From Sabellastarte sp. h YS-2021 (Eukaryota; Annelida; Polychaeta; Sabellida; Sabellidae): 64,000 nucleotides of DNA. The DNA is taken from NCBI GenBank assembly GCA_964017235.1, contig OZ024930.1, forward strand, positions 150,908,221-150,972,220. Reading direction: 5' to 3'. Both the position numbers and the translations under genes were made by a program. This document shows, piece by piece, positions 1-64,000 of this stretch; within the stretch, counting starts at the first letter, position 1, and each line of letters begins with the position of its first letter. A model generated the notes under the pieces. It saw only the letters and a program-made list of their open reading frames with translations. It was not told the DNA's origin and did no database searches.

Positions 1-1240
1 AAGTATTGCAGATAGCCAATTTTTCTCAAATAACTCATTCATCTACTTTTGGGAGAGCTTTCACTTGGTGAAGTTTCAGACCCGTAGCTAATTATTCACC
101 TACTCAAAATGAGTAAATGCTAACGACCTCTAAAAGTATTGCAGATACCCAATTTTTATCAAATAACTTATTCATCTACTTTTGGGAGAGCTTTCACATG
201 GTGAAGTTTCAGACCCATAGCTAATTACTAGTGCTGTCGCGACACTCGCTACTTCCGATACTATTGTTTGCTAGGTCCATTATGAGCGATAATCGGATGC
301 GTTTTTTCAAATCCGATTGCAAACATATTAGCATATTTATATAATAAAGATAGAATATCTTTTAAAAGTGAAGGATTATTCAGCATTTTAAAGTATATTT
401 TCGGACCTTTGACATCACAGTCCGTACAAATCCAGTCACATGACCTATCAGGAAAGCATTAAACCATTGCTCGAATGTAATTTTCGGAATTGAATCTTTA
501 TTTTTTTTTCACACTTGGTAAGTCAATTTAAGTGACGTAAAGCTTTCAAATAATCTTTAAAAACACTGTACTTCTATTTATTTGAGGCGTATATGATATC
601 ATAATGCCATTATGCAGCACTTTATAAAGTCGGAATTAGATAATTGTTTTAATATACTGACGGTTTTCAAAGTGTTCCTACGTTTGACAATGCATAAACA
701 ACCGAAATAAAAGGACAAATATGACCCTAAAATGATGTATTCAGGTGAGAAAAATATATTATTTTACATATTAATTAAATAGTTTCGTTTTGAGGTGAGT
801 TTATGAAGTCGACATATGTCGGTACTCGGTCGGCCAACGTGGGTGATATTCGATGTTAATTTGCACCAGCGAGTGACAGCACTACTAATTACTCACCTAC
901 TCAAAATGAGTAAATGCGAATTATCTCTTAAAAGTATTGCAGATAGCCAATTTTTCTCAAATAACTCATTTACCTACTTTTGGGAGAGCTTTCACTTGGT
1001 GAAGTTTCAGACCCATAGCTAATTATTCACCTACTCAAAATGAGTAAATGCTAATTATCTCTAAAAGTATTGCGGATACCCAATTTTTATCAAATAACTC
1101 ATTCATCTACTTTTGGGAGTAAATGTGAATTATCTCTTAAAAGTATTGCAGATAGCCAATTTTTCTCAAATAACTCGTTCACCTATGTTTGGAAGAGCTT
1201 TCACACATGAAAATGAAAAATTGTGAATATCTCGGAAAAG
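1..1240. repeat. 134-bp tandem array, interrupted by a MITE
   Basis: About 134-bp units recur: the string tactcaaaatgag lies near 111, 898 and 1032, and aagtattgcagata near 1, 134 and later. The array is split by the insertion at 229-884. Units share a core with the 143-bp array at 13.5 kb and the 155-bp array at 58.3-61.2 kb (cacctacttttggg, gaagtttcagacc, gagtaaatg), so these are length variants of one satellite superfamily. Short open frames here are by-products of the repeat and I see no gene. Confidence 0.85.
229..884. mobile_element. hAT-like MITE, 656 bp
   Basis: The ends are inverted: tagtgctgtcgcgacactcg at the left and agcgagtgacagcacta at the right, the left copy having a short insertion. 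The flanks carry an 8-bp direct duplication, ctaattac, at 221-228 and 885-892. An 8-bp target duplication with short terminal inverted repeats fits hAT elements. No transposase frame lies inside, so this is a non-autonomous copy. The interrupted satellite resumes on the right side, which marks the insertion precisely. The superfamily call is inference. Confidence 0.7.
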
Positions 1241-1261
1241 CTATTTCTTCTCCTTTAATGC

Positions 1262-1300
1262 TCGGCAGGAGATACACACCGCGGCGGTGGTCTTGTTTTC
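1262..1300 (+). mobile_element. 3' end of a Helentron-like element
   Basis: A gcaggagatacac string is followed by a GC-rich hairpin, caccgcggcggtg (1277-1289), and then ttgtttt. This is the same layout (short subterminal motif, terminal hairpin, T-rich flank) as other element ends in the window. It sits just after the 134-bp array, which would be the internal satellite. The 5' end would be outside the window. Confidence 0.4.
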
Positions 1301-1560
1301 AAAAATTTTTGTCTCACCAAAAATGGTGGCAATTTTGAATTTTTGAAGTTTTTGCAAAACACAAAAATGCTTGTATCGCGAAAACTGTGCTAGATGGAGC
1401 GAATTCAACAAAATCTTTTACCTGCTGGATATATCTCTGCAGAGTACCCATGCCAATTTTCAAAATATTTTTGTCTCGCCAAATATAGCGGACATTTTGA
1501 ATTTTTTGCAAAAATTGCAAAACACAAAAATGCTTATATCTTGAAAACTGTGCTAGATAG
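1300..1560. repeat. Two copies of a 162-bp repeat
   Basis: The string ttttgtctc[ag]cca occurs at about 1308 and 1470, followed in both copies by a gaattttt stretch, gcaaaacacaaaaatgctt and gaaaactgtgctaga. Related units are at 45.3-46.1 kb. The open frame at 1394-1735 reads through this repeat and has no recognisable domain. Confidence 0.65.
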
Positions 1561-1849
1561 AGCAGACTGCGCTGACTTTGGTTGCCACAACAGTATAAGG
1601 CTAGAAACGGAACATATTCTTAATACTTTAGCACTCACCTTTATATCCCTTTCGGGACGCTTTGTTTTTGCTATGCAAAAACATTATCTTTTTTTTTTTG
1701 CGAGCGATCCTCTAGTTATATGTACTTTTACATAATTGTGCTATTTCCATTGACAGCTGTTCTCCAATTAATAAATTTTACAGCTTCATAAATTTTAGTT
1801 TACTGAATAATGCGGTCATCTTGCTGTTAAATTGTCTTATTTTAATACA

Positions 1850-2035
1850 TTATCTTTACATATACTTTCTTTCTATTAGACGTTATTTTCTCTACTTTAT
1901 TATAATTTGGACTTTTTTTAACTGACACCACTCTGAAAGTATCCCGATCTTTGTACTATTTCACTACTTCTATATCTCATGGTGTTGAAAGTTATTTTCC
2001 CAGGCTGTGGGGTACGGGCATCTCTGATACTATTT
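1850..2035 (+). mobile_element. Helentron-like 3' end fragment (family J)
   Basis: This stretch matches 12757-12930 and 42515-42688. It ends with caggctgtggggt (2001-2013) followed by a degenerate hairpin gcatctctgatac (2018-2030). In the best copy (41753-42688) the same subterminal string is inverted at the 5' terminus. Here only the 3' part is present. Confidence 0.5.
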
Positions 2036-2079
2036 TTGTCTGTAGAGATTTCCTTTCACACACGATAAATTAAAAAATA

Positions 2080-5000
2080 TTTAAAGGGCCAATGCAATGA
2101 ATTTTGCATTCTGATTAAACACTGGGTATATTTCAGTGAGTGTACATATAACCCAAAGAACAGAAAAAAACATCCCACAGTCTGCACAGATAAATGTATA
2201 CACAAGTTTATCCCCCAATTTCTGCCTTTTCAACAAGTAGGCTGTGAAAGTATGTCAGGTCACAGCAGAAATACACTACGTCATCGTATGAACACATTTT
2301 CTCTAGTGTGTATGTTCTACTTCTATATTGGTATTGTTTATACACAAAACAGCGGATTAAATTTATTTTGTATATGGTTTATCTAAGGGTTTATGATGTG
2401 AAGATACTTCGTTATTAGAGAGTTATATTATGCTTATGCATTAAAAATAAAAATTACAAAAATTTTTAGTGGTTATAAAAGAGATTTAACAAAAAAAACA
2501 ACAACATTGAGTTACTATTGCAGTATATACAATGTTCACTATAGATTATCATACAAGTTGGCTTTACATCATTTTATTTTTAGTTGTACAAACTGTTTAT
2601 ATCAATATAATATTATTTTGAAGACAACCTGTGTTTAAATAGTTGTTTTTTGCTTAAAGAATATCATAGTTCTATCAGTTTTATAAGACAGAAAACAATG
2701 AAAACTATCACTAAATTACACCCAGAAAAGCCCCAACAACATAGTTGCAAAAAATAAATATATTTATATTACCTAGTGTATGTTTAGCCCATTTAATTTG
2801 AAATTTCTTTGGATAGTAGAACTCTGTTAATGGATTCCTGTAAAGTTGAAGTAAATAATTCAGGTTTCAAGATAACAGTTTCTATTGAAGTGTAACTGTA
2901 TATCTAAAATGACTTAAAATATCTTTCTCGCACATTTGATATTTGTCTTGAAAGGTTTCAAAGATGTACCAATCTGTGAAAAAAATCAGATATACTCTGT
3001 AATAAATTAAACTAATGATGTAAAATAATCTTAAAACTCACACATTTAATAAAAATTTCCCATTTAATTAATCTGGAGAAAAACAGCTAACTTGGTATAG
3101 CACTTATTTGAATGTTGGATTACTTAATTCTTCAATTCTGATTTTATGACATCTCTAAAAAAGTAAAAATATGTCCAATGTAGCATATACTTGATATTCT
3201 TATCTAGTGTTGGTTTGTGAATTTCTTTGCTTTCATTTTATTTTTCTACATTATCCCCAGTTACATAAAGATCCCCATTTTCTATGTGGCTGTGAAACTT
3301 TTCAGTTGATTTTCCTTATCTTCGAATACTGATTTTATTTTTTCTTTAAATAATCATTTTTACCCAAGAACTTAGCTACTGTTTCTTTAAATAAGAATTT
3401 GTGAATGTTTCACAGTAAAAATGAAATCTTTTTGACATTACAGGAATAATTGCTTATAAACAATTTACATATTTAGAAAATGCCAAAGAAAATAACTCAA
3501 CTTCTTATAAAAACTAAATCTAATCCACCAGTTTAAATAGTATTTTCAGAAACTAGTTCTTTTTTATTATTACTTGTTTCATGAAGTTGGAAATAGCAAT
3601 ACTGAAATATACTACAAACAATGTATAAACAGTAACAAAACTGAGATCTAAGATAACACATTTTGTATAGTACAGCAGTGTGTGTGCATAGATGGGTTCA
3701 TAGGATGACCATGACGTAGCATAAACAAATCTGGGGTCAAATGTTCAAATGAGGCAGGCTCTTGCTTTCTAAGCTTCAAGTGAAGATTATAAACATTACA
3801 CACTTCTGTGTTTTTTTTGTTTTGGTTTATATCATTTATAATGTATGAGTGAATTAATGGATGAAATTTGTGTTTTTGGTTACATTGGCCCATTAATGTA
3901 CACTTTTCAATATGATGTGAGAAAATATAGATAAGGCATCAGAGGCTGCTGTTTTGTGGTCGCAGCCTTCCAGTATTAGACCAGTGGTGGCCTTTTAAAG
4001 GTTAAGCCAGAAACTTAAAACTCAATTACTTAAAAAATAGTTTCTGATATGTAGGTATTTATGCAGATAAGGCCTCAGAATATTATTAGGAATCAGTTTG
4101 AAAATTTAGAATTGAATAACTAATAATTCTTACCGATTGATTATCAATTTTAAGGCATTTTCCATTTCCTCAAACAAGGCTTTCATTCAACAAGGCATTA
4201 TTTCCACAAGGCATTTTTTGGACAAAAGCATTTATGCCGAATTATAGATATTTGGAAAACATTAAAGTAAATTGAAACTGAACTCAGAAGTCGAGATATA
4301 CATGTTTCTGTATGCTCATGTAAAATATATTTCTGTGCTGACCACTGGCTTGAATTAATGAATCTATTAATTATTTTTTGTCTTAAATAATTGTCAGTGA
4401 TTATTTTAGCTTTTCTTGAGTTCTACTGAAGGGGTCATTCATAGGTCACCTCTGACTAACTTGTTTGTACTACAGCATTATTTTATCTTTCTTCTGTAAT
4501 GAATAGTACTTTGTGCTTGAGGGAAAAGGGAAAACATTCAGTATAGTGTATAGTCTTTCTTTGTGAGGATGCAACTAACAGTAATATTTAAAGATGATAA
4601 ATGTATGTTGAAAATCAATGCAATAAAGACTAATGGTATAGATAGGGCTTGATTAATAAACAATGATATTGTTGTGTGGTAGAAATTTTTTATGAAAAGA
4701 TTTTTGTAGTATTTAAATAATGTGTTTATAAATTATATCACTAAGATTAAAGATTCTATTGTGTGCTCTACTTGTGTCTGGACAAGGCTAAGTAAAAGCT
4801 CTAGCTTGGGTCATCTGGACAATCAAAATAGTAGTAGCCTTGTGATCATTAGTGAATTTATGGGTCTTGGCTTGGGGAAGTAAGCACATATTTAAATTTA
4901 AGCTTGGGCTCATGGTAGGGAAAATTTCATGGCATGGGTATGGATTTATTTCTAAGAATCAAAGAAATCCAAGAATGAGGACTAAGGACAAGTTTGGATA

Positions 5001-5300
5001 CGAATGTTTGTAAGATTGAGTTTGATTTGATTTTGGCTAGGTTAACATAAATTTCCTATATACATGTATCTTGACTCTTGAGGCTTTGAATTTGAAATGT
5101 CAGTGATGTGGATTCTCGACATTATTGTAGTATATGTAGTTTTATAACTAAATGTATGTATATACGCAATTTAACTTTATGGGTCTTGATTATGTTAATC
5201 TTTTTTCTTGATTGTATTTTGTCATGATACTGTGTAATCTCACGAGTCTTAATGAGTTAATCTTTCTTAACTAGTATTTTATTCTGATATATGATGGTCC
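2080..5300. other. AT-rich stretch, nothing recognised
   Basis: About 3.2 kb of AT-rich DNA without a long open frame, tandem array, terminal repeat or RNA gene that I can support. The 81-codon minus-strand frame at 3648-3893 has no recognisable features. It may be intergenic DNA or an intron of an unseen gene. Confidence 0.5.
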
Positions 5301-5312
5301 TGTTTTTAGCCA

Positions 5313-6255
5313 GGTTGCGTGTAACCAACCCGCCTATTAGATTGATGTGTCCGATGTCCGTCTGTCCGTCCACAATTTTCGTTTCCGGAGTCTAACTCGA
5401 TAACGGTTTGTCCAATCGAATTCAAACTTGACAGGGAGATAGATCACCATCATAGCTAGGTTCCTTTTGAAATTGGTGTAATTCCGTCCGTTTGTTTGTC
5501 TGTTTTTTGTCCATTTGTCCATCCATATGTCCGTCCACATTTTTTGTTTCTGGACTCTAACTCGAAAACAGTTTGTCTAATCGAATTCAAACTTGACAGG
5601 GACATAGATCACCATCATAGCTAGGTTCCTTTCGAAATTGGTGTAATTCCGTCCGTTGGTTTGTCTGTTTTTTGTCCGTTTGTCTGTTCGTCCATCTGTC
5701 CGTCCACATTTTCGTTTCTGGACTCTAACTCGAAAATGGTTTGTCCAATCGAATTCAAACTTGACAGGGACAGAGATCACCATCATAGCTAGGTTCCTTT
5801 CGAAATTGGTGTAATTCCGTCTGTTCGTTTGTCCGTCAAAATTTCCGTTTCCGGACTCTAATTTGAAAGCGGTTTGTCCAATCGAATTCAACCTTGACAG
5901 GGAGATAGATCACCATCATAGCTAGGTTCCTTTCAAAATGGGTGTAATTCTGTCCGTTCGTTTGTCTGTTTTTGTCCATTTGTCTGTTCGTCAACATTTC
6001 TGTTTCCGGTCTGTAACTCGAAAATGCTCTGTCCAATCAAATTCAAACTTGACAGGGAGATAGATCACCATCATAGCTAGGTTGCTTTTGAAATTGGTGT
6101 AATTCCGTCTGTTTGTTTGTCAACATTTCCGTTTCTGGACTCTTACTCAAAAATGCTTTGTCCAATCGAATTCAAACTTGACAGGGAGATACATCACCAT
6201 CATAGCTAAGTTGCTTTCGAAATTGGTGTAATTCCGTCCTTTTGTTTGTCCATTT
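5313..6255. repeat. Tandem array starting with a terminal hairpin (family C)
   Basis: The block opens with the hairpin ggttgcgtgtaacc (5313-5326). Six units follow, each with tcgaattcaaacttgacagg and an adjacent accatcatagcta; spacing varies from about 133 to 167 bp because a (tccg/tttg)n stretch changes length. Minus-strand open frames (5337-6036) repeat the same peptide pattern and are by-products. A fragment of the same start lies at 26154-26320, so this is a dispersed element. The 3' end is not certain. Confidence 0.7.
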
Positions 6256-6869
6256 ATAGCATAGATACAATTATGTAACCTAGATTACAAGTTTTATGTT
6301 TCTTAGCATGTCTAACACATTTACCTTAACTGGGTGACCTAACATTTCTTTCCTTGTTTCTAAATGTAATTACAGCAGTCGCTAACCTTATTGATGCCTG
6401 CGCAACCCGCCTTTTGGGGCATCTTTGACCCTCTTGTTTGGTATTATTTCTGAGTTTTGACATACTAATTTGAGTTAGTATGACATGTATTTTGGGTATT
6501 TTAGACATTGACTATATCTTTGCCGTGTGACTAGTTTGTGACACTGAATATAAATTCAAAAATTGGTATCCTGTAAATCTATATTCTGCCATCTATGAAA
6601 GTTTAATTACTATGAATCCATATTTTGTAACTAAATCACACACCCCCCCCCCCCCTGTTTTTAAAGCAAAACAGCCAAAGCTCACCTTTGTTATAATTAA
6701 GAAAAACCTTACTTTTGCCTGTTTAGGTGAAAATTGATTATTAATTAAAGGCATTTCACATAAAATCACACATAGATTTGGAGCAATTTTACTTTACTAG
6801 TACATATTTGACAATTACAGGAAATTGTCAAGGAAAATTATCACAAGTTAGTTTGCATGTTTTTATTTA
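6256..6869. other. No gene seen; short poly-C tract
   Basis: A run of about 14 C occurs near 6642-6656. A possible long hairpin (gatgcc at 6393, gggcatc at 6418) may belong to the 3' end of the preceding element, but I could not confirm it. Nothing else is supported. Confidence 0.4.
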
Positions 6870-7089
6870 TTATATCCCCAGACGAAAGTCGGGGATATAT
6901 TGGATTCAGGTCCGTCGCGCCGCCGCCGCTGCCGCCGCCGCCGTAGAAATTTCCTTGTGGACGCGATAACTCAAAAACAAATTAATATTTTTTTTTCAAA
7001 CTTGGTACACATGTTAAGGGTGCTCAAAGGAAGATCCCTATTTTAAGGTGACCTTAAACTCTCAGTAAAAAAGAACTTATGGCCACCTT

Positions 7090-8960
7090 AAGGTCAAAAA
7101 TTGGACTTTTGGCCACTTAGAGCCCTGTAGGTCACAAACTATGATGCTCAGCTGGCTGAAATTTTACCTGACAACACATTAATATGTTCTTAGTACATGT
7201 GCCGAAAATCACGACTTTAAGTTGAGGAGAAAATTGTGTTTGAGGCTCATAAATACCCCCACTTAGGGATTTTTTGCTATACTTTTCACATATTTTGCCC
7301 TATAATTTGGAAGTGGTAATTCTGATGAGTCTCAAACTGCGCTAGGTATAACTTTGATATGTAATCCTTGTCTGTAGAAAATTTTAGGGCTGTAGGTTTA
7401 CCCAAAGGGGTCGACTTAAGGTCTCAAAAGTGCCCACAGAGACCCAATTTATGCACTTTTTGCCACTTTCAAGCACTGTAGCTTTCAAACTATGTCTCTC
7501 ATCTAAGTTAAATATCATCTGGGAATATATCTATGTGTTTTCTTATATGTGCCCCAACATTTAGGCCTTTAATAGACAGTTAACCTGTGTATCAAGACCA
7601 TAAACACCCACCCGAGTGACCCTTATAAGACATTTTTCACATCTTTTTCCCTGTAACTTGGAAATGGTAAGTCTGAGAAGTTTCAAACTGTATTAGATAT
7701 ATATTCTGTGTGTAATCTTAGTATGTAACAGATTTTAAGTCTCAAGCTTTAATTTGAAGGTCAAATTGAGGTCTCTAAAAGGCTCCCAAAGACCCAATAT
7801 TTGGACTTTTTGCTACTTTTAAGCCCTGTGACTGTCAAACTATGTGACTGATAGAGCTCAAATCCTATCTGGGAAGATATTAGTATGTTATTTTTATATG
7901 TGCCAAAAATTAAGGCTTTAAGAAGACATTTAACCTGTGTATGAGGACCATAAATCCCCACCCGAGTGACCATTTTTAGACATTTTTCACATATTTTTCC
8001 CTGTAACTTGGAAATGGTAAGTCTAAGAAGTTTCAAACTGTATTAGATGCATATTCTATGTGTAATCTTAGTATGTGACAAATTTTAAGTCTGAAGCTTT
8101 AATTTGAAGGCCACATTTAGGTCTCTAGAAGGCCCCATAAAGACCCAGTAGTTGGACTTTTTGCCAATTTTAAGGCCTGTGACTGTTAAACTATGTGACT
8201 GATAGAGCTGAAATCTCATCTGGGAATACATTATTATGTTCTTTTTACATGTGCCAAAAATCAAGGCTTCAAGTAGACATTTAACCTGTGTATGAGGACC
8301 TTAAACACCCACCTGAGTGACCCTTTTAAGACATTTTTCACATATTTTGCTCTGTAACTTGGAAATGGTAAGTCTGAGAAGTTTCAAACTTTATTAGATA
8401 CATATTCTATGTGTAATCTTAGTATGTAACAAATTTTAAGTCTGAAGCTTTAATTTGAAAGCCACATCGAGATCTCTAAAAGGCCCACAGAGACCCAATA
8501 TTTGGACTTTTTGCCACCTTTAAGCCCTGTGACTGTTAAACTATGTGATTGATGGAGCTGAAATCCCATCTGGGAATGCATTATTATGTCCTTTTTACAT
8601 GTGCCGAAAATCAAGGTTTTTAGTAGACATTTAACCTGTGTATGAGGGCCATAGACACTCGCCCAAGTGCCTTTTTTGACATTTTTTCCGTATTTTGCCC
8701 TGTTATTTGGAAATGCTTAGTGTGACAAGTCTTAAACTGTATTATATATAATTTTTGTTTGTTATGTATGTCCCCCAAAAAGTTTCAGATCTGTAGTTTA
8801 ATTGCTAAGGTCTCTTTAACAATTGTAAAATGCCCACAGAAACCCAATTTATGGACATTATGCCACTTTAAAGCCCAGTAACTGTCAAACTATGTGGGTT
8901 ATAGAGCTGAAATCTTTGAATTTTTAAAAGGAAATGCCTGTCTATTTAAATTTTGAATAT
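7090..8960. repeat. 350-bp tandem array, about 5 units
   Basis: The string gacccaat or a close variant lies at 7441, 7791, 8142, 8492 and 8842, spacing 350-351 bp. A partial first unit starts near 7090. Each unit also carries ttggactttttgcca, aacctgtgtatgagg and aacttggaaatggtaagtc. The minus-strand frame at 7761-8036 is a by-product of the repeat. Confidence 0.9.
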
Positions 8961-9635
8961 TAATAATGTTATGGCTATCTTAGTCTTTTAAGAACTTATT
9001 TTTGTGTGTTATACCTCTGCTTGCTGAGTTTTTAACTTTTTAAAATGAAACTGGTTAAACATATTCAAGTAGACAAAATGGACACTTTAAGTGAGCTTTA
9101 AGTCCCAATATTAATGAATTTATATCCTTATGTAGTAAAACTAGGGGATTTTTAACCCTCAACTAGCCCAGTTTTATTCAACTTGCCTCAGTTAATTTTG
9201 ACACAGCTCCTACAGTTATGAACTCATTTCAGTTGATAATCACATACTTAAAATTCTCAATTCTTTTTGTATTTGAGTACCCCTTTTATATAGATTGTTT
9301 GTTTACCATTTATCCCCACCTCTGGGACCTCCAGCTATATTGAGTGACACTAAATAAACAAAGGTATTTAATGATATCAGATGAGAAACAAAGAACTCAA
9401 TGGGGTTGCAGATCTTGTGTAATAGTGAGAGAGGTGTGGAGAAGGGGAGAGGGGTGGGGGTGGGAGGTAGTGGGCTTCATTACATATAACACAAAGGGGA
9501 GTCAAAACTGAGATTGTGTCACATATTTAGGTTGCATATATATGGACCACATATATAGGTATAGAGGAAATGAATAACTGAAAACAATTTGCAAATTCTA
9601 AAAATAATATAATAAAATAATAATATAAATAATTT

Positions 9636-9870
9636 TTTTTTAAATAATATTTTATTTGTGAACAAATATAGAAACAGATATGCGCTTTTGGGATTATGAA
9701 TTTTAGAATGGACATTGAATCATCAATCATTTAAATATTTTGAAGGAAGATTGAAAAGTATGATGAGTTGAGTTAAAATAATATTTTATTTCTCAACAAA
9801 TATAGAAACAGATATGCTCTTTTGGGATTATTATTTTAGAATGGACATTCAATCATCAATCATTTAAATA
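9636..9870. repeat. Direct duplication, 134-bp spacing
   Basis: Two near-identical copies contain caaatatagaaacagatatg (9663 and 9797), tttgggattat and atcatcaatcatttaaata. There is no sign of coding. Local tandem duplication is the simplest explanation. Confidence 0.75.
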
Positions 9871-9989
9871 CTTTGAAAATAGGTTTAGAGTTATCATTGC
9901 AGGAAGATTGAAAATATAATTTGAGTTATGTATTCGGCGTCTGGGGATACACCATCTTCCTTGGGAAGATATAAACACAGTAGATTGAT

Positions 9990-10485
9990 GTGCTGAAGTT
10001 CATATAATAATGGGTAATTATGTTTTAAAAAATTCCCGATCAAAACCTGTAGCGTGAGTGATGACCTGTCTGCGGATATGTTGGCGCCGAGTTGGCCCAA
10101 TCTAGTTTATTTATTTTTTTGCAATAAATTAAAAATAATAACACTAAAGAGGATTGCTAAAAACATAAAGATTATATTATCGCCTAAATCTTGCATGGGT
10201 AAATAAAAAACTACCCATAGATTTTCTACTAAAGGCTTCAATAAAAGGATTTTTCTGGCATAATGTCATATATATAGATTTTATACTAGAATATCACTAA
10301 TACCAAGAGTATCAGATATCAGTTTATGTAAAGTTCTCCATTACCCTGTATTCTGTGAGGTTTTTTTATATAGGTAACACCATTAACATCATTTTTTTAA
10401 ATTTCAATTCCTTTATTTCATTATTCACAGATTCACTGACAATAACAATCCCATGTCCACTTGTACTCATGCTTCTGTTTCACAA
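9990..10485. other. No gene seen
   Basis: AT-rich sequence leading into the 146-bp array. I see no terminal repeat, frame or RNA gene. Confidence 0.4.
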
Positions 10486-10489
10486 GTCA

Positions 10490-11400
10490 TGAGTTGTCTT
10501 GAAGTTGATACTTGGTAGGGACATTGGTTAGGATGTGTAGGTGTGCAATGTCATGGTCTGACCTTGATTTAACCTTTGACCTTGCCGTAGTGACCTTGAG
10601 TGTGAAAATCTTGTCCGGGCTATAACTCGGAAACCGTAAGGTGTAGGAAGTTGATACTTGGAAGGGACATTGGTTAGGGGGTGTAGGTGTGCAACATCAT
10701 GGTCTGACCGTGATTTGACCTTTGACCTTGCCGTAGTGACCTTGACCTATAAAATCTTGTCTGGGCTATATCTCGGAAACCGTAAGGGGTAGGAAGTTGA
10801 TACTTGGTAGGGACATTGGTTCGGGAGTGTAGGTGTGCAACGTCATGGTCTGACCTTGATTTGACCTTTGACCTTGCCGTAGTGACCTTGACCTATAAAA
10901 TCTTGTCCGGGCTATATCTCGGAAACTGTAAGGTGTAGGAAGTTGATACTTGGAAGGGACATTGGTTAGGGGGTGTAGGTGTGCAACATCATGGTCTGAC
11001 CTTGATTTGACCTTTGACCTTGCCGTAGTGACCTTGACCTATAAAATCTTGTCCGGGCTATATCTCGGAAACCGTAAGGGGTAGGAAGTTGATACTTGGT
11101 AGGGACATTGGTTAGGGGGTGTTGGTGTGCAACGTCATGGTGTGACCTTGATTTGACCTTTGACCTTGCCGTAGTGACCTTAACCTATAAAATCTTGTCC
11201 GGGCTATATCTCGGAAACCGTGAGGTGTAGGAAGTTGATATTTGTTAGGGACAATGGTTAGGGGATGTAGGTGTGCAACATCATGGTGTGACCTTGATTT
11301 GACCTTTGACCTTGCCGTAGTGACCTTGACCTATAAAATCTTATCCGGGCTATATCTCGGAAACCGTAAGGTGTAGGAAGTTGATACTTGGTAGGGACAT
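10490..11400. repeat. 146-bp tandem array, about 6.3 units
   Basis: The string gaagttgatacttgg or a close variant starts at 10501, 10647, 10793, 10939, 11085, 11231 and 11377, an exact 146-bp period. Units hold tatatctcggaaaccgtaag and a run of TGACCT hexamers, including a perfect TGACCTTTGACCT in five units (10716, 10862, 11008, 11154, 11300). The same family recurs inside element J at 41.83-42.26 kb. Confidence 0.95.
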
Positions 11401-11930
11401 TCAACTACTATACAAAGTAGCTGAACAACATATTTTAGGAAAACACTCTAACTGCAATAGTTTTAGAGTTACAATGGCTTTACTCAACAGTCAGAATTTC
11501 AAAGTAGCTATTACTCAGTTATCCAAGTTGCAACAGGTCTGAAACTTTACTATGTGATAGCTTACCAAAAAGTAGATGGACAACATAATTGAAAAGATTT
11601 CCCTAACTTTAATACTTTTGAAGATATTTGACATTTACTTCTTTTGTTATTTAGCTACAAATGAGAAAATAGCTATTAGTCACTTATGGCATGCAATAGA
11701 ACCCCAAACTATGTACCATCTTATAGTTAAGGACAAAGTAGCGGAACAACATATTTTAGGAAAATACTCCAACTGCAATAGTTTTGGAGTTACAATGGCT
11801 TTACTCAACAGTCAGAATTTCAAAGTAGCTATTATTCAGCTATCCAAGGTGCAACAGGTCTGAAACCTTACTATGTGATAGCTTACCAAAAAGTAGATGG
11901 ACAACATATTTGAAAAGATTTCCTCTATTT
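11400..11930 (-). repeat. Inverted copy of a satellite also found at 12.94 kb
   Basis: Strings such as gcatgcaatagaacccc and atagttaaggacaaagtag are reverse complements of 12935-13045. The block has two subunits, with aacaacatattttagg at about 11427 and 11747. The 95-codon frame at 11576-11863 lies in the repeat and is not taken as a gene. Confidence 0.75.
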
Positions 11931-12560
11931 TTAAAGAGAGGTAACTCCAAATTTATTGACGGATTTCGATGAAATTTTCAGGATATGTCCGAAAAGGTAA
12001 AAGGAAGAAATGATTCAATTTTTGGAGTGATCCGGAACACTATCTGGATCTTCTGGATCCATGAAATGTAATTTTTAAAGACAGGTAACTCAAAAACTTA
12101 TGGACGGATTTCGATGAAATTTTCAGGATATGTCTGGAAAGGTGAAAGGAAGAAATGATTCAATTTTGGGAGTGATCCGGATCACTATCTGGCTCCTCTG
12201 GATCAATGAAATGTATTTTTTAAAGAAAGATAACTCAAAAACTTATGGACGGGTTTCGATGACATTTTCAGTATATGTCTGAAAAAGGTAAAAGAAAAAA
12301 GTGATTCAATTTTTGGAGTGATCCGGATGACTGTCTGGATCTTCTGGATCCATGAAATGTGATTTTTAAAGACAGATAACTCAAAAATGTATAGATGGAT
12401 TTCGATGAAATTTTCAGGATATGTCTGGAAAGGTAAAAGGAAGAAATGGTTCAATTTTTGGAGTGATCCTTATCACTATCTGGATCTTCTGGATCCATGA
12501 AATATAATTTTTAAACACAGATAGCTTAAAAACTTATAGACGGATTTTGAGGAAATTTTT
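11930..12560. repeat. 145-bp tandem array, about 4.5 units
   Basis: The string ggatttcgatgaaatttt or a variant starts at 11961, 12106, 12251, 12397 and 12542, spacing 145-146 bp. Units carry taactcaaaaacttatgga and gtgatccggatcactatctgg. The overlapping minus-strand frame (12203-12454) is a repeat by-product. Confidence 0.9.
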
Positions 12561-12569
12561 CGGATATGC

Positions 12570-12930
12570 AAGATAGAGCAATTTTAGTGATAATTAAGTC
12601 ATTCACCTACTATTGGGTGATGTACCACATGGCGAAGCAGATCTATAGCTTTTTGAATAGCTGAGATCTCACAAGAAAATTTATATTCCACTATCTTTAG
12701 TACATCTAATTAATACGGCGAGAGATAATTGCATGCGTCAGAATGCTTGTTATACATAATCTTTACATGCAGTTTCTTTCTCTTAGATGTTATTTTCTCT
12801 ACTTAAACATTATTTGGACACTGACACTGCTCTGAAAGTATCCCAATCTATGTACTGTTTCACTTCTATATCACATGGTGTTGAAAACTATTTCCCCAGG
12901 CTGTGGGGTATGGGCATCTCTGATGCTATT
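12570..12930 (+). mobile_element. Two abutting Helentron-like 3' ends
   Basis: A fragment of the 143-bp satellite (12570-12685) runs into a 70-bp terminus, 12688-12757, with gcgagagata then a hairpin (gcatgcgtcagaatgc). The same terminus is at 14099-14168. Directly after it, 12757-12930 repeats the 3' end of family J: caggctgtggggt (12897-12909) and hairpin gcatctctgatgc (12914-12926). Two unrelated ends therefore meet, suggesting nesting. Confidence 0.55.
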
Positions 12931-12934
12931 TTCC

Positions 12935-13450
12935 TAAAATATGTTGTTCAGCTACTTTGTCCTTAACTATAAGATGGCATATAGTTTGGGGTTCTATTGC
13001 ATGCCATAAGTGAGTAATAGCTATTTTCTTATTTGTAGCAAAATAACAACATAAGTAAATTTCAAATATCTTCAAAAGTATTCAAGTTAGGAAAATATTT
13101 TCAAATATATTATTCATCTAGTTTTTGATAAGCTATGAGATAGTAAAGTTGCAGACCTGTTGCACATTGGATAGCTGAGTAATAGCTACTTTGAAATTGT
13201 GACTGTTGAGTAAATCCATTGTAACTCAAAAACTAAAGCAGTTACAGTATTTTCGTAAAATAATTTGTTCAGCTACTTTTTCCTTAACTATAAGATGATA
13301 TATCATTTGGGGTTCCATTGCATCTCATAAGTGAGCAATAGCTATTTTCTTATTTGTAGCAAAATTATGATGGAAATAAATGTCAAATATCTTCAAAAGT
13401 ATTCAAGTTAGGCAAATCTTTTCATTTGTTATTCATCTAGTTTTTGATAA
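12935..13450 (+). repeat. Satellite, forward copy of the 11.4-kb block
   Basis: Two subunits of about 310 bp start with ttcctaaaatatgttgttca (12932) and its variant near 13252. Both include agctacttt, taactataagat and gagcaatagctatttt or close variants. The block is the inverse of 11400-11930, giving a broken palindrome around the 145-bp array and the two 3' ends. Confidence 0.7.
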
Positions 13451-13499
13451 GCTTACTTTCCTGTGTCCTTTATATTTTTGTTGCTTTTGCAGATCTAGG

Positions 13500-14168
13500 T
13501 CAATAGCTAAGTGTAACTAAAATGAGTAAATGTCTTTTATCTATAAAAGTATTATAGGTAGGCAATTTCTTCTAAATAAGTCATTCACCTACTTTTTGGT
13601 GATCTACCACATAGTGAAGTTGCAGATCTATAGCTTTTTGCATAGCACACTCATAGCTACTAAAATGAGTAAATGCCTTTTATCTGTAAAAGTATTGCAT
13701 GCACGCAATTTCTTCTAAATAAGTCATTCACCTACTTTTGGGTGATCTACCACATAGTTAAGTTGCAGAACTGTAGCTCTGGATAGCTGAGTAATAGCTA
13801 CTAAAATGAGTAAATGTCTTTTATCTTTAAAAGTATTACAGGTAGGCAATTTCTTCTAAATAAGTCATGCACCTACTTTTGGGTGATCTACCACATAGTG
13901 AAGTTGCAGAACTGTAGCTCTTTGGATGGCAGAGTAATAGCCACTAAAATGAGTAAATGTCTTTTATCTCTAAAAGTGTTACAGATAAGCAATTTCTTCT
14001 AAATATGTCCTTCACCTACTTTGGGTTGATCTGCTACATAATGAAGTTGCAGAACTGTAGCTTTTTGGATGGCAGAGTAATAGCTACTAAAATGAGTAAT
14101 AGTCCACTATCTTTAGTACATCTAATTTATACGGCGGGAGATAAATGCATGCGTCAGAATGCTTGTTA
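13500..14168 (+). repeat. 143-bp tandem array with 3' terminus
   Basis: The string actaaaatgagtaa starts at 13516, 13659, 13800, 13943 and 14086, spacing 141-143 bp. The array ends in the same 70-bp terminus as at 12688 (gcgggagataaatgcatgc, then hairpin partner gaatgc) and a short (tta)n run. The three short plus-strand frames at 13530-14214 all begin at the repeated atgagtaaa and are not genes. Confidence 0.85.
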
Positions 14169-14169
14169 T

Positions 14170-16495
14170 TATTATTATTATCATAATGGGATTGATTCTG
14201 GTCAGACATACTAATATTAGGAATGAGAAATTGTCAACATTCTCTCAGCCATGTTTATTTTCTGTTAGATGTTAACTATCTGTCAACGTACCGGTACATG
14301 AGAAAACTTATATCAGTGCCTCTTTATGTACCCTGACTTTTGAACAATATGTAAAACCCTAACTTTGACTTTACAGAAAATGACTTATTTTTGGTTCCTC
14401 CCACCCCCACCCCAGCTTCAGAAAAAGTGTATATGGCCCAGAAACTGGAGATATATGGCTTACCTATGAGTTCTAAAATAGAACTGGAGAACTGTGAACT
14501 TTGCAGTCCAACTTATCATATGCTTGTTCACTGATAGCAAGTATGACTAATAATATTAACTGTTATGTCGAAAACATTTACTGTTTAAAGTTATGACTTC
14601 ATCAGCAAATAAAAATGTTCTTGGTAGTGGTTTCAGTTCACACAGTCAAAATCTTCACAGACTTTTTTTCCTGTTTTAATCTTTCCTTCCTTGTATTGGG
14701 AAACTCTCTTGCAACACTCCATTATATTATGTAAGTGGCTGGATCATTCTCAAAGTAAACCCATCCTTATCATGAATACCTTTCAGTTTTGATGAGGTTA
14801 TTCTCCTTATTCCTGTGTACTTTGGCAATCCTATCACTTGGGCTTCCAGGAATTTCCTTGGGTGACATGTTCCACTATCAGGAATGCTCCTGAAATTGCT
14901 GGCTATTGGGGTAGGGTGGGGGTCAGATCATGTGAATGTTTTTGAATGCCCCTAAACATCTCCCAACATTACTGATTATGTTCCAGAACTACTTATGGAC
15001 AACCAACAATGATAAGGAACAAGGTAGCCTTGCCACAGGCGTTTATATGTATAATATAGACACAACTGTTTGATTGCATTATAAGTATTTTTCATAATGC
15101 TCTCATACATTTACTTAGCCTAGCTTGCTGAGAACTGTCTCCCAGACTAGAAATGCCTCTGATACAGTGTGCATTATGGCAAAAAATATTTCACGTTTGC
15201 ATTATGGTTGAGACAGCCTGGAAGGCCAGGCTAGGAACAAGCCTACAACAACATACAAATATAAAGCCCCCTTCTCATATACACGTTTCCAATAGGCGGC
15301 AAATGACGGTAATAAAGCCGTCTCCAACATTCCTACATCTTCTTTAAACCTTATACTTCCGTCTCCTATCTTTAGCTACCTTCCCTGCATTTGTCCTTGC
15401 CACAGAAATTTTGGTTATGTTCAAAACTTCCGTCTAGATATTGAAAATCATTTCTCACCGCCTCACACCGCGGTAAAGCCGAACTTTATTGTATGTTTTC
15501 TGAGATCAAGGTAGTCTTTTTCCTCGAATTTCCGCCTTGAAATCATACATCATAGATATAGAAGGTAACACAAGGTCGAGTCACAGTTTCTCAAGAAAAC
15601 GGCAGACCTTAAAACGGGCCTACTGGGACTCAATGATTCTACTGTAGGGGGTGGGAGGCGGTTAAACTCGACTATACAAGGCAACAGGCGTCCTCAAAAC
15701 TCAAGAACCATCATCTACTACATTTTTCATCCCATTTTAAAAGAAAAACCGCGGTGATTCGACCGCAAATCGCCACCTTTCACTACCGCCGAGATGAGAA
15801 GGGGGCTTTAGGAAGACAAAGGAACAGCTCCCGGAAAAAAACTAGCTGTGATTGGACTCTATCATTGATCAGAATTCCCCATATAATTTGTTCTTGATCC
15901 GACAGCTGTGCCTATAATGGGCAAGATTTGGGATTAACCCTCCAGCTTAGTGGCCATAGGCCTGGGGTTCAAACCTAGGGAACAATTAGTTGTTGCTGCC
16001 TTAAGTCCATTGTACACTAGCGCGGCGCGGCGCGGCTAAATAAAATAGAAATAAAGGAAGTAGTTCACTGCTTATACATATGTGCGTCGCGGCAGCTAGC
16101 GGTGTGGTGCGGATTTTTCCATTTAGAAAATTTTCTATTGTTTAAAAAAACTGCGCGGCTTTTTTCACTGTTTTCCCCAAGTTTTCATAGATATTTGGAT
16201 TTCCCACAAAAAATGGTAGTATATCACATAACTATACACAAATATATTACTAGAAATTGGAAAACAAAATGCAAAGTCCTCAGGTCCATTGTGAAGGAAT
16301 AAATTACTGGGAGATAGATGACAAAATTTGTGTATGTTTACATAGACACATAAGAGGGTTTAATTGAATGAGGATTGCAATTACCAGTAATTCTAAAAGG
16401 GCCAGTATCTTGTTTGTGGATGAATTGATTATTTATAATGGAGAAAGGGATGTCAAGTTAGGTGTATGGCAATATATGTATACACAGCACAGCCA
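14170..16495. other. No gene recognised
   Basis: Unique-looking sequence. At 16019-16035 there is a (gcggc)n stretch. Near 15940-15995 a ggggttcaaacc string resembles a tRNA B box, but no convincing A box or cloverleaf accompanies it. No open frame here has recognisable domains. Confidence 0.45.
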
Positions 16496-16505
16496 CTAGG
16501 TAATT

Positions 16506-18588
16506 TTTTTTTTTTATTTATATTTTTTATGTACATAAAACCACTTGAAACAATAGAATACACTAGAAATGAACAGGAAAAAGACATGTAACATATGATG
16601 GAATACATCTCACTGTCAGAAAAAGCATATAGTATATATAGTGTTACTGATAAAGAACATGATAATGTATCCAAGGAAACACGAACACACACACATATAC
16701 AAAAAAAAAACAAAAAAACTTGAAGTATATAAAAACTTTTCACTGCACCAAGATCTACAGATTCCATTCAATTTTTCATGTAAAAAAGACTGAATGCTTC
16801 CCCAGTTTCTGATAAAGTCTGTATGTTTATCTTTCAATTTTGAGGCATATTCCTGGCTAAAATAAATTTCCTTTACAAAGCTCCCAAAAGTCTGTTGCGA
16901 TAATTGTCCATTTGATCTTGAAGCTTTGAAAATAAAAGATTTTGTAGCTAGAATTATAAGATTGATAATGTTTTTTTTTGTTATTGGAGTCAAAGATTCC
17001 AAAAATAATATCAGATGGGTTTATATTCAAATCCACTCCCAGACTAAAGTGGAGATTTCTTTTCAGATCTGTCCAGAATTTTTTAACGAAATTGCACTCA
17101 ATGAAGAGATGAGTAATGTTTTCAGTTTCTTTTTTGCAAAAACTACAGTTTGCGTTTACTTTTTGTTTTATCTTTACAAGGTACTCGTTTGTCCCAAGGA
17201 TTCTATTTAAAAGTCTATACTGGAACCACACCAGATCGTTGTCCTCAACAGTTTTAAAGCAATTTTGATAGATAGATTTCCAATCTTTCTCTGTTATTTT
17301 TGTCTTTAAAGCTTGCTCCCAGTGGGAGTAATATGAAGTCGGTTTTTTTACATTTATATTATTTAATCTGTTATAAAAGTATTTTGATCCCTTTTGAGAC
17401 CTCAGTAATATTTGAGTCTGACTGTGATAAATTGGTTTCATATGATTTCTATCATTTACTTTATTACAGAAAGCTTTAATGTACTTTATGACCCTATGGT
17501 ATTCGAGAAAGTTAGTTTTAACATTATAAATAGTGTTCAAGTCAGTTTCGGTCAAGATATCTCCATTACTAGTGAATAAATCAGCTATTGAAATAATACC
17601 GGCATTATACCATTTGGGGCAGTAGAGAAAATGGTTTGCTAATTCAGTGTTATACCAAATGGGTAAAGATAAGTCTTTTCTGTGATTGGATAGTCCCTCT
17701 ATAAGCGTACTCCAACTATCTAAAATTTCTTTCCAAAACCTATTGTCCATTTTTCTGGCTATTGTTTTTGAGTAATTTGATCCAAATAAAATTACCTTGT
17801 CATAAGGGCCAATCCAAGTTCTAGCTAGCTTAGCCCATGGAGCGTGTGGATTATGGTAAAGACGGCGTAACCAAGTAATTTTTAAAGCCGGGACAAAATT
17901 ATGTAAGTTGAGCATATTAAGTCCACCGTCTAAGTATTTTCTTGTCAAAGTTTCCCGCTTTATGTTGTCTGGTTTACCATTCCAGATGAACTTAAAAAAC
18001 GTACTTTCGATGGTTTTTAAGATAATAATTCCAGGAGAAGGTAGAGAGAGAAATAGATGGTTTAATTTTGATAAGGCAAAAGTTTTTATTATAGTTATTC
18101 TTCCTAATGGAGTCAAATATCTTTTGTTCCATACATGAAATAAGTGTTCCAGCTTTTTCATAATTGGCGAAAAATTAATATGTATCATTTCACTCAGGTT
18201 GACTGAGAAGTTAACCCCTAACAGATTGAAGGTGGTTTTTCCCCATGTTAATGGTTTACCAATATCAATTTCGTCTTTTGAGTTGCGCTTTTTACCAATC
18301 CATATGAGTTTAGTTTTGTCGGTGTTTATCTGCAATCCAGACATTGAACCAAAAGTTTCTAAGACATTTAGAGCAGCCAAGAGGGATTCCTTACTTCCGT
18401 TTAAGATTCGGGTTGTGTCATCTGCATATTGGGAAATTTTATATTCTGTTTTATTGATAAAAATACCTTTTATTGATGCATCATTTTTTATCAATAAATA
18501 CATTATTTCGGCACAGAGTAAGAATAGATAAGGAGCTATTGGATCCCCTTGCCTGCAACCTCGACCAACTGTAAAGAAATCTGAAAGT
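16506..18588 (-). mobile_element. 5'-truncated LINE with poly(A) and target duplication
   Basis: A non-LTR retrotransposon on the minus strand. A 10-bp duplication, ctaggtaatt, flanks it (16496-16505 and 18589-18598). Its 3' end is the T-run starting at 16503, which is a poly(A) tail on the element strand. The 5' end falls inside the reverse-transcriptase coding region, the usual result of incomplete target-primed reverse transcription. Confidence 0.9.
16857..18588 (-). pseudogene. LINE ORF2 C-terminal half: reverse transcriptase to zf-RVT
   Basis: The frame is open from the truncation point near 18588, upstream of the first ATG at 18503. It begins with GRGCRQGDPIAPYLFLLCAE, a reverse-transcriptase fingers/palm motif, followed by SQYADDT, the catalytic YADD box. 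The thumb and connection regions follow. Near the end CSFCKKETENITHLFIEC gives the Cys-Cys-His-Cys pattern of the zf-RVT domain. The endonuclease and N-terminal RT parts are missing. The C-terminal tail appears to change frame at a homopolymer (T-run near 16970-16979 on the plus strand), since the more typical tail reads in the overlapping minus frame 17002-16616. It is an L1/Tx1-like LINE remnant and not active. Confidence 0.88.
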
Positions 18589-18818
18589 CTAGGTAATTAA
18601 TTGAAAGGGGTGTAATCAGTATTATAAAAGGGACACTGGTCAAGGGCAAAGCTCTTCATTGTAGAGATTAAATGTATGTAAGGGTAGGATAGGTGTGGAA
18701 ATGTACTGTGGGGTGTTAGATGTTTAATTATATGTGATTATTTTTACTATTGTAGTCACTTTCGTTGTAGTTTAATATTTTGTCAATTTAATATAAAACA
18801 AGGCCACTGCCGCAGCAG

Positions 18819-20907
18819 TTATCTCCCGCCTCAGAATCAGTAAAAATGGAGAACTAAAGGAGATTTAAGGCCTCTGAAGTAAGATGACCCCACTTGACAT
18901 TGAAGAAGGGGTCAAAGGTAAAAGTCAGCAATTTCAAAATAGTCTCAGGCCATGACTTGGTATAAGTTGTTTTCACATTTGGAACCCCTAGTAGCAATGA
19001 TAAGGGAGATATAAGGCCTTTTAATAGGATAATCCCATCTAACATGTGATATGACGGCCATTTTGTTTTTGAAACTAGGCTAGATTACTATCAGGCTAAC
19101 TTTCCTAGCCATATGTATTTTGCGCATATTTGATGAAGCTAGCCGCAATATTTCAAGTTTTAGAGCATCTTAATGATTTTTAAATAATTGGCTATGGCGG
19201 CCATTTTATTTTTCAAAATAAGGCAAAAATTTTTCTCAGGCAAAACATTTGAAGGGCAGGACTTTTGATGGTCTGTCTTTATATTCTGAAGCCATAGCAC
19301 CAATAATAAGGGAGAAATAAGGATGTTTTAGTATGACAACCTCATTTAACCTTGAAGCAGGGGTCAAAGGTCAAATTCAACACCTGGAAAAGATTCCCTG
19401 TCCATGTCTTCCTACAAGTTGTTTTCATATTCCAAACCTCTTGGAGCAATATTTGGGCAGATATATGGCCTTTTTAATAGCATAACCTGTCATTAAACAT
19501 GTGATATGGCGGCCATTTTGTTTTTTGAACTAGCCCAAAATTACTATCAGGCTAGCTTTTCTAGCCATATAGCTTTTGTGCTAATTTGAAGAAGCTAGCT
19601 GGAATATTTCAAGATTTAGAGGACCTTTATGATTTTCAAACAATTAGCTATGGCGGCCATTTTGTTTTTCAAAATGAGGCTAAAATATTGCAGAGACAGG
19701 TTTTCATAGCCGTAAAGATCCCCTGCAAATCTGGTGAAGATTTCTGTATAAATGAATGAGATATTAAGGTTTATGCAAAAAACATGACAAACTTTAAACA
19801 TGTGTTATGGCAGCCATTTTGTTTTTTGAACTAGTGGCAAAACTACTATCAGGGTAGCTTTTCTAGCCATATAGCTTTTGTGCAAATTTGATGAAGCTAA
19901 CGGGAATATTTCAAGATTTAAAGCACCTTTATAATTTTCAAAGAATTAGCTATGGCGGCCATTTTGTTTTTCAAAATGTGGCTAAAATTTTGCAGAGACA
20001 AGTTTTCATAGCCCTTATAGTTTTTGTGCAAATTTGATGAAGCTAGCTGGAATATTTCAAGATTTAGAGCACCATTATGATTTTCAAACAATTAGCTATG
20101 GTGACCATTTTGTTTTTCAAAATGAGACTAAAATTTTGCAGAGACAGGTTTTCATAGCCATAAACATCCCCTGCAAATTTGGTAAAGATATCTTTATAAA
20201 TGAATGAGATATTAAGGTTTATGCAAAAAGGTGCTGAATTTTAAACATGTGATATGGCGGCCATTTTGTTTTTTGAACTAGTGCCAAAATTACTATCAGG
20301 CTAGATTTTCTAGCCATATAGCTTTTGTGACAATTTGATGAAGCTAGCTGGAATATTTCAAGATTTAGAGCACCTTTATGATTTTCAAACAATTGGCTAT
20401 GGCGGCCATTTTGTTTTTTAAAATGAGGCTAAAATTTTGCAGAGACAGGTTTTCATAGCCATAAACATTCCCTGCAAATTTGGTGAAGATATCTTTATAA
20501 ATGAATGAGATATTAAGGTTTATGCAAAAACGTGCCGAACTTTAGACATGTGATATGGCGGCCATTGTGTTTTTTGAACCAGTGCCCAAATTACTATCAG
20601 GCTAGCTTTTTTAGCCATATAGCTTTTGTGACAATTTGATGAAGCTAGCTGGAATATTTCAAGATTTAGAGCACCTTTACAATTTTCAAACACTTGGCTA
20701 TGGCGGCCATTTTGTTTTTCAAAATGAGGCTAAAATGTTGCAGAGACAGGTTTTCATAGCCATAAACATTCCCTGCAAATTTGGTGAAGATATCTTTATA
20801 AATGAATGAGATATTAAGGTTTATGCAAAAACGTGACGAACGGACGGACGGACGGAAGGCGTTTTATAATCTCCCAACCTCGGCCTTCGGCCGCAGGCGG
20901 GAGATAA
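18819..20907 (+). mobile_element. Helentron-like element G with ~300-bp satellite
   Basis: The left end has ttatctcccgcct (18819-18831) and the right part its inverse, aggcgggagataa (20895-20907), preceded by cctcggccttcggccg. Between them, dimeric units of about 300 bp recur: gatatggcggccat at about 19503, 19803 (variant), 20251 and 20551. Each unit has two atggcggccatttt strings, one before ttttcaaaatgagg and one before tttttgaac. A GGGTCAAAGGTCA string is at 19361-19373. A (ggac)n run precedes the 3' end (about 20839-20856). No protein-coding frame is credible here. Confidence 0.6.
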
Positions 20908-20929
20908 AAAACGATGGGAAAAATCGCCC

Positions 20930-21275
20930 AAATGTGCAAGATAAAGAAAATTCGCCTACTCAGCATGTAGTAAAAATCGTACCGCACCGCGCAGCGTATA
21001 TGTGCAACGGCCTTTAATCTCAGGTGGGTCTGCATTGGGTTAGAAAGTGGTCAGTTTGACCTATCTTAGGATTTTTATAATGGATCATGGCTGCTGTGCA
21101 ATTTTTTTTACTCTTCTCAGACTTTTCAGTTACATCTTTAATGTAGTGGGTTCTATCAAAGGGAATGAAATCCTTCTTGTCTTGACAGACTGACATGTCA
21201 ATAATGGAGTGGTTGAAAAGGTGACTCTGGAAATAGTGCTTGGTTGTGGGAGTTCATCTGGTATGCCTACATCCC
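20930..21275. other. No gene seen
   Basis: Unique sequence between element G and the SINE, without a supported feature. Confidence 0.4.
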
Positions 21276-21286
21276 AAAACTTGTAT

Positions 21287-21518
21287 CTATTTATTTATTT
21301 GGGCTTTAATGTCGCTTCCAACTTTGTATAAGTCATATCATAACAGGTAGTTTTATGGGCAGAGGAAACAAATACATACAGTAGGTCAAGGTTCTGTACT
21401 GTAAACTGCCGACCATTGGTAAGACACTACCGAATGTCCCACATAGGGTCCAGGGTTTGAACCGCTGACCTCACAGGTGGGATGCAAGTGTGTTGCCACT
21501 GTGCCACCATGGCCTCCA
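21287..21518 (-). mobile_element. tRNA-derived SINE
   Basis: Read on the minus strand, the element begins with a tRNA-like head holding an A box (tggcacagtgg) and a B box (ggttcaaaccc). The body contains gttggaagcgacattaaagc, like the conserved central region of molluscan SINEs, and the tail is (aaat)n. An 11-bp direct duplication, aaaacttgtat, lies at 21276-21286 and 21519-21529. It would be transcribed by RNA polymerase III and mobilised by a LINE. Confidence 0.85.
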
Positions 21519-21529
21519 AAAACTTGTAT

Positions 21530-21950
21530 AACTTTGTGCCCTAGACCCTTAGGCAGGGGATGATTAATGAGGATCATATGCCGATCGTCACGGTCATCGA
21601 CCGTGTCCGCAGAGGTTTTCTTATGTTCAACCTACAAGCCACATTTCTTTTGGGATTTCTTTTAAACTTTGCAAGTGGCTTACTATGGCAGAGATCTGGC
21701 TACCTTATTGTTTTGGTAGGTCAAGAGTCAAAATTAGGCTCCGGGGAGTCACAAATGTCCAAAATTTTCACTATTGCTTTTGTTCAAGCTGTAGTGCACA
21801 GTTTCTTTCAGATTTATTTCATATTTAGTGCATGAATTTGTGGGTATGATGTCTCACCACCCTATCTTTTTTGTAGGCCTAGGGTCAAAATCAAGCGAGT
21901 AATAGCTATTTTAAGCCCAGGAGTTAAAATTATGCTCTGGGGAGTCCAAA
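21530..21950. other. No gene recognised
   Basis: A 91-codon open frame (21560-21835) has no recognisable domain or supporting splice sites. The end of this stretch grades into satellite sequence. Confidence 0.35.
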
Positions 21951-21954
21951 ACAT

Positions 21955-22795
21955 CAATAATTTTGACTTGTAACTTGAAAACTATTGCATTTAGAGAATT
22001 TTGTTTAAATATGTTATTCAGCTACTTTTGGGTCAGCTATAACAAGGTAAAATTGCAGACCTGTAGCCCCTTGCATAGCCGAGTAATAGCTACTTTGAGG
22101 TTCTGACTGTTGAGTAAATCAATTGTAACTCGAAAACTGTTCCAAAAGCGCTTATATCTCGCTTATTATTGGTCCGAGAGGTTTGAAATGTCAAAGCAGT
22201 CTATAGGAAATCATAGGCTAGGAATCTTCTGATGTGGTCAGATTTTACCTTAGCCCTCTCCTTCAAGGTCAAACGAGGATAGCCAAATTTAAAAGTGCTT
22301 ATCACTCACTTATTATTGGTCCTAGAGGTTTGAAATGTGAAAACAACCTATAGGAAATCATGGGCTAGGATTCTTCTGATGTGATCAGATTTGACCTTTG
22401 GCCTCCTTCAAGGTCAAACAAGGATAGCCAAATGTAAAAGTGCTTATAACTCGCTTATTATTGGTCCTAGAGGTTTAAAATGTAAAACAAACCCATAGGA
22501 AATCATGGGCTGGGAATCTACTGGTATGGTGTAGGAATCTATTTTGGGCTCGGAATCATCTGATGTGGTCAGATTTGACCTTGGGCCCCTGTTTTTCAAA
22601 AATGTGGGAACTTTTCCAGGTTTGAACTTTCCAGGGATTTCTATACATTTTATCCTTTTTATACGCCTCCTTGAAGGTGAAACAACATTTCTAAAACCCT
22701 AAACTGCCTTGACCTCTTTTGTTATTTCTTCTACAGGTCTGCTATGTTCGGGGATACACCGCCGGCTCGCAATAAAGCGAGCGGCCTTTGTCTAG
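21955..22795 (+). mobile_element. Helentron-like fragment H (155-bp then 147-bp satellite)
   Basis: One unit of the 155-bp satellite (21955-22137) is followed by about three units of the 147-bp satellite (22140-22565), the same order as in the large insertion at 57.86-62.34 kb. The 3' terminus has cggggatacacc, an imperfect hairpin (gccggctcgc / gcgagcggc, 22761-22785) and ctag (22792-22795) before tttcc. No matching 5' terminus was found. Confidence 0.6.
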
Positions 22796-25190
22796 TTTCC
22801 CAATGTTATTGAAATCCGTGAAATGCTTCTGCAAATTATGTGTGTATGAAATGGCAGATTCACCTTCCAAACAACACAAATGCTCCAGAACGCCCTTAAA
22901 AGTGTAGAAATTAAACAAGAACCAGTTGGCAATTCAATTCTCTGAAAAAAAAATTCTGACTCATTCAGGATCTCCATTCCTGGAAGTGGAACAGGGTTTT
23001 CAGGTGCACTCTATTCTTGTGTTCATTATTGCAAGTTTATCTTGTCCAGTAACAGTATAGTGTACAAATGTGTACTGGGAATGAAGTGTCTTACTGTTTA
23101 TTTCTGTGTATACTTAACTAGTTTGACAATCATTGATAAATAATTATGGTGTTATATCAGTGATACAATCTAAAAAAAAAAATTATAGTCAATTTATATT
23201 CGGCGTTTTTTTCATGTGCATTAGTATTTAGTGTAAAGTGCCAGCTGATACCTAAATTTAATTGGGTACGGTAGTTTCATACAGAGACAAAAGTGTTAAT
23301 GGGAATGAATTTGTAAAACTCAAATTTGTGTTTATATTCAGAAATATTTGTCACTGTTTCTGTATGTTTTATCAGCTTTTCTATCGTCCTCATGGGTGTT
23401 AGAAATGTAAGTGTCACCCCCTTCGTGTGGCAAGTTGAACAAAGACTTCAGAAGATATTACTTTAAAATCATAAAGGTTTCTGACAAAATTTGTTATTTA
23501 TCTCGTTTAAGTAACATCTCTCCATATTAAATTTAAACTCTATAAATTTTAAACTGAATGAATGTTATGTTGTGTCCCAATTTTGGGGCAAAATATGAAA
23601 GACCGCACAATTTTATGCCAGTTTGACAAAATCATTTCTTTCCATTTATAATCCTGTGTGTGCCAGTAACAACCTTTGTGCGACATTCCCCAGAAAAAAA
23701 CAAAGTGTTTCTTTATTTGTACTGGATAGCTTTTTGCTGTGCAATCAGTATGAAGAATACTTGATTATCCTAAAACTGAGACTAGTATTTGTTTTCATGA
23801 TCAATACTGCTTGCTTTCAGTTAGTTAAATTTTACAGTGATGTGAAACTGAAACCATTTCACCAACAAATCTGCAGAAAAAGCTGCAGTTTCTAGATATT
23901 CACCTTTCATTCACCTTCAGTTTATTCTGAGGTGTTTCATTTAATTTGTGAAGTAGAAGAAGCCATCAGTGTGGAAATAATAGGGAAGAAGGATATAAAT
24001 TTGACTGTGTTCATCATTGTTCTATGCAAACAAAGCTATTTAATGATGTAAATCTAGTATTACAGGAGAGTGTGTTAATACTGTTATATAAGCATGATAA
24101 ACAGTTTTGTCTCTGCAGAAAAATATAATGCTCAACCTAAAATACTTGTGACTATTTTCAAGTCAACAAAATCAAATAGAACCATGATAACAGACTAAAG
24201 AATTCTGAAGAGGAAGTAAATACGGTTCAGGTTTAGTACTTAATTTGTAGATATATATAACTGAACAATGTGGACAACAAATAGTAATTTGTGTGAAATG
24301 TGTTCGTTAAATGTTGTGTTGTAAGTAGTTGTCGATTACAGTATCTTTAAATGTCTGTTATCTCTGATACAAAGTAAACATTTTGTCAGCTAAAAGTCAC
24401 ATTTGAAGATAGAGTGTGTGTCCATTTTTACATTCTGGATTTAATACTAAACCTTTTCACCACTGCAAGTAAATGTTATTTACCTGAAATTCTCAATATG
24501 GTACATATAGTCTAATGAGCCAGAAGCAAGGGAAGTGTTTTAAGTCTATTTGGTACATGCCACTCATCATAATAATGATTGATCAATTTTATAAATCATT
24601 GACAATGATTTATAAAAAATGGTATTTAGTAAAATGTTTCAGAACTTCTTTTTCAGAAAAATTTCAAATACAAAATTTTCAGTGTATTTTGTAACATTGT
24701 TAGTGTTAACATTATGGTGTTTTTATATTCAACTCGATGATAGGAGAGGATTATTGTGATCAGTTTCATTCCGTCTTTTTGTCTGTACACCTTCTTACCC
24801 TTATAACTCAAAAACTGTGACATCAGGGGAAATCTTATTTTGGTTGGAAGATACTTTATGGGGTTCACACAGATTCCTCCAAATTTGGTGAAATTTGAGT
24901 GAAAATTCAAGCCAGGAGGTAGGTTTTCTTATTTTCAAGTGGGCATATATACACAGAAATCTTCTTCTCTTTGTCACGTACATAAATCAATATAATGACA
25001 GGATTTTTTCTTCATGATTTTTTTGGTATTATTACTTTTATTAGGTATTATTACAGTGCTTCTGCCTGTTTTTATTGTGATAAACTGCATGCAGAAATGA
25101 TAGAGAAATCGCAAGTTAAAGACTTAAGTTTTTGTATTCATATTCAACATATACCATTCATGTGTCACAGATACACAGTGTAGTTCTGCA

Positions 25191-25260
25191 TATGGGGTGT
25201 TGGACTTGTAATGCCAAGATTGTGAATTCACCTGCCGCCCAGGCCCATACTTTTTTTTAA
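25191..25260 (+). repeat. tRNA-like SINE head fragment
   Basis: The string tggacttgtaatgccaag followed by tgtgaattcac resembles the anticodon arm and T arm of a tRNA-derived SINE, and a T7-8 run follows. The acceptor stem and A box are not convincing, so this is a decayed fragment and not a working tRNA gene. Confidence 0.35.
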
Positions 25261-25492
25261 TAATTTTTTGAAATTTTTCCACAGGAAGAAAAGGGGAAAA
25301 ATTAAAATCACTGTATTTGAAATTATTTCTCTGAAAACTAAAACCAAAATGAGATTTCCATCATGACAGTGCAGGGACAATCACAGGCAATCTGCCAACC
25401 CCGGCGTACAATGAATTGCTCCTCCTGGATATCGTACACCCCTAGACAGAGAATGCCCTAGAAAATCCTTCCCCTGGGGGAGAATCTCCCAA

Positions 25493-25520
25493 GATATCCT
25501 CCCATCCGGGGGAGGATATC
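25493..25520. other. Perfect 11-bp stem-loop
   Basis: gatatcctccc and gggaggatatc are perfect inverted arms around a 6-base loop (atccgg). It lies in an unusually GC-rich island (25390-25570) in an otherwise AT-rich region. Function unknown. Confidence 0.6.
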
Positions 25521-26153
25521 CTATGGATTTGACCCCCCTCCCCTACTCGGAAATAATCCATCCTGGGGGGGGGGATTTAATGAGAGATCCCAGGAAATCC
25601 ACCACTCCCACTATAAACACAGTTTGCTGCATGTACATTCTGTCTGAAAGTAATACAGTAATTGGTGGTGGGGGTGTGGGTATGGGGGGATTTACTATAA
25701 CGACGATTCAATCCAAAGAAATTCTCCAGAGTTTTTTTTAAAATTTTAATCATTATTATTATTAATAAGATTATGTTCTTAATGAAATAACTTCAAGTTT
25801 GTCCTGCACCAAATAAGTTTTGTTTCTATAAAACTTACTGCAGTGAACACAAAAATTTGATCATATCGAGTCCAGCGTTTTTGCTCTCTCCCAGTGCATC
25901 TTGTTTTTTTTTTGTGTGATTGCCTTTAGAATGTGAAATTTTAGTGAAACTCTGTTTATAGCCTCATCGTCTGAGAAAAATATTCTTTTCAATAATTTTT
26001 AAATCAACCAAAATCCTCAATAGAATATAGTTAAATGTCTGTGGTCCAACTTCCTTTGATCCGAACACATGTTTTTATGAGATTATTTCTACTGCCACAA
26101 ATTTGTATTTTCTCTTATTGTTAAATCACACTAAAATGGCTTTATTTTTGGTT

Positions 26154-26320
26154 GGTTGCATCTAACCAATCCACCTATTAGATTAATGTGCCAGCATCTG
26201 TACATCTGTCCATCCACTGGCATCCAGACATTTTGGTTTCCGGACGGCGGACTCAAACTAGAAGAAGCTTCTCGCCGATTGATTTCAAACTTGACAGAGT
26301 GGTAGAACAAGATTCCTTTT
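26154..26320 (+). mobile_element. 5' fragment of family C element
   Basis: The hairpin ggttgcatctaacc and cctattagatta match the start of the 5.3-kb element, and ttcaaacttgacag follows. Only one unit is present. Confidence 0.6.
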
Positions 26321-26798
26321 TGTAAACAAAATAATTAACTTGAAATTTGTTGCCAGACCCTATTTCTTATACCAATTTTGCAACCTTACTTTTTGTGGTC
26401 TATCACTCCAATTTTCTTGTATTATATTTATGTTATCAGAACTTCCAACCAAGTCTCCTCCAATGAGTATGTTAAAATAAAGATGTACCCTTTGTCTGAT
26501 TTGGTCTGCATTCTGACTGTTATGTTTCAAATGGTTCAAAAGTACACCCTTTTCTCTCATATGATTGTTCTATGGATTTTAACACAGTTGTGACCTCATT
26601 CTGTAGATCATAATCACAAGTTTCCCACTGTGTTGAATCAAGTATGTGAAAATTAGTTCAGTGGCTAAATATCAGAAAATACAAGCATAAAATATACCTC
26701 ATTTTCAAACAGTATATTGAATGAGATATAATCTGGCCCATTCACTAGGCAAATGTCACTATGTAATATCAGTATGAAATGTGCTTCTTATTCTGTAG

Positions 26799-27623
26799 AT
26801 CAGACAATGGCAACAGTGTCGCCTCTAGATGAATTGAAGAAAGAAATTAAGGAAGTGCTAGAAGAAACCAATTCCATTCCACTGTGCACATTCTGGAACA
26901 GTTTTAGAAACAAGTTTGACTACTTACCAGATCCAAATAATTTTGGATATGCCAAGAGATCCTCTTTCTTTGACAGGTTTGATGATATTGTGACTTTAGT
27001 TGGCAAAGGAAATGAAAGAGCTGTGAAGCTCAGACAATCCAGTTCCAAAAAGGTCAAGGCCAAAGGAAAGCAGTTGGTTGGAGACTCCAAGGAACCAGAC
27101 ACATCCAAGTCTCAGCCAGGAGTAACCCAAAGGTCATTTGGGACAAGCTCAAAACCTGGACTAAAGACGCACCCACCAACTTCTGCAGTGATCCCATTTG
27201 AGGACAGCTCCAGTGAAGACTCCGAAGGTCTACCAGAGGAAGTGATGCCTGGATCCAGGCATCACCCATATTCCAAGTCTAGGAGGAGCTCAGAAAGGCG
27301 AGATGATATGAAGAATAGCTGGGGTAGTTCTGATGGTGCAGGCTCATCATCTGCTTCCATCACAAGGCCAGGGATGGAGCAGAAGCAGACAGCTTCAAGA
27401 AATGCTCCTCAGATTCAGAACCAACAAGTGTATGCAGCCTTTGGAGGGGCTGCTTATGCTTTCCCAACATTAAAGGAAAGTGCAAGCCTGCCACAAAGCT
27501 ATGGGAATCATGTACCACCCCATTCTCACAACAGCTACCAAAACCAGTCATATAGAAGTTACAATAGGGAGAGTACAAGGTACCGAGAGAATAAGCTGTC
27601 GCATCATCAGGCTTACCAGCAAG
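26799..27623 (+). CDS. LOTUS gene exon 1 (ATG at 26807)
   Basis: The acceptor ttctgtag precedes 26799 and the donor is aag|gtaagg after 27623, leaving one base of a split codon. The ATG at 26807 has a fair context (gacaATGG). An ATG in frame at 26753 lies before the acceptor, so it is used only if this is a first exon without splicing. The exon encodes the LOTUS domain (residues 8-72), a Lys-rich patch and a long low-complexity Ser/Gln/Tyr-rich linker. Confidence 0.8.
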
Positions 27624-30600
27624 GTAAGGCTGTGAAGCAAATACCAGATATTATAGTTATTAATTTGTCACAAGTACTACTCAAATCTTACAGCAATGAT
27701 TTGATCTGTTTGGGAGAAAGCCAGAACCATAAAAAAACAGCTTCATTTTTTTTTTTTTTTTTTTTTTTTTTGCAAAAGCTTTAGTTTTATCACTGTGTTG
27801 TTGGCATGCCTTTTTGTAAGCTGACACTTTAAGCTTTTGTGTTTTTAATTATACTTTGGATCTCCTTTTAATTGTATCCACCGGAAGCATCCGGTGGATA
27901 CTTTGGTTTAGCGTCCGCTACGCCGCCGCCACGTGTAGAGAGATTTTCGGCGTTAACGCTCTAAGAGGAAAACAACAGCAGCTAGGTTCACCAAATTTGC
28001 AGGATATCTTCATTGGGGGGTAAGCTTCTGTAGGAAGGAAAATAGCCTCATTCTGAAAAACAAGATGGCCGCCACGGGCATTTCTTTGAAAATAATCTAC
28101 ATTTTTCTACTGGCTGTTCCTCATAGGTAGAAGGTTGAATCTCTTCATAGGTGATATGTATGACACATATACATGTCCTCTATAACCTTGCACACATTTG
28201 AACTTGAAGCTCCTAATTCAAGGTCATCCACGGAGTGCCGAAGTTACCCACATAGAGGACTTTAAAAGTGCCTATATCTCACTTATTATTGGTCCTAGAG
28301 GTTTGCAATGTGAAGCCAACCTATAGGAAATCATGTGCTGCGAATCTTCTGATGTGGTCAGATTTGACCTTGGACCCCTCCTTCAAGGTCAAACGAGGAT
28401 AGCCAAACTTATAAGTGCTTATAACTCGCTTATTATCGATCCTAGAGGTTTGGGATGGTAAACCAACATATAGGAAATCATGGGCTGGGAATCTTCTGGC
28501 GTGGTCGGATTTGACCTTGGGCCCCTCCTTCAAGGTCAAACAAGGACAACCAAACTTAAAAGTGCGTATAACTCGCTTATTATTGGTCCTAGAGGTTTGG
28601 GATGGTAAACCAACGTATAGGAAATCATGGGCTGGGAATCTTGTGGTGAGGTCGGATTTGACCTTGGGCCCCTCCTTCAAGGTCAAACGATGATAGCCAA
28701 AGGTAAATGTGCCTATAACTCGCTTATTATTGGTCCTAGAGGTTTGGGACGGTAAACCAACATATAGAAAATCATGGGCTGGGAATCTTTTGGTGAGGTC
28801 GGATTTGACCTTGGACGCCTCATTCAAGGTCAAACGAGGACAGCCAAACTTAAAAGTGCTTATAACTCGCTTATTATTGGTCCTAGAGGTTTGGGATGGT
28901 AAACCAGCATACAGGAAATCATGGGCTGGGAATCTTCTGGTGTGGTCGGATTTGACCTTGGGCCCCTCCTTCAAGGTCAAACGAGGATAGCCAAAGGTAA
29001 AAGTGCCTATAACTCGCTTATTATTGGTCCTAGAGGTTTGGGATGGTAAACCAACATATAGGAAATCATGCACTGGGAATCTTCTGGTGTGGTTGGATTT
29101 GACCTTGGGCCCCCCTTCAAGGTCAAATGAAGACAGCCAAACTTAAAAGTGTTTATAACTCGCTTATTATTGGTCCTAGAGGTTTGGGATGGTAAACCGA
29201 CATATAGGAAATCATCTGCTGGGAATCTTCTGGTGTGGTCGGATTTGACCTTGGGCCCCACGGTCAAGGTCAAATGAGGACAGCCAAACTAAAAAGTGCT
29301 TATAACTCTCTTATTATTGGTCCTAGAGGTTTGGGATGGTAAACCAACATATAGGAAATCATGCACTGGGAATCTTCTGGTGTGGTTGGATTTGACCTTG
29401 GGCCCCCCTTCAAGGTCAAATGAAGACAGCCAAACTTAAAAGTGTTTATAACTCGCTTATTATTGGTCCTAGAGGTTTGGGATGGTAAACCGACATATAG
29501 GAAATCATCTGCTGGGAATCTTCTGGTGTGGTCGGATTTGACCTTGGGCCCCACGGTCAAGGTCAAATGAGGACAGCCAAACTAAAAAGTGCTTATAACT
29601 CTCTTATTATTGGTCCTAGAGGTTTGGGATGGTAAACCAACATATAGGAAATCATGCACTGGGAATCTTCTGGTGTGGTTGGATTTGACCTTGGGCTCCC
29701 CTTCAAGGTCAAATGAAGACAGCCAAACTTAAAAGTGTTTATAACTCGCTTATTATTGGTCCTAGAGGTTTGGGATGGTAAACCGACATATAGGAAATCA
29801 TCTGCTGGGAATCTTCTGGTGTGGTCGGATTTGACCTTGGGCCCCACGGTCAAGGTCAAATGAGGACAGCCAAACTAAAAAGTGCTTATAACTCTCTTAT
29901 TATTGGTCCTAGAGGTTTGGGATGGTAAACCAACATATAGGAAATCATGCACTGGGAATCTTCTGGTGTGGTTGGATTTGACCTTGGGCCCCCCTTCAAG
30001 GTCAAATGAGGATAGCCAAACTTAAAAGTGCTTATAACTCGCTTGTTATTGGTACTAGAGGTTTTGGTGCATTGTCTATACGGTGGATACAATTTGCATC
30101 GGATCTCCGATGCGCTAGGTCTAGTTGGCATTGATTTACTTGAAAGACAGCTTATCAGTCTGGAAAAGTTGTAGAAGAACTGAGTACTAGTGTGTAGTCT
30201 ATTGTGAACAAATAGCTGTCTCCAGTACAACTAAAATTCATGCCACAAGAAACTAACTGAGCAATGTTAACTTTTGAGAATAAACCAAATATTGAATGTT
30301 CTAATACTGTCATCGAATATGTGACTGTTGAGTTTGTTTTTTCATCCTTACAAGTGAGTAGTATTCAGGCCAGCAAAGAACAGTTAGATGATGTTGCAGA
30401 GGATGCCATTGAGCGACTGGTGGAGTCTAAAGAATACATCTCTGCAGAGAAGATTGAGAAACTGGTGCTGCAGCACTACAGTATAGCCTCTCTGCAGGAG
30501 ATCCAGGGTGTGAGGCGGCTAGAGGACATCCCCATTATTAATGCACATGTGCGCAAGCAGTGTAAAGCCAATGCCTACATCCAGGTAATCATTGGTGATA

Positions 30601-33600
30601 TCTTTATCATATAAGAACACATCCTTAGGTAATGTGATTACAGCTTCAAAAATTTTGATATTGTGAAAACTCAAAATTTTCTTATAATGAGAAAAATATA
30701 TCCATTGAGTTCATACACAAGTTAATCACACTAAACCTAATTTTGACAGAAAACTGTTTAGTGTTTACATATCTTGTGAGAAGGTTTACATTTCTTTAAT
30801 ACTGGGCAATACACTTTTCCCAGAAGTCATTTGAAAAACATTTTAAAGTCATAAACAATATATAGTGTACAAATAACATAAATTGAGAAGACAAAGTGAT
30901 ATGACAGCAGTGCAATCGCTCCTGTTGTGTCACTCTTTTTGTATTATGATGACTCCTTGCAGGCTTTTGCCAGGGTGCGGCCAGTGGCTACACTCCATGA
31001 ATTGGGTCAGAATTTGAAGGAATTTGTGCCAGATGAGCCGGTGGATAACTTCGAAGAGCTGAAGCTTGGTCCTCTGCAGAAACAGCCTCTGGTATACCAG
31101 TTCTTTAAGTTTCCACCGGATTGTGAGATTCCAGATATTGACACATTTGATGTGATTGAGATGCTAAGGGATTACCTGACAGAGAAAAACAAATGGACAA
31201 GCAGGGACCTCAACATGCAGGAGTTCATGATCTTCATCAAGGTACATAGCTCGATTGAGTGCTAATGTCTTTAAATGATGTATTAAATAATTTCAAAATA
31301 GCTTGTTAACATTAATTGTAAAATCAAACATTTTTATTTTAATGTAAAAAGTATAAACAGACATAATTTATCTGATTTTACTGTATATTTGACCTATTGT
31401 GAATCACCAGTAAGTGGAAAGGTTGACATCCAAAGCAATTCTCGTCCACCACAAGTTGTGTTATCAGACACAGCAGAGCATGATAAGAGGATTGTTTGTT
31501 CAGATATTAGAAGGTTCATAAAATAGAATATTGAGAATAGGTACACTAGTGTGAAACAATAGAAAAAAATAGCAAATTTGAAGAGAATTCAGTTGATCAC
31601 ATTAAATATTTAGAAATTATATCTTTAGATAATTGAGATATTTCTGGAATGAAAATCTGGAATTTTTCCTGACTTTAAATTACAATCTACATGAAAAGTA
31701 TATGGTATTTTGTGTTTTAGAAGTTTTGGAACTGTGGACAAGTGATAGTAAAAATAAGTGTGTTACCTTACCTAAGTTCTGTTGCTTTATGTGTAAATCT
31801 GCTCCGAAGTGAGAAAATTAGTACAGCTATACTTCTATTATCTGAAATTATTGCGACAAATTTTGTTCAAATAGTGGAAGGTTCATATAATAGAAGAGTT
31901 ACTTAAGTATCAAATAGTAGGAAGAAGTAAGTTTCTTAAAATCAAATATTTACATAATGGAAGTATGGATACCCACATTTCTGGTGTACATATAATTGGT
32001 TGCCATTGTGTGGTTCTTTACAAGGAAAAAAATGATCAACTGGTATGACCGTTTTTAATCAAAATCATACAAGTGGCAGTTGTATTATAACCAAAAAATA
32101 TGTAAAAAGGAATGGCCACCTCAACTAATGCTAATGAAGTAATCCTGAGTGGTATAAAGGATACAGGATCAAATTATTTTCATCTTAAAAGTGCCTGTAT
32201 CTCAATTATTACCATGCCATGACATCACAGGCTGGGATATGTCAGATGTGGTCAGATATGGGCCCTTCATTTAAGCTCAGTGGGGTGGCCAAACATGAAA
32301 GTTTCTGAATTTTGCTTATACTTGCTCCTAGTAACTTGCAATCTGACAACATTTTAATGGAAAACATGGGTACAAATCATTGGATATGGCCAGATTTACC
32401 TTGGGTGCCTTGTCGAAGGTTCAGCTGGGTTAACCAAACTTACAAGTGCACTTAGCTTGTTTATTATTGATCATAGAGGTTTATGATCTGAAACCAACCT
32501 ATAGAATATCATCAGCTTGGCATTTCTTGATGTGGTTAGATTTAACATTGGTCCTATTGTTAAAGGATCCTTATTGTTTTCCTACTGAATTATGATATGA
32601 AACTTACTCATGTGGTTTGACTGTAAGACTTTAGCATAGATGTCAAGTAGAAAATCATAGGCTGCTACCTTGGGTGATACCTTGCGTTTTCTGGTGGATA
32701 CGATGTGCATTCGTTCTCTTAATGTTCTTGGTTTTATTTTTATTTTTACAGGAAGCTAAAGGACTAGAAAACCCATATGAATCAGGTGTAAAGATCAAAA
32801 GTTTGCCCTTGGCAGTCCAGGTAATATCTTTACTTCCAGAACATATGTAATGTTTTGTAATCTTCCGCAAAAGGTCTTGTTGTTTATTTGTTTGTTTGTC
32901 TGTCAGCTGGATCATCGAATAATGCTGAGCAGATATTAACATGTAGAATGAACTCCTCTGTGCAAGAACTTATTCAAAAAAAGAAAAATCTTATACGAGT
33001 CTGGGAGTTCCCCTCTTTTTGAAGGTGATCCAATGTTGCTAGTGTAAGTGAGTACATTTTTTTTTTCCTCTTGTTTAAAGGTGAACAAAGAGTCCGAATA
33101 CCATTGTATACTTCACTCTTGTTTGAAGGTGATCAAATGAATCCAGCATGAAGTTGTACCTTTCTGCGTTTGCCTCTTGTTTGAAGGTGATCAAGCGCTC
33201 ACAGCGTGAGTGTGGAGCAGCTGTGAGAAACGTGATCACACAACAGCGAGAGTCACTACAGGATGACATTGTTGCCACCTTTAAACACTTTGCCAGCAAT
33301 GTCCTCACCAAGCAAGTGGGGTACTGTGTAGTGAAGAAGGAGTATCTTACCATGAATGCACCAGAGGTACTGTGAAGACATTCTTGTGTGAACTGTTGAT
33401 ATCCTCAAAGCTAATTTTCCTAACAAAATTTATCCAGTTTTCATTACTTACTTTGTAAGCGAATAAATGAGTGTAGTTTTTGAGAGTGAAAGTTGTATTA
33501 TCTGAACACTCAGCTGGGGTCATTGGGACTGGCCTTCAGTGTTTGTCCTATGTTGCCGACAGCTGGCTTCGACCTCAAAACTATACAGAAAATAGACAAA

Positions 33601-36600
33601 TATATGAAAAACAACAGAAAACCTTTTTTGAGTCCAAGCAATTTAAAGTACAGATTATTTTGAATAAATTTCTTCTGTTAAAAACACTGCACATGCAATT
33701 TTCATTTACAGTTACAAAACATAGGGTACTTAAAATCCTTTGATTCTTTAATCACAATCTCTGTGACAGTAGATCATAACCCACAAATCTGATCTCAGGT
33801 TACCTTATCCACCTAATATAAAGTTTGCTGTTGAATTGGCTGAGTTTGTTCTGCTGTAGGTGATCTTGGATGTGTGTCGACGTCTGCATGTATTTATGAC
33901 CAAAGTACAGGAGCACTTTCTTCCTTCTCGTGCAGAGAGGAAGATGGTTGATCAGTTGAGGGCACTACAAAGCCTCCTCATGGCAATTTCCAGGTAAAAG
34001 GTGGTGTGTACTTGTGTACACCTGTGTTCAGTGAAAAATACAGGTAACAAAGTGTGTTCTAGTATATATTGCCTTAAGTAACAATATATTGTTAAAATTG
34101 AGGGTTCATAGGCTGCAGTTAATTTGTGCTTCTGCTGATGTTGATGATTGGCATCAGTTGCAACAGTTCCTTTATTTTTTTTTCTTATTTTTTTAAAGTT
34201 TTTTTTTTTGCCTTTTAGACCAAACTTTTACTTATATTCCTAGCTCTTATTCCACAACATCGTTCAGGTCCCATGTACCACCACATACCCATTCAAAACT
34301 GCCTGATATGTCCAATCATGTACTTGATTCTGTTCAAATTATTATTATGGACTGGTGTCCCACTTTCTATGGCTGGCTGTTTAATGTACATTAATGTTCC
34401 TTTTTATTGCTTTTCACAGGTCATGTTATAGGTAGTTGAAATGATTGAGAAATGTTGTTTATACTAGTTGGTAAAGATTCTGGAATATGGACCTTCAAAT
34501 ATTGATGATGCCACAAAATGTGAGGTGAGAATGCGAGGGGAATGTGTGTATGTGAAAGGTAAAATTACTGAAATCTTCTTGTTTTCTCTTTCTAGCTTAC
34601 CACAAACCAATATAAGTGTGTTGTTGTTTTTTTACCTCCTAGCTCTAATAAGATGGTGGAGGCACTACTGAGACTGGCAATCTGCTGTAGTGAAGAGGAA
34701 ATACATCAGCAGCTGTGGGGCGTGGTAGAGAGAACACTATCACAGTGGAAAGCACGGGAACAGGAAGTCATTGTACTGGATGATGATGATGAAGGTGGAG
34801 GTCAAAGTCCGCAGAAATCCAGGCAGAGACCAAACCTTGGTAATTTTAGGTCATAGGTCAAAATATTCAGGCCAAATTTATAGAATCAAAGGTCATCGAT
34901 TATACAAACCCAAGCTGACTCTAGGCAATACTGAGTCAAAGGTCATAGAAACCCAGGTCAATTAGTAAATATTAGCATTGAAGGTTATGGAAACCCAGGC
35001 TGAGTGAAGTAATTATGGGTCAGAGGTTTTAGTACTGGGTACTTTGGTTGTAATTTTGCCAGGAATGTTGATGAATAGCAATAAATTTGATTCCAAATAA
35101 CAAGAAAAGGATGTATCGAGGTACTTCTAAACAGTTTTAGCAGTTTTAAATATGCAGTACAACTGCTTTTTGGAAAGCAGTAAGGATCATTCCCAGACAT
35201 GAGGGAAAGGACCTGTTCCTTGACAAGTGGTGTTCTAACAAAGATTTTGTAGATAAATCTTTAATATATCTATGAATTTAATCTTCATTTAGTCTTGTGG
35301 ATATTTGACGACTAGGTGGGTTGGTCTATTTGGAGGACCCTACATCACCAGACAAAGACTTCATATTTTTTTAAAATTTTTATCATAGAAAAAATTGGCA
35401 AAATAAGGATTATGCATATTTTCTGACTAGTTCTATTTCTTATATATTTACTGTAATATATTTATTCAACTTTTCACAGTGTTTGTACTACTTTCAGGTG
35501 ATGTTACAACTAAAATGTGCAAGTACTTAGAACGGTGCCTCACTCAGGGTCCTCTGACACTTGCTCTCCTTAGTAAGGTCGAGACCAAGCTCTGTGAAGA
35601 CTATGAATTCTCCGACTTTAGAGATTTGGGACACGGAAGTTTCCTCGACTTACTGACTCAGGGTGAACTCAAAAAGGTGTGAGGGTATGGTAACTGTTCA
35701 GAGTGCTTGTGATCCGACCTGAGTATTTGTAGTCATAAGGGCACTAATCAGTCAGAATAACCTTTGGATCCCTGCCAGATACGAGTATAAGCTATAGATA
35801 TGTTATTTTGGTTTCCAAATTCAAGTTATGAACTATTCAAGACACATGTAATCTGAATACGTATCCCTGGTTAATAACGGCTATTAGGACCTGTATTATT
35901 AATCTTTATGAGAAATTGGCATGTGGTGTGATGTAACAGACTGGGCTTCATAAACCAATGACTTCTGTACTTGTTCAGCTCATTTAATTACTTTGTGTGT
36001 ATTTTTACAATGATTGGTATATCTCTTTGTAAACATCAAATCTTAACAATAGCTGTTACTTATGTGAAGGCAATCATCCGTAAAAAAATTCTTTTAATTT
36101 ATGGCTATAGAGATATGCTGGAGGCAGTTTGTCACAAAATTCTTTATTTCACTATTTGATGTCTGTAAATAGGTCACTTAAATCAACAATATAAGTCTCT
36201 AAGAAGGTTAAATAAATAACATATTACCTTAATAGACTTGTAATAAATCTAATTGTGTTAAAAATATTGTACAAATATATAAGAAGAATCTTAACCTATT
36301 AATTTGTAAAGTTGTATTTTACAAGTCATGTGCTATTTAACAATTAAATTCATTTAAAACAGTTTGTTTGCAAGAATTGTACTTGATTTTGGACAAAATA
36401 TTAATTATAAGAATGCCCAATTTTGATGTAATAGGTATGGCCAACAAAGAATTTTTTTTTATTTTATTGATTTTGTTTGAGTCAAACAGGGCGAAGGTTA
36501 GAAAATTAAAGCAGAAATTTGGGAGAGTTGTCTCATGGTTGGCTTATTGAAAATCAATAGTAAAATGTCGGGAAAGTTGTAATATTGCCCATAAAGTAAA

Positions 36601-39600
36601 TGTTTTTTTTATGTTAGTCATTCTGTTTTGCATTATTCACCATCCAGATATTGCTGTGTTAGACTTGATGTAACCTGTGAAGTACTTAACTTATTGGGAT
36701 ACAAAAGAGATATATTTGTAGACTTCTATTTTCTCAGTATGTGGATGACTGTGAAGAAGATACTCTGAGAGGTATAGATACCTGTATCTTTGTATCTCCA
36801 AATAGCTTTTCCCTTTCATTGCCTACATAATTGGATATAGTATGTGAAAAGTGGTTTCCACATGGACTGGTACCGGGGATTGTGTGTTTTTCCTGTGTTT
36901 CAGTACCTGGATGAGCGTGGAGGGTGTACCCTAGGAGGGGTACAGAAAGGAGTTGGCACCTCAGATTCCTTATACCATGTGAGCCAGCATGACCTGATAG
37001 AGTTTGTAAAACAGTGTGACATTAAAGACACTTCCCAGGTAAGTTAGTGTCTTGCTTAACATCATCTCGTCATGATGGTTCAACTCCCGGAAAATATCCT
37101 TGAATTAATTCTTAGAATACAAGGAAGACAGTATGTAACAGATAATTCAACAAGAAAAATGCTACAAAGCAATATTTCATCTGGTGCAGTAAATGAATAA
37201 CACATGCACCACACATATCCAAAATCCAAAAATCAACTGAAGTAAAAACACACAGAGGTCTGATGGAAGTTTATTTGTAAGTAATATCTGTACTATGGTA
37301 TATAATTATGCACATAGTTAATGTAGCAATGTCCCTTTCTTAAGAAGTATAAGTGAAAGCATCTGTGGTTGAATTGTTATCAATTTTACAAATTGATTAA
37401 TTAACTCGGTTCTTAAGGCTTGTATTGAAGTCAGGTAAGGAATACTGAGGGTATATTTGCTAAAATGGGCATGTTTAACACAATTTCTCTCCAGGGGGTA
37501 TAGACCAAAGAGCATGTGACGTGCCAGATGTGGTCTGTACTATTAAAGCATGGCAGATTCCATTTCTAGAACAAGAATTTTAAATTGAATAAACTTATTT
37601 ACTGACTTGTAGATTCAGGTAATTTGAGTTGTATATATTATTTTACATGTGTGAGGTTTAAAATTCTAAAGTGTGCACAACCACAAATGAAAAGGAAAAT
37701 GCAGGCCACATATTTAGACATTGAGTGAAATTCCTAGTTCTAAAAATTAGTCATATTATGAAATGCCCACATGAATTAGTCATTTTGCAAAGTGTTTTAG
37801 GTATGAAATACCTAGGACTAAGCATCAGTAATTTTGTTTAATGTTTAAGTTAATCAGTCACATAGTGAAATGACCGGTTTGTCTGTGACATGTACAGTAG
37901 TACTACGGAGCCTGCTGTTTATGTAGTCGTGTGTCTTCTCTATGTTCAATCTTTTCTGGTTTTAGCTGTCCCGTCTGGAGTGGGCAGTATGCAATCACTA
38001 TGGGGTCAAAGATGTGAAGAGCCTTGGCCTGGGGACAGCCAAGCACTTGTATGAGGGACAGGGTAGAGGAGTGATGCATCGTGGGAAGGAACCCAGTGTG
38101 TTCTACCAGTCAGCCCTGTGTACTAAAGATAGGTAAGCGCCAACCAGTTTACTGAGTAATAGGATGTTTTTATTGCGTAAAATACCCTTACCTTATCCTC
38201 ACTAGTGCTTATGTGTTGATGGGAGCAATATGGACAACCAAACAAGAATATTTTTAAAATAAATTTTCTTGTTCGTACCATTATGTACACATGACTGCGC
38301 ATGCGCCTGCACCGGAAGAACCCCCGTTAAGCCTCACTTTTATTTTGTTTATGAGGGAGTAAACATCATTTGACACAATTTTCGTTTGCGAAGAATTTCA
38401 ACATGGCTATCAAGAAAGGAGATGTTTTAGGAAAGAATTAACACTTTCATAAGAATTGGAAGGTTTTTATTCTTACTATTGATGATTACCAGCCTTCTTG
38501 AACAGGAAGTCTGCATTTACAGTGGATTGACGGCTCTTACAGACCTTTAATATGGTTAGTTATGTAGGGTCCTGTTTGCCAGTAAACAAGAAGACTTTTC
38601 TCGACATTTAGAGACGAGAATTCAACTTCCTGGCCTTCCACTACATTCTTTTCATCTTCTGACCTTCTGCAGCTTATACTAGCATGTCTAGAAGCTATGC
38701 AGGGTTGATTGACTGTTTGATAACTGGACAGAAGAACCTCATACACAGGTCTTCTGCTTTAGTGTTTTACAACTACAGAGGGGAGACGACAGAGGCTGCA
38801 CTTCATCCAGACCTACCTCTTCAGAATTCAACCACAGATCTCTTCCTTGAGGCTGAAGAATGGCCAGAATAAGATCTCCATCTTATAAAAGGGTAGTACC
38901 TCTGCCTCCTCTAGTGAGGTGAATATGGCAGAGGCAAACCCTGTAGCAGAAGAATCCACCGTGAACAGAAGTTCTTCTCATCAGATACTAGGTGCTGAAG
39001 TTCATCTGAAAACTAATGCCAGTTGTACCTATGGTGAGGCAAATTCGGCACTTACTGCACTTGCTCAAGAAGAGCTTCCTGGAGCAGACCTTCTTCTCAA
39101 CCAGCTTTTTCATTCTAATATTACTGACCATGGTGGAAACAAATTAAATTTCACTGGTTATATACAACAACGGAGAAGATGACTATGTTAATGAAGGTTT
39201 CCTCCTACAAGAAACTACCATGCAGTGTTGATAGATTTTCAGAAGCTAGATCGTCTCTGAAAAGCCAGCATTCTTTGTTTCTCTCATTTAAGACAAAATC
39301 TCTTCCTTCATGGTGACAGAACTTCAACTGCAAACAAGTATCAATTCTGTCTTTGGTGAGGTAGATTCAACAGAAGCTGCTTGGGATTAAGAAGAACTAC
39401 CTAAAGTTAAAACTTCTTCTCATCCAGCAATATGATATGGCAATGGTTTGCTTTCTTCACCTTTCTACCTTATGCAAGCTCTGTGGTGGTGTTCTTACCT
39501 ACAGTGCAACCATACAGTTGAAGACACAGCAGATTCATATTGGTCATCATCTGGTCACAATTCTCGACAGGTAATCTTCAAACTTGGAAGACATAGTACA

Positions 39601-42600
39601 GTGTCTTGCTTCGAATTCAGTGGACCAACACTTCATTAAGACATTGAACTGCTCAGCTACAGTCAAAACAATTTCTCTTCTCATTTATTGGGGAGTTTTT
39701 GAAATTATACAGTGGCATTAATAACAAGAACATACAACAATGACTAGCCAGTTGTGGTTCCTTTTTCTGACATAGTTTCTGTAATGGCAGAGCAGACAAT
39801 AAATTAACAGAACGCATCACAATCCATCAGAGGTGTAATGTGACTGGTGAAGTGACAACCAAGGCATAACAGGAATACATGCTGCAACATCCTATTAAAA
39901 AACAAAGGTCATCTCGAAGTTGTGCACATTCTACAATACGTTTTTTTTACTGAAACCACCTTATTGAATTGTCGAGAATTCCCACAATTCATAGTGGATA
40001 TATATATTCTGACAGGAAACAAGAAACCTAATGGAAGTATGTATATATCAAATACTTCTACACATTTATAGTCTCAGTAAAATGTGTACAACTTGACAGT
40101 TTACAGCGTCTTGGTGACCTGTGAGGGTAGTGTATCAATCAAACCATCACACGGTCCCAGCTTTGAGGATGGAAACCGCAAGGTAATCAGTACTTCATTT
40201 GCGAAGCTGGATGAGTAGTCTTGTTACAGCTGGTAGACGCGTTCTTCCTCATTCCCATACACAACTAAACGTTAGTTTTCAGTGGAAGATTGCTTGTGAA
40301 AGAATACACTTTTCCTTATGTCGTTTTTTTCAGTTCACAGCCCTACCATTCAGTATAGCAATGGCTCCACTCGAATTTGTCCACATAGCTTCACATTCAC
40401 CAGTATCGACACCACTGGTTGTATACTGCCGCCAACATCTCAAATCTGCTCTTAGAAATCTAGGCAATTAGTGACCTGTATACAGAAACTACATTGGGTG
40501 TTAAGCTTTTGAAGTCAGAATTCATCCCAACAAAACACTTCCACTTCTTTGGTTACAAATTCAACCATGGCAAGGGTGAAGTGTCCCCATAGAAGAAAAG
40601 TGGGGTAGTTGACAAGGTTATGGATGGTGTACATGCAAGTTTGTCAACCATTCCCAGAATTCTAATGTCATTTATAGTATTCTAGAACCTATAAAATATT
40701 CACAATCTTTACACATTCAGATATGTTGTTCACATTTTTGAAAATCTGTTTTGGTGTAAAATCACAGAGGTCTTACCCGTATATCCTCTCCATACAGAAG
40801 ATGTGTCTGTAAAGGGTTAAGGAACACAATTGGGAGATCTGACAGTTACTGTCATATGGTCAGTTACAGAGACCAGGCTTCTTAAAAAATATTTTAGAAC
40901 TGAAGGCAGCAATTCCAATGATAATTCATTAGTTATGTGTCTGATGGTCTGGCATCAAATGGTTCTTTGTAAGCCCACAACAATTTTCTGAGGGCTCAAC
41001 ACTTTTAGGGCTGTCAAATGGGATATCAGACACCTTTTCATGCAGGGATAAATCGTTCAAACAGAATGTCATTCATCCCATAGTTTTCACATGACTTGCC
41101 AAGTTTGGCACACTGCAATGCTAGATAGGTTTGTAACAAAGATGAAGAACAAAGTTAACTATCTGTATTTATTTCACCAGTTTAATACCCTAATGCAATG
41201 CAATGCAATGGCAGTGGATGTATGGAATAACATTTGGGAGGCACTATTTCAATATGCCTACTGTTGAATATTTCTCATTTCAAAAATGATACAAAAAATG
41301 AGAATTATGCTTGTTAAATGATAGCAGGAGCCCCAGGGTGACCAGGGATGTGTTGGTTTTGGGACCTGATGGACTTATTCACAAAACCACTATTGCCCTA
41401 CATCATGGAGGAATCTCTTTAAACAGCTATTCAGCCAGAGATTCACCAAAGCCTGCCATATCTCAAAATCCATAGTATGAAAAAAAAATCAGTGTCTCAG
41501 AAGCTAAGGCACTTAAGAGTTGTTTTAAAAAAAGTCTACAGAGCAAGGTAGTTCTTTTTGAATCTGATGCAAGGAGAGTCAGGTGGACTTCCAGCAACCT
41601 TCTGTTTCCTCAATAGCAGATTTTTTGACCCATTGATTCACTGAAAATCTGAATTCTACCACACTTGCAGGATACAGGATTGCTATTGCAACTCATTTGG
41701 GTTCACTATTGAAATCATTCACAGTTATGAACTCAATAGACTGATAGATGTTTTTAACCCACAGCCTGTAAGGGCTGTCGGGGTATTGTTTTCACCCATG
41801 GTGTCCGGATGGGTGGGCGGCGGGAAAAAGTTTGTCCGGGCTGTATCTCAGAAACCGTAAGGTGTAGGAAGTTGATACTTGGTAGGGCCATTGGTTAGGA
41901 TGTGTAGGTGTGCAACGTCATGGTCTGACCTTGATTTGACCTTTGACCTTGCGATAGTGACCTTGAGTTTGAAAATCTTGTCCCAGCTATATCTCGGAAA
42001 CCGTAAGGTGTAGGAAGTTGATACTTGGTAGGGACATTGGTAAGGGGGTGTAGGTGTGCAACGTCATGGTCTGACCTTGATTTGACCTTGCCATAGTGAC
42101 TTGACCTATAAAATCTTGTCCGGGCTATATCTCGGAAACCATAAGGTGTAGGAAGTTGATGCTTGGTAGGGACTTTGGTTAGGGGGTGTAGGTGTGCAGC
42201 ATCATGGTGTGACCTTGATTTGACCTTTGACCTTGTCATCATGACCTTGACCTTTAAAATCTTGTTGCACCTTTGGGTCTGTCTTTTGATGCAGATCAAG
42301 CACTGTTAAAGTCATATTAGAATTCATTAAGAATTTGACTTTTACAACTTCCCATTGTAACAGATGGAATTTCATCAAGTGAGCCACAGATTTTGCTCCA
42401 ACACCACACATAAGCATTCATTGAATGTATTACCACTTCTGTATGCATTGGTAATATTCAAAACATCTAAACCATAATTTGGCCATGCCAGATGTAGATA
42501 AAGAGCACATGCATTATCTTTGTCTTAGACATTATTTTCTCTATTTAAACATTTTTTGGACCTTTATATAACTGACAGTGCTCTGAAAGTATCCTGAACT

Positions 42601-45600
42601 TTGTACTGACACAGTACTTCTATATCTCATGGTGTTAAAAATATTTCCCTAGGCTGTGGTGTACGAGCATCTCTGATGCTATTTTTTTTTCATTTGGGTT
42701 CACCATTGAAATCATTCATGGTTATGAACTCAATATACTGATAGATGGGTTTCATTTGGGTTCACTATTGAAATCATTCATAGTTATGAACCCAGTAGAC
42801 TGATAGATGGTTTTTCATTGGGTTCACTGTTGAAATCATTCATAGTTATGAACTCAATAGACTGATATATGGGTTTCATTTGGGTTCACTATTGAAATCA
42901 TTCATAGTTATGAGCTAAATGGATTGATAAAGGGTTGTCATAGGATAGACTAATGTAGGATGGTGCCATACCCTTTATACTCTTTGGACTTTTCTTGATT
43001 ATTCTTAGCCTACACAAGATCACCATCTCAATTAGAATTTGAACATTCAGATCAGTTTTCTCATGACCTTGACCTCTGATAGAAGGAGAGGTGAGGTTCA
43101 TGTTTGGTCTTTCAAATCATTGAAGCACAAAACTGGAAGGAGATCACAGTTTCTCCTTCATCAGTACTTCTAGCAGAGAACAGATGGACCCAATATTGTT
43201 CAAGCTGGGGTTCATCCTGCTTTTAGGCCATTGTTAGATCATTCTTTGACTGAAGAATGACTCTTTTCCCCATTAGAGCTTTTATATACTATCTTGACAA
43301 ATAAGAGATCTTAAATAGGAGAAATATGTGCTATCCATCTCTTTCAAAGATGGCTTTTCAGGAGGTATACAAGGAGCTATCATGTCAACAAACAGTCAGT
43401 TCTGCTAGCTTCTCAAAGATCTGACCTTGAACTTTGAATGTTTCCATGGCCAAGACTCAAAATGCTCCTTATATGGCTGGAAGTCACACTCCACAGTTTA
43501 AATTTATTCTTTAACTTGTGGCTTGGAAGTCAAATGAAGGTCAAACTATTCTTTGGAATTATAGTATTGCCATGTGGTTCCTCCATAGCTTGTGTATTGT
43601 ATTATACATTACAGTAATTATATGTATATACAGTTCCAATGGACAGATCACACATTTTAGTGGTACCTGGAAACCCATTGGAAATACCCCAATCTTTAGA
43701 CATTCAATTTCCCTGTTCAGAGATTTTGAAAAAGCATCTGATCTGGCGGAAAGACCCAAGGAATGTGTTAATAGATTGTCTTCTCCATATAGAGGAGCAC
43801 AATCTCCTGTTATTTACCAATGCGCCTGTCAATGGTTTGGGAACACATTGTTATTGAGTGTTATAAAATTCCAAATGTGTGGGAATTTTTTCAATGCATA
43901 TTCTGGACAGTTCCAGTTTACTTAATAACAAAATATAACTACATATGTTATTTTGTTAATTTTCTAAGAATGCTTGTCATACTCTTGTGCTTATCATCAC
44001 AAGTGTGTTTGAAATTAGTACATTGAAACTAAGATGCATACAGGGCCAAGGCACCTTTGGGAAGGTTGCTAGGTTAGTGCTTACATATATAGCTACTAAA
44101 TGTTATTTTGTTAAGTTACTTTTATTGCATAACATAGTCTAGTACTTTATCCTCACAAGATTGCTTGAGATTTGTACTTTGACTTTTCATTTGATTATAC
44201 CTGCTTTTGTGACAAAAATATTAAAAATCCTACCACCAGTATGGTTGTAATCAAGCACTAGTGAGGATAAGGTAAGGGTATTTTACACAATAAAATGTAA
44301 AAATTTTATTGTGATTTAATCTTTGTAAGTTAAATACTTACCTTATTCTCACTAGATTTGGATTCCCACCCTGCCAACCCCACACTTTCAAGATATTTGG
44401 GTTTATAATATATTATATTGGCTCCCAAAATTAAAGTGAGGCTTAACGGGGTTCTTCTGGTGCAGGCACATGCGCAGTCATGCGTACATAATGGTATGAA
44501 CAAGAATATTTATTTTAAAAATATTCTCGCTTGGTCGTCCATGTTAGCTCCCGCCAACACGTAAGCACTAGTTAGGATAAGGTAAGTATTTAACTTACAA
44601 AAAGTTAAATTACAATAAAATTTTTACAATTGGATGAGTTAAGTGGAGAAGTCATGCATTTTGGAAAGGCATTTGTTTTTTGTTCTGCCAGGCTCTATTG
44701 TGTACTTAAGTATGTACTTATGTGTCACTGTGCAATAGGGTTTATTGAATTTGGGTGAGGAGTGACGTATTGTGGAAAATAACTAAATTTGGTTTATCAG
44801 GAAGTTCTGTGGGTTAAAGAGAACACATTGTTTTATAGTATATTGCTTTGTAATGGAACTCAACTCTCATTGTTTTGTTGATTATTCACCGATCCTTTCC
44901 AAGTACAGATGCATGTTAATTGGGCATTCTCTAACTGGAGGTGTATATAACTTTTTTACTGCTTCATAATAATACCCCCAATGTATGTAAATTAAGCGTT
45001 CTTTGCAGGACGCTTGTTTGAATTAAGGGGAGAGGAAAATTTTGAATATGGTGTCATCACATTTCAACCAATCAGAGAAGTCACATGACCAAAAACATGT
45101 TTTTCAAAGGGGTGTGCTTGTCCGGATGATAACTTAAAAAGCGTTTCACCTATTCACATGCAATTTGGCAAGTAGGTTCATTATATAGAAAAGACTAAAT
45201 TTTGGAAGTGATCCAATACAGAATGGCCAACTTATTAACAATTAACTAAACACCACAATTTTTTTTAACGCTGAAATTGTAAAAATCTTTAATATCTCAG
45301 AAACAGCGAGAGAGAGAGAGAGAGAGAGCGATTTTGACGAAATTTTTGATCCACAGGATATCAGCAGAGTCTACTAGTGACTTTTCCCTAAAATCATTTT
45401 CCCGCAATTTTTGGCACCCATCTTGAATTTCTGCGTAAAATGCAAAAACACATTTATCTTGATAACGGTGCGAGATGGAGCGATTGCGACGAAATTTTTG
45501 ACACACAGGGTTTCTGCAAAGACTACTGGCAAATGTATCCAAAAATTGTTTTCCTGAAATTTTTGGCGGCCATCTTGAATTGCTGCGTAAAAGGTAAAAA

Positions 45601-46519
45601 CATTTTCTTTTCTCAATAACAGTGCAAGATAGAGCGATTTTTTTTCCCCCAAAATGTTTTCCTGCCATTTTTGGCGGCCATCTTGAATTTTGTAAAACAC
45701 AAAAACACACTTATCTCAGAAACGGTGCGAGATAGAGGGATTTCGACAAAATATTTGACGCGCCGAGTATCTGCCGAGTCCACTGACGAGTTTTCCCTAA
45801 AATTGTTTTCCTGCCACTTTTGGCAGCCATCTTGAATTTCTGCATAAAGCGCAAAAAAAAAAAAAAAAAAAAATTCACATTCATCTACGAAGCCTTGCAT
45901 CTTGGCACAAATGGAAACATATATTAAACACAGGAAGATGGTCATTTCTACAAAATCATTAATACTCATTGGGACGCTTTGTTTTTGCATCACAAAAAAA
46001 ATTGTCCCCAAAATTGTTTTCCTGCCACTTTTGGCAGCCATCTTGAATTTCTGCATAAAGCGCAAAAAAAAAAAAAAAAAAAAAATTCACATTCATCTAC
46101 GAAGCCTTGCATCTTGGCACAAATGGAAACACATATTAAACACAGGAAGATGGTCATTTCTACAAAATCATTAATACTCATTGGGACGCTTTGTTTTTGC
46201 ATCACAAAAACAATTTATTTTACTCTTGCAAAGTAATACTTTAGTTGCTTTTAAGTCAGCATTCTGTAATGGGGTCTGTCTGTTACCCTTGTGTACCAAT
46301 ATTATCCCTATTCTAGCTCCCTGACAAGTGCTGGTACCCGTCAAGTGGGTATTCTGGGCCATCAGACACGTGAGGCAGCCTTGGCCTGCCTTCAGAACTG
46401 CCCTCTGGTGGCAGACCTTGCTGACTGGAGTCACTGGTCCCTAGTGTTTGAACCAGAGCTTGGACCTCTGAAAGAGTTTGTACAGAAGTATGGAAGGGTA
46501 CACAGTGCCACAGTAACAG
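26799..46519 (+). CDS. Large LOTUS/OST-HTH domain protein, 11 coding exons, incomplete at 3'
   Basis: Eleven exons with GT/AG borders join in a single consistent frame to about 863 codons (2,590 bases). The first domain, residues about 8-72, fits a LOTUS/OST-HTH fold: IKEVLEE, then an FGYAKRSSFFDRF segment and VTLVGKGNERAVKL. LOTUS domains bind RNA or the Vasa helicase in germ-line proteins. A Ser/Gln/Pro-rich linker follows. The rest, from about residue 273, is mostly helical and exceeds any small LOTUS protein. The arrangement recalls animal relatives of plant NO VEIN (large proteins with a sacsin-like ATPase), but that is weak recall, and no ATPase motif is visible in this part. The last exon ends mid-codon, so more exons must follow. 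Introns 1, 3 and 10 are loaded with mobile DNA. Confidence 0.8.
27873..30124 (+). mobile_element. Helentron-like element I in intron 1
   Basis: The 5' end has gtatccaccg (27874-27883) within a hairpin (tatccaccgg / ccggtggata). The inverse, cggtggatac, is at 30081-30090, followed by the terminal hairpin gcatcggatctccgatgc (30096-30113) and ctag at 30121-30124. The centre is the 147-bp array. Without a Rep/helicase frame it must be non-autonomous. It occupies most of intron 1, and the exons on both sides remain splice-competent. Confidence 0.7.
28260..30070. repeat. 147-bp tandem array with 293-bp higher-order units
   Basis: ggaaatcat or a variant starts at 28326, 28473, 28620, 28767, 28914, 29061, 29207, 29354, 29647 and 29940. 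The last part is a higher-order repeat: 293-bp dimers (29061, 29354, 29647, 29940) are nearly identical to each other, while single units differ more. Each unit has inverted arms tttgacctt and aaggtcaaa (for example 28510-28518 and 28532-28540). Because 147 is a multiple of 3, long repetitive open frames appear on both strands. They are not genes. Confidence 0.95.
30355..30584 (+). CDS. LOTUS gene exon 2
   Basis: The acceptor ccttacaag gives the only phase that fits exon 1 (split codon g|tg, Val). A second AG at 30368 would shift the frame. The donor is ccag|gtaatc after 30584. The peptide (SSIQASKEQLDDVAEDAIER...) is helical and acidic, ending AYIQ in phase 0. Confidence 0.85.
30963..31241 (+). 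CDS. LOTUS gene exon 3
   Basis: The acceptor is ccttgcag and the donor aag|gtacat, both phase 0, giving 93 codons. The peptide starts AFARVRPVATLHELGQNL and ends QEFMIFIK. The TLHELGQNLKEFV stretch could be another winged-helix-like segment; this is speculative. Confidence 0.88.
31242..32160. other. Intron 3, first part: nothing recognised
   Basis: AT-rich intron sequence without a supported feature. Confidence 0.5.
32160..32715. repeat. Decayed 147-bp satellite element in intron 3
   Basis: Three diverged units still show aaagtgcctgtatctca, gatcatagaggttta and tagaatatcat. The end, ctggtggatacgatgtgcat, matches the 3' end of element I (cggtggatacaatttgcat). It is therefore an older insertion of the same element type in the same gene, a few kilobases away. 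Confidence 0.65.
32752..32820 (+). CDS. LOTUS gene exon 4 (microexon, 23 codons)
   Basis: The acceptor tatttttacag and the donor cag|gtaata enclose 69 bases that read EAKGLENPYESGVKIKSLPL plus AVQ in phase 0, matching both neighbours. It is easy to miss by open-frame search because it is so short. Confidence 0.8.
33000..33190 (+). repeat. Fourfold repeat of a 3' splice-site-like segment
   Basis: Near-copies of cctcttgtttgaaggtgatc occur around 33014 (ctctttttgaaggtgatcc), 33068 (tgtttaaaggtgaac), 33114 and 33174. Only the last, before 33187, gives the frame-consistent exon 5. The others look like acceptors followed by the first codons of that exon (gtgatcaa). Confidence 0.7.
33187..33366 (+). 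CDS. LOTUS gene exon 5
   Basis: The acceptor tgtttgaag and the donor gag|gtactg are both phase 0, giving 60 codons starting VIKRSQRECGAAVRNVITQQ and ending MNAPE. The acceptor lies in a local fourfold repeat. No domain is recognised. Confidence 0.8.
33860..33993 (+). CDS. LOTUS gene exon 6
   Basis: The acceptor is ctgctgtag and the donor ccag|gtaaaa. The exon is 134 bases and ends with two bases of a Ser codon. The peptide VILDVCRRLHVFMTKVQEHF plus a basic, Leu-rich helix fits a helical domain. It was found by phase and splice signals, not by a long open frame. Confidence 0.85.
34643..34839 (+). CDS. LOTUS gene exon 7
   Basis: The acceptor is acctcctag and the donor ccttg|gtaatt. The phase fits exon 6 (ag|c). 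The peptide has a helical part (MVEALLRLAICCSEEEIHQQ) and ends in an acidic run, DDDDEGGG, with a Ser/Arg/Gln tail. Just after the donor lies AGGTCATAGGTCA (34848-34860), a DR1-type half-site pair. Confidence 0.85.
35498..35676 (+). CDS. LOTUS gene exon 8 (alternative acceptors 18 nt apart)
   Basis: Two acceptors are in the same phase: ttttcacag before 35480 and ctactttcag before 35498. The second has the better pyrimidine tract next to it. The choice adds or omits six residues (VFVLLS). The donor is aag|gtgtga after 35676. The peptide GDVTTKMCKYLERCLTQGPL ... FRDLGHGSFLDLL has a spacing reminiscent of an OST-HTH segment, which is speculative. Confidence 0.8.
35677..36903. other. Intron 8: nothing firmly recognised
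   Basis: AT-rich. A possible pseudo-exon at 36738-36771 is discussed under rejected items. Confidence 0.5.
36904..37038 (+). CDS. LOTUS gene exon 9
   Basis: The acceptor is gtgtttcag and the donor cccag|gtaagt. It has 45 codons in phase 0, starting YLDERGGCTLGGVQKGVGTS and ending IKDTSQ. Confidence 0.88.
37039..37965. other. Intron 9: nothing recognised
   Basis: AT-rich intron without a supported feature. Confidence 0.5.
37966..38132 (+). CDS. LOTUS gene exon 10
   Basis: The acceptor is ctggttttag and the donor gatag|gtaagc, with two bases of a split codon left over. The peptide starts LSRLEWAVCNHYGVKDVKSL and ends YQSALCTKD. This frame has no nearby ATG, so it needs splice logic to see. 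A DIRS element begins 34 bases after the exon. Confidence 0.85.
38167..38346 (+). repeat. DIRS 1 left inverted terminal repeat
   Basis: It begins ttttattgcg and shares ttaccttatcctcactagtg, gactgcgcatg and gttaagcctcactt with the reverse complement of 44427-44600. Confidence 0.85.
40320..40610 (+). pseudogene. DIRS 1 reverse transcriptase remnant
   Basis: FTALPFSIAMAPLEF matches the FKALPFGLSTAPMEF block of the third DIRS element. Further on, SEFIPTKHFHFFGYKF matches the region after its catalytic YLDDW. The catalytic box itself is not recognisable. Frames are broken by many changes. A further trace, GMCWFWDL, at about 41345-41385 matches GMPWFWDL of the methyltransferase-like domain in element 2. 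Confidence 0.7.
41690..42930. repeat. 62-bp minisatellite split by an insertion
   Basis: One unit at 41692-41752 and about four units from 42690 (starts near 42690, 42751, 42814, 42875) share gggttcactattgaaatcat and gatagatg. The units are separated by element J, so the array gives a clear picture of the empty site. Confidence 0.85.
41753..42688 (+). mobile_element. Helentron-like element J with 146-bp satellite
   Basis: The 5' terminus has aacccacagcctg (41756-41768), and its inverse aggctgtggtgt lies at 42651-42662 before the hairpin gcatctctgatgc (42667-42679). About three units of the 146-bp satellite are inside (41.83-42.26 kb), with TGACCTTTGACCT at 41937 and 42221. The element sits in a 62-bp minisatellite without an obvious target duplication, as expected for rolling-circle insertion. 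Confidence 0.75.
44252..44355 (+). other. DIRS 1 internal complementary region
   Basis: The first half (agcactagtgaggataagg ... caataaaa) is the complement of the left terminus. The second half (aaaattttattgtg ... cttaccttattctcacta) is the complement of the right terminus. In DIRS elements this segment is thought to template the joining of the termini during replication. Confidence 0.85.
44427..44620 (+). repeat. DIRS 1 right inverted terminal repeat
   Basis: Inverse of 38167-38346, with an extra outer segment (taacttacaaaaagttaaat) that the left copy lacks. The same asymmetry occurs in DIRS 2. Confidence 0.85.
44626..45285. other. Intron 10, right part: nothing recognised
   Basis: No frame or terminal repeat. 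The end (from about 45120) starts to resemble the following satellite. Confidence 0.4.
45290..46215. repeat. Diverged tandem repeat and a 211-bp duplication
   Basis: Units of about 113-154 bp share atctcagaaac, gagcgattttgac and ggcggccatcttgaat (near 45411, 45565, 45678, 45825). A near-identical 211-bp duplication follows (cctgccacttttggcagcc at about 45810 and 46021), each copy with a run of about 20 A. A (ga)n run is at about 45306-45328. Minus-strand frames here are repeat by-products. The block ends just before exon 11. Confidence 0.8.
46317..46519 (+). CDS. LOTUS gene exon 11 (last visible)
   Basis: The acceptor is cctattctag and the donor aacag|gtaggc. The phase fits exon 10 (ag|c, Ser). 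The peptide (LTSAGTRQVGILGHQTREAA ... VQKYGRVHSATVT) ends one base into a codon. The intron after it contains DIRS 2 and DIRS 3, and the next exon is not in this window as far as I can tell. Confidence 0.85.
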
Positions 46520-46572
46520 GTAGGCTCTTCTTGGAATTAAGTGTTAAAATCTCTGTCTCACTTGAAGTGATG

Positions 46573-46765
46573 TTTTTATTGTGCTACAATAGCTTACCAT
46601 GTGGAACTGAATGCTGATCTCGGATGGCCGCAGGCCTTGGCCAACGTCCAAGAAAAATAGACATCTATTCTGGACAGTGCCTCACAGGGAGGTGAGCCCC
46701 GTCGTGAAATACCGCATGATCCCCCTTCTTTCTCGTTGGCCGGCATTATGTACTCATAATGCATT
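46573..46765 (+). repeat. DIRS 2 left inverted terminal repeat
   Basis: It begins ttttattgtg. The strings ccatgtggaactgaatgctg, atctcggatggccgcagg and ctcgttggccg recur inverted at 53944-54100. Confidence 0.85.
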
Positions 46766-47999
46766 TTATTGCAAGGAAAGAAGTTTATGTTTTCATATGG
46801 ATATACTTGTCATTGGACACTGAAACTTTATCAGTTTCTTTATTTTATATCATAGAATCTTTATTTTGTGTCAATTCACAGAACAGATAAGTATATTTTA
46901 ACATATTTTACAACTTAAATCCACTTTCGGGTTCACGTTGTAAAGGAGAATAAGGGGCGACAACGACTCGTGTATACAGCTTATATACAGGAATATGTGC
47001 CTGTTTAAATCAAAGAAAATTAATATGTTAATGGTTTACTCCCTATCTGCTACATTATTTGACCATTTTAAGGGTTAAAATATGAAATAAAGCACGGAAA
47101 CTGAAATTCTCCGAAGAGAATCCTTGGGTAACCCCTTTGGTGACATAGTCTAGACAGCAAGTGCTGGGAGACTACAAACCATGTATGTAGCTTATTACAG
47201 GACCTTTACCTGTCAAAATAAAATTAATAAAATACTTTATCCCTTGTCTGCTACATTATTTCACCATTTAATGTGTTTAACCTTAGTAAAACGAGTCCTT
47301 GTTCAAAGAATTTAGAAATCGTCTTCGTCTAGACAGCAGGTGCTTGCAAAGGTCGTCATATGCTGTTGGGGAGACCTTCGTTTGGCAATAAAAAGCCGCC
47401 CCCTTTTCTGTGTTTTTTATTAAAGATCCAACATATATTTGATATAAATATATAAAATATTTGAAATATTTTACCTACAGGGTCTTTGTAAAATAGACGA
47501 ATATTAATGCGCAATGGCAAGACAGTTAAAACGTGAACAATTGTTTACGTAATGGCTGCCTTCTCTCCAATTGCTTGATTTTAACAACAAATAGTGGTTG
47601 TTTCTGAAAACTATCTGTTGAAGCAATAAATGGGAGGTTCCATTCTTCTAATATGGAAACCATACCATTCCAAGCGGGAGTGGATCAGATCTCTGTTTGG
47701 ATCTGAAACCTGGTTTGAACCTACACACCTGCTTTTCATCCGAGTTATAACCAACCAAGAGTTCGGATGCTCGGATGATTGAAGCCAGGTCCCAACCACA
47801 ACTTGACTTATCACACAAATACTAACCTTCAGAACATGGTCTAATGTTCGGATGATTGTTCAGATCTAACATCCGAATGTTCGGATGATGGTTCCAGATC
47901 AGAACTCTGAACAATCCTAGCACACACTTGGATAAAAAGTACACAAGTCTTGTCTCAAATATCACTTATTTGAGGCTTCAGTGCAAGTCAAAAAGTCCT

Positions 48000-48720
48000 C
48001 AAGCCCAAGAGGGCTTCTTCTGAACAAGGTCCTTCACTCAGATTGGACTCTGTATTTTATAGGGAAGTAGATTGCCTGACTTACCCCTAACCATATTCTG
48101 AGGACATTGAAATTTAGACAGTTTTTGGATCTTCCTTACCAGGGACAGTGTGCCTAGGTCCTCCACAGTCTGAGCTCTGAATGATGTAGCAGGCCAACAG
48201 GAGCTTATGCCAAGGGGCCCTTCAACTATGCTCCCACTCAGTCCTCAACTAAAGATGCTTTGATAAATTTAAACAGGACTTTCAGGCTGTTAATGTACCT
48301 GAAAATTAATCTATAAAACCCCTGGTTCAACTAGGGGGTATATTGGGACAACCTTGTTTTGAGAACAAATAACAAGATTACAACTCTGATTCAGAAAAAA
48401 AAAATTCCAGGAGCCAGAGATTATGAAAAGACCTGTGACTAGACATCCTGTATAAGAGGATCCTTATCTGACAGAGTTCCTTAGCCTGTCAAGTAAGGCC
48501 TTAGCCCACTCTCCAGAGAGACTTATACACAATGGGAAATTCAGGGGAGATACCAGAGCTTAAGAACTTCCCCATTCTGTCCCTTTCCTTTGTTCCATTC
48601 ACAATTAGTTAAGGAGGGACGAGAGTTCCTCCTCAAGGCACCCGTAAAAGCACTTAGGGTTTAGGCCCTATCAAATCAGCCCTTACACAGTCCCCATAAC
48701 TAAGAGACTCCCACAAGAAA
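48000..48720 (+). pseudogene. DIRS 2 plus-strand gag remnant
   Basis: Conceptual translation in shifting frames gives fragments matching the minus-strand gag of the same element: VFYREVD, GQQEL.PRGP, GQPCFENK. It also keeps a C-terminal part, SQLVKEGREFLLKAPVK, that the minus-strand copy lacks. Stops and frameshifts are frequent. Confidence 0.7.
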
Positions 48721-48934
48721 CACCCCTATGGGGTGCAATCCATTCCAAGCAGTATCCATCATTTTCCCTGGTAGGGGGAAATCGAGTAGAAGAGGCTCCG
48801 GAGGTCTTTTTTGACCTCACACAAAGGGACGAGGGCGTGGAAACCCCTCCTCCCAATGACTCCTTTCAGCATCCCTCAGTCCACCAGTAGGAGGTCTCAC
48901 AAGAGACTGGCAAACAGACAAATGCTCAAACAAC

Positions 48935-49600
48935 ATGTTAAACATTCTTACCAATGGTTACATTCTACCATTCAAAATTAGTCAGAGTTCCCCTGATTCA
49001 CTCAGGATACAAGGCCCATCAAGATCTAGCTCTGGCCTCTTACACCCAGTCTCTGCTGTCAAGAATGCAATAGAAAAGGTGGAAAATGTAAAATCTCTCA
49101 GGTTTTACAGTCACCTGTTTCTAGTCCACAAGCCTCACCAAAGGTGGAGGCCAGTGATAGACCTAGGCAGGCTCAACACCTTTCTACTTGTAGAAAGGTT
49201 CAAAATGGAAACTTCAGAGACCATCAGGGCCTCTCTGATTCCAGGGGAATGGGTGTCGTCGATAGACCTGTCTGTCGCCACCTTCACATCCCCTTCCACC
49301 AAAGCCCAAGGAAGTACCTGACACTGCTCTTAGGGTGGATAATAAATCAGGAGAATTCCGAACTCAAACCTATTCAAGTGTTTCTGTTTCATGGGCTACG
49401 AATACCACCTAGATTCAGCCCTTGTAAAACCCACTCGGAGAGATGGCTCAATCTTCAGGATCCGTTCCTACACATGAAATCAAAACATTTTTTGACTTGA
49501 AGATGTTTGATGTCGCTAACTGGGTTGCTCACCTCAACGGAGAAAATGATCCCGGAGGGATGCCATCACATGAGACCCTTTCAGTTTCACCTCAAGGAGA
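48935..49600 (+). pseudogene. DIRS 2 reverse transcriptase remnant
   Basis: RWRPVIDLGRLNTFLLVERF and GEWVSSIDLS match the N-terminal fingers of DIRS reverse transcriptase. A frameshift near 49265 moves the HIPFHQSPRKYL part to another frame. The palm with the YLDD box is missing, apparently deleted between about 49330 and 49430. The connection region (MSLTGLL equivalents) continues in another frame. Confidence 0.8.
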
Positions 49601-49689
49601 CTGGAGTTTTTCCTTAGTCATTGGACATCCTCCTTCCTTGGTCAGAGACCATTTCAGCTCACCTAGAGTAGTGGCAAATCCCTCAAACA

Positions 49690-50450
49690 TGATGAAGTGT
49701 GCAGACCTTCACCCCAAAGACCACAATACACAAATCTTTACAGACGCCTTAAACGAAGGTTGGGGCGCTCACTCAGAGCAAGTCTCTACAAAGGTCTGTG
49801 GTCAGACAGGGATATAAAGGCTACACATAAATGTTCTAGAGTTGAAGGCGGTTTCTCTGGCCCTGAAAAGGTTCAAGGACCAGTACCAAAACCAAACAGT
49901 GTTGGTTGCTACAGGCAACCCAACAGTTGTAGCCTACATAAACAAACAAGGAGGTACCCACTTGGTGAAGATGCATGCTCTCCTGTGGAAAATCATGATC
50001 TGGTGCCATCATTACCAGATAACTTTTAAGAGCCAGGCACATTACAGGGTGCCTCAATGTGATGGCCTACCAGTTCTATCCAGTCCAATAAACAGAATGG
50101 TCACTGCATTCGCAGATGTTCAAACAGATCTGTCAAGTGATTCACTCCTCATGTAGATCTATTTGCTACTCATCTGAACCACAAACTTCCACTGTTTGTG
50201 TCTCCAGTCCCACACCAAAATGCTTGGGGCACAGATGCTCTGAACATAATCTGGTCGGGTCTCTCTGCTTATGCTTACCCTCCCCTGGCTCTCCTTCATA
50301 GGGTGATCCAAAAATCAGGCAATGCAACTGCCTCATCATTGTAATAGGCCCAGGCTGGCCAGGGATGCCCTGGTTTTGGGACCTAGTGCAGCTCTCAACA
50401 GAGATCCCACTCCCCTTACAGTGTCAACAACACTTCTCAAAGAGTGCCAC
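49690..50450 (+). pseudogene. DIRS 2 RNase H and methyltransferase-like remnant
   Basis: QIFTDALNEGWGAH carries the first RNase H Asp, VLELKAV.LALK the Glu, and VLVATGNPTVVAYINKQGG has Gly where the third region of DIRS 3 has Asp (ATDNT). The segment further on, ending PGMPWFWDLVQL, matches the methyltransferase-like domain of DIRS polyproteins. Several frameshifts split the frame. Confidence 0.8.
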
Positions 50451-50499
50451 AACCAAGTGTTTCAAGCAGTCCACAACATTTCAACCTGCATGCCTGGTG

Positions 50500-51560
50500 T
50501 CTAGGAGTGGACAGCTCCAAGACCAAGGCTCCTCTGTGGAAGTGGCAGAGAGAATTGATGCCCCTCAAAGGTTATCAACAAGGACCATCTACAAATCAAG
50601 TGGGCCCTAATTGAGAAATGGTGCAGAGCAAATTTGGTGGATTTCTCCACTCCCTCTGTGAAACAAGTCTCAGACTTCTTCATGTACCTGTACCAAGATC
50701 AAAACAGGCGTCCATCTACCATTGATGGTTACAGGATGGCCTTTGTTGACATCTTGGGCCCAGCAGGGTTCCATATTTGTCAAAGCTCTAACCTTAACAG
50801 GTTACTTCCTAGCTTTCACAGGGATCTTCCCAAAAGTTCCAGGAATCTCCCAAATTGGAACTTTTCTGTTTTCTTAATGAGCTCATGAAGCACCCTTTTG
50901 AGCCCATGAAAAACAGAGACCTCAGACATCTTACACTCTAAACTGCTTTCTTGCTAGCTTTGGCCTCCGGCAAGCGCCGCAGTGAAATTTGTGCCTGGGT
51001 TGCAAACAAAGTATCTCATTTAGGCCAATGGGAAAAGGTAGCTTTGTTCCCCTCTTCAGACTTCATAGCCAAAAACCAACTAGCAAGAGAAGGTTCTCAA
51101 GTGTGTCTCTGGTGACTATCACTGCTTTGACTACCATTGTGGATAGACAATTCAAAGAAGACAGGACCATGTGTCAGTTCGGGCCCTGAGGTACTATTTG
51201 GATCAAACCAAAGACCTGAGAGGGTCTCGATTCCTACTCTTTATTTCCTTCTGGAAAGGGCATACCTCAGACTTCAGACCCGCTACTCTCTCTTCTTGGC
51301 TAAACAAACTATCCTACTTTGTTACATAACAAACAAGCAGACCAACAGTCCTTGGACTTGGTCCAAATTAAAGAGCATGACATTAGGGCCTTTGTGGCCT
51401 CTAAGGCCTTTTACGGTGGGATTTCAGTGGACCCAATCATGCAAGCTTGTCACTGGAAAACTCGCAACACATTTTCAAAGTTTTTACCTAAAAGACCCTA
51501 CTTAGTCAGACAATGACAACAATATGTATCTGGGTCCAGTCCAGTAGTAGCGACACAACA
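50500..51560 (+). pseudogene. DIRS 2 tyrosine recombinase remnant
   Basis: Fragments align with the recombinase of DIRS 3: VSDFFMYLYQDQNRRPSTID, GYRMA, FHRDLPKS, then a SGKRRSEI equivalent near 50965 that should hold the first catalytic Arg. The distal part reads SDFRPATLSSWLNK and then ends in multiple frames. This enzyme class integrates a circular DNA copy without making target duplications. The copy is dead. Confidence 0.8.
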
Positions 51561-52000
51561 AGTCCTAGACCCTTCCTCTCAGACTAGTTATCCTGTCTTT
51601 TATCTTTTATTTCAGTTACAGTATTTAACATGTATTAAGGACTTATTCAGGTGAACCCATAATCTCATCATAATATAAGGGTGGCAAGTTGATGACATTT
51701 TAAAGCCTAGGGCTTGTTTTCAGTCGTAGTGAAGCCCTTGGGGCTATATACAGTTTAAATGAGCACGGCTGCACTTACCCCTTCAAAATTCAGACATCCA
51801 GACAGCTTTACTACTGTCATTCATTCAAATATACTGGTTTTTGGCTTCTTATGGGCCCACTTCACGGAACTGGAGCACTGTAAGCGGGACTCAGACTGGC
51901 TTTTCTAAACATTCATTCTAATCTAATTAATTCAAAATCCAAAAAAAATTGACAAATACCTCCAGTCTCAGCTGTAATCCCTCCACCGTGTGGTTGGATT

Positions 52001-52076
52001 CAGCATTCAGTTCCACATGGCAAGCTGTTGTAGCGCAATAAAATTGAAAATTTTAATTACTTAAATGTAGCTTTTA
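52001..52076 (+). other. DIRS 2 internal complementary region
   Basis: cagcattcagttccacatgg ... gcgcaataaaa is the complement of the left terminus. It is joined through ttgaaa to attttaattacttaaatgt, the complement of the outer right terminus. The layout is as in DIRS 1. Confidence 0.85.
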
Positions 52077-53758
52077 TGTCCCCTAGGTGTGGTTGAAGGA
52101 GGGTCATCTCGGCCTTGCGTCTTAGCAGGCCAGTGTTGCTCATGGTATACAGCTCCCTCTGGAGGATATGGGCTACAGATTTGCTGAGGCAGGCTAAGGC
52201 CCTCTGCTGAATAAGGATTCTCTTATTCATGATCTCAAAATAGTCACAGGCGTTGTCATAACCATGCCTGACAGCTCTTTCAGGATTGGCACCCTTCTGG
52301 ATTTGGCTTTTAACCCTCTTAAAGGTAGCCTTGATACTGTGCTGACACTTCTCCATAACAGTGTTACAAGAAGATGCAGTGTTAGCGAAAGTAGCTGTGA
52401 AGTTGATGGTAAAGAGATTCTGCCTAGCTTGGTGTTCAAGTTTCTTGAGAACTTGTAGGGGAACCTTGCCCATAGGGGCCTCAGAGGGCTTAGGAGAAAC
52501 ACAGATCTTGGCAAAATCTGTATTGAACTCCTGGATTTTGTCTTCAAAATAAGGTTGTCCCACCTTGTAGTATTTGGCCGTTGAAGCCAGGGGTTTGATA
52601 TATTTACCCTCAGGTAAATTAAAGGTCAAGAAATCTTGTTCAAATTTCTCAAAAGCATCTTTGAGAATGGGATTTAAAGGGAGCATAGCAAAGGGGCCTC
52701 TTGGCCTAAGCTCCTGTTGGCCTTTCTCGTCGTCTAGGCCTAGCACAGTGGTAGAGGACCTAGGTGGGATCAGGGAGCTCAAGGATCTGCCTAAAAGTTT
52801 CCACTTCCTCTGTATATTGTGAAGGGAGGTCAGACATGTCTACCTCCCTGTAGAAAACTGGATCTGTGCTATCCTGTTGATGTTCAGGCTCAGAAGGAGC
52901 CTTTTGTTGAGGTTTTGTAGACTTTTTAATAGGGGCAGAGGACTGATCTTCCTCTGAAGAAGATGACTGAGAATAGTACTTTGCCCAAACCTTGTGTTTT
53001 TTCTTGTCTGAGTGCTTCTTTGCTTTAGAACACACCCTTTTAGGTTGTTCCGAGTTGTCCTCGGAATGAGGATCCGGATTCAAGATCAGTGTGTTTGGAA
53101 GCAGTGTCGGACTGGACACTTTGAGTGAATTTTGGAGGAAGTGGAGGACCATATACGTCCTTGTCCATTGGTTGAGCATCCGAGTGATCAGATGTCCAAG
53201 CCCGAACTGAAGTCTGAGTCATGGTTGGGTCTGGAAGTTTACTTGTTCTAGCTTTTGTAAAGAGGTGGAGGTCTTATCTACCTCCGCCTCGGAGGCTTTT
53301 TTCATAGACTGCATTTCGTCTTGGAGAAACTTCATAGCCTCCAGCATGGACGCTTGAAAAACCCCCATTTGTTGCTGAAGTTGGATGTTAAATTGATTAC
53401 CCAGGGATTTTTCTAGTCTAGTCTCTATTTTATTCTGCAAAGCAGTACCTGGGGTTGGTGGGACAGTTTGAGGAGTCTTCAAAGACAAAGACTCAAAACG
53501 TAGGGGTTGTGGACGTGGAGGTGAAGAAAATAAATTATCAGCAGCACCCTCAAGGTCTGCATGAGAGCCAGAAAATGCCTCCACATCATCACCCAATAAG
53601 TCCAGATCATCTTCCTTGCTAGTACTACAAGGATCCGATGCCTTCTGTTTCCTGACATACCGATGTCTGTGTTTAATCATAATTGGCTGTTCCTCAAAGA
53701 AACAGAAGTGACGGCATTTAGCTGGTCTGGTCTTGGCACTCGTTTGGTGGGTAGACAT
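52057..53758 (-). pseudogene. DIRS 2 minus-strand gag, truncated
   Basis: The start codon at 53758 is followed by an N-terminal basic region and a Gln/Met-rich coiled-coil-like stretch (FNIQLQQQMGVFQASMLEAM). Next comes an acidic/Ser-rich section and then a conserved core (PRGPFAMLPLNPILKDAFEK, VPLQVLKKLEHQARQNL, CDYFEIMNKRILIQQRALAC). The frame shifts three times (near 53220, 53060 and 52765). The C-terminus ends abruptly in the internal complementary region: the last residues (IKATFK) are encoded by the complemented right terminus, and the tail kept by the plus-strand gag is missing. Confidence 0.8.
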
Positions 53759-53943
53759 TTTTACTGCAATAAAAATCCGAATTGAAACGCGGAAAATACT
53801 TATCCTGCAATTTCCAAACTAAGACAAAATGATCTATACAATAAAATTAAACACATGGCAGAAGAATAACATCCAACAATATGTATTTCCTGAGAAAACA
53901 ACAGTGATATTGTAAGCTTAAGTTCAAATGCTTGCTAGTCGTG

Positions 53944-54135
53944 CGGCCAACAAGAGAAGAAGGGTTAGACACGAGATTACACTGTTTTGGTACACTATCA
54001 GCACGTGGATCCGGTCAATACTAAACGTCTATTTTTTTTTGGATGTTGGCCGGATGCCTGCGGCCATCCGAGATCAGCATTCAGTTCCACATGGTGAGCT
54101 TGTAGCTTATAAAAGCTACATTTAAGTAATTAAAA
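53944..54135 (+). repeat. DIRS 2 right inverted terminal repeat
   Basis: Inverse of 46573-46765, plus an outer extension (agcttataaaagctacattt) shared with the internal complementary region, so this is a true right terminus and not merely an inverted left one. Confidence 0.82.
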
Positions 54136-54284
54136 CTTTGCAATTTGTTTGGTCTTCATATAGTTTACTGATTACCTCCCTAATGATTGTGTTGTGTTGT
54201 CTATATAAAAGATGTCAAAAATTAATTGACATATGAAATGATTAAACCTTAATATATGTTAATATAACTGCAAGTAGAGCCTCA

Positions 54285-54601
54285 TTTTATTGCGTTAATA
54301 CATCCTATCCAATGGACAATAGCTTATCCGGTCGGCGTAGACCGGCCCGCCAAACGTCAGAAAAAGACGTCCTGTGTCTCCACTAGCAGGTCGGTCCGTA
54401 GCACCAGTGCACTCGCCAGATGGCGTGTCGTACTTCCTTCCTGTCTAGACAGAGTGACGTCATAGCATCTTTTTCGTTTGGCGCGAACCAGTGCACAGTG
54501 GAAAATTTTATCTCTGCCAGAAATTGTGTTTTTTGGAAATTATTGCTTGGAAATCGTCTTGAATCTTAGTATTCTAAAGTTACATCTCTGTTTTATGAAC
54601 T
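54285..54601 (+). repeat. DIRS 3 left terminal region and leader
   Basis: The outer ttttattgcgttaat matches the start of DIRS 1 and 2. The inner part is GC-richer and has repeated gaccgg-type strings. Its inverted partner is outside the window, so the repeat length cannot be set. It should contain the promoter. Confidence 0.6.
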
Positions 54602-56746
54602 ATGTCTTCACCTGGCCAGAAGAGGGGGAGTTGTGGCCATGCAATGGCTATTTTCGACGGACATGCTTTCTGCGCACGTTGTAGGGAAAAGGGGAAAGGT
54701 GAGGAACCGTGTATTGCTAACAAAGACACTGCAGACTGTACTCTCTGTAATTCATTCACCCCTGAGCAGCGTGCCCAGATCTCTACTCCATCGTATAAAA
54801 TCAAGAAAGAAAAAAGGGAGGCAAAACGTTTGGATAATCCCCAACCCACGGACGAACTTGTAGACCCTTCCAGTGTCTCCGTTATTGGGGTTGTTAGTGG
54901 GCCTAGTGCTGATAAATCGCCTGCCCCACCTGATAAGAAACTCAAAAAGGAAAAGCCCCCTGCTAAAACAAAGAAATCATCTTCATCTTCAACTCTCTCT
55001 TCTGCCACGGAAGAAAAGTTTTCAGCCCTTGAGGACAAATGGGTGGATCGTTTCAACAGGCTAGAAGCCTTACTCTTAGCCAGATCCATAGAACCTACCT
55101 TCTCTTCAGATGTCAGGGTCGCTCCAGATCACCCTCCACCAGGAAATGTTTCACGTGACTCTGAACCCTTTTTTCATCCAACTGATAAGTCTCTGGACAT
55201 CTCTCAGTGCACTGGCCCAGACTCTAGTGCTGCCTTGCAGCCGTCGGCCGGTAAGCTACACTCAGAGCATGCATCACAAGGTTCTTCAACTGTAAAGCGC
55301 ACTGGCCCAGACATTATTGCTTCACAGCAAAAGTCGGCCGGTAAGCTGAAATCTAAAGTTAACATTGCTACACAAGGGCGCACTGGTCCAGACACCGCTT
55401 CTCAGAAGCATAAGTCGACCGGTAAGCCTAGCTCAGACTCTCACCGACCTTCAACTCTTCCTGCTGAGACATCCGACCACCCTCCCTCCGACCGACCTTT
55501 GAGTTCAACCAGCTCATTTTCACCGACCCCTCAGACGGGCAGAAAGGACAGTATTTCTAGTTTGGACTCGGATACCCAGAGTCAGCTGTTTGACACTCCT
55601 CCGGTGGAACTTTTTGTAGAGGAGGGAGATTTGTCCGACGACCAGGAATTTGATCAAGAACTCCCGACGTCAGAAGAGCAAACCTACCGGGAAACTATGA
55701 GAGGCATACGTTCCTTCATGGGGTGGTCGCATATTCCTGATATGGACAGCTCAAACCCATCTGACGACAATCCCTTCGCGGGTCCCAAGGCTCCGGCACC
55801 CAGCAAGATTTCAGTACAAATACCTACAGAGGACTGGCTCTGCCGAAAATTAGCTAAACTCAACCTTAACATGACTGAGGGATACCCCTCCAGAACCACT
55901 GAAGCCGGTAGCCTTCCTATGGACCATTTCCTCCGGCCTCCAAAACCACAGACTAAATGGTATGGTCTTTACTCCGACCAGCAGTTAGATCCAGTCACAG
56001 TCGCCAGTTGGCATACAGGCCCGGCTAAGTTGAATTAGAGTTTTGGGAGGATAGCCAGGAAAGCCGCCTTGGCAGCTACACCCCCAGCTTCGCGTAGAAT
56101 TTCACAAGATACACTTAGGCGTTGGGAGAGGACGGCCAGAGAGGCCTCGGTAGTGTGCAATCAAACGGCCAGCTTCAACCGCTGTTTGTTTAAAGTACAA
56201 GGGGACATGCAAGCACAGTTGAAAGTTAAACGTTCAGACAATAAAGGCAAAATCTCCAAGAAACTATCCGACACCTCTGAAGAATTACAATTCCTTATGG
56301 AATTCAACTCTAGCATCACACAGGCTACAGCCAAGGCAATGGAGCACTTGACAGATTTTGTCTTCATTACCATGGGAAACCTTGCCTTGGCCCGTCGGGA
56401 TTCATATCTCAGCCACTTAAAGAACGGAGTGAAACCAGACACGTTTGCTGCCCTTAGGACCGGCCCACTCCATATAGCCACTTTGTTTGCAGAAACAGTT
56501 GTTAAAAAGGCTGAGGAGGAGATTGCCCTGTATGATAACAAGAGTCACCCAACGGCCACCACTTCACATACTAGGCAACGTTTCCACCCATATGAACGCC
56601 TTGATAAGAAGCAGGAGAGTCGGTCGGAGGGAAAACAGGACAGACCCGCCTGGAAGAATATCAACAGGCGGCCTTTCAAGCGAGGCAGGGGAAAAGCCTC
56701 TAACTTCTCTTCCCGACCTTCCCGCGGTCACCAACACTATAAATGA
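54602..56746 (+). pseudogene. DIRS 3 gag-like ORF1 with one in-frame stop
   Basis: An ATG at 54602 opens a frame that is intact to 56746 except for a TAG at 56036-56038. The N-terminus is Cys/His-rich: CGHAMAIFDGHAFCARC, then CIANKDTADCTLC, suggesting a zinc-binding module. The middle is Ser/Pro-rich with three copies of a TGPD...S(A/T)GK repeat (55209-55440). The part after the stop is helical and ends in an Arg/Lys/Gly-rich tail (RRPFKRGRGKA) that could bind nucleic acid. The stop may be a nonsense mutation or a read-through codon. ORF2 overlaps or closely follows. Confidence 0.82.
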
Positions 56747-56810
56747 CAATTATTATGTACACAAGGATACAAGCCAGTTGCTGACCCGGACTTTCCGCAC
56801 AGACCATACA

Positions 56811-57856
56811 ATGAACAATTTATTGACTGTAAATGTAAAGCCTCTTGTTGTCAAATTTGTTCCTTCTGCACCCGGGCTTCCACAAAGGAAAGGGATAAGT
56901 CCCGGTGTGCCAGAATGTCAATTAAAAAAGTGTCAATTAAAATCTGTGAAAAGTGTTTCTTGTGTCACTCCATTGTCTTGTGCTAATTCTGTTTCAAATG
57001 TACCAAATGCTGCCCTCACTCTGCCTGTAGGGGCCAGACTGCAAATATTTTGGCAGACTTGGCTGGACCGGGGTGCCGGTCCCAAAGTAGTTCAAATCCT
57101 GCGAGAGGGCTACACCCTCCCTTTCCGGATCCGACCAAACCTCATAAGAATTCCTACAGTCGTAAGCTGCTATGCCAATCCTCTCAGGAACAGCTACCTG
57201 TTAGAGGCATTGCATCAGCTTATCGACAAAAATGCTGTAGAACCGGTTTCCCATCAGACCTCGTTGGGGTTTTACAACCGACTCTTTTTAGTCCCCAAAC
57301 CCAACAACAAATGGAGACCTATATTGGACCTCAGCCATCTGAACCAATTTCTCAAAGTAGAGAAATTCAAGATGGAAACACCGGAAACCATCAGAACCTC
57401 CCTCCTACAAGGGGAATGGGTAATGTCGGTGGACTTCAAGGATGCTTATTTCCACATACCGATACAGAAACAGTCCAGGAAATACCTGAGATTTCAGGTC
57501 CAAGACCAGACCTACCAGTTCAAAGCTCTTCCCTTTGGTCTGTCCACGGCACCCATGGAATTCACTGTAATCACAAAGGAAGTCAAGCTAATGGCCATGC
57601 ACAAGGGTATAAGAATCCACCAGTACCTAGACGACTGGTTAGTAAGAGCCAAATCCCCCCAGGCTTGTCTCCGACATACTCAGATGCTGGTCAAAATATG
57701 CCAGGATCTAGGCTGGTTAGTGAATTTGGAAAAAATCAGAGCTGGAACCCAAACAAGTCTTCAACTTTGTAGGCTACCAGTTCGACCTCAAGTCCGGTCG
57801 GGTCCGACCGACACCGGACCGGTGGCAAAGCCTCCAGGGAAAGATACAAACATTTT
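56811..57856 (+). pseudogene. DIRS 3 reverse transcriptase, frameshifted and interrupted
   Basis: From the ATG at 56811 the frame gives a linker and then a full reverse transcriptase: KWRPILDLSHLNQFL, VDFKDAYFHIP, ALPFGLSTAPMEF and the catalytic YLDDW at 57624-57638. At the A-run 57730-57735 the homologous frame shifts by one, consistent with one extra A, and the true continuation runs in the other frame (FNFVGYQFDLKSG). Just after KIQTF the frame is cut by the Helentron-like insertion, and it resumes at about 62343. The upstream open part of the same frame (from 56487) overlaps gag and need not be translated. Confidence 0.88.
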
Positions 57857-58289
57857 TATGTCAGCTGACTTGTCAGTCAGCTGACATTATGTCGTCACTC
57901 TGCGGCGTGGGCGTACGCGTACGCGTCCGCGTGAACAACTTCTCCTCCAAAACTACAAGGCCTAGAGACGTGCTGTTTTTTTTAAAAGATACCTTATCTA
58001 TCGAGGATGAAAAATTGTTCAAGGCATGCAAATCTGTCTGTTCGTCTGTTTGCTAGAGACATTACAAGGGGGGTACCCCCACCAAAAGTGTGAAAATTTC
58101 AACACTTAATCACAATTTTCTCAGTGACTATTGCAGGGATTTCTCTCATATCTTGCATATATGTACTAGGCCAGAGGTAGATTCTCTTGTGTGAGTATGA
58201 GACCTGGATCTGTCTTACTTTTTTTTTAATAAATTTTTTTAATAATTTTTAATGCATTGAAATTCATGAAATCATGCACAAAATCATTT

Positions 58290-61240
58290 ATAACTTGAAA
58301 ACTGTTGCATCTAGAGCATTTTGTTAAAATATGTTATTCAGCTACTTTTTTCATAGCTACAATATGGTGAGTAAGTTGGGTGCCTGTCTCAATAGCTAAG
58401 TGAGTAATAGCTACTTTTGGGCTTTTCAGTAACTTCCATCATGAGTAGAATCACTTGTAACTTAAAAACTATTGCATTTAGAGAATTTCGTATAAATATG
58501 TTATTCAGCTACTTTTGGGTCAGCTATAACATAGTAAAATTTTAGACCTGTAGCTCATGGCATAGCTGAGTAATAGCTACTTTTAGGTTATCACTGTTGA
58601 GTAAATCGCTTATAACTTCAAAACTATTGCATTTAGAGAATTTCGTATAAATATGTTATTCAGCTACTTTTGGGTCAGCTGTAACATAGTAAAATTTCAG
58701 ACCTGTAGCTCATGGCATAGCTGAGTAATAGCTACTTTTAGGTTATCACTGTTGAGTAAATCGCTTATAACTTGGAAACTATTGCATTTAGAGTATTTTG
58801 TTTGAATATGTTGTTCACCTATTTTGGGATCAGCTATAACATAGTGAAGTTTCAGATCTGTGGCTCATTGCATAGCTGAGTAATAGCTACTTTGAAGTTC
58901 TCACTATTGAGTAAATCGGTTGTAATTGGAAAACTATTGCATTTAGAGAATTTCGTATAAATATGTTATTCAGCTACTTTTGGGTCAGCTATAACATAGT
59001 AAAATTTCAGACCTGTAGCTCATGGCATAGCTGAGTAATAGCTACTTTTAGGTTATCACTGTTGAGTAAATCGCTTATAACTTGGAAACTATTGCATTTA
59101 GAGTATTTTGTTTGAATATGTTATTCACCTATTTTGGGATCAGCTATAACATAGTGAAGTTTCAGATCTGTGGCTCATTGCATAGCTGAGTAATAACTAC
59201 TTTGAAGTTCTCACTATTGAGTAAATCGGTTGTAATTGGAAAACTATTGCATTTAGAGAATTTCGTATAAATATGTTATTCAGCTACTTTTGGGTCAGCT
59301 ATAACATAGTAAAATTTCAGACCTGTAGCTCATGGCATAGCTGAGTAATAGCTACTTTTAGGTCATCACTATTGAGTAAATCAGTTGTAACTTGAAAACT
59401 ATTGCATTTACAGTATTTTGCTTAAATATGTTGTTCACCTACTTTTGGGTCAGCTATAACATAGTAAAATTTCAGACCTGTAGCTCATTGCATAGCTGAG
59501 TAATAACTACTTTGAGGTTCTCACTATTGAGTAAATCAGTTGTAATTGCAAAACTATTGCATTTAGAGAATTTAGTATAAATATGTTATTCAGCTACTTT
59601 TGGGTCAGCTATAACATAGTAAAATTTCAGACCTGTAGCTCATGGCATAGCTGAGTAATAGCTACTTTTAGGTCATCACTATTGAGTAAATCAGTTGTAA
59701 CTTGAAAACTATTGCATTTACAGTATTTTGCTTAAATATGTTGTTCACCTACTTTTGGGTCAGCTATAACATAGTAAAATTTCAGACCTGTAGCTCATTG
59801 CATAGCTGAGTAATAACTACTTTTAGGTTCTCACTATTGAGTAAATCAGTTGTAATTGCAAAACTATTGCATTTAGAGAATTTAGTATAAATATGTTATT
59901 CAGCTACTTTTGGGTCAGCTATAACATAGTAAAATTTCAGACCTGTAGCTCATGGCATAGCTGAGTAATAGCTACTTTTAGGTCATCACTATTGAGTAAA
60001 TCAGTTGTAACTTGAAAACTATTGCATTTACAGTATTTTGCTTAAATATGTTGTTCACCTACTTTTGGGTCAGCTATAACATAGTAAAATTTCAGACCTG
60101 TAGCTCATGGCATAGCTGAGTAATAGCTACTTTTAGGTTATCACTGTTGAGTAAATCGCTTATAACTTGGAAATTATTGCATTTAGAGTATTTTGTTTCA
60201 ATATGTTATTCACCTATTTTGGGGTCAGCTATAACATAGTGAAGTTCCAGACCTGTGGCTCATTGCATAGCTGAGTAATAGCTACTTTGAAGTTCTCACT
60301 GTTGAGTAAATCAGTTGTAATTGGAAAACTATTGCATTTAGAGTATTTAGTATAAATATGTTATTCAGCTACTTTTGGGTCAGCTATAACATAGTAAAAT
60401 TTCAGACCTGTAGCTCATGGCATAGCTGAGTAATAGCTACTTTTAGGTTATCACTGTTGAGTAAGTCACTTATAACTTGAAAACTATTGCATTTAGAGTA
60501 TTTTGTTGCAATATGTTATTCACCTATTTTGGGGTCAGCTATAACATAGTGAAGTTCCAGACCTGTGGCTCATTGCATAGCTGAGTAATAGCTACTTTGA
60601 AGTTTTCACTGTTGAGTAAATCAGTTGTAATTGGAAAACTATTGCCTTTACAGAAATTTGTGCAAATATGTTATTCAGCTACTTTTGGGTCAGCTATAAC
60701 ATAGTGAAATTACAGACCTGTAGCTCATGGCACAACTGAGCAATAGCTATTCTCAGGCACTGACTGTTGAGTAAATCAGCTATAACTTGAAAAATATTGC
60801 ATTTGGAGTATTTTGTTAAAATATATTGTTCACCTACTTTGGGGTTAGCTATAACATAGTGAAATTACAGACCTATAGCTCATGGCATAGTGGAGCAATA
60901 GCTATTTTCAGGTTCTCACTATTGAGTAAATCAGTTGTAACTTGAAAACTATTGCATTTACAGTATTTTGCTTAAATATGTTGTTCACCTACTTTTAGGT
61001 CAGCTATAACAGTGCAAAAATTCAGACATGTAGCTCATTGCATAGCTGAGTAATAGTTACTTTGAGGTTCTCACTCTTGAGTAAATCAGTTGTAACTTGA
61101 AAATTATTACATTTAGAGTATTTTGTTTAAATATGTTATTCACATAATTTTTGGTCAGCTATAACATAGTGAAATTGCAGACCTCTATGTCATGGCATAG
61201 CTGAGCAATAGCTTCTTTCAGGTTCTCACTGTTGAGTAAA
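58290..61240 (+). repeat. 155-bp tandem array, about 19 units
   Basis: ttattcagct or ttgttcacct starts at 58501, 58656, 58811, 58966, 59121 and onward with an exact 155-bp step. Units alternate between slightly different versions (cagctacttttggg and cacctattttggg), hinting at higher-order repeats of two or more units. Related to the 134- and 143-bp arrays and to 21955-22137. Confidence 0.95.
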
Positions 61241-61249
61241 TCATTGTAT

Positions 61250-62060
61250 CCAACCTGTAGGAAATCATGGGCTGGGAATCTATTAATATGGTCCGATTTG
61301 ACCTTGGAACCCTCCTTCAAGGTCAAATGAGGATAGCCAAACATAAAAGTGCTTATAACTCGCTTATTATTGGTCCTAGAGGTTGGAATGAAAACCAACC
61401 TATAGAAAATCATGAGCTGGGAATTTTTTGTTGTGGTCGGATTTCACCTTGGACCCCTCCTTCAAGGTCAAATGAGGATAGCCAAACTTAAAAGTGCTTA
61501 TAACTCACTTATTATTGGTCCTAGAGGTTTCGAATGGAAAACCAACCTATAGAAAATCATGGGCTGGGAATCTTTTGGTGTAGTCGGATTTGACCTTAGA
61601 CCCCTCCTTCCAGGTCAAACGAAGATAGCCAAACTTAAAGTGCTTATAACTCGCGTATTATTGGTCTTGGAGGTTTGGCATGGTAAACCAACATATAGGA
61701 AATCATGGGCTGGGATTCTTTTGGTGTGGTCAGATTTGACCTGGGACCCCTGCTTCAAGGTCAATTGAGGATAGCCAAACTTACAATTGCTTAGAACTCG
61801 CTTATTATTGGTCCTACAAGTTTGGGATGGTAAACAAGCTACAGGAAATCATGGGCTGGGAATTTTTTTGTGTGGTCGGATTTGACCTTGGACCCCCTCC
61901 TTCAAGGTCAAACAAGGATAGCCAAACTTAAAAAGTGCCTATGACTCACTTATTATTGGTCCGAGAGGTTTGGGATGGTAAACCATCCTAAATTCTTTGG
62001 CTGGGAATCTTTTGGTATGGTCAGATTTGACCTTTGGACCCCTTCTTCATGGTCGAACGA
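61250..62060 (+). repeat. 147-bp tandem array, about 5.5 units
   Basis: Units share ggaaatcatgggctgggaat, cttcaaggtcaa and cttattattggtcctagagg with the array in element I and with 22140-22565. These copies are more diverged from each other than the 293-bp dimers in element I. Confidence 0.9.
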
Positions 62061-62342
62061 GGATATTGCATTTATAGTATTTCTTTAAATATTTTTAACC
62101 TACTTTTTACACTTAAACAATTACCTTGTTACTTTATTTCATAATACCATTTGCAGGGCACAACTTTTTTGTCCTTTTCTTCTGTCAGCTTCGGAATATC
62201 TTTCGAACATGCTGTTCAGTTAACATTTACTGTATTTCTGTACAGCCCTTTCCCTGATAATTATGCTTTCCTCTCATTATCACCATCACAATCAAAAACA
62301 TTCAGTCAGCTGACACAGTGCCCGTTCACGGGCACTCTCCTC

Positions 62343-63548
62343 TTGTTGTTACTACCGGCCTGTCCGGCCTGGCAATTCATGTCCTTGATAGGTCTGTTAA
62401 CAGCCACAGAGAAGCAAGTTCACTTAGGCCGATTACACATGAGACCCATTCAGTGGCATCTCAAAAACGACTGGAGGGTACCGGAATCCTTAGAAAAGAT
62501 CATCCCTCTACCCAGATCGCTGCACCCACATTTATGCTGGTGGCTGGAAGAAGGCAATGTCCTCCAAGGACAACCATTACACCCCATGAGGCACGCTCTG
62601 CAAATATTTACAGACGCCTCAAAAGAAGGGTGGGGCGCTCACTTAAACGAGTTCACGGCAAGAGGGTCCTGGTCGGTGCCAGAAAGCAAGCTGCACATAA
62701 ACTACCTAGAACTCAAAGCGGTTTTTCTAGCCCTCAAAGAGTTCCAAAGTCTCTGTGTGGACAAAATAGTCCTAGTGGCAACCGACAATACTATGGTGGT
62801 CGCTTACATAAACAAAGAAGGAGGCATGAGGTCAGGCCCACTCTATGCCCTCCTGTGGAGAATCTTGACCTGGTGTTCCCAGAGACAGGTGACCCTAAAA
62901 GCCCGGCATATTCCGGGCCACCTCAATGTGATAGCAGACAAGCTATCCAGACTGGGTCAGACCATCCAAACAGAATGGTCCCTCCTACCAGAAGTTTTTC
63001 AACAGCTATGCACACAATGGTACCGGCCTCAGATAGACCTATTTGCCACGAAGTTCAACCACAAGTTACCTCAGTTTGTCTCTCCAGTACCGGACACCCT
63101 GGCTGTAGCAGTGGATGCACTCACTCTGCCATGGGACGATCTGGATGCATACGCCTTCCCACCGACCGCCATATTGGGCAAAGTGGTGGAGAAGCTGCTG
63201 GACTCCCCGTGCAAAAGACTCATTCTGATTGCCCCGGGGTGGCCCAACATGCCCTGGTTTTGGGACCTAGTGGCCATGTCCAGTCGGGCCCCTCTCAGCC
63301 TGCCCAACCTGCCCAATCTGTTAACACAACCCTTCAATCAGATCCCTCACAGAAATCTGACAAATCTAAATCTCCATGCCTGGCTCCTAGAGCCGCAAAA
63401 ATCAAAGAACAAGGTTTCTCTGAGGCAGTGGCAGCAAGAATTGAGGCTCCTCAAAGAAAATCAACCAGATCAGTCTATGAGGCAAAGTGGACCCTTTTTA
63501 CAAAGTGGTGCGACACTAATCAGGTGGACTTCAGGTCACCACCTATAA
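62343..63548 (+). CDS. DIRS 3 RNase H and methyltransferase-like part of ORF2
   Basis: The segment continues the reverse transcriptase connection (ACPAWQFMSLIGLLTATEKQ). RNase H follows with QIFTDASKEGWGAHL (Asp), YLELKAVFLALKEF (Glu), VLVATDNTMVVAYINK (Asp) and ARHIPGHLNVIADKLSR (His, Asp). After it, QIDLFATKFNHKLPQFVSPV ... DAYAFPPTA ... LILIAPGWPNMPWFWDL corresponds to the phage-type N6-adenine methyltransferase-like domain of DIRS polyproteins. The usual NPPY/DPPF motif is replaced by AFPPT, so catalysis is doubtful. All expected RNase H acidic residues are present. The open frame begins upstream at 62151 inside the Helentron-like insertion; the part before 62343 is not DIRS sequence. Confidence 0.88.
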   Translation: MLLLPACPAWQFMSLIGLLTATEKQVHLGRLHMRPIQWHLKNDWRVPESLEKIIPLPRSLHPHLCWWLEEGNVLQGQPLHPMRHALQIFTDASKEGWGAHLNEFTARGSWSVPESKLHINYLELKAVFLALKEFQSLCVDKIVLVATDNTMVVAYINKEGGMRSGPLYALLWRILTWCSQRQVTLKARHIPGHLNVIADKLSRLGQTIQTEWSLLPEVFQQLCTQWYRPQIDLFATKFNHKLPQFVSPVPDTLAVAVDALTLPWDDLDAYAFPPTAILGKVVEKLLDSPCKRLILIAPGWPNMPWFWDLVAMSSRAPLSLPNLPNLLTQPFNQIPHRNLTNLNLHAWLLEPQKSKNKVSLRQWQQELRLLKENQPDQSMRQSGPFLQSGATLIRWTSGHHL

Positions 63549-64000
63549 AGTCGGTGGCTGACTTCCTGATGTACCTCTTGGAGGAAAAGAAGTTGCAGCC
63601 CACCACCATCGATGGATACAGGTCTGCCATTGCTGATAAACTAGGTGATACAACACTCAATATCAGCAAAGATCATAATCTCACTCGTCTCTTGGAAAGC
63701 TTCCACAGAGACAGACCCAAAGGGCGGAGGGGAATACCTTCCTGGAACCTTTCCCTGGTACTACACCAGCTGACAAAGCCCCCTTTCGAACCTCTTAGGG
63801 AGGCATCTCTGAAGCATCTGACCTTCAAAACTGTCTTCCTTTTGGCCCTCGGCTCTGGCAAAAGAAGGAGTGAGATCCATGCATGGCAGCATAAGAACAT
63901 CAGACACCAGTCGGACTGGTCTAAGGTGTCTCTGTTTCCATCTCCCAGCTTTCTCTCCAAGAATCAGCTGGCCAAGGAGGGTCCGGAGAGTGTAGCCCCG
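63370..64000 (+). CDS. DIRS 3 tyrosine recombinase, partial
   Basis: A frame different from that of RNase H is open from about 63370 to the window end, overlapping the previous frame by about 60 codons. It reads KSVADFLMYLLEEKKLQPTT then IDGYRSA, the SAM-like core-binding part. FHRDRPKGRRGIPSWN and FLLALGSGKRRSEIHAW follow, the latter holding the first catalytic Arg. The HxxR and Tyr motifs lie beyond the window. There is no clear ATG, so it may be reached by frameshifting or a spliced or internal start. It would integrate the circular DNA copy. Confidence 0.85.

Follow-up and report, generated by a model that had tools for sequence, protein, structure and literature searches.

The DIRS copy analysed here is most probably a genuine chimera of two subfamilies that was formed once and has since decayed. 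It lies in a window of 64,000 nt, the whole stretch of DNA that was analysed (G000:C4:150908221-150972220, on OZ024930.1, in a 1.79 Gb genome; W marks a position in this window), and spans approximately W46574-54146, about 7.6 kb. Up to W52077 the plus strand carries a left terminus, a decayed gag, an RT/RNase H region, a putative recombinase region and an internal complementary region (ICR). From W52078 on there follow a minus-strand gag with its leader and then the right terminus. All of these parts had been given in this order in a preliminary description and are present in the sequence; the right end, placed there at 54135, is corrected to approximately W54146. The features are as follows.

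46574-46738, plus strand: left terminus (inverted terminal repeat), A type; from inverted repeats and relatives
46739-47400, plus strand: 5' leader of the A element; approximately 76-85% to other copies
47401-48640, plus strand: decayed A-type gag region; homologous to other copies and, within W48052-48534, to the minus-strand gag
48641-51594, plus strand: decayed RT, RNase H and putative recombinase region of the A element; from relatives and tblastx to the neighbouring element
51595-51999, plus strand: 3' untranslated region of the A element; from identity to relatives
52000-52043, plus strand: left half of the ICR, complementary to the left end; inverted repeat
52037-52077, plus strand: right half of the ICR or, on an equal footing, right extension from a truncated B element in inverted position; inverted repeat
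52077/52078, no strand: junction 1, where ICR or right-extension sequence gives way to inverted B gag; no bases in common with either continuation
52078-53702, minus strand: B-type gag, 3' truncated; 88-94% to 10 B relatives
53703-54054, minus strand: start of the B-type gag, 5' leader and inner terminal repeat; B-type letters
54055-54065, no strand: junction 2, tract identical in both types, in which B-type letters give way to A-type letters; diagnostic letters
54066-54146, plus strand: outer right terminal repeat and right extension, A type; A-type letters

Structure and coding content of the element

Known DIRS elements carry all of their genes on one strand. The whole element departs from this arrangement through its minus-strand gag, and the A part alone conforms to it. 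The terminal repeats are inverted and complementary (W46591-46635 with 54056-54100, 98% over 45 nt). Each half of the ICR pairs with one of the outer ends, the left half with the left end (W46574-46617 with 52000-52043, 93%) and the right half with the right end (W52037-52077 with 54109-54149, 88%). The outer ends of the chimera are one left and one right terminus, with TTT at both. Its coding regions are fragmented, and the minus-strand gag consists of three open stretches in two frames. An Rfam scan of W44000-56000 gave no match.

The identity of RT and RNase H is predicted from a neighbouring, better preserved DIRS-like element, to which the A body is similar by tblastx (E 9e-152) and whose ORFs match Pfam RVT_1 and RVT_3. 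With this support the earlier RT and RNase H label stands. The recombinase label had been assigned from position and gained no profile support: the putative tyrosine recombinase region is conserved with the neighbour in tblastx, and a Pfam scan of five A ORF fragments returned no match at E 0.1.

The minus-strand gag is homologous to the plus-strand remnant, as had been proposed. A comparison of the two gives 69-71% identity where they can be aligned (W48052-48369 with W52858-52537, 69% DNA identity, E 1e-24; W48421-48534 with W52261-52141, 71%, E 2e-10), and tblastx gives E 1e-21. It was likewise correctly described as lacking its tail, because the gag of B copies continues past the equivalent of W52078 (6/6 copies compared). 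Of seven aligned B copies, six have approximately 96 nt near the start of the gag that the window lacks at about W53702; the aligned part of the other copy, L016, leaves this stretch uncovered. By eye, the absent segment looks Cys/His-rich. L031 also lacks a similar stretch of gag, with different edges. Splicing was considered as the origin of this gap and rejected by eye, as the edges have TTTC in common and are at odds with GT-AG.

The inverted piece belongs to a second subfamily

The minus-strand piece is of a second subfamily (B), and the body and the outer right terminus are of type A. The inverted piece (W52078-53702) has 88-94% identity to 10 B relatives and approximately 69% to the plus-strand gag, which rules out an inverted copy of the element's own 5' half. 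The A body (W49180-51594) is 86-93% identical to 22 relatives; its nearest relatives, at 91-93%, include L009, L032-L035, L038 and L040, whereas six loci with B-type gags (L014, L015, L017-L020) reach 87-88%. For the A 3' end (W51595-52077), 11 relatives fall into eight at 91-94% identity and three at 82-84%. The body was named A on the basis of these two sets of identities. Twelve loci of 9.5-9.9 kb (L009-L020) have the usual one-strand order in the parts covered, several of them being cut by the end of the locus or internally deleted (e.g. L009, L013, L014, L016).

The preliminary description had suggested a template switch or recombination between two antiparallel copies as a possible origin of the layout. 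The chimera itself and the fit with inverted termini hold up. The inverted half is of the B subfamily and not the element's own, and the outermost right sequence is right extension rather than an inverted left end, which makes the right tip an ordinary right terminus.

Borders of the inverted piece

Border 1 is exact, at W52077/52078, a position that corrects the preliminary description. Five of the six other copies shown continue with ICR-like sequence after W52077 (the sixth, L011, diverges from W52073), and past W52078 all six B copies shown continue in gag; at the join the window has zero bases in common with either continuation. Since W52037-52077 can be assigned to neither A nor B, border 1 could equally be a plain non-homologous join. 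Border 2 falls within 11 nt of the terminal repeat that are identical in the two types (W54055-54065), with B-type letters through W54054 and A-type letters from W54066. These A letters are found in six of the seven aligned A right termini; L032 is B-like there. The L032 right terminus has A-type inner and B-like outer letters, another exchange inside the terminal repeat, and such an exchange is therefore not special to the chimera. A nested insertion of one DIRS in another would comprise a complete insert with both inner termini; here there is a single common right repeat and the B left tip is absent.

Relative age of the A and B parts

Private changes were scored where the window differs from a position at which at least 80% of relatives agree; two tallies differed by one or two sites. 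They number 66/2165 in the A body, 12/443 in the A 3' end, 62/1523 in the B gag and 15/299 in the B leader. Unmasked, the rate is slightly higher in B than in A (P 0.03, from the totals of the other tally). With CpG, TG and CA sites masked, the counts are 53/1768 in A and 48/1280 in B (P 0.26). Ten A relatives taken at random give a median of 3.11% private changes in A, the closest ten give 64/2231 and the farthest ten 151/2193. Because the A figure varies with the relatives chosen, the comparison is read as B being not younger than A. Late acquisition of B by an old A copy is not supported, as private changes are equal or slightly higher in B.

The junction is found once among the scored matches

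With a 120-base junction query, the window alone spans the junction among the 40 scored of 941 candidates; the other matches end within one base of it, and no separate copy of a truncated B element is present among them. With a 701-base query, 0/56 other matches listed cross the junction (40 scored of 7391 candidates). We also examined 46 other ICR loci, chosen by ICR similarity, with 336-1500 downstream bases each; the sample includes related types such as L022 and L026 (3' end 83-84%). A right terminus lies 127-350 nt downstream of the ICR in 37/46, and none was found in that stretch in nine (L023, L028, L038, L049, L050, L058, L059, L061, L070). The ICR and the right end form an inverted repeat, mostly spaced by approximately 200 nt. 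A gag in the window's orientation downstream of the ICR was found in 0/46. L024 has a gag 963 nt past the ICR in the opposite orientation, and L058 an RT fragment 535 nt past it. We compared 21 B gags from 20 loci: in 20 cases RT follows in the usual direction, and for the last one, in L037, the sequence covered was 194 bases. In a search for an empty site, each flank of the chimera matched the window alone.

These results bear on the suggestion that the layout marks a mobile, bidirectional DIRS subfamily. The genome search proposed for the junction of recombinase end, ICR and minus-strand gag yielded no further copy among the scored matches, and the subfamily is unsupported because neither a second scored junction copy nor such a gag at any of the 46 ICR loci was found. 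With its outer termini and ICR in place the layout might formerly have been mobile; on these counts we nevertheless regard a mobile subfamily as extremely improbable. A junction seen once among the scored matches, the normal arrangement of B gags and a B part that is not younger than A together point to one old event between subfamilies.

Truncated relatives and a candidate breakpoint hotspot

A pattern search for ICR or right-extension sequence with a non-standard continuation gave 28 matches at the window's base, all of which were read. Sixteen continue with TG: eleven are left-terminus-like, four run into the terminus of another family (L103, L107, L109, L111) and one is gag-bearing (L090, in which gag homology starts 188 nt from the join with the right extension). 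The other twelve are the window, L058 and L059, L087 (ICR followed by other DNA), L081, L084 and L088 (internal DIRS sequence), and L082, L083, L085, L086 and L089 (variant termini or ICRs). RT homology starts 31 nt from the join with the right extension in L081, the RNase H region lies directly at the join in L084, and sequence 3' of the recombinase region abuts the right extension in L088. Microhomology at the join amounts to TTTAT common with the parents in L084, two bases in L088 and none in the window. Because the pattern selected them at that base, these truncated loci are uninformative on breakpoint preference.

A breakpoint hotspot at the ICR palindrome was suggested by L058 and L059 and by the 28 matches as against 7 at a control position, where one internal fusion was seen (L094, RT). 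Two further positions gave raw counts of 20 and 44 matches; with 20, 28, 7 and 44 over the four positions, the hotspot was dropped.

In L103, L107 and L109 the right half of the ICR runs into another family's terminus, with TTTTAT in common, and in L111 the other family's terminus stands beside right-extension sequence, with the 3' end absent; these four are mosaic ends between families. L058 and L059 (G000:C2:16287050-16292000) are two ICRs approximately 4 kb apart, cut at the window's base; both continue into one and the same repeat sequence, which is not DIRS. L113, L114 and L115 are DIRS copies that lack the ICR and right repeat and end in right extension. L114 and L115 have a left terminus and right extension and no ICR match, with internal DIRS sequence leading to right extension and then flanking DNA. 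L113 has gag and RT and then right extension; no left terminus was detected for it in the sequence examined, and its flank resembles the A leader over 68 nt.

Origin of the chimera

The reading that we prefer, at about an even chance of being correct, is that an A-type copy took up a 3'-truncated B element by way of the B element's ends. The A stretch from the ICR to the middle of the right terminal repeat would have been replaced by the inverted B element, made up of left terminal repeat, leader and a gag cut and closed by right-extension sequence. The ICR complements both ends of a DIRS element. An inverted element bounded by a left terminus and a right extension therefore finds matching sequence in A at the ICR and at the right repeat, and this match at both edges makes capture by homology possible. 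Such homology would explain why an inverted 5' piece lies exactly there with normal outer ends. We infer both that the B piece was truncated beforehand and the route of its capture. A truncated circle may have integrated at the ICR, which carries circle-junction sequence, with the doubled repeat lost later, or a double exchange may have taken place. Counted in favour of capture were the subfamily assignment, the common tract at border 2, the end of ICR sequence at W52077, truncated elements elsewhere, the uniqueness of the junction among the scored matches, the usual order at the other ICR loci and B gags, and age parity, together with the targeting of existing DIRS-1 copies by DIRS-1 (as given in the excerpt of PMC5633606). 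Counted against it were the lack of a separate truncated B copy among the scored matches, the possibly non-homologous border 1, the unmasked B excess, an A count that varies with the relatives chosen, the absence of a hotspot and the L032 exchange.

Three other origins were weighed against capture. Template switching during cDNA synthesis, in which A and B nucleic acids in one particle were exchanged at the repeat and the ICR and entered the genome in one integration, is somewhat unlikely. A B part not younger than A fits a chimera that was formed no later than integration, TTT stands at both outer ends, one of them a left and the other a right terminus, and the ICR has been proposed as a template for the ends (in the part of PMC5633606 consulted); such switching nevertheless requires copying of the opposite-sense strand and a jump without common bases at W52077/52078. 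Break repair in an integrated A copy, whose right repeat would have invaded a B left repeat and copied about 2 kb before a non-homologous join at the ICR edge, would leave exactly one homologous and one non-homologous border, and the inverted repeat of ICR and right end, mostly about 200 nt apart, also speaks for it. Much later repair would, however, give a younger B part, which is not what we observe, and no close donor was found: the best match in one search (40 scored of 7391 candidates) has 95% over approximately 320 nt, and that in another (40 scored of 7007 candidates) has 90% over 1625/1823 positions. We consider break repair quite unlikely. An assembly misjoin between two loci is conceivable in so repetitive a family; it is very unlikely given that the 64-kb window has no N runs, that each flank matched the window alone and that border 1 has no common bases, unlike a typical repeat collapse.

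A wider form of the capture reading is that the ICR of integrated DIRS copies is a landing site for related circles, as it carries the circle-junction sequence. This is a tentative and fairly unlikely proposal, under which the chimera would have been left behind when a truncated B circle entered an A ICR and the doubled repeat was later lost. If true, ICR landing would yield inverted composites with usable outer ends, and subfamilies could exchange gag. If ICRs are circle targets, a step of the DIRS cycle called not fully proven in the excerpt of PMC5633606 becomes testable genome-wide.

Relation to known elements

As far as the consulted part of PMC3266345 goes, the chimera resembles DIRS1-like retrotransposons in its inverted termini, its right extension, the two ICR halves complementary to the ends, its TTT start and AAA circular junction (as for AcDIRS2, XtDIRS2 and XtDIRS3) and its RT and RNase H homology. 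It differs from the elements in that part in the opposite-strand second gag between ICR and right terminus and in its length, approximately 7.6 kb against 3974-6283 bp for 28 elements. A DIRS-in-DIRS insertion (Cappello 1984, as cited in the excerpt of PMC5633606) is similar in that one DIRS sequence lies inside another, but the chimera contains a 5' part only and full inner termini are absent. L113-L115 are alike in that internal sequence joins right extension at the window's base, the base by which the search pattern selected them, and unlike in being located outside an A-type ICR. Among the titles listed by a literature search none dealt with a DIRS gag in antiparallel position, which is no proof of absence.

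Inverted ends and an ICR can thus let the front end of a related DIRS element be built in backwards while the termini look normal. Such a construction can mislead annotation, which would report a 'second gag', and it may be a way for gag to be exchanged. No role can be demonstrated for this lone, decayed copy.

Neighbouring and other loci

A second, better preserved DIRS-like element lies on the plus strand approximately 140 bases to the right of the chimera (54286-64000, its start set by eye), with ORFs at 54599-56038, 56478-57884 and 62145-63548. Its pol contains two satellite-like arrays, of 155-bp units (58442-61248) and 146-bp units (61250-62065). L080 (G000:C11:45749500-45757500) is a relative that contains a 2.7 kb inverted duplication with arms 99.9% identical, so that two antiparallel RT regions stand approximately 1 kb apart; the duplication is a recent foldback, a conversion or an assembly artefact. 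Elsewhere in the window, the minus strand of 16857-18596 holds an open frame of 579 aa that is LINE reverse transcriptase-like by eye.
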